Origin: Candidatus Jacksonbacteria bacterium RIFOXYB2_FULL_44_15 | Lineage (GTDB): Bacteria; Patescibacteriota; Patescibacteriia; UBA9629 | Assembly (NCBI GenBank): GCA_001818235.1 | Contig: MHJY01000041.1 | Location: 1-32,075, forward strand | Length of the DNA stretch: 32,075 nucleotides | Direction: 5' to 3' | In this document: positions 1 to 32,075 of the stretch, piece after piece | Position numbering within the stretch: position 1 is the first letter of the stretch | Layout: every line of letters starts with the position of its first letter | Program-made: the position numbers and the translations under genes | The notes under the pieces: model-generated | Databases searched by the model: none | What the model saw: only the letters and a program-made list of their open reading frames with translations | Told to the model about the DNA's origin: nothing

Positions 1-3
1 CCC

Positions 4-32
4 TTGACAAATATTATCGTTTGTATTATAAT
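4..32 (+). promoter_or_regulatory. Full-consensus sigma70 promoter (TTGACA - 17 bp - TATAAT)
   Basis: TTGACA at 4-9 and TATAAT at 27-32 with an exact 17-bp spacer, upstream of the small ORF at 63. Confidence 0.85.
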
Positions 33-62
33 ACTGGGTCTTAAAAACTTACCAAATAATCA

Positions 63-233
63 ATGATTAAAAAAATTCAAGCGGTCATCAAAGATCGCGA
101 AAAAAGAGATTCATTCGTGACAGATATTGCCCTTTGGGTGATTGTTTTGCTGTACGTGCCCTTAATTGTCTTTACTTGCGTAATGATTTATTCTCTACCA
201 AATTTAGTTAAAAACATTATAAGCTATTCTTAA
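63..233 (+). CDS. Small single-TM membrane protein (56 aa), function unknown
   Basis: ORF MIKKIQAVIKDREKRDSFVTDIALWVIVLLYVPLIVFTCVMIYSLPNLVKNIISYS*, below the ORF-track cutoff; directly downstream of a consensus promoter. Confidence 0.6.
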   Translation: MIKKIQAVIKDREKRDSFVTDIALWVIVLLYVPLIVFTCVMIYSLPNLVKNIISYS

Positions 234-235
234 CT

Positions 236-499
236 TTAAACAGTTGATTGTCCAGCAGACGGTGTTTGCGTTTCCGGGCTCGCTTTAACAGCGGACTTTT
301 TTGCTATCGCGTAAATGTAGATAATTTCCAGAATGCCGAGCGTGTTGAAAATCATTAAAACGATATACCACGCTAAGTGATTGTTACGGGCAGATTTCCA
401 CAGCGCGATTGCTTTCCAAATTGCCGACCAAATTACGGCAATTAAAAAAAACGGCAAAAATACTGCGTTTTGAAATATTGGATAATCGTTGGGGTTCAT
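236..499 (-). CDS. DUF5652-like small membrane protein
   Basis: 87 aa, two TM segments, W-KA-ALW-SARN--WY---F---LGILEIIYI pattern. Confidence 0.65.
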   Translation of the reverse strand: MNPNDYPIFQNAVFLPFFLIAVIWSAIWKAIALWKSARNNHLAWYIVLMIFNTLGILEIIYIYAIAKKSAVKASPETQTPSAGQSTV

Positions 500-551
500 A
501 ATTTAGTTCGAAATTATTATTGCGTCGACCTTTGGATTGATTAAATAAATT

Positions 552-1016
552 TTAAATTTTTCTAACCTTTTTAAGCGTGTGTTCTAAAATAACGTTCACG
601 TCCTTGAATATAAATTTGCCTATAAATTTTTTTTTAGATAAAAATAGCGGAAACCAATATTGATCATCCGGCCACATTTCCGCAAAAGGAATTTCTGCGA
701 CGTTAAACCATTGTGGCTTCATTTCCTCGCTCTCACTCACCTGTCCGTCAAAATTTTCTGCCCGAAAAATATGAACTTCTAAAATTTGCGGATCGCCAAC
801 AAACTCAAATTCCAATAATCCGACCTTGTCTAAATTTTTAACATTGATTCCTGCTTCTTCTTTTATTTCTCTTTTCGCCGCATTTACAATAGTTTCCCCG
901 TCGTGTACTTTACCGCCAAACCCGTTCCAACGGCCTTGGCCAAAGCCGCGTTTTTTATAGCCCAGCAAAACCCGTGGGTGCTGGTGGACAATGCAGAGAG
1001 TGAGTGGTGTTTTCAT
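552..1016 (-). CDS. NUDIX hydrolase, 8-oxo-dGTP diphosphatase-like
   Basis: NUDIX box GGKVHDGETIVNAAKREIKEEAGI. Confidence 0.9.
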   Translation of the reverse strand: MKTPLTLCIVHQHPRVLLGYKKRGFGQGRWNGFGGKVHDGETIVNAAKREIKEEAGINVKNLDKVGLLEFEFVGDPQILEVHIFRAENFDGQVSESEEMKPQWFNVAEIPFAEMWPDDQYWFPLFLSKKKFIGKFIFKDVNVILEHTLKKVRKI

Positions 1017-1059
1017 TTTTTAATGTTTCAACTGCTACGCTACTATTCGCGCGTAAATC

Positions 1060-1908
1060 TTACTTTTCTGCATAAAATACTCCGTAACCTCCTAAACCGC
1101 TTTTAAGCAATTCCCTTTGCGCGATGCCAGCGTTATTATTTTTGATTAATAAGTCAGGAATAATATGCAGGAAATTCAAAATTTTAGCAAGCGGATAAAA
1201 TAATTTCACTTTTTTATACATAATTTTGGAAGACGGCTCGACTTCCTTTGTTTTGTCCCAAAATTTGATGTTTGTAAAACCAACTGATTCTATCGCGCTT
1301 TTAAATTGATCTACGCGCGCTAAATTTAATAATGCAAATCCATCAAGAAAATCTTGTAATATTTTTTTCTCGCGTTCGGATTGCGGTTCTCTCAATAAAA
1401 AGCCGTCAGCAACAATCAATCTACCCCCGATTTTTAAAATTCTATACGCTTCTTGTAAAAAATGTTTTTTAACTTCCGCATGGCAAATACTCTCGATCCC
1501 CCAGACAACATCAAATGATTCATTAGGAAATTTTGTATTAGTATAATCGGTCAGATAAAACTCAACTTCATCGCCTACGCCATGTAAATCCGCGAGTTTT
1601 TTCGCTTTTTGCAACTGCCGTTGACTGATCGTAATTCCAACTACCCGCGCTCCTTTATTTTTTGCCAGCCAAATCGCGCTTCCACCGACGCCGCAGCCAG
1701 CGTCCAGTACTTTGTCATCAGCATTTATCCCTGCAACATCAGCCAAAAACTTATTTTGGTTAGATAAAGCGTCATTAAGTGACTTTGTGTCAGAATCCCA
1801 AAACCCGTAATGAATAGCGCTTCTTTCTTTGTCCTTACTCCAAAAGAACTTGTAATACGGCAAGGTGACGTCGTAATATTCGGCTATTTTTTGGTTATAT
1901 TCGTCCAT
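1060..1908 (-). CDS. Class I SAM-dependent methyltransferase (tocopherol/sarcosine methyltransferase-like)
   Basis: VLDAGCGVGGSAIWLA motif I; FDVVWGIESICHAE; YRILKIGGRLIVAD. Confidence 0.85.
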   Translation of the reverse strand: MDEYNQKIAEYYDVTLPYYKFFWSKDKERSAIHYGFWDSDTKSLNDALSNQNKFLADVAGINADDKVLDAGCGVGGSAIWLAKNKGARVVGITISQRQLQKAKKLADLHGVGDEVEFYLTDYTNTKFPNESFDVVWGIESICHAEVKKHFLQEAYRILKIGGRLIVADGFLLREPQSEREKKILQDFLDGFALLNLARVDQFKSAIESVGFTNIKFWDKTKEVEPSSKIMYKKVKLFYPLAKILNFLHIIPDLLIKNNNAGIAQRELLKSGLGGYGVFYAEK

Positions 1909-1921
1909 AGATTGAGCTATG

Positions 1922-2449
1922 TCATGAAAGCTTATCCAGATGGATCAGCGCGGTTCTAATCGCCTCTTTGGTGTATTCTTTTCTAGTCAATTTTCCTTTG
2001 GTCATAATGCCGATTAGTCCTTCTTTCGATCCGAGGTTACGACTTTTTGTAAGTCCTGCCTTATAGGTAGCATCGGTCATATTCAAACCATCGTTTATCA
2101 TGTATTTGACTATTTCTATTGGAGGTTCAAAGGCAGACGAAAGACCGAGATGATATTCATTTCCATCAAAGATCGCGCAAACGCAGACATCCATAAAACC
2201 TGTTTTCGTATCAGGCACAACCATTAGCCCGGATTCAATACCGAAACTGTAGGTGCAATCATGGAAAGCATTCTTGGCCCGATTCATTGCCCCTTGGACT
2301 GTCTCTTCTAAAGACTTTGGTTGATCCGCAATGCCAGTCGAAACGTCAACGCTGAAAATTATCGCGTCTTTTAAATGAGGGTAATCTTGCAGTATTTCTT
2401 GCACGGCCTCTACTTTGATTTTATTTGTAGAGCCGACGGTTATTTGCAT
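1922..2449 (-). CDS. DUF84 / inosine-xanthosine triphosphatase family protein (YjjX-like)
   Basis: VGSTNKIKVEAV N-terminus, GIADQPKSLEETVQGAMNRAKNA, FGIESGL motif. Confidence 0.85.
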   Translation of the reverse strand: MQITVGSTNKIKVEAVQEILQDYPHLKDAIIFSVDVSTGIADQPKSLEETVQGAMNRAKNAFHDCTYSFGIESGLMVVPDTKTGFMDVCVCAIFDGNEYHLGLSSAFEPPIEIVKYMINDGLNMTDATYKAGLTKSRNLGSKEGLIGIMTKGKLTRKEYTKEAIRTALIHLDKLS

Positions 2450-2494
2450 AGTTTTATTGAATAACGTTCAACTTGCTGACTACACCATAGCTTG

Positions 2495-2893
2495 CTACGA
2501 GGTGTTTGATTCCTCCTTTTGTAAAGGAGGTGGCGAGCTTGCGAGCCGGAGGATTTCTACCTTTATAACCGAAACTACGCCATCTAAATTATATCTCACA
2601 TCAGAATCAGAGAATCTCAAAACTTTCATCCCCAGCGATTCAAGTTTTTTTTGGCGTATATTATCGTCTTCAAATTTATAATCATGAGAAGTCGCACCAT
2701 CAATTTCGATTACTAAGCCCAGTGAATGGCAGTAGAAATCTACAATGTAACGATCGATCGGCCTTTGGCGTAGAAAGCGGTACCCTAGTTTGTCTTGTTT
2801 GAGTTCTTTCCATAGTAAGATCTCTGAAAGATTACCCGCTCGGCGCAACTTTCTCGCATATGGATTTAGGTATTTCTGATAATGCAATTTCAT
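2495..2893 (-). CDS. DUF559-domain (Vsr-like fold) endonuclease-like protein
   Basis: ARKLRRAGNLSEILLWKELKQDKLGYRFLRQRPIDRYIVDFYCHSLGLVIEIDGATSHD is characteristic of DUF559. Confidence 0.9.
   Translation of the reverse strand: MKLHYQKYLNPYARKLRRAGNLSEILLWKELKQDKLGYRFLRQRPIDRYIVDFYCHSLGLVIEIDGATSHDYKFEDDNIRQKKLESLGMKVLRFSDSDVRYNLDGVVSVIKVEILRLASSPPPLQKEESNTS
2512..2533. repeat. Short palindrome inside the 3' end of the DUF559 gene
   Basis: cctccttttgtaaaggagg (8-bp perfect stem, 3-nt loop). Confidence 0.7.
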
Positions 2894-2897
2894 AAAT

Positions 2898-2978
2898 CCC
2901 TCCCCCTTCGGGTACTCCCTTTAAAAAAGGGAGAAAAATTTGACTCCCATCATTCCCTTTAAAAAGGGAGAAAAATTC
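2898..2978. repeat. Two direct copies of a tccctttaaaaa(a)gggagaaaaatt hairpin repeat upstream of the DUF559 gene
   Basis: Copies at about 2915-2940 and 2953-2976, nearly identical. Confidence 0.8.
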
Positions 2979-3024
2979 GCTTTTCATGACTTACTTTAAA
3001 AACCTACAAAAAATTCCTGCATTT

Positions 3025-5832
3025 CTACGCGCCACAACAACGCTTATACTTTTTGCCTGATCCACAAATGCAAAGATCGTTACGCCCGACTTTCTGTCCG
3101 CTTTCCGGATCGCGGTCTTTGGGGATGTAATGATCAGCGGCTTGATCTTGGTGCCGGCCGCCGGCATAAGGATCAGCTTTATTAAGTTTCGTAGGTTGCT
3201 CGGTGCGAGTCATTCCGCTTGCGCTAAATGCGTTTGTTGTTTCGTGTTGTAAACGCGCACCCTGAAAGGCGTTAGCTACGTTTTTAATCACCGGCGAAAG
3301 TTTTTCAGCCGCCTGTTTTTGCATTTGGTAAGAAATAAAAATTTTATAAATGTTATACACAACCTGCTTGTCTGTTTCTTCCAGTAAAGCCTGATACATC
3401 GCAAACGCCTCGCGCTTGTATTCAGTTAATGGGTCTTGCTGTCCGTAGCCGCGCAAACCAATCCCCACGCGCAAATGTTCAATCGCATCCAGGTGGTTGA
3501 TCCATAAATTATCAATCGTCCGCAGTAGCAACGCGCGCTCTACTTGTTTGATCATTTCCGGATCAAGATCCTTAGTTACGGTTTGATAATGCTCTTCCGC
3601 CAACTTTTGCAGTTTTTCCGATAGGGCTGATTTATCAGTCGAAATTTGCGGATCAGTAAATATGGCATCATCAAAGCTAATCGGCATGCTTTGCAAAACT
3701 TCTTTAATTTCCTTAAGATTCCAATCGCTTCCGGCGGTATGAATCTCAACTACTTTTTTGATTTCCTTCTTGACCATTTCCAAAATTAAATCGCGCAAGG
3801 GTTCTTCTGCCTCCCAAAGATCTAAAATTTTGCTGCGTTCCCTGTAAACAGCTGTCCTTTGTTTATTGATTACGTCATCATATTCGACCAGGTGTTTGCG
3901 GATGTCAAAATTATGGCCTTCCACGCGCTCCTGGGCCTTTTCGATCGAAGAAGAAATCATCCGGTTGGTAATCGGCAGATCATCCGGTAGGCCCAAACGG
4001 TCCATTAAGGATTTGATCCGACTTGACCCGAAAATGCGCATCAAATCATCTTCCAGCGAAATAAAAAATTGAGATTCCCCAGGGTCGCCTTGCCGGCCAG
4101 TACGTCCGCGCAATTGATTATCAATCCGGCGGGCTTCGTGGCGCTCAGAGCCGAAAACGCACAGGCCGCCTAATTTTCGCACTTGCTCGGCCTCAATCGG
4201 ATCAACCGGATTGCCGCCTAAAACAATATCCACGCCCCGGCCAGCCATATTTGTGGCGACGGTTACGGCTTTAAGCTTACCGGCTTGAGCAATAATCTGC
4301 GCTTCTTTTTCGTGCTGTTTGGCGTTTAAAATTTGATGCGGAATGTTGGCCTTTTTCAACAACTCGCTTAAAATCTCATTTTTTTGAATCGAGATTGTGC
4401 CGACTAAAACCGGTTGGCCTTGATCGTATTTTTCGCGAATCGTATTGATTAAAGCTTTAAATTTTCCGGTTTCGGATTTGTAAATAACATCTGGCCTGTC
4501 TTTGCGGACGATCGATTTATTAGTCGGGATTTCCGTTACCTCCAGATTGTAAATTTTATTAAATTCCTCGGCTTCGGTTGACGCGGTGCCGGTCATGCCG
4601 GCCAATTTGTGATACATCCGAAAATAATTTTGAATAGTGATGGTGGCGAGTGTTTTAGATTCCTGTTTTACTTCCACGCCTTCCTTAGCCTCAATTGCCT
4701 GATGGAGTCCCTGTGAATAACGGCGGCCAGGCATCAATCGCCCGGTAAATTGGTCGACAATTATGATTTCGCCGTCTTTGACGACGTAATCGCGATCCAG
4801 TTTATATAAGGCATAGGCCTTTAAAGCCTGATCTAAATGAAAGGCCAAGGTGACATCTTCGGTATAAATATTTTTGACGTTCAACAAGCTTTCCATCCGC
4901 TCGATCCCGGCTTCGGTTAAGGTTACGGCATGGCGTTCCTCATCCAAGTTATAATGTTCACCGACTTTTAACGTCGGAATCAGATAGGCAAATTTTTTAT
5001 AGTATTCCGCTGATTTAGTGTCCGGCGAAGAAATAATCAACGGCGTGCGCGCTTCATCAATCAAAATCGAATCAACTTCGTCGACGATGGCGTAATAATG
5101 ATGGCCGCGCTGGACTTTGAGCTTGTTTTCCGCGACCATATTGTCCCGCAGGTAATCAAAACCAAATTCGCTGTTGGTGCCGTAAGTAATGTGGGCTTGA
5201 TACGCTTCCACGCGGCTGCACGGCCGCAAAAAATCCTGATCAACTTTAAATGCCAGGGTTTCGATATTTTCGTCATCCTCGGTCGATTCAGAAGCAACAT
5301 CTTTTTTGGCGGTTTCATCATACAGTAAAGAATTGCCTTGATTTTGTAGACAGGAAACTTTTAAACCCAGATAATTGTATATCTGGCCCATCCACGAAGT
5401 ATCGCGCCTGGCCAGGTAATCATTGACAGTTACCACATGAACGCCTTGGTCCAAAAGCGCGTTTAAATAAACGGCCATGGTGGCGACCAAAGTTTTGCCT
5501 TCGCCGGTTTTCATTTCGGCGATATTGCCTTGATGCAAAGTGGCGGCGCCTAAAATTTGCACGTCAAAATGCCGCTGGCGCAAAGTGCGTTTGGCTGACT
5601 CGCGCACCGCGGCAAAGGCCGGCGCCAGGATTTTATCCAAATATTTTTCTTTTTCTTCCAATGTTTTGAGTTCAGCGATTTCGGTGATGTATTGTTGGGT
5701 CAAAGCCCGCAGTTCGTCCTGATTTTTTTTCTCAAAATCAGCTTCGAGTTGATTGACTGCTTCAACAAAAACATTGAGTTCTTGCAGAACTTTTTTATTC
5801 GGGTCGCCGAAGATTTTTTTGAAAATAGACAT
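3025..5832 (-). CDS. secA: Preprotein translocase subunit SecA
   Basis: 935 aa; MKTGEGKTLVATM Walker A, DEVDSILIDEARTPLIIS, AGRGVDIVLGG, C-terminal Cys motif LCICGSGKKYKRCCG. Confidence 0.98.
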   Translation of the reverse strand: MSIFKKIFGDPNKKVLQELNVFVEAVNQLEADFEKKNQDELRALTQQYITEIAELKTLEEKEKYLDKILAPAFAAVRESAKRTLRQRHFDVQILGAATLHQGNIAEMKTGEGKTLVATMAVYLNALLDQGVHVVTVNDYLARRDTSWMGQIYNYLGLKVSCLQNQGNSLLYDETAKKDVASESTEDDENIETLAFKVDQDFLRPCSRVEAYQAHITYGTNSEFGFDYLRDNMVAENKLKVQRGHHYYAIVDEVDSILIDEARTPLIISSPDTKSAEYYKKFAYLIPTLKVGEHYNLDEERHAVTLTEAGIERMESLLNVKNIYTEDVTLAFHLDQALKAYALYKLDRDYVVKDGEIIIVDQFTGRLMPGRRYSQGLHQAIEAKEGVEVKQESKTLATITIQNYFRMYHKLAGMTGTASTEAEEFNKIYNLEVTEIPTNKSIVRKDRPDVIYKSETGKFKALINTIREKYDQGQPVLVGTISIQKNEILSELLKKANIPHQILNAKQHEKEAQIIAQAGKLKAVTVATNMAGRGVDIVLGGNPVDPIEAEQVRKLGGLCVFGSERHEARRIDNQLRGRTGRQGDPGESQFFISLEDDLMRIFGSSRIKSLMDRLGLPDDLPITNRMISSSIEKAQERVEGHNFDIRKHLVEYDDVINKQRTAVYRERSKILDLWEAEEPLRDLILEMVKKEIKKVVEIHTAGSDWNLKEIKEVLQSMPISFDDAIFTDPQISTDKSALSEKLQKLAEEHYQTVTKDLDPEMIKQVERALLLRTIDNLWINHLDAIEHLRVGIGLRGYGQQDPLTEYKREAFAMYQALLEETDKQVVYNIYKIFISYQMQKQAAEKLSPVIKNVANAFQGARLQHETTNAFSASGMTRTEQPTKLNKADPYAGGRHQDQAADHYIPKDRDPESGQKVGRNDLCICGSGKKYKRCCGA

Positions 5833-5910
5833 GATTTAGATTAAATTTGATTGATATTAATGCTGTTTTTCAACATACCATAAATTCTATTCCTGGTCTA
5901 TCACCTTTTT

Positions 5911-7053
5911 TTAAAACAAAGTATCGCGCGATTGGCAGGAAATTTTTAGCTGTTCGGTAAAATTTTGATATTCACGATTCACAAACTCTTTGATTTGCCG
6001 ATTAAAACGATCTTCGTTAAATTGCTCGGCATGCGCTTTTATTGCTTGATAATCAAACGTTGAATCTTTAAAGTGAACAACTGCATCAGCGAGCGATTCC
6101 CAGCTCGGATCTTCGAAAAAAACGCCGGTTTTATTCGGGACAACCGTTTCCAGAATCCCACCTTTGCCGTAAGCGATTACCGGCGTGCCGCAGGCCATGG
6201 CTTCGACCGCGGAAATTCCAAAGTCCTCCTCTTGCGGATGGATCAAAGCGCGGGCGCCGCCTAAGATTATATTTTTTTGCTTAGGATCCAGAATTTCGCC
6301 CAAAAATTCGATATTCTGGTTAGCGCGCTTTTTTAAATATTTTGCTTCCCAACCACCGCCGATTATTTTTAAAGGCAAACGCATCTCGTTAAAAGCTTCG
6401 ATTGCGAGATTAACGCGCTTATACGGCCGCAAACGCGCCATGATCACAAAATATTTTTGCTTTTCGGAAATTAAACGGTAATTTTTAGTTTCGACCGGCG
6501 GATAAATCACCGTGGAATCGCGATGGTAAAAACGTTTAATCCGTTTGGCGACAAAGCGGCTGTTGGCGATAAATTTATCGACGCGCTGGGCCGCCTGATA
6601 ATCCCACATGCGCAAATAGGTTAAAACCGCCGGAAGAATTTTTTTTATTAAATAATTGCTTTTTTCCAGCTCAATAATATATTCCCAAGAGTCTGACCAA
6701 AGATAACGGGTCGGCGTGTGGCAATAGCAAATGTGCATAGCCTCGATATCAGTTATAATGCCTTTAGAAAAAGCCGATGAATCGGACAGCACGACGTCAT
6801 AACCTTTTAAATTAAATGACTCGATAGCCGTCGGCATCAGCGGCAAAAACCATTTAAAATATTTGTGCGCTAATTTTTTGCGTTGAAGATAAGAACCGAT
6901 TACCTCAGTTTCCGAAAAAAAATTTTGTCTGATTTGCGGATCATACAATAAAGTGAAAACTGGCGCCTGCGGATAGAGACGGGTAAATGACTTTAAAACC
7001 TTTTCTGCGCCGCCTATTTGATTAAGATGATCGTGGATTAAAGCGATGTTCAT
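5911..7053 (-). CDS. Glycosyltransferase, GT4-like
   Basis: DHLNQIGGAEKVL N-terminus; HPQEEDFGISAVEAMACGTPVIAYGKGGILETV. Confidence 0.9.
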   Translation of the reverse strand: MNIALIHDHLNQIGGAEKVLKSFTRLYPQAPVFTLLYDPQIRQNFFSETEVIGSYLQRKKLAHKYFKWFLPLMPTAIESFNLKGYDVVLSDSSAFSKGIITDIEAMHICYCHTPTRYLWSDSWEYIIELEKSNYLIKKILPAVLTYLRMWDYQAAQRVDKFIANSRFVAKRIKRFYHRDSTVIYPPVETKNYRLISEKQKYFVIMARLRPYKRVNLAIEAFNEMRLPLKIIGGGWEAKYLKKRANQNIEFLGEILDPKQKNIILGGARALIHPQEEDFGISAVEAMACGTPVIAYGKGGILETVVPNKTGVFFEDPSWESLADAVVHFKDSTFDYQAIKAHAEQFNEDRFNRQIKEFVNREYQNFTEQLKISCQSRDTLF

Positions 7054-7090
7054 TGAATAGTATAAAGTATTAAGTATAAAGTACTTTTTC

Positions 7091-7161
7091 TGTCATTCCG
7101 GCCTTGAGCCGGAATACAGAAATGGCTTAGTTGACTGGATTCCCGCTTTCGCGGGAATGAC
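7091..7161. repeat. Intergenic palindromic repeat, TGTCATTCC...GGAATGACA family, subtype 1
   Basis: tgtcattccggccttgagccggaat...ctggattcccgctttcgcgggaatgaca; terminal inverted repeats with two internal hairpins. Confidence 0.85.
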
Positions 7162-7202
7162 AAAATACGTTAAAATTGAATTTTGAAATACTTGCTACTA
7201 AT

Positions 7203-8591
7203 CTATACTGCGCCGTCTTTTTTGAACAGTACCGCCGGCAGGGTTTTTAACAAGATCGTTAAATCCAGTTTTAAACTCCAATTTTCGATATAGTATAAAT
7301 CAAGCCGCACTTCTTCGTCAAACGGCAAATTACTCCGTCCGGAAATCTGCGCCAGCCCGGTAACCCCGGGCTTTATATTCAACAATTTACGGTCGCTATT
7401 TTTATACTGATTAACTTCTGCTGGTTCATGCGGTCTGGGACCGACTAGACTCATCTCTCCTTTTAGGGCATTAATAAAGTTTGGCAATTCGTCTAAACTA
7501 AACCGCCTTAAAAATTTACCGACGCGCGTAATGCGCGGATCATTCTTCATTTTAAAAAGCGGCCCCTGCCTTTCGCTTAAACTCAATAACTGTGGTTTTA
7601 TTTGGTCGGCGTTTTGAACCATCGAACGAAATTTGTATATTTTAAATAACTTGCTTTGCTCGCCGACGCGCGTCAATTTTACAAAAATTGATCCGGGCGA
7701 GGTAATTTTTATTATCAGGCCGATAATTACCCCGGGAATGAATAAAATGAGTATAGCCAGCGCACTAAAAAGAATATCAATCGCGCGTTTTTTTACGCGC
7801 CCCCAGCCTTCTAAGGGCGTGCGTTTGATCTCGATAAGCGGGAAACCGGCAATGGCGTCCATTTCGATGTTATGCAAATTTGCGGATAACATATCAGCCG
7901 CATAACTAAAGTCCAGATGGCGTGTTTGGCAAAATTCCAGATAATCATTTACTTGCTCGCGAGACAAATTTAAATCAGTTAAAATCACCGACTCAACCGT
8001 TATGTCGCGCACTTTGTCTGCTAAAGCATCTAAGGTGTGCACTTGGCCAACAATCATAAAACCCCACTCCGGACGTTTGTTAATTTCCGAAATAAAATGT
8101 TGGGTGTTCCTATCTTGTCCCACGACAATCACCGGCTTAGCGCCGATTTTATATTTTAAGAGATGGCGACGAATTGCCCGAACTAGGCCGCGAGCAAAAA
8201 TTATCAAAAGTATGCTTAAAATCCAACTGGCTAAAATTAAAAAGCGCGAAGCAAACAGCGCTTCTTGCCTAAAAAATAAAAAGATGACTAAAGCGGAAAT
8301 GCAAGCAGTAGTGGCTAAAAAAACCTTGATTGCTTGGTTGAAAAATTTTTTGATTTCCCGCGGCTGATATAACCCGGCAAAATTAAAAAAGGCTAGTCCG
8401 ATCAAGCCGATAATTGCCAAAATTGCCAGATAATTACCTAAAGGAATCTCGTAAAAAATATTACTGACGACATTCAAATTACGGACAAGTTCGGTTTTCC
8501 GCAATTCGTAGGCAAGAATTCCAGCCAAAAAAAACATTAGATAATCTAAAGGCAATAAAATCGCGGTATATGCAAAATCAGAGCGACGCAT
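7203..8591 (-). CDS. Exopolysaccharide polyprenyl-phosphate sugar phosphotransferase
   Basis: N-terminal TM segments; KFRSM, DELPNFINALKGEMSLVGPRP, KPGVTGLAQISGRS. Confidence 0.93.
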   Translation of the reverse strand: MRRSDFAYTAILLPLDYLMFFLAGILAYELRKTELVRNLNVVSNIFYEIPLGNYLAILAIIGLIGLAFFNFAGLYQPREIKKFFNQAIKVFLATTACISALVIFLFFRQEALFASRFLILASWILSILLIIFARGLVRAIRRHLLKYKIGAKPVIVVGQDRNTQHFISEINKRPEWGFMIVGQVHTLDALADKVRDITVESVILTDLNLSREQVNDYLEFCQTRHLDFSYAADMLSANLHNIEMDAIAGFPLIEIKRTPLEGWGRVKKRAIDILFSALAILILFIPGVIIGLIIKITSPGSIFVKLTRVGEQSKLFKIYKFRSMVQNADQIKPQLLSLSERQGPLFKMKNDPRITRVGKFLRRFSLDELPNFINALKGEMSLVGPRPHEPAEVNQYKNSDRKLLNIKPGVTGLAQISGRSNLPFDEEVRLDLYYIENWSLKLDLTILLKTLPAVLFKKDGAV

Positions 8592-8801
8592 AAAAAAATC
8601 AAAAAAAATGCTTTAAAAACCTCATAAGCCGGATTCTGTTTCTAAGTAATCATCTACCTTGATCCATAATCACTTATGGATTCTAGCGCAGGGATCCCCG
8701 ATTGCTCAGGGCACCAATCCTGCTGTCTCCACCCAGGGTTTACCCCCTCTTTTAGTTACCTAAAAGAGCTGTGGGCTCTTACCCCACTCTTTTCACCCTT
8801 A

Positions 8802-8901
8802 CCCCGAACCACTCGCTGCGCTCGGGTTCGGGGCAAGCCCCTCTCGCGTTAAAGTTAAAAGGGCTTGCCCTGTACCCGAACCATAGTGAGTGGTTCAGGG
8901 C
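8802..8901. repeat. Palindromic repeat copy 1, forming the P12 arm of rnpB
   Basis: ccccgaaccactcgctgcgctcgggttcggggcaagcccctct...taaaagggcttgccctgtacccgaaccatagtgagtggttc, homologous to copy 2. Confidence 0.88.
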
Positions 8902-9105
8902 GGTATTGTCTCTGTGGCACTTTCCCTATCCCGCCCCATTTCTAACACAGTTCGTAAATGATCAAAATTTAGAGCCGTAAGGCGGCTTCGCCTTAAGGAC
9001 GATGATTAAATATGTCTGTGCTAGAAATAGGGCGGGACGGCAGGCGTTACCTGCTAGGAATTGTCACCCTGCCCAGTATGGGCAGAGAAGGAGTCCGGAC
9101 TTTCC

Positions 9106-9230
9106 TCCCCGAACCACTCGCTGCGCTCGGGTACGGGGCAGGCCCCTCTTTCGCTATAAAACAAAGAGTCTTAATCTCGCGAATACTAAAAGGGCTTGCC
9201 TTGTACCCGAACATAGTGAGTGGTGCGAGG
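9106..9230. repeat. Palindromic repeat copy 2, forming the P3 arm of rnpB
   Basis: ccccgaaccactcgctgcgctcgggtacggggcaggcccctct...taaaagggcttgccttgtacccgaacatagtgagtggt. Confidence 0.88.
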
Positions 9231-9258
9231 CGATTACTCGGGTTTTCAAAGCATATAA

Positions 9259-9309
9259 ATGCTAGCATAAAATAATGACATTGACAAGATTATAAATAAG
9301 TGGCAAAAT
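9259..9309. promoter_or_regulatory. Divergent overlapping promoters for rnpB (-) and rsmI (+)
   Basis: Plus: TTGACA 9281-9286, 17 bp, CAAAAT 9304-9309. Minus: TTGTCA 9287-9282, 17 bp, TGC-TAGCAT (extended -10) 9264-9259. Confidence 0.6.
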
Positions 9310-9316
9310 TTGGCAT

Positions 9317-10042
9317 ATGTACCTATATATTATTGCAACTCCCATCGGTAATCTGCAGGATATTACTTTGCGCGCGCTGGAGGTCCTCAAATCAGTTGAT
9401 CTCCTGATTGCCGAAGATACGCGACGTTTGAGGCAATTGCTGAATCATTTTGGCATTTCCAAACCAGTTTTAAGCTATCACGCTCATTCCCATGCCGGAC
9501 GCGAGGCTGAGATAATTGAGCGCTTGCGCCGCGATCAAAATATCGGTTTAGTGACTGATGCCGGTACGCCAATCATCGCCGATCCAGGCAGTAACCTCAT
9601 CAATACCGTTTCTCGCGAATTGCCGGAGGTTAAAATAATCCCGATTCCAGGAGCTTCGTCCGTAACAGCCGCCTTAAGTGTGGCTGGTTTTGGTGCTGAT
9701 AAATTCTCTTTTTGGGGATATCCGCCGAAAAAAGGCCAAAAAAGAATCGCTTTTTTTGAAAATCTGTCGGCTAATCATGAGACCCAAGTATTTTTTTCTA
9801 CGCCGCACGCCATAATCAAAGATTTAACCGCGGTGCGCGATGTATTCTCTAAAGCCGAACAATTGGATCGGCCGCTTATCGTAGCCCGGGAAATGACCAA
9901 ATTATTTGAAAGTTTTTATCGAGGCGCGATTGATGAGGTAATTCAAAAAATTCAAAATTCTCCTCAAAAAGGCGAATTTGCAATTGTTATTTCTAAATTA
10001 CTTTCTTGTCATTCCCGACCTGATCGGGAATCTATGGCTTAA
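9317..10042 (+). CDS. rsmI: 16S rRNA (cytidine1402-2'-O)-methyltransferase
   Basis: YIIATPIGNLQDITLRALEVLKSVDLLIAEDTR, LVTDAGTPIIADPG, PIPGASSVTAALSVAG, GYPPKKGQKR. Confidence 0.97.
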   Translation: MYLYIIATPIGNLQDITLRALEVLKSVDLLIAEDTRRLRQLLNHFGISKPVLSYHAHSHAGREAEIIERLRRDQNIGLVTDAGTPIIADPGSNLINTVSRELPEVKIIPIPGASSVTAALSVAGFGADKFSFWGYPPKKGQKRIAFFENLSANHETQVFFSTPHAIIKDLTAVRDVFSKAEQLDRPLIVAREMTKLFESFYRGAIDEVIQKIQNSPQKGEFAIVISKLLSCHSRPDRESMA

Positions 10043-10091
10043 TAGATAAATTAAATACTGGATTCTCCCGATGTTCTTCGGGGGAATGACA
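10007..10091. repeat. Palindromic repeat, TGTCATTCC...GGAATGACA family, subtype 1, overlapping the rsmI 3' end
   Basis: tgtcattcccgacctgatcgggaatctatggctta...actggattctcccgatgttcttcgggggaatgaca. Confidence 0.85.
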
Positions 10092-10123
10092 AAATCACAT
10101 GTCTTCTCATCAAACGCGTAAGT

Positions 10124-10717
10124 CTATTTTTGATCTGCAAAGGCAGATTTTTTTGTGTAAATAAAAATTCTCTCGTGTTTCCCCCACTGTTTTTTTTCTT
10201 CAATAAAAACTTGATTAGGCGGCAGGCTAAATAAGTAAGAGATGATTTTCGCGCCAGGCTTAAGCTCACGCGCGAATTTTGAATATAAAGAGGCCATGCC
10301 TTTGGTCGTTAAAAAAAGGAACAGGAACTCAAAATTTTTAATGTCATAAAAAGACCAATCACCGCAAAATAAATTTATTCTGGATTTTCGCCGATTAAAT
10401 AGCCGCCTCCAGCGAGAAATCAGATACAATAAACGCGATTTTTCCACGCCATAAATCAAAACATTTTTTGGCGTATTTTTTGCCAGAAGCATCATCATTT
10501 TTCCGGTGCCAGCGCCGAGATCAGCTATTTTAATTGCCTTGGCATCATTGGGCAGGTGGGCAAGAAGGATCATTTTTTTTAATACCGGCCACGTAATCGG
10601 CACATACGGTACAATTTGTGTCTGAAAAGTTCTCAAAATATAGATGCCGCGCAACAGCAAGAAACCAGCACTGATAATTAAAAGTATTTGGATTATTGTC
10701 AGTACCCAAAATAACAT
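10124..10717 (-). CDS. Membrane-anchored class I SAM methyltransferase
   Basis: N-terminal TM helix; IADLGAGTGKMMMLLAK motif I. Confidence 0.75.
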   Translation of the reverse strand: MLFWVLTIIQILLIISAGFLLLRGIYILRTFQTQIVPYVPITWPVLKKMILLAHLPNDAKAIKIADLGAGTGKMMMLLAKNTPKNVLIYGVEKSRLLYLISRWRRLFNRRKSRINLFCGDWSFYDIKNFEFLFLFLTTKGMASLYSKFARELKPGAKIISYLFSLPPNQVFIEEKKQWGKHERIFIYTKKSAFADQK

Positions 10718-10720
10718 AAG

Positions 10721-11869
10721 CTAATCAATTAATTTTTCGGAAATAATTTTAAGCATTGCCTCAACTCGATTGCGCCAGGAGTTTTGTTGACTGTAAGCCT
10801 GGCGATAGGCGGCTAATTCCTGATTATTTTCGCGCAAAGATAAATTAATCGCCTGGCTGAAATTATTGGCAGACGGCGCATAATATTGCAGTTTCGGATC
10901 ATCGACAATTTTCTGCGTAGAAATTATTGGCAGACCGGCACTTAAATAATCATAAAATTTCATCGGGTCCATCGATTTAGTTAGACCGTCAATTTTATGA
11001 GGAATTATGGCCACGTCAAAGTTCGTTAAATAATAGCCGATCTTATCAAAAGCCACGCGGCCAATAAATTTTACATTGGGTAATTTTTTAAGCGCGCTCA
11101 ACTGCGCGTCTTTCCAGACCGGACCGACAAAAACAAACTGTTTATCAGAATGCTGTTTGGCAATAAATTCAATCAATTCAAAATCAATTCGGGATTGAAT
11201 CGTGCCGACATAACCAACGGTTATCGGCTGGCGCTTTATGATTGGTTCTGGCCTGAGACTGGGTTTGATATTTGTGCCATTAGGTACAAAATAAGCCTTG
11301 GACGAACCGGCAAACAAATTTTTACGCAGATCATCGGAAACGGTAAAGATTAAATTAGCCGCCTGCAAAATTTGTTGATAATTATGCTTTAATAGTTGGC
11401 TTTTGGCGCGATAGGCCGGATGCTGTGACCAATCATCAACCGCATCAAAAATTTTATAATCCGCCGGCAATCGCAGAAACGGCTCAATAAACAACGGAAA
11501 ATATGACCATAATATTAAGCGCTGGCCGGTGATTGATAAGCGAGATTGAATCAATTCATTCAAAAAGTTAAAAGTATCGCCCGTTTTAATAAACGAAACG
11601 GCAGTTAATTTTGAATCAATGATTTTAATCTGCGGGATAAATAATTTTTTAACAGAGCAGTGCCCGGCTAAACGCCGCTGGATCGCCTTAAGTTTAGTTC
11701 GCCAAGTAAGCGGTAAATAATCAACCGAAATAATCGAGTTAACTTCGTCTCGAGCTAACAATTCCTGCAAAACAAAATAATTGCGATTAACTATTCCGTT
11801 TTGCCAATCATCGTAATAAGACATGCCGAGCATCAGGATATTGTAGCGAATTTTGGCCTGATCAATCAT
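10721..11869 (-). CDS. Glycosyltransferase (GT-B type)
   Basis: FDAVDDW, VPNGTN, VGYVGTIQSRIDFELI, FVGP, DVAIIPHKIDGLTKSMDPMKFYDYLSAGLPIIST. Confidence 0.85.
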   Translation of the reverse strand: MIDQAKIRYNILMLGMSYYDDWQNGIVNRNYFVLQELLARDEVNSIISVDYLPLTWRTKLKAIQRRLAGHCSVKKLFIPQIKIIDSKLTAVSFIKTGDTFNFLNELIQSRLSITGQRLILWSYFPLFIEPFLRLPADYKIFDAVDDWSQHPAYRAKSQLLKHNYQQILQAANLIFTVSDDLRKNLFAGSSKAYFVPNGTNIKPSLRPEPIIKRQPITVGYVGTIQSRIDFELIEFIAKQHSDKQFVFVGPVWKDAQLSALKKLPNVKFIGRVAFDKIGYYLTNFDVAIIPHKIDGLTKSMDPMKFYDYLSAGLPIISTQKIVDDPKLQYYAPSANNFSQAINLSLRENNQELAAYRQAYSQQNSWRNRVEAMLKIISEKLID

Positions 11870-11875
11870 AATAAG

Positions 11876-12892
11876 CTAAGTGCTGATTTTTTGCTTAACG
11901 CGACTGTAAGCCGCTTCGCCCATTTTTTTTGCCAAATTCGAATCTTGTAATAATTGAGCAAGCGCCGTTTGAAGTTCCATAACATTTTCCGGATCTACTA
12001 AAATTCCGGTTACGCCGTCCTCAATCGCCTCGGGAATGCCGCCACTGCGCCCGCCGATGGACGGTTTTTTAAAAGCTCCGGCTTCCAAATAAACTATGCC
12101 AAAACCTTCCACGTCGCCGGCTCGCTCGCGCGAAGGCATCGCAAACACATCGCATGTTTTAAAGTAACGATACAAATCATTAGCCGACGCCCGGCCACAC
12201 AATTTTACTCGGGAGCCGAGTTGCAGATCAGAAATAAGCGACTCTAAATATTCCCGATAAGGACCGTCGCCCACGATCCAGTAAACCCAATCAATATCGC
12301 TTAAATTCGCCAGAGCACGAATAACAGAATCAAATCCCTTCCGTTCCACCAAACGCCCGACGCTTAGCACAATTTTGGCCGCTGGCCGGTCTAGCGGCAT
12401 CAACTTGCTGGCTGAGTTTTCAATAAACTCTAAATCGATCGTTGGATAAGAAATGACGATTTTTTGCGGATCAAGATGATATTTCTGGGAGACACAATTT
12501 TTAACATAATTAGAATTGGCGGCAATATAATCTGCTTGGTCAAATATTTTTTTTATCCAAAACTTTTTCCACCGCGAAAGCGTCGCTTGGAGCGCGTCCA
12601 AGCCATGGACGTAGACGATAAAATGCTGGTTCATCAAAAATTTAAAGACCAGCGCCAGATAGCCGAGCGGCAAAATTTGCCCGACTTGAATGTATTGGTA
12701 GCGTTTGTTTTGCAATTGCTTTTTGACTATTTTAAAAAACCGAAGCCAGCTTAAAGATTGGCCGTTGGATTTTAAATGCAAAACTCGGAGCGTTGGTGTT
12801 TTTTTTACCTGCTGGGCGTAATACTCCGCAATACCGCCAACGTCCGGCGGATATTCTAAAGTTAAAAGCAATGACAAATTATTGTTGCTCAT
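11876..12892 (-). CDS. Glycosyltransferase family 4
   Basis: LEYPPDVGGIAEY, LSVGRLVERKGFDSVIRAL, PSRERAGDVEGFGIVYLEAGAFKKPSIGGRSGGIPEAI. Confidence 0.92.
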   Translation of the reverse strand: MSNNNLSLLLTLEYPPDVGGIAEYYAQQVKKTPTLRVLHLKSNGQSLSWLRFFKIVKKQLQNKRYQYIQVGQILPLGYLALVFKFLMNQHFIVYVHGLDALQATLSRWKKFWIKKIFDQADYIAANSNYVKNCVSQKYHLDPQKIVISYPTIDLEFIENSASKLMPLDRPAAKIVLSVGRLVERKGFDSVIRALANLSDIDWVYWIVGDGPYREYLESLISDLQLGSRVKLCGRASANDLYRYFKTCDVFAMPSRERAGDVEGFGIVYLEAGAFKKPSIGGRSGGIPEAIEDGVTGILVDPENVMELQTALAQLLQDSNLAKKMGEAAYSRVKQKIST

Positions 12893-14345
12893 TAAGATTG
12901 ATTGATTTTGATTCTTTAACGAATAAATATCGCAAAAATTTTAAATCCAAGCCGCCGGACAACCGGAGCGCGGTAAAATATATTACTGCTCCCAGTACAA
13001 TTAAATAATACCAGGGAATCGTACTTTCGAGCAGTTTGATTACGAAAAACATGATGCTCGAACTTATTAGTACGCGCACCAGGCTATTTTTAAAATCTTT
13101 TTTGATTTTTTCAAAATAATCGCGTAAAAAATAGGCGTCGGACATAAAGATAACCAAATGAGTACACAAAAGCGCGATTGCCGCGCCGATGACTCCATAT
13201 ATCGGAATTAAAATAAAATCTAAGGCAACCATAACAATCAAGCCGTTTGCCCGGCTAAAGGCGGTAAATTTTTGCTTGCCGATCGCATTGAGTAAATTTC
13301 CGGTCGGAAAGCATAAAAAAATGAATGGCAGCGCGAAAAACATAATTTTTCCGGGCAAAACCGCGGCCAGATATTCATTTTTCCAAAGACCGGCTACGAT
13401 TTCCTGCCCTAAAGCTAAAAAGCCGAAAGCGACCGGCAGGCTGATAATCAGCAAATAATCCAAGGCTTTTTGAAAAATACGGTAAAGATAATTGGATGAG
13501 GTCGCAAATAAACGGCTAAATTCAGGATAAAAAGCGCCCATCAAGGCAGTCGGAATACTTAGACTTAAAGCCGTAATAATTTTAAGCGGTAAATTATAAA
13601 GGCCAACGCTGATAAAATTGCCCGTTAGGTCCTGGAGCAAAACCGTATCCAACGAATTCTGCATTTTTACTAAAATTCCGCTGATGGCAAACGGCGGCAG
13701 GCACCAAAGAAATAAACGGACTATTTTCGCATCGAAAGATAATCTTATTTTATAATGAAGTTTAAAAATCAGCAGTCCAGTGACAAACAAAAAGTTTAGA
13801 CTGGTGCCAATCAAGAGGGCCAGCATTAAATAAAAAACATCGCCGGAAATCATAAGCGAGACGGTGCCGATTGTAACCGTGACGATTTCCGTTAGAATCA
13901 CCGCTAAACTCTCGAATTTTAAATTTTGATGAGCTCGCCAGACGGCATAGAAAGTAAGGCATAAGTTATCCATAATCACCCACGCCAGGGCGAGAATAAT
14001 AAGGGATAAATTAGCCGGCTGATAAAACTTGGCGACCAGTAAGATGACGATCGCGGCAATCAAAATTAGCGGTAGTTTTAACGTTAATAAATTGTTTAAA
14101 TATTTATTTGTCTTCGACGGTTCGCGCGAAGATTCCCGCAGAAAAACCAAATATAATCCGAAATCACCCAAAATAAAAAAGAGCGCTACGAAAGATAAGA
14201 CATAATTAAAGCGCCCAAGGTCGCCGGCACCGCCGGGTAGATTATTTGAATAATACCAAAAGTAAACTGACGAGATGACTTTTTGAACAATCAACGCGCC
14301 GGTGTAAAAAAAACTGTTTGTTGCTAATCTTTTAGTGGCGTTCAT
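12879..14345 (-). CDS. Oligosaccharide flippase (Wzx / MATE-like polysaccharide transporter)
   Basis: About 488 aa, multiple TM helices, N-terminal NSFFYTGALIVQKVISSVYFWYYSN. Confidence 0.88.
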   Translation of the reverse strand: MNATKRLATNSFFYTGALIVQKVISSVYFWYYSNNLPGGAGDLGRFNYVLSFVALFFILGDFGLYLVFLRESSREPSKTNKYLNNLLTLKLPLILIAAIVILLVAKFYQPANLSLIILALAWVIMDNLCLTFYAVWRAHQNLKFESLAVILTEIVTVTIGTVSLMISGDVFYLMLALLIGTSLNFLFVTGLLIFKLHYKIRLSFDAKIVRLFLWCLPPFAISGILVKMQNSLDTVLLQDLTGNFISVGLYNLPLKIITALSLSIPTALMGAFYPEFSRLFATSSNYLYRIFQKALDYLLIISLPVAFGFLALGQEIVAGLWKNEYLAAVLPGKIMFFALPFIFLCFPTGNLLNAIGKQKFTAFSRANGLIVMVALDFILIPIYGVIGAAIALLCTHLVIFMSDAYFLRDYFEKIKKDFKNSLVRVLISSSIMFFVIKLLESTIPWYYLIVLGAVIYFTALRLSGGLDLKFLRYLFVKESKSINLNEQQ

Positions 14346-14401
14346 TTTTTTTGCAAAAAACTGTGTTAATTATTGCTGTAAAAAAAATAAAAGTCAAATG
14401 C

Positions 14402-14431
14402 AAAAAGCACCCGTATTTTCGGGTACTTTTT
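14402..14431 (-). terminator. Intrinsic terminator downstream of rpsI (bidirectional form)
   Basis: aaaaagcacccgtattttcgggtacttttt: ACCCG/CGGGT stem flanked by A/T tracts. Confidence 0.8.
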
Positions 14432-14457
14432 GTCTCTGATGTAACAATAATAATAAA

Positions 14458-14919
14458 TTAACGCTTCGCCCATTGTGGTGCGCGCCGAGCACGTTTTAAA
14501 CCGGGTTTTTTGCGTTCCTTAACGCGTGCATCACCAGTTAATAACCCCGCTTGCCGTAATTTTTCGCGGTATGAAGGCGTCCATTTGGTTAATGCCCGCG
14601 CTAAAGCTAAGGCGATGGCTTGCGCCTGGCCCTTATAGCCGCCGCCTTTAACGACGATAGAAATGTCGATATTTTGTTTTTCCTTAATTAAATCCAATGG
14701 TTTAGTAATAACCTTTTGCAACGCAAAATACGGAGCGTATTGACGATATTCGATTTGATTAATGTAAATTCGTCCTTTCCCTTCCAGGTAAATCCTGGCC
14801 TGAGAAACTGAACATTTGCGCCGTCCGACCGCGCCAAAATACACCCGCTCCTTAAAAAGTTCATCCATTTTGTCTTTTTTCTTGGCTTTGTTGTTTTTAG
14901 TTTCGGTATTCACTGGCAT
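14458..14919 (-). CDS. rpsI: 30S ribosomal protein S9
   Basis: VGRRKCSVSQARIYLEGKG, GGGYKGQAQAIALALARAL, C-terminal KKPGLKRARRAPQWAKR. Confidence 0.97.
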   Translation of the reverse strand: MPVNTETKNNKAKKKDKMDELFKERVYFGAVGRRKCSVSQARIYLEGKGRIYINQIEYRQYAPYFALQKVITKPLDLIKEKQNIDISIVVKGGGYKGQAQAIALALARALTKWTPSYREKLRQAGLLTGDARVKERKKPGLKRARRAPQWAKR

Positions 14920-14921
14920 AG

Positions 14922-15248
14922 TTAAACGAGCTTTAATAATTTAAAACGTTCCACGCGCAATTTATTTTTCGGTAACATATTCCAAACCGCCTGCCGCAAT
15001 AAATCAGCCTTGCTTAGTTCTTTCATTTTAATAGTCTTTAAATGCCCAGGATAGCCGGTGTGATGATAATAATTTTTTTGCAACATTTTTTTCCCGGTGA
15101 CAACTATTTTTTCGGAATTGTTTACTTCGACTATCTCGCCCGTGATTTTATAAGGCACATAACTTGCACGGTGTTTACCCAATAAATATGTTGCGATTTC
15201 GGTAGCGACGCGTCCAAGTATTAAATTGTTGGCATCAATTTTAATCAT
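14922..15248 (-). CDS. rplM: 50S ribosomal protein L13 (short form)
   Basis: LGRVATEIATYLLGKHRASYVPY, NSEKIVVTGKKMLQKNYYHHTGYPGHLK, AVWNMLPKNKL. Confidence 0.96.
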   Translation of the reverse strand: MIKIDANNLILGRVATEIATYLLGKHRASYVPYKITGEIVEVNNSEKIVVTGKKMLQKNYYHHTGYPGHLKTIKMKELSKADLLRQAVWNMLPKNKLRVERFKLLKLV

Positions 15249-15253
15249 AATAT

Positions 15254-15604
15254 TTAAACAAACTCAATTTTTGAAACCGGGGCGCCGTCCCCTTTTCGTT
15301 GGCCTACTTTTATTACGCGGGTATAGCCGCCCTGGCGGTTTAAATAGCGAGGCGCTAATTCTTCCATTAATTTTTGAACCGCGCCCATTTTTGGCAAATA
15401 GGCAATTAAGCGCCGTCTGGCCGTAAGATTTTGATTTTTTGCCGTAGTAACTAACCGCTCGACAGTCTGGCGCAAGGCGCTCGCTTTAACTTTCGTCGTT
15501 AAAATATGCTCATGCAATATTAAAGACACGGCCTGATTCTTTAAAACGGAACGGCTTAATCGATTTTGTTTCGCAAAAATTTTACTCTTTTTTCGGTGAC
15601 GCAT
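15254..15604 (-). CDS. rplQ: 50S ribosomal protein L17
   Basis: MRHRKKSKIFAKQNRLSRSVLKNQAVSLILHEHILTTKVKA, GGYTRVIKVGQRKGDGAP. Confidence 0.97.
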   Translation of the reverse strand: MRHRKKSKIFAKQNRLSRSVLKNQAVSLILHEHILTTKVKASALRQTVERLVTTAKNQNLTARRRLIAYLPKMGAVQKLMEELAPRYLNRQGGYTRVIKVGQRKGDGAPVSKIEFV

Positions 15605-15607
15605 ATT

Positions 15608-16381
15608 TTATTTCTTTTTTTTCTTACTTTTTACGGCAACCAACGTCGGGGTTTCGGTATCTGCTTCTTTATCCGCGGCTGTGTCCGCGAGTTGATCGCC
15701 GCCAATCTGTTCGTAAATTATTTTAAATTGCTCTAATAAAATTTTGGCGGACTGCGAGATCGCCTGTTCCACTGATATTGTGCCGTCGGTCTTAATATTT
15801 AAAATCAGTCGGTCATAGTCGGTTCGCTTACCAACGCGGATATCTTCGACCGTATAGCCGACTGATAAAATTGGTGAATATAATGTATCAATGGAGATTA
15901 CGCCGACTTCCAACTCTTTTTCTCTTTCTTCCAGCGGGCTAAATCCCAACCCCTTGGCAACGGTTACTTCTATATGCAAGGTCGCGTCTTTATGCGTTAG
16001 GGTAGCGATTAATTGCTCTTTGTTGGAAATTTCCACGCTTGCGTTTGGCGTAAAATCTCCCGCGGTCACTATTTTTTTCCCTTTAACGTCCAAAGTAATT
16101 TTTTCCTTATCCGGAGTAAAAACTTTTAAACGAAGCTGTCTTAAATTTAGCATGATTTCCAGCACTTCTTCCTGAACGTGCGGCAGAGTCATAAATTCAT
16201 GTTCGGCGCCGGCAATTTTTACTGATATTATGCCTGCGCCCTCGAGAGATGATAATAATACGCGCTTCAAGGCATTTCCGATCGTATGTCCATAACCCGG
16301 ATACAATGGCGATATTTCGACAGTGGCGCTATTTTGTTCGTTCAGAGGAATAATTTTAAAAGTTGAAGGTAAGGATATCAT
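15608..16381 (-). CDS. rpoA: RNA polymerase subunit alpha, N-terminal domain only
   Basis: SPLYPGYGHTIGNALKRVLLSSLEGA; PILSVGYTVEDIRVGKRTDYDRLILNIKTDGTI; ends in a Lys-rich tail at 257 aa. Confidence 0.96.
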   Translation of the reverse strand: MISLPSTFKIIPLNEQNSATVEISPLYPGYGHTIGNALKRVLLSSLEGAGIISVKIAGAEHEFMTLPHVQEEVLEIMLNLRQLRLKVFTPDKEKITLDVKGKKIVTAGDFTPNASVEISNKEQLIATLTHKDATLHIEVTVAKGLGFSPLEEREKELEVGVISIDTLYSPILSVGYTVEDIRVGKRTDYDRLILNIKTDGTISVEQAISQSAKILLEQFKIIYEQIGGDQLADTAADKEADTETPTLVAVKSKKKKK

Positions 16382-16455
16382 TTATCGAAAAATATGATAC
16401 ATACAACATGATGATTATTTCGCACCATGTTAGGCGTTCATATTATCTAGTTTAT

Positions 16456-16818
16456 TTAAACACGTCGAGGTTTTGGTGGACGCGGTCCGTTATGCGGTAC
16501 CGGCGTAACATCCTGAATCGTTTTAACCTTTAGCCCGCCGGCATTAAGCGAACGAATGGCCGATTCTCGACCATGGCCGATCCCTTTAACCAAAATATCA
16601 ATTTCTTTCATGCCAAACGGCTTAAGCTTCGCAATAATATCTTCGGCAACAATACTGGCGGCGTATGGAGTCGCTTTTTTAGGGCCTTTAAAGCCTTTGG
16701 ATCCGGCGGATGACCAAACTAAACCGTTACCTGAATTATCCGTAATAAGAATAAAAGTATTATTGTAAGAAGCTTTGATATATGCTTTTCCTTTGGGAAC
16801 TATCTGTTTTTTAGCCAT
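16456..16818 (-). CDS. rpsK: 30S ribosomal protein S11
   Basis: YNNTFILITDNSGNGLVWSSAGSKGFKGPKKATPYAA, DVTPVPHNGPRPPKPRRV. Confidence 0.98.
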   Translation of the reverse strand: MAKKQIVPKGKAYIKASYNNTFILITDNSGNGLVWSSAGSKGFKGPKKATPYAASIVAEDIIAKLKPFGMKEIDILVKGIGHGRESAIRSLNAGGLKVKTIQDVTPVPHNGPRPPKPRRV

Positions 16819-16849
16819 CGTATAAAAAATCGCTAAATTTGTTTAATTA

Positions 16850-17236
16850 CTAAGTCTTTTGGGCTGATTTAGAACGTCCTGACCCCATTGTCCGTCGAAC
16901 ATTTCCGCGCACAGTACGTGAATTAGTTTTGGTTCTTTGCCCGCGAGCCGGCAAATTTTTCCGATGCCTTGTGCCGCGGTAACAATTTATATCTTTAAGT
17001 ATTTTTATGTTTTGCCCAATTTCCCGCCGCAAATCGCCCTCGATTGTGAATTTGCCGATTAACTGGCGCAACAAGTTTTCTTCTTCTTCGCTTAATTGGT
17101 CAGTTGTTTTTTTTCGGTCTATCTTTGATTCACCCAAAATCTTATGGGCCCTGGGAATACCAATACCGTAAATATACGTCAACGCAACTTGAATATTTTT
17201 ATTTTTGGGTAATGTTATACCGGCTATTCTCGCCAT
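16850..17236 (-). CDS. rpsM: 30S ribosomal protein S13
   Basis: [50 protein letters not shown]. Confidence 0.98.
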
Positions 17237-17257
17237 AAAAAAAAATATTAAAATAAA

Positions 17258-17374
17258 TTAGCCCTGTCTTTGTTTATGGGAGGGGCTACTAGTGCAATAA
17301 ATATACAAGCGCTTGCCGCGCTTTACGATTTGACATTGCTTGCATCGTTTGCGAATGGATGCTTGAACCTTCAT
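17258..17374 (-). CDS. rpmJ: 50S ribosomal protein L36
   Basis: Not in the ORF track; manual translation MKVQASIRKRCKQCQIVKRGKRLYIYCTSSPSHKQRQG*. Confidence 0.95.
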   Translation of the reverse strand: MKVQASIRKRCKQCQIVKRGKRLYIYCTSSPSHKQRQG

Positions 17375-17470
17375 ATCTAAATTATTAATTAATCACTTTT
17401 AAATTATGCTCTACGTTAGTAAAGTAGTAGACTGTTGATTACCCTTATTAATCGAATAGGCACCATCCAC

Positions 17471-17758
17471 CTAAAAGCGGTATGTAATTCGCGCCTTGGT
17501 CAAATCGTACTGGCTCATTTCCAATTTAACTTGATCGCCTGGTACTAGCATAATGCGATTGAGCCTCATTTTTCCGGCTAAAATCGCAAATACCTCGTGA
17601 CCGTTTTCCAGCATAACTTTAAAAGTAGCTGCAGGCAAGGCTTCCTTAATCAATCCTTTAGTTTCGATGAAACCTTTTTTGTTTATTTTAAAATTTAATC
17701 GTCCCATCTGATTTATTGAGAGGGACGAATTGTTGGGATTAGTTGTTGTATTTAGCAT
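17471..17758 (-). CDS. infA: Translation initiation factor IF-1 (start uncertain; possible N-terminal extension)
   Basis: GLIKEALPAATFKVMLENGHEVFAILAGKMRLNRIMLVPGDQVKLEMSQYDLTKARITYRF. Confidence 0.95.
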   Translation of the reverse strand: MLNTTTNPNNSSLSINQMGRLNFKINKKGFIETKGLIKEALPAATFKVMLENGHEVFAILAGKMRLNRIMLVPGDQVKLEMSQYDLTKARITYRF

Positions 17759-17811
17759 CTATACGTAGGGGCAGTATAACTCTTAAGGATTTACTTGTCA
17801 ATAGTGGCGGT

Positions 17812-19614
17812 TTAGGGCTCTATTTTTTCCATCTCGCGGACAATCAACTGAACGCGCTCTTCTCCTCGCCAGACGTTTAGTTCCAAAGTATAAATTAAGT
17901 TAGCATGATCACCTGGTTTAAAATTTTTGATTTCGGGCGGGAAGCGAAAAAATACAGCTTCTCTAAAGGACGATCCCTGGCTGATTACCATTTTAACATG
18001 ATCACTCGCCGCACCCATCAATTTAACGCTTTCCACTTTTGCATTTTTCGTTAAAAATATAGGTTCGCGATTTCCTTCGCCAAATGGCTGTAACTGGGCA
18101 ATTAATCGAACCAGCGCAAGACTTAATTCCGGCAGAGTAATTATTTGAGTAATTGGCAAACGCGGCAATAAATCCTGAGGAGTTATTTTTTGTTTAGCGT
18201 AAATTTCGACCTTTGATTTAAATTCTTTAATTAGTTTCTGTTTAGGAGTTTTTTTTATAAAAGTAAAACCGCAAGCTTGAGGGTGTCCGCCGGATTTCTC
18301 AAATATTTTTTCGGCGGTTGAAACGGCTTTAAAAATGTCAAAATTTTCGATGGAACGGCCACTGCCGGCCAGCCCGTGATTGCTGTAACCGATGACGCAA
18401 GCCGGGCGATTAAATTCTTTCGCCAAACGCCCAGCCACTAAACCGATTAACCCAGTCGGCCAGCAGTTAATTTTTAAACAGTACGCCACCAAAACAAAAT
18501 CATTTTGTTTAATTTGTTTAGCTACTTGTTTTTTTGCTGAGGCGACAATCCGCTCGGTAAGTTTTTGGCGCGTCGCATTGGTTTTATTAAGCTTATCGGC
18601 TTCGGCAAGCGCGATCGATTTATCCGTCTGCCGCAATAAATCGTAAGCGACATTTGCGTGATCAAGGCGGCCGGCGGCATTTATCCGCGGTCCAAGCATA
18701 AAACTCACGTCAACCGCAGTTAAGGTGCGCTCTATGCCGGCGGCATCAATCAGAGCTTTTAGGCCTGACCGTTTGGTTTTATTTAAAACCATCAGTCCCC
18801 ACTTAACTAAACTTCGATTCTCTTGCAAAAGCGGCATCACATCGGTAATTGTCGCCATTGCCACCAAATCCAGCGACCACTTTTCGAATCCTTCGCTAAT
18901 CAACTGCGGCTCGTCTCGGGAAATTTGATATTGTCGCAGGCCTTGAATTACTTTAAAAACCACCCCGGCGGCCGCTAATTCGCGAAATGGATAATTGTCC
19001 TTTTTAAATTTTGGATTAATAAAACCGACAACCGGCGGTCGGGCGCCGGGAACAACATGATGATCGATGATAATAACTTCTATGCCAGCTTTGTGCAAAG
19101 CCTTTAATTCGGTGATATTGGTTGTGCCGCAATCACAGGTAATAAGCAAAGAGATTTTTTGCTCAATAATATATTTAACAGCCGTTGGATTTAGCCCGTA
19201 GCCTTCCTCTTCGCGGTGTGGGAGATACACCTGAATTAGCTCTTGATTATCCGCATCATCGCGGTTTTTTCTTTCAGATTTAATTTGATACAGGCGCTCG
19301 AGAGTTTCCACTAAAAGTATCGCCGAGCAAACACCATCAGTGTCGTAATCGCCGTAAACTAAAACGCGTTCATGCGCCTCGGCGGCTTTTAGCAATCGTT
19401 TAACCACCGCTTTCATCTCTTTAAATTGGAACGGGTCAAATTCTTTTTGGGCATATTGAGGATTTAGAAAATCATTGATGGCGGACTCGGTTTTAATATT
19501 TCTCTGCCAGAGTAAACTCAAAATGCTCGGATGGAATTCCGGAAATTTTGTTATAAAAGACTTCTCTGGTTGCGGCAATAATCGATAAAGCATTCTTCGG
19601 CTACGATAAATCAC
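17812..19614 (-). CDS. recJ: Single-stranded-DNA-specific exonuclease RecJ
   Basis: VYGDYDTDGVCSA, CDCGTTN, IIDHHVVPGARPP, GPRINAAGRLDHA, SGGHPQACGFTF. Confidence 0.96.
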   Translation of the reverse strand: MIYRSRRMLYRLLPQPEKSFITKFPEFHPSILSLLWQRNIKTESAINDFLNPQYAQKEFDPFQFKEMKAVVKRLLKAAEAHERVLVYGDYDTDGVCSAILLVETLERLYQIKSERKNRDDADNQELIQVYLPHREEEGYGLNPTAVKYIIEQKISLLITCDCGTTNITELKALHKAGIEVIIIDHHVVPGARPPVVGFINPKFKKDNYPFRELAAAGVVFKVIQGLRQYQISRDEPQLISEGFEKWSLDLVAMATITDVMPLLQENRSLVKWGLMVLNKTKRSGLKALIDAAGIERTLTAVDVSFMLGPRINAAGRLDHANVAYDLLRQTDKSIALAEADKLNKTNATRQKLTERIVASAKKQVAKQIKQNDFVLVAYCLKINCWPTGLIGLVAGRLAKEFNRPACVIGYSNHGLAGSGRSIENFDIFKAVSTAEKIFEKSGGHPQACGFTFIKKTPKQKLIKEFKSKVEIYAKQKITPQDLLPRLPITQIITLPELSLALVRLIAQLQPFGEGNREPIFLTKNAKVESVKLMGAASDHVKMVISQGSSFREAVFFRFPPEIKNFKPGDHANLIYTLELNVWRGEERVQLIVREMEKIEP

Positions 19615-20647
19615 AGATTAACTGGGCCATCATTTTTTCCTCATTCGGCGGAATGACTAATTGCGGCACTTGCGACACGCACTTGAGCGGCTGGCAGATT
19701 AATTCGCGCGTCAACGGCAAACCAGCGCCTATCTTGCCCGTAAAAATCAATCCATCAAGCGGATCATTTAGAATTGCGCTATAAGCGCCGATGTATTTTT
19801 GGATGCGATAAACAAACATTTCGATCGCTAATTTAGCCAGCCTTTCCCCGGCCTCGTAACCGTGAATAATTTCCAAATAATTATGATAAGCCGGCCCGGC
19901 TATGCCCATAAGTCCGGACTCAAAATTCAATATTTTTTTCCAATTTTTACTTTCCGCGCCGTCATTTGTCCGAAGGCTTTTTGGATTTTGTAAAATAACG
20001 CCTAAATCAATATCACCGCCGCGCGACCACATCATTAAGCCTTCCAATGGCGTGTAGCCCATGGACGTGTCGACGGCGACGCCCTGTTTAATCGCGGTAA
20101 TCGAACAGCCACTGCCTAAATGAAGGCTGATTAAATTCGGACGCGACTTCCCCAATGTTTTTTTGGCAACTTCTAGCGCGTACTGATGGGATAAGCCGTG
20201 AAAACCGTATTTTTTAATTTTATATTCCTCATAAAAGCGCATCGGCAGAGGATAAATTTTCGCCCGTTCCGGCAAAGAGCTGTAAAAAGCGGTGTCAAAA
20301 ACCGCGTATTGTGCTGACTCCGGAAAGAATCGCCCGGCTAATTCGATGCCTTTAATATTGTACGGATTATGCAATGGGGCAAGCTGGCTGTATCTTTTAA
20401 TTTTTTCCAAAACAGCAGTCGATAGTTTTATGGGCCCAAAAAAATCTGGACCGCCGTGAACAACCCGATGGACAATTTTCAGATGATTGTCCGCTAAACC
20501 CTGTTTAGCTAATGTTTGCTTGAGTGTTTTAAAAACCTGGGCGTTCGGATGCCGTCCGGCCAGCTCCGAGGCGAAAATTTCTTTTATCGCCGCGTCAAAT
20601 AATTTGTATTTTACGGATGTTGATCCAGAATTGATCGCTAAAATCAT
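19601..20647 (-). CDS. ackA: Acetate kinase-family protein
   Basis: NSGSTSVKYKLF, HRVVHGG, FDTAFYSSLP, KKYGFHGLSHQYA, LHLGSGCSITAI, MGYTPLEGLMM. Confidence 0.92.
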   Translation of the reverse strand: MILAINSGSTSVKYKLFDAAIKEIFASELAGRHPNAQVFKTLKQTLAKQGLADNHLKIVHRVVHGGPDFFGPIKLSTAVLEKIKRYSQLAPLHNPYNIKGIELAGRFFPESAQYAVFDTAFYSSLPERAKIYPLPMRFYEEYKIKKYGFHGLSHQYALEVAKKTLGKSRPNLISLHLGSGCSITAIKQGVAVDTSMGYTPLEGLMMWSRGGDIDLGVILQNPKSLRTNDGAESKNWKKILNFESGLMGIAGPAYHNYLEIIHGYEAGERLAKLAIEMFVYRIQKYIGAYSAILNDPLDGLIFTGKIGAGLPLTRELICQPLKCVSQVPQLVIPPNEEKMMAQLICDLS

Positions 20648-20652
20648 GGTAA

Positions 20653-21243
20653 TTATTTAGAAGCATTAAGTGAGTTTTTAATGACAAACTCCGGCGAAGT
20701 AACGGTAATCTTTTGCGATTTCAGCCTTTCATCTTTATTCCATAATGTCAAATTAAATTGATATGTCCCCGGTTGCAACGCCTCTTCCACGGCCGAATCG
20801 CCGGCGCAGGAAATTAATCGAGACGGTAGAATCAAGTCTGTTTCCGAATTCTGATCGTAAAATCTAGGGATGGAATCTTTAAAGCAACTGAATCGGCAGT
20901 CAGCGTCTTGGCAAAAAAACGATCCAGTCGACAAATTTAACCAACCGCGATCAGAAAACAATGCGCGCCACGAAGGACTGCCAATCAAGAGCATCTCCAG
21001 CCCGACTAATTTGTAGTCATTTGATTTAATTAATTTGATTTTGATGTCTTCCTCCGATTGCCACGTTGTTTTATTCATTACTATTTTTGGCAACCCAGCG
21101 TCTGACTTATCTGGTAAAATCACTAAACTATTATTGACGGTTCGACGGAAAATTAAGTAAAAAGATACGCCAATTATAAGTAAAGCTAAAATAACTATAA
21201 CTAAAATTTTTAATCGGTACCGCGTTATAAATTTCGCGCTCAT
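20653..21243 (-). CDS. Hypothetical single-pass membrane protein with an extracytoplasmic domain containing four Cys
   Basis: N-terminal TM (ILVIVILALLIIGVSFYLIF), FFCQDADCRFSCF and LISCAG. Confidence 0.7.
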   Translation of the reverse strand: MSAKFITRYRLKILVIVILALLIIGVSFYLIFRRTVNNSLVILPDKSDAGLPKIVMNKTTWQSEEDIKIKLIKSNDYKLVGLEMLLIGSPSWRALFSDRGWLNLSTGSFFCQDADCRFSCFKDSIPRFYDQNSETDLILPSRLISCAGDSAVEEALQPGTYQFNLTLWNKDERLKSQKITVTSPEFVIKNSLNASK

Positions 21244-21245
21244 AA

Positions 21246-21887
21246 TTATTTAATAACTTCCCCAATTCCAAGCCCCCTGATACCGGCGGCATTTGCTTCG
21301 TCAACGTCCAGATGCAACTGCCAATCGAAATTTTCGCTAACGCGTACCACTATCTCGTGAAAGGTAACTCGCCGACTCAGTAATTTTTCTTCGGAACCGT
21401 CATCAATTACTTTTACCGAAACTATTTGCCGATCCGCGAGCTCGTACGCTTTAGCTTTGGCTAAACTGCAGTGAATGTGCCTTTTGGCGATAATGATGCC
21501 TGAGGTGAGCGGCAGTTCACCGTACGGGCCGATCAAAATAATTTTTTCCGACGGAGCTGTAGTTTCCCCGGATAGCGCGACCTGCGGCGATAGCCCGAGA
21601 CTTAAAAAATCCGACCAGGAGAGTTCGACTTGGGTTTTATCGCGAGCCGGCCCTAACACGCGCAATTGATTGTGGTCGCACGACTTGCCGAAAGTAAAAT
21701 CAAGATGCGGCGCCAAACCCCAGGATTCTTTAGACTGAATTTCGACAAGTTCGGCGCAAGCATACTGCCCTGGCTGAGACAATTTTTTTATCGGGGTAAG
21801 TTGATATCCCTCGCCAAACAAAATTCCCACGTCACGGGCCGATAGATGTATATGGCGAGCCGATGTTTCGATGGGTATAGTTATCAT
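21246..21887 (-). CDS. Phosphate acyltransferase, PduL type
   Basis: SARHIHLSARDVGILFGEGYQLT, RVLGPARDKTQVELSWSD, IIAKRHIHCS, LHLDVDEANAAG. Confidence 0.93.
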   Translation of the reverse strand: MITIPIETSARHIHLSARDVGILFGEGYQLTPIKKLSQPGQYACAELVEIQSKESWGLAPHLDFTFGKSCDHNQLRVLGPARDKTQVELSWSDFLSLGLSPQVALSGETTAPSEKIILIGPYGELPLTSGIIIAKRHIHCSLAKAKAYELADRQIVSVKVIDDGSEEKLLSRRVTFHEIVVRVSENFDWQLHLDVDEANAAGIRGLGIGEVIK

Positions 21888-22816
21888 ATGGGATGCTTAA
21901 CTAAATAATTAAAAATATGATGGACCGCGGTTACACCCTCAGCGCAACCGGTGATTAACTGCTTAAAATGAGTATCAACAACGTCGCCGGCGGCATAAAC
22001 GCCGGGTACGTTAGTCGCGGAATTGCGATCAATAATAATCTCGCCTTGTGAATTCAAAGCCACCCCTAACTGCGCTGCTAAAGCAGTGTTGGGAATTCGG
22101 CCGATCGCTAAAAAAATTCCGTCGACGGTAACTTTTTTTTGGCCTTCGTATGGACGGTCTAATTCAATTTTTTTAACATGGGAATCACCGATTATTTTAA
22201 TGATATTCGCATTTAAAATTACCTCGATGTGCGCGGTGGCCTCCAAACGTTTGCGATTGACAAGCTCGGCCTTAATTTCCGAGGAACGGGCGATTAAAAA
22301 AACTTTTTTGGCGACTTGAGCCAGTTCTATTGCTTCGCGCACAGCCGCGTCACCAGCGCCAACAACGGCAACGATTTTCTGCTTATAGGCAAAAGCATCG
22401 CACAAGGCGCAATAATGCACGCCCCGATGCTCAAATTTTTCGATTTCCGGAAGCGGTAATTTGCGATGCAAAGCGCCGGTCGCCAGCAATATTGTTTGCG
22501 ACACTATTTCGTCTTTGTTGGTTTGCAAAGCAAAAAAAGCCTTATTACCATCAGCCACTGTTTTGGCAGTTAAAACGGTACTTGATTTTTCGACTATCGG
22601 ATATATGCGCGCCTGTTCTTGAATTTTAGTAAACAAATCATAACCAGATATCATTTTAAATCCGGGAAAATTTTCGATTGATTCCACAGTCACAATTAAT
22701 CCGCCAGGCTCTGCCGCCACGATAATAACTTTTAACCCTAGACGGCCAGCGTACATCGCGGCTGTATAGCCAGTTGCCCCTCCACCGACAATTGCTAGAT
22801 CAAACATATTGGACAT
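21884..22816 (-). CDS. trxB: Thioredoxin-disulfide reductase
   Basis: GGGATGYTAAMYAGR, ENFPGF, CALC redox motif, GAGDAAVREAIELA, GVYAAGDVVD. Confidence 0.95.
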   Translation of the reverse strand: MSNMFDLAIVGGGATGYTAAMYAGRLGLKVIIVAAEPGGLIVTVESIENFPGFKMISGYDLFTKIQEQARIYPIVEKSSTVLTAKTVADGNKAFFALQTNKDEIVSQTILLATGALHRKLPLPEIEKFEHRGVHYCALCDAFAYKQKIVAVVGAGDAAVREAIELAQVAKKVFLIARSSEIKAELVNRKRLEATAHIEVILNANIIKIIGDSHVKKIELDRPYEGQKKVTVDGIFLAIGRIPNTALAAQLGVALNSQGEIIIDRNSATNVPGVYAAGDVVDTHFKQLITGCAEGVTAVHHIFNYLVKHPI

Positions 22817-22866
22817 GTTTTGTGTATCCTAGGCTTAGGCTATCAAGATTTAATTTAATAAGCAAA

Positions 22867-24183
22867 TTATGGTAAATAATTGAGCGGATCGGTCGGAATA
22901 CCATTCATTCTGACTTCAAAATGCAGGTGCGGACCAGTCGTTAAACGTCCGGCACCGCAAGTGCCTGGCATCGCGCCGGAAAGACCTATTTGCTGACCTT
23001 GCAAAACTAAATCGCCCTCGTTGACGTTTATTCGGCTCAAATGGCCATATACAGTCGAAAGACCATCAGCGTGAATTAGCATCACATAAGCATAAGCGCC
23101 GCGGCAATTTGTATCACGTTTAGCTTTGGCAACGTAACCGGTCGCGGCCGCGCTGACTTTAGTCCCCTGCGCCGCCCTAATATCGACTGCCGGATGCTCA
23201 AAAATGTAGCGATAAGGATAATTTGGGTCATGAAAATATGCGGTAATTGTATTTTGCGGCACTGGCCAGATAAATTTTTGATTTTTGAGATTGGACAGCG
23301 CCTTAGCTTCTTCTTGCTCCGCCAACTTAGCGCGCAAACGCTTTTCCATATCAACGATTTCACTGTTGATCGCTTCCTGATCGCTACGTAAACCGGTGAG
23401 TTGATCCTTAAAACGACGCTCGCTTTCTTGGGTGTCATCAAGCAATTGTTTTTTTACCAACTGCCGTTGTTCTAACTTGTACTTTTGATCCTCTAGATCA
23501 CTTTTCTGATTTTCTAAAACTTTTTGCTTTTCCTGCAAAGACAGGACATTACTATCCAGTTCCTCCTTATTTTGTTTTAAATCAGCCAACTTGTCGTGCA
23601 AACCGGCATGCAAATTTTCTACGTATTTTGCCGCGTTAAAAAATTCTGAGAGCGAATCGTTCATCAGTAAAATTTCCAAATAGCTCTTCTCGTCATTTTG
23701 GTAAACTAATCGCAGAATCTCGCTTATTTGCTGTTTTTTATAAGCAATATTTTTTTGCAAACCGGCTATTTTGCGCTCAGTCTCACTAATATCAAGCCTC
23801 GTCAGTTCGATTTCTTGCTGTTTGACCTTGATTTCGATTTTCATTTTCGCGATTTGCGTATTCAGTATGCTTAGCTGGCTTTTTAGGGTAAAAGCCTCGG
23901 AGCGTTCCTGAGCGATTTTTTGGCGATAAATTTCCGCTTGGCGTTTTAATTCTTCTATCTCCTGGCGGCGGGTGCCTAAATTTTGGTTCAGCGAATTAAT
24001 TTCTTCGTTGACAGCATCCTCATCGCCTCCAGCTCCGGCTAAATCCGGAATGATTTGGGCGATTAAGTAACGAGAGAAAATTAAACAAAAAAACAGTAAG
24101 GCTAAAAAGCTACCGCACCACCAAAATATTTTGATTTTTGAGAATTTGGCAGTCACACTCGAATATTGTTGAGAACTAAACAA
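22867..24183 (-). CDS. Murein hydrolase activator (coiled coil plus M23 peptidase domain)
   Basis: Long coiled coil then HPAVDIRAAQGTKVSAAATGYV...VYGHLS...TGPHLHFEVRMNG. Confidence 0.92.
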   Translation of the reverse strand: MFSSQQYSSVTAKFSKIKIFWWCGSFLALLFFCLIFSRYLIAQIIPDLAGAGGDEDAVNEEINSLNQNLGTRRQEIEELKRQAEIYRQKIAQERSEAFTLKSQLSILNTQIAKMKIEIKVKQQEIELTRLDISETERKIAGLQKNIAYKKQQISEILRLVYQNDEKSYLEILLMNDSLSEFFNAAKYVENLHAGLHDKLADLKQNKEELDSNVLSLQEKQKVLENQKSDLEDQKYKLEQRQLVKKQLLDDTQESERRFKDQLTGLRSDQEAINSEIVDMEKRLRAKLAEQEEAKALSNLKNQKFIWPVPQNTITAYFHDPNYPYRYIFEHPAVDIRAAQGTKVSAAATGYVAKAKRDTNCRGAYAYVMLIHADGLSTVYGHLSRINVNEGDLVLQGQQIGLSGAMPGTCGAGRLTTGPHLHFEVRMNGIPTDPLNYLP

Positions 24184-24202
24184 CTCTATTATTATACCAC
24201 AT

Positions 24203-25672
24203 TTAAGCCAATTTTGCCAAAGCCAAATTTATCCGCCGGAGACTCTCCTCCTTTCCCAAAACTGCCGCGGTTTCTTGAGGGCCGGGTGAATTTTTTAAGC
24301 CCGTTAAAGCCACCCGCAATGGATGCAATAAAACGCCGATCTGGTATGACTCGTCGGCTATTACTGCATTGAGCTTGGCGGTAACGTTTTCGGCGGTAAA
24401 TTCCGGCTCAGGCAGGGCGTCAAATATTTGGACTGACGTTTGCAAGGCTTTTTTGATTGAGTTGGCATCGCTTTTTTTGAATATCAGCATTTCCGACGCA
24501 TAGTCCGGCAAGTTCGAAAGATAATTGGTTAATTCTTTAAATTCGGACAATTTTCTTAATCGTTCCTGGACTAATTGTACCAGCATCACTGCCCGCTCGC
24601 CGGTAAATTGCTTGAGCCAGGCGGCCTGATCCGCGTCAAACTGTTCGCTGTAAGAAACCAATTTTGTCCACAATTCATGGGGCGCCAGATTGCGCAAGTA
24701 AACGCCGTTTAACCAGTCTAACTTATTCTGATCAAATATCGCCGGGGATTTTTGCACGCGATTCAACTCAAATTGATCAATCACTTCCCCGCGGTTGAAA
24801 ATTTCCTGGTCCCCGCCCGGGTGCCAGCCCAAAAGGCTCAAATAATTAAACATCACTTCCGGCAAATACCCCTGTCGCCGATAATCTAGCGCTGCTACTG
24901 CGCCGTGCCGCTTTGATAATTTACTTTTATCGTTGCCTAAAATCATCGGCAAGTGCGCAAAGCTTGGCGACGGCCAATTAAAGTATTGATACAAAATTAA
25001 ATGCTTCGGCGTCGATGGCAGCCATTCTTCGGCCCGAATCACGTGCGTAACCCCCATTAAATGATCGTCGACTACATTAGCCAAATGATATGTCGGGTAG
25101 CCGTCAGATTTAAGTAAAACTTGATCGTCGATTAATTGGTTTTCGAAACTTACTTCTCCCCGAATTAAATCAACAAATTTTGTCTGCCCATCTCGCGGAA
25201 TTTTAAGCCTGATAACACAATTATTGAAGTTTGACTTTTGATTTTTGAATTCACGGCAATGCCCATCGTACATTGGCGGCAATTTGGCGGAAATTTGAGA
25301 TTCGCGAAGTTTACCAAGACGCTCCGAAGAACAGTCGCAGACATAAGCATAGCCGTCCGCCACCAATTGGTGCGCGTACTCTCGGTAAATTTCCAGCCGA
25401 TCACTTTGAAATACAATTTTAGGATAGTTAGTTCGGTAAGTGATTGCTGAATTTGCGCTTGCCGGGTCGTCAAAATCCAATTCCAGCCACTCCAAGCTGT
25501 CCAAAATTGCCTCAATTGAACCTGGCTTTTCCCGCTCTTTGTCCGTATCTTCTATACGCAAATAAAACTTGCCTGCTTTCGAACGGGCAAAAAGCCAAGC
25601 AAAAATAGCTGTGCGAATATTGCCAATGTGCGGTTCGCCGGTCGGCGAAGGCGCGTAGCGGGTAATGACCAT
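24203..25672 (-). CDS. gltX: Glutamate--tRNA ligase
   Basis: RYAPSPTGEPHIGNIRTAIFAWLFAR, RIEDTDKER, KLSKRHGAVA. Confidence 0.97.
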   Translation of the reverse strand: MVITRYAPSPTGEPHIGNIRTAIFAWLFARSKAGKFYLRIEDTDKEREKPGSIEAILDSLEWLELDFDDPASANSAITYRTNYPKIVFQSDRLEIYREYAHQLVADGYAYVCDCSSERLGKLRESQISAKLPPMYDGHCREFKNQKSNFNNCVIRLKIPRDGQTKFVDLIRGEVSFENQLIDDQVLLKSDGYPTYHLANVVDDHLMGVTHVIRAEEWLPSTPKHLILYQYFNWPSPSFAHLPMILGNDKSKLSKRHGAVAALDYRRQGYLPEVMFNYLSLLGWHPGGDQEIFNRGEVIDQFELNRVQKSPAIFDQNKLDWLNGVYLRNLAPHELWTKLVSYSEQFDADQAAWLKQFTGERAVMLVQLVQERLRKLSEFKELTNYLSNLPDYASEMLIFKKSDANSIKKALQTSVQIFDALPEPEFTAENVTAKLNAVIADESYQIGVLLHPLRVALTGLKNSPGPQETAAVLGKEESLRRINLALAKLA

Positions 25673-25693
25673 GTGTTTGACTTAATTAATTTC

Positions 25694-25723
25694 AATATAC
25701 CATGCTGAATTGATTTTTGACAA
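25694..25723 (-). promoter_or_regulatory. Predicted gltX promoter
   Basis: Minus strand TTGTCA (25723-25718), 18 bp, TATATT (25699-25694); leader only about 15 nt. Confidence 0.6.
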
Positions 25724-25738
25724 TCGATTATTATATAG

Positions 25739-25791
25739 ATTCCTGCCTTCCCTCCTTCGCACAAGGCTTCGGCAGGGCGCGGCGCAGGAAT
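25739..25791. repeat. Palindromic element between gltX and the antiporter gene
   Basis: attcctgcc...gcgcaggaat terminal inverted repeats with internal GC-rich hairpin sequence. Confidence 0.65.
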
Positions 25792-25815
25792 GGCAGTTGG
25801 ACAGTCGAGCAACAA

Positions 25816-27525
25816 CTAGTGCTTGATCTCTCGCCGCGGGTGCTCATGACCGCTTTTTTTGCGCGAGGCGAGATATTTAAGGTGATCTCGTTTTTTGTTT
25901 TCAAACTTTTCCGCGGACATCTTTAAATGTTTAATCATCATCGCGGCGTATTGTCCGCCCAAAAAATGCGGTAAAATTACGTAACTGGCGCCAGCGGAGT
26001 ATAATTTCAGCGCCTCGGCAATATTATGGGAAACCACTATTAGTATGGCGGCGGAATTAGCCGCTTTTATTTTTTTGAGCAAAAACAAATCTATTTGCAC
26101 GTCTGCTATTGTGGAAATTATCATTGTCGTTTTTTCCAAATCTAATTGCTCGAGCAGTTCGTTATCTTCGGCGTCACCATAAATGCAATTTACGTTATCA
26201 TTCCGTAATTTTTCGATTATATCTGGATTAAAATCAATGACTAAATACTTTTTTTTGAGTTGTCGCAGGGTATTTATAATATCAAAACCAATTCGGTCAC
26301 AGCCAAATAAAATGACATCACACTTTTTAGCATCAAGTAATTCCGGCTTAACCTTCGTCCTTTCAAACCAGCCCAAAATTGACGCCAGACGCGGATACAG
26401 ACTTTCGGCGTGTAAAATTAAATAGCTGGAAACTCCCATCGTAATTAGTCCGATAAAAGTGACCAGTGACAATAATTCCTTCGGAACCCGCCCGGTTTGC
26501 GTTGCGGCCATCATCAAAATTAACGAAAATTCGCTGATTTGAGCAATGGTTAAGCCAGCTAAAAAACTGGTTTTCCGATGATAACCAAGGGCGCCCAGCA
26601 AAACGATAACGATTAACGGATCAATAATTAATACAAAAAGTGACAGAAAAATTCCCGGAACAATCAGCTGATTTAAATTAGCCACCGCCATTTGCGAACC
26701 GAGCATGATAAAGAACAAAATGATGAAAAAATCACGCAAAGGCTTCATCTTGGCGCTGATTTCCAGCTGATACGGAGACATTGATAAAGCAACGCCTGCC
26801 GTCAAAGCGCCGATTTCCAAAGAAAATCCTAATAAATAAAATAGCGACGCTAAACCCAGTCCCCAGGCAATCGAAAACAGAAATAGCATCTCCTGCGAAT
26901 GAGCAAAAAAAGAAGTCAGCCGCGGCAGTAAATACAAGCTGATTATGACAAGAACAACGGCGATGATAACCGCTTTTAATAATCCGACAATCACCAGTTC
27001 ATTCCACGAACCGCCGCTCTTAAAGGCGCTGAAAAAAATCAGCAAAATCGCCGCGATAACGTCTTGGATAATTAAAATGCCAATCGAAATCTTGGCGTAT
27101 AATTTCTGCAAATCCTGCTTATCCGACAATATCTTCATCACAATAATCGTACTGCTGAAGGTTAAGGCGAGACTGACGCATAGCGAGGGCAGTATAGACC
27201 AGCCAAATAAAAAATGAATGATTATAAAACCGGCGGCCGTCGTCAAAAATATTTGCCCTAAGCCGGTAATTAAGGCGGTTTTACCGATTTCGCGAATCAC
27301 GCGCGGGCTTAAATTAAGGCCCACAATAAAAAGCAACATCGCGATGCCCAATTGGGAAAATAACTGCAAAGTTTCTTGCGATTTAAGTAAATTAAAAACA
27401 TAAGGGCCGACCAATAGTCCGGTAATCAAATAACCCATGAGTGCTGGTTGGCGAAGCAAACGCATCAAGGCCGAAATTGTGGCCGCAATGGCAATAATAA
27501 TGCTTAATTCGAGAAAGGTGGACAT
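25816..27525 (-). CDS. Kef-type cation:proton antiporter with C-terminal RCK/TrkA-N domain
   Basis: About 12 TM helices; GLNLSPRVIREIGKTALITGLGQ; VILFGCDRIGFDIINTLRQLKKKYLVIDFNPD. Confidence 0.93.
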   Translation of the reverse strand: MSTFLELSIIIAIAATISALMRLLRQPALMGYLITGLLVGPYVFNLLKSQETLQLFSQLGIAMLLFIVGLNLSPRVIREIGKTALITGLGQIFLTTAAGFIIIHFLFGWSILPSLCVSLALTFSSTIIVMKILSDKQDLQKLYAKISIGILIIQDVIAAILLIFFSAFKSGGSWNELVIVGLLKAVIIAVVLVIISLYLLPRLTSFFAHSQEMLFLFSIAWGLGLASLFYLLGFSLEIGALTAGVALSMSPYQLEISAKMKPLRDFFIILFFIMLGSQMAVANLNQLIVPGIFLSLFVLIIDPLIVIVLLGALGYHRKTSFLAGLTIAQISEFSLILMMAATQTGRVPKELLSLVTFIGLITMGVSSYLILHAESLYPRLASILGWFERTKVKPELLDAKKCDVILFGCDRIGFDIINTLRQLKKKYLVIDFNPDIIEKLRNDNVNCIYGDAEDNELLEQLDLEKTTMIISTIADVQIDLFLLKKIKAANSAAILIVVSHNIAEALKLYSAGASYVILPHFLGGQYAAMMIKHLKMSAEKFENKKRDHLKYLASRKKSGHEHPRREIKH

Positions 27526-27539
27526 GCAATAAAATTCTT

Positions 27540-27572
27540 GCCCCGTGCCACACGCGAGTGTCGGTTCGGGGT
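27540..27572 (-). repeat. Short hairpin related to the repeat inside rnpB
   Basis: Minus strand accccgaaccgacactcgcgtgtggcacggggcaag; same accccgaacc...cggggcaag ends as the rnpB copies. Confidence 0.55.
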
Positions 27573-27576
27573 TATC

Positions 27577-27794
27577 AAAAAAGCCTTAGTCAAAATGCTC
27601 CTTAAGGTCAATTGGATGATGAACAACTAACTACGCCGGCAAAGCTTGAGACTAATCCCGCACTACCCTTAATAAGCTAGTTGTAACTCTGGTGAGTTTC
27701 ATCGCTGGTTGTCCGCAACTAACCGGCCAGAAGGCTGATCAATATTTTGGATTTCCCTAAGAGCACAATTGTCGAGCAATTTGAGACTAAGGCT
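27577..27794 (-). ncRNA. Candidate structured RNA or cis-regulatory leader of unknown family upstream of the antiporter gene
   Basis: Closing stem AGCCTTAGTC/GACTAAGGCT followed by U6; internal helices TGCTCTTAGGG/CCTTAAGGAGCA, GTTAGTTG/CAACTAGC and AACTC-ACCA-GAGTT; promoter directly upstream; no long ORF. Confidence 0.72.
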
Positions 27795-27800
27795 GATACT

Positions 27801-27830
27801 ATTATAGCATGATTTACCGAGTGGCGCCAA
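27801..27830 (-). promoter_or_regulatory. Extended -10 promoter of the candidate structured RNA
   Basis: Minus strand TTGGCG (27830-27825), 18 bp, TGC-TATAAT (27806-27801), start about 7 nt before the closing stem. Confidence 0.75.
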
Positions 27831-27838
27831 ATTTCTCT

Positions 27839-29428
27839 CTATCCCTTCAACCCATACTCCAATCCCTCGGCCAACGCTTGCAAACTGGCATGGATAATGT
27901 TTGAGTCAACCGCTACTGTCGCCCAAGTTAAGCGGCCACTGCGAAATTCTATCCAAACGCGCGCGACTGCCGCACTGCCTGATGGCCCGTCTAATACTTT
28001 GATTTTGTAATCGCTTAAATTTATTTCGTTGCTGGCCGGATAAATTTTGGATAAATTAACATGGAAAGCTTTAGATAAGGCATCAATCGGCCCATTGCCG
28101 ACGGCGCGGGCAAAATATTCCTTGCCAGCCGCGTCAGTGATGACAATTCTGGCCGTTACTTGGCTTAAATTATTTTTATCAGCTTGAGCAATTAACGACC
28201 CAACTCCTTCCACGCTCACGTCGTAATATTTGATCTGAAAATGCGGTTTATATTTACCTAAAATTTTCGTGACCAGCAGTTCGAAAGACGCTTCAGCCGC
28301 TTCGTATTGATACCCTTGGGACTCCTTTAATTTAAGCGCTTGATATATTTGCATCACTTCCGGGGAATTTTTATGCACTTTTAGTTTCGGCAGAAGATTA
28401 TTGATTTTAGCGACGACTGTGGCGCGGCCGGATAATTCGGAAACAATTATTTGGCGTTCATTGCCAACTGCGGCTGGATCGATGTGCTCAAATCCGGCGC
28501 CGCCAGTTTTTGCCACGCCATCAATATGCATCCCGCCTTTGTGGGCAAACGCGTTCAAACCGACGAATGGCCGACTGCGCGATGCCGGCAGATTAAGTAT
28601 GTCATTCACCAAGCGCGAAGTGTAGGTAAGCAGTTTTAATTGATCAATCGTAACTACCGGCTGTTTCATTTTCAGAACAAGGTTGGCGATTAATTGTAGA
28701 ATATCGGCATTGCCGGTGCGCTCGCCCAAACCATTGATCGTTCCCTGCACTTGCGTCGCTCCAGCCTGAACGGCCATTAAACTATTGGCCACCGAAACGC
28801 CGCTGTCGTTATGGCAGTGAATTCCGATCGGCACTTTCAATTTTCGTTTGAGCGATTTAACAATCGTACTAATTTGCCAGGGCAAAAGAGCGCCGTTAGT
28901 ATCGCATAAAATTATCGCCTGCGCCCCGGCGGCTTCCGCTGAAAGTAAAGTTTTGAGCGCGTAGCCAGGATTGGCTAGATAGCCATCAAAAAAATGCTCA
29001 GCATCGTAAAAAACCTTTTTCTTGGCTTTGATTAAATAACGGATCGTTTGATCAATCAACTGCAAATTTTCCGCCAAACTGACGCGCAGAATTTCTTTAA
29101 CCTGAAACTCGGATGATTTTCCAAAAATGGTGACGTATTTGGTTCCGGCATCAAGCAAAGCCGCCAGTCCGGTATCATCTGCGGCTTTTGATCCGGCGCG
29201 AATCGTAGAGCCAAAAGCGGTTATCTGGCTATGATTAAGTTTGATTTTTACGGCCTCGCGAAAAATTTCCTGATCTTTGGGGTTTGATCCCGGATAACCG
29301 GCCTCGATAAAATGGACGCCTAAATTATCCAGCGCCTTGATAATTTTGATTTTATCAGACGTTGAGAAATTCACTCCCTCCCCTTGGGCGCCGTCGCGCA
29401 AAGTTGTGTCGTAAAGTGTGATTAGCAT
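27839..29428 (-). CDS. cimA: Citramalate synthase / 2-isopropylmalate synthase-family enzyme (CimA-like)
   Basis: LYDTTLRDGAQGEGVNFSTSDKIKI; GIHCHNDSGVSVANSL; GLGERTGNADILQL; start set at Met7 of the track ORF, before its N-terminus enters a repeat. Confidence 0.88.
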   Translation of the reverse strand: MLITLYDTTLRDGAQGEGVNFSTSDKIKIIKALDNLGVHFIEAGYPGSNPKDQEIFREAVKIKLNHSQITAFGSTIRAGSKAADDTGLAALLDAGTKYVTIFGKSSEFQVKEILRVSLAENLQLIDQTIRYLIKAKKKVFYDAEHFFDGYLANPGYALKTLLSAEAAGAQAIILCDTNGALLPWQISTIVKSLKRKLKVPIGIHCHNDSGVSVANSLMAVQAGATQVQGTINGLGERTGNADILQLIANLVLKMKQPVVTIDQLKLLTYTSRLVNDILNLPASRSRPFVGLNAFAHKGGMHIDGVAKTGGAGFEHIDPAAVGNERQIIVSELSGRATVVAKINNLLPKLKVHKNSPEVMQIYQALKLKESQGYQYEAAEASFELLVTKILGKYKPHFQIKYYDVSVEGVGSLIAQADKNNLSQVTARIVITDAAGKEYFARAVGNGPIDALSKAFHVNLSKIYPASNEINLSDYKIKVLDGPSGSAAVARVWIEFRSGRLTWATVAVDSNIIHASLQALAEGLEYGLKG

Positions 29429-29441
29429 GCGTATATGTTTT

Positions 29442-29534
29442 GTCATCCCGAGAGTAGTCGAGGGATCCCTTATCTACGCCGAAAGAGATTCCTCGACTCC
29501 CCCTCGACTCGGCTCGGGGTCGCTCGGAATGACA
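29442..29534. repeat. Palindromic repeat, TGTCATTCC...GGAATGACA family, subtype 2
   Basis: tgtcatcccgagagtagtcgagggatccct...gagattcctcgactccccctcgactcggctcggggtcgctcggaatgaca. Confidence 0.85.
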
Positions 29535-29575
29535 GATTTTAGGGTTTTTCTATACTCTCAATTTACAATATACTG

Positions 29576-31024
29576 TTATCCTTTTATCACCGCGAGTGGT
29601 TTTAATTTAGCGACTTTGGAAGCTAAGCCTGCTTGGTGGATCACCTCAACCACCTGATCAACGTCTGTATAAGCTTGCGGCGCTTCTTCGGCTAGGCCTT
29701 TAATTGAATCGGTTTTGACGGTGATGCCCTTCGCTTCCAAATCAGCCAGCAATTTTTGCCCGCTGATAGATTCAATCGCGGCTCGGCGCGACATCCGCCG
29801 GCCAGCGCCGTGGCAAACTGTGCCGAATGTTTGTCGCATTGATTGCGCATTGCCGCAAAGTATGTATGAGGCAGTTCCCATACTACCCGGGATAATCACC
29901 GGTTGCCCAATTGAGCGATACTGCTCTGGAATATCTGGATGCCCGGCCGGAAACGCGCGTGTTGCGCCTTTGCGGTGGACGAGCACTGATTGCTTTTGTC
30001 CGTTTATTTCGTGCTCTTCTATTTTAGCAATATTATGGGCAACATCATAGAGGATTTTAAGCTCGCCGCCAGATTCGCCTAAAATACGACGCCAAGCCTG
30101 GCGGGTTAAGTGCGTAATCATCTGCCGGTTAGCCCAGGCAAAGTTTGCTGCCGCGGCCATCGCTTTTAAATAATTTTGCCCTTCAGGTGATTCTATCGGC
30201 GCGCAAACCAATTCTCGATCCGGAATATTGATGCCGTATTTTGGCATCACTTTCATCATAATTTTGATGTAATCAGTCGCGACCTGATGGCCCAAACCCC
30301 TCGACCCGGTATGGATTAAAACTGTTATTTGATTTTTAAAAATCCCATAAGCTTTGGCTGTTGATTCGTCATAAATCTCGGCTATTTGATCGATCTCGAT
30401 AAAATGATTGCCAGCACCCAAGGTGCCGATTTGATCAAGCCCGCGCTTTTTTGCGATTTCTGATGCTACCCTCGGGTCAGCAGAAATTAAACAACCGCGC
30501 GATTCAATATATTCTTGATCCTGTTGTTCACCATAGCCCTGTTGAACAAGCGCTGTGACGCCAAGGCGCAATACATTATCCAAACCAGCTTTATCTAGTT
30601 TGAACTCGCCGGCTTCACCAACGCCAGCGGGAATCGTTTGATACAGGTCATCGGCTAACCGTTTGATCTGGGTAAAAATTGTTTTTGCCTCGAGTTGTGA
30701 TTTTAAAAGCCGCACCCCGCAATTAATGTCATAACCGATGCCGCCCGGGGAAACCACGCCACCGGGATATATGATGGCCGCCACGCCGCCAATTGGAAAG
30801 CCGTAGCCTTCGTGGGCATCAGGCATAGCCAAAGCTTGCCCGACGATTCCTGGCAAAGTTGTCATATTTAAAAGCTGTTCTAGCGTACGATCTTGTTCGA
30901 TATCTTTAAGCAAGGCTTCGGTCGCAAAAATACGCGCTGGTACGCGCATCGCCTTGCGGTAGGTTACCGGAATTTCGTAAAGATAGTCAGAAAGTTTGTT
31001 GATTTTGCTATGATCGATAATCAT
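29576..31024 (-). CDS. rtcB: RNA-splicing ligase RtcB
   Basis: PDAHEGYGFPIGGVAA, GIGYDINCGVRLL, LGAGNHFIEID, HTGSRGLGHQVA, HGAGRRMSRRAA; start chosen at MIIDHSKIN. Confidence 0.95.
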   Translation of the reverse strand: MIIDHSKINKLSDYLYEIPVTYRKAMRVPARIFATEALLKDIEQDRTLEQLLNMTTLPGIVGQALAMPDAHEGYGFPIGGVAAIIYPGGVVSPGGIGYDINCGVRLLKSQLEAKTIFTQIKRLADDLYQTIPAGVGEAGEFKLDKAGLDNVLRLGVTALVQQGYGEQQDQEYIESRGCLISADPRVASEIAKKRGLDQIGTLGAGNHFIEIDQIAEIYDESTAKAYGIFKNQITVLIHTGSRGLGHQVATDYIKIMMKVMPKYGINIPDRELVCAPIESPEGQNYLKAMAAAANFAWANRQMITHLTRQAWRRILGESGGELKILYDVAHNIAKIEEHEINGQKQSVLVHRKGATRAFPAGHPDIPEQYRSIGQPVIIPGSMGTASYILCGNAQSMRQTFGTVCHGAGRRMSRRAAIESISGQKLLADLEAKGITVKTDSIKGLAEEAPQAYTDVDQVVEVIHQAGLASKVAKLKPLAVIKG

Positions 31025-31080
31025 ATAATTTGTTTTAAGATTATCACAAACCCAGGGGTCAAACAAGAAAGAGTGCGTAT

Positions 31081-31109
31081 TTGACAAAAAACCAGTTTTG
31101 TTTTATATT
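31081..31109 (+). promoter_or_regulatory. ilvN promoter
   Basis: TTGACA 31081-31086, 17 bp, TATATT 31104-31109. Confidence 0.8.
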
Positions 31110-31114
31110 AAGCA

Positions 31115-31133
31115 GTTCAAAATTATTTTGAAC
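31115..31133. promoter_or_regulatory. Perfect inverted repeat at the predicted ilvN +1 (operator or 5' hairpin)
   Basis: GTTCAAAAT-T-ATTTTGAAC. Confidence 0.6.
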
Positions 31134-31198
31134 GTTATGTTTTAAGATTGTCAATTTGTAGTTTAAAAAAATACTTATTTGAAAAAAGGAGAAGAATG

Positions 31199-31732
31199 AT
31201 GACTGAACAATCTGGACAAGAGCAACCAATCCGCCATATCATTGTGGCAAAAGTTGAAAACAAGTTTGGTGTTCTCGCAAGAGTAACCGGCCTATTTAGC
31301 GGACGCGGCTATAACATAGACAGTTTGGCTGTTGGCGAAACAGAAGATCCCACTATTTCCAAAATGTGTATTGTCGTATCCGGAAATGAAATGATAATTG
31401 AACAGATTATCAAACAGCTCAACAAGCTGATTGATACCATAGAAGTCCATGACCTTACCGACGAGCGGCATGTAGAAAGAGGCCTGGCATTGATCAGGCA
31501 AACCACAACGAAAACTTTTTCCCAAATTTGTCATTTTGTTGACATTTTTAAAGCCGAGATTGTGGATGTTGGACACGAAGAAGTCATCATTTCGATTCAG
31601 GGATCAGAACAAAAAATCGATGACTTTATTGATTTATTAAGACCCCATGGCTTGTTAGAAGTTATGCGCTCTGGTACTTTAGCCATGAAGCGTTCAATAA
31701 AAGCAGCGGAAAAGCCACATGATCTCGTTTAA
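31199..31732 (+). CDS. ilvN: Acetolactate synthase small (regulatory) subunit
   Basis: RHIIVAKVENKFGVLARVTGLFSGRGYNIDSLAVGETED ACT domain; SD AAGGAG 31186-31191 is 7 nt before ATG 31199. Confidence 0.93.
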   Translation: MTEQSGQEQPIRHIIVAKVENKFGVLARVTGLFSGRGYNIDSLAVGETEDPTISKMCIVVSGNEMIIEQIIKQLNKLIDTIEVHDLTDERHVERGLALIRQTTTKTFSQICHFVDIFKAEIVDVGHEEVIISIQGSEQKIDDFIDLLRPHGLLEVMRSGTLAMKRSIKAAEKPHDLV

Positions 31733-31799
31733 AAAGTATTTACACGCCCCCTCTTCACTAAACTTTTTCTCTCTGTGAATAGGGGTGCTACTTTTTTTA
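31727..31799 (+). terminator. Probable intrinsic terminator after ilvN
   Basis: aaaaagta...cccccTCttcac...gtgaatagggg...tactttttt inverted arrangement ending in a T-tract. Confidence 0.55.
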
Positions 31800-31832
31800 G
31801 GAACAACGTGAGAATACGCAAAAACTTTAATT

Positions 31833-31922
31833 TGTCATTCCGAGCTTGTCGAGGGATCCCTGCCTGCCGGCAGGCTGGCCTTGTTTAAACATAAGAGATT
31901 CCTCGACAAGCTCGGAATGACA
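31833..31922. repeat. Palindromic repeat, TGTCATTCC...GGAATGACA family, subtype 2, with nested palindrome
   Basis: tgtcattccgagcttgtcgagggatccc...gagattcctcgacaagctcggaatgaca; nested gcctgccggcaggc. Confidence 0.88.
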
Positions 31923-31925
31923 ATA

Positions 31926-32075
31926 CTAAATCTTCACTATCTCCTTATCTCTAAACCAATCTCCAACATCAATCCCCAACTTTTCGTAGGCGATTCTGGG
32001 AACGCCGATGTCAGCTACGTACAAATCGCCGATCCACGGATGCGCCTCTGGCTTTATCAAACCGACTTTAGGCAA
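31926..32075 (-). CDS. C-terminal end of a YjeF_N-like protein (NAD(P)H-hydrate epimerase), truncated by the window edge
   Basis: LPKVGLIKPEAHPWIGDLYVADIGVPRIAYEKLGIDVGDWFRDKEIVKI*. Confidence 0.6.
   Translation of the reverse strand: MPKVGLIKPEAHPWIGDLYVADIGVPRIAYEKLGIDVGDWFRDKEIVKI

Follow-up and report, generated by a model that had tools for sequence, protein, structure and literature searches.

The rnpB gene and its surroundings

The window analysed here, a stretch of 32,075 nucleotides from Candidatus Jacksonbacteria bacterium RIFOXYB2_FULL_44_15 (contig MHJY01000041.1), carries on its minus strand a class A RNase P RNA gene (rnpB) of about 645 nt. The host is placed in the CPR through its one named relative in the same family, Candidatus Jacksonbacteria RIFCSPLOWO2_02_FULL_44_20, whose rnpB agrees with the G001 locus over the stretch compared; we take the class to be the Paceibacteria. 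In the cmscan search the gene scores 146.1 bits with RF00010, against a gathering threshold of 100, and the alignment covers all of the model positions with the conserved core present. The gene is bordered by the two strands of P1 (9241-9253 and 8609-8622), beyond which a T run follows; its coordinates and those of all other features are collected in Table 1. The host genome (1.25 Mb in 54 contigs, 92% complete) yielded no further rnpB, and the one extra match to RF00010, 62 nt long and scoring 18 bits, is read here as noise. Immediately downstream of rnpB lies a gene assigned by Pfam to the bacterial sugar transferases (7203-8591, minus strand). The translated start of a similar gene follows rnpB in another genome (G030, locus L015), which suggests that the order of the two genes may be conserved between the window and G030.

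Table 1. Features of rnpB in the window, and copies of the palindromic unit on other contigs of the host genome (C numbers).
Feature	Position	Strand	Evidence or context
-35-like box TTGTCA, 17 nt ahead of the -10-like box	9282..9287	-	direct reading; consensus match only
-10-like box TAGCAT	9259..9264	-	direct reading; consensus match only
rnpB, class A RNase P RNA	8608..9253	-	RF00010 146.1 bits, model 1-367; sole full-length match in genome
P3 arm, two palindromic units as an inverted doublet	9107..9230	-	arm comparison, genome search, fold
P3 arm 5' unit, inverted, diverged, ...GTACCCGAACATAGTGAGTGGT...	9199..9230	+	weak independent unit-model match, E=0.038
P3 arm 3' unit, CCCCGTACCCGAGCGCAGCGAGTGGTTCGGGG	9107..9138	-	pattern search and unit model
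P12 arm, inverted doublet of the unit of P3, orientation as in P3	8802..8901	-	arm comparison, genome search, fold
P12 arm 5' unit, inverted, diverged	8868..8900	+	weak independent unit-model match, E=0.025
P12 doublet inner part, CAAGCCC / loop / GAGAGGGGCTTG	8834..8867	-	present in P3 arm too
P12 arm 3' unit, CCCCGAACCCGAGCGCAGCGAGTGGTTCGGGG; 1 mismatch to P3 unit	8802..8833	-	pattern search and unit model
T run past P1 3' strand, probable transcription end	8601..8608	-	direct sequence reading
Unit, singlet	contig C20, 882		splits partial tRNA-Val copy
Unit, singlet	contig C10, 68879		in RluB-type gene
Unit, singlet	contig C12, 14201
Unit, more diverged copy (L100)	contig C2, 21977

The P3 and P12 arms

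P3 measures 121 nt against a median of 23 (n=44) and P12 97 nt against a median of 26 (n=49), which places both among the longest measured in a sample that leans to long rnpBs. The two arms are direct repeats, homologous over their whole length and with the same order and orientation of blocks, of which 50 nt are shared at 90% identity, 26 nt at 96% and 21 nt at 86%, all in register. With the P12 arm as the query against the whole host genome, the P3 arm is matched at E=2.9e-16, and comparison of rnpB with itself gives E=8.7e-19; none of 355 dinucleotide shuffles of 71 rnpBs of the class gives E<=1e-3. Folded alone, each arm is computed to form one hairpin of about -71 kcal/mol.

An earlier note, made from the letters of the sequence, had recognised an rnpB with a readable core whose P3 and P12 arms, built from homologous sequence, each fold as one long hairpin, and on these points it is borne out. 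One correction concerns the length of the RNA, to which a further long hairpin contributes besides the two arms; it lies in the P9/P10 region (about 8922-9034, minus strand) and has a 19-bp perfect stem with inner sequence CCTTAAGGCGAAGCCGCCTTACGG. This hairpin has no relation to the P3/P12 element and is far longer than in Candidatus Jacksonbacteria RIFCSPLOWO2_02_FULL_44_20 (G001), a genome of the host's family. The same note treated the repeat as a single element of about 100 bp; the homology stands but the indivisibility does not, as each arm consists of two units of about 32 nt in an inverted pair, separated by the joiner GGGCAAGCCC / loop / GGGCTTGCCC and together making a doublet of about 100 nt, and the unit also occurs singly.

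The palindromic unit and its copies in the host genome

The basic unit is an imperfect palindrome of about 32-36 bp, CCCYGNACCCGAGCGNAGCGAGTGGTNCNGGG, with a GC-GNA-GC tip; in the host genome its sequence reads CCCCG(T/A)ACCCGAGCGCAGCGAGTGGTTCGGGG. The element exists singly, on C20, C10 and C12 of the host, and in inverted doublets, each of about 100 nt and folding into one long hairpin, in the rnpB arms and at loci L121, L133 and L145. Among 29 distinct copies of the unit, six of the eight base pairs have changed on both sides and 94.8% of cells pair, while none of 500 shuffles equals any of the five measures used; the palindrome has been conserved through paired changes. On the 5' side there is a weak GCYTG-like foot (G at -5 in 26 of 34 copies, GC at -9/-8), and the 3' side is without one.

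A model of the unit built from five host copies, two of them in rnpB, retrieves these five as strong matches together with a weak sixth on C2. A search with an rnpB-derived 24-mer alone, allowing up to three mismatches, finds two copies outside rnpB and none with the reversed control. On C20 the unit interrupts a partial copy of a neighbouring tRNA-Val gene, and since the joined flanks match the intact tRNA-Val at 21 of 21 positions, the insert is exactly 36 bp and is without target duplication. On C10 the unit forms an in-frame insert of 14 residues in an RluB-type pseudouridine synthase (rluB), and this insert is absent from two genomes of the order (G002 and G003). The diverged copy on C2 is nested within another palindrome, TCATCCCGAGC...CGAGGGATCC.

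The proposal that rnpB, an essential ribozyme, has retained a dispersed palindromic element is therefore supported by four other host sites at the level of the unit, but the form of about 100 bp is confined to rnpB: neither similarity search nor a two-sequence covariance model found a doublet outside rnpB in the host genome, and the covariance model found none in seven other genomes of the class. Of the findings that the note had named as able to overturn it, none fully came about: the two arms are related, the unit recurs outside rnpB and a second rnpB did not turn up. Two Y1_Tnp (HUH) genes are present in the host genome, on contigs C45 and C23. All matches to the unit model are on other contigs, and a link to the Y1 transposase by adjacency was rejected.

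Relatives and empty sites

In G001 both P3 and P12 are short. A genome of another family, assembled as a single contig of 1.035 Mb (G157), has this doublet as the P3 arm of its own rnpB, but turned round (79% identity over 99 nt to the doublet of the window, on the opposite strand, E=1e-16), and the GGGCAAGCCCTTTTA side of the inner part of the P12 doublet recurs there. Two congeners of G157 (G140 and G278) have short P3 arms. Empty sites thus exist for the tRNA-Val, rluB and G157 P3 insertions, and because of them the element can be said to behave as a non-autonomous palindromic mobile element. Judged by eye, the P3 arm of a further genome (G248) resembles it in the inner part and differs in the outer units. 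The P19 arm of the G157 rnpB (L141) also contains a palindrome, with CTCACTTCGTTCGC...GCGAAGCGAG, that appears to be a related hairpin.

These sites bear on the view that the arms owe their length to selection, long P3 and P12 helices being functional (for protein docking or stability) and their likeness being convergence on GC-rich hairpins. The arms do pair well around an intact core, and extended helices are described for CPR RNase P RNA (PMC8172020). Convergence would nevertheless have to produce a likeness that extends to unpaired and loop-side sequence and that shuffled sequences never reach; the same sequence is found beside tRNA genes and inside a protein gene, and the short P3 arms of the G157 congeners and the empty sites of the outside copies also speak against it. 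We consider growth of this kind very improbable.

Distribution in the class and association with tRNA genes

A search of 381 genomes of the class with a 27-base pattern, allowing up to three mismatches, found the unit in 19 of them, and the reversed-pattern control found it in none. The exact unit pattern was absent in viral contigs and the doublet was absent in plasmids, on which grounds carriage by phages or plasmids was rejected.

There is a bias of the unit towards tRNA genes and tRNA fragments. A tRNA gene lies within 150 nt of 11 of 32 copies, or of 10 of 28 when copies outside the host genome are counted; for the latter, p is about 1e-10 against an assumed genome-wide chance of 2% and about 0.014 against an assumed intergenic chance of 17%, both rates being estimates rather than measured backgrounds. 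At three loci (L119, L130 and L140) the unit directly adjoins an intact tRNA gene at its 5' or 3' end, and at some of the 3' ends among them the CCATG of the unit overlaps the encoded CCA. Three tRNA fragments contain the unit, in the D-arm on C20 of the host and at L126 and in the T-arm at L125; at L125 and L126, as on C20, the unit is within 3' or 5' fragments of a tRNA that adjoin an intact tRNA gene.

Such a distribution raises the possibility that the element is aimed at structure, integrating specifically into the arms and ends of tRNA genes and the arms of RNase P RNA genes, for example by means of an HUH transposase recognising lagging-strand hairpins. The tRNA proximity, the abutting copies, the inserts in tRNA arms, the presence of inserts in rnpB in two families and the Y1_Tnp genes of the host are all consistent with it. 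Survivorship in tolerant sites would look similar, however, and the complementarity of the flanks does not exceed that of permutations, so that we regard specific integration as possible but rather doubtful. The outer flanks of 31 copies are no more self-complementary than expected, 106 of 400 permutations being as good; the suggestion of the earlier note that RNA hairpin tips are the target of the element does not hold as a general rule, and insertion at palindrome centres was likewise rejected as one. Single nested cases do occur, namely the C2 copy of the host, L128 and L135.

Repeated arms in other RNase P RNAs

Among 71 rnpBs of the class, a sample biased to long ones, eight contain an internal direct repeat at E<=1e-3. 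In one of these genomes (G022, locus L040) an A/T-rich palindromic element of about 120 nt, AAACTCTAAAT...TTTAGGGTTTAG, occurs three times, as the P3, the P12 and the P19 arm; the copies are 74-93% identical, P12 and P19 being the closest pair at 93%, and shorter matches to this element occur at several further places in the genome. Pairs of like arms are also found in G036 (L025), where no copy exists elsewhere in a 98%-complete genome of three contigs, in G026 (L018), where the alike arms are P12 and P19, and in G030; these pairs are 73-92% identical, with a different repeat in each. From the like arms of G022, G036 and G026 it follows that peripheral helices of RNase P RNA in this class repeatedly consist of repeated palindromes.

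Origin of the two arms

Very probably, a small palindromic mobile element of the non-autonomous kind, tolerated by rnpB as a closed hairpin, accounts for both the P3 and the P12 arm, each arm being one copy and the second copy having arisen by insertion or by intragenic copying. A doublet would have entered one variable arm of rnpB in the host lineage, and a second doublet would then have arisen in the other arm. In the RNA, each would fold into one closed hairpin that stacks on a helix already present and merely lengthens it; for this reason the catalytic core could still fold and the insert could be tolerated. An intact core is indicated by the covariance-model alignment. The insert is probably neutral for rnpB and probably kept in the mature RNA. 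It may have been mobilised by a transposase of the single-strand (HUH/Y1) type that works on the hairpin, and the host Y1_Tnp genes would suit a hairpin substrate and insertion without target duplication; we infer this role only, since the unit does not flank these genes.

Several findings weigh against the mobile-element reading: the confinement of the doublet to rnpB in the host genome, the low copy number (about six), the absence of the unit beside either Y1_Tnp gene, the draft state of the assembly (92% complete, 54 contigs), and the closeness of the units of P3 and P12, which are 1 base apart and 3-7 bases from the copies outside rnpB. This closeness fits copying too. On a competing account there was no second transposition, and one arm was copied to the other within rnpB by gene conversion or template switching, aided by the CGCC...GGGG common to the feet of both helices; the source arm could have been an element acquired long ago or simply a long helix. 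Besides the confined doublet and the fact that the P3 and P12 units resemble each other more closely than they resemble any copy outside rnpB, the like-arm pairs of G036, G026 and G022 are in keeping with it. Outside copies of the unit with empty sites and the inverted doublet in the rnpB of G157 are left unexplained by copying, which covers the second copy and not the first; it is a rival only as to how the second copy arose, and is compatible with a mobile element as the first. We give it slightly less than an even chance. The slight divergence of the arms and the absence of the doublet elsewhere speak for intragenic copying of the second doublet, and the independent insertion in G157 shows that insertion into P3 does happen.

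Comparison with known elements

REP sequences and REPINs, associated with RAYT transposases, are imperfect palindromes of 20-40 bp that occur both singly and in inverted doublets, which make long hairpins. The present element resembles them in being an imperfect palindrome in this size range that paired changes have preserved (6 of 8 pairs, 0 of 500 shuffles), in occurring in both arrangements, in its weak, one-sided 5' foot and in the presence of Y1_Tnp genes in the genome. It differs in that the foot is GCYTG-like and not GTAG or GGAG, in having about six copies and not hundreds, in not being strictly extragenic, and in that no unit flanks a RAYT (Y1) transposase. It is like a MITE in being non-autonomous and dispersed, with empty sites, and unlike one in the lack of a target-site duplication at the 36-bp tRNA-Val insert, a comparison that covers one site only. 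At well under even confidence, we suggest that REPIN-like elements of Paceibacteria preferentially enter structured-RNA genes, in the arms of RNase P RNA and the arms and ends of tRNAs, and in this way repeatedly build peripheral helices of RNase P RNA, then spreading from arm to arm.

Two RNA genes, those for tmRNA and M1 (RNase P) RNA, are reported to contain Rickettsia palindromic elements (RPEs), palindromes of about 100-150 bp that also lie in-frame in protein genes (Ogata 2002, reviewed in PMC2229807), so that the principle of palindromic insertion is not new. Compared by description, the element shares with RPEs the long palindrome that folds as one hairpin and the in-frame insert in a protein gene (14 residues in RluB, absent in G002 and G003); it is distinguished by its phylum, by two copies in one RNase P RNA, by a unit of about 32 nt that also occurs singly and by the tRNA association. 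Heterocyst-forming cyanobacteria are reported to have STRR repeats inside rnpB (Vioque 1997, cited in PMC2858038), and these too are, from that citation, short repeats dispersed in the genome and within an RNase P RNA gene; going by the title of that report, they are tandem repeats, in contrast to the palindromic element in two arms described here. The RNase P RNAs of CPR bacteria are known to have diverged and to carry large helix extensions (Lui et al. 2021, PMC8172020), and the passages of that paper on these extensions do not tie them to repeats or mobile elements. A search of the open literature found no publication on repeats in CPR RNase P RNA.

The insertion of palindromic elements in RNase P RNA is hereby extended from Rickettsia to Paceibacteria, and tRNA genes are pointed to as a second home of the element. 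On the mobile-element reading, mobile DNA can be taken up by a catalytic RNA in its hairpin arms, and captured mobile hairpins would be a concrete source of the large peripheral helices that RNase P RNA has in particular lineages, added as stacked helices that leave the core untouched. Because independent insertions can be traced, with empty and filled P3 arms in one genus, the growth of new domains in a ribozyme becomes testable. RNase P RNAs expanded in this manner can escape annotation tools that score RNase P RNA.
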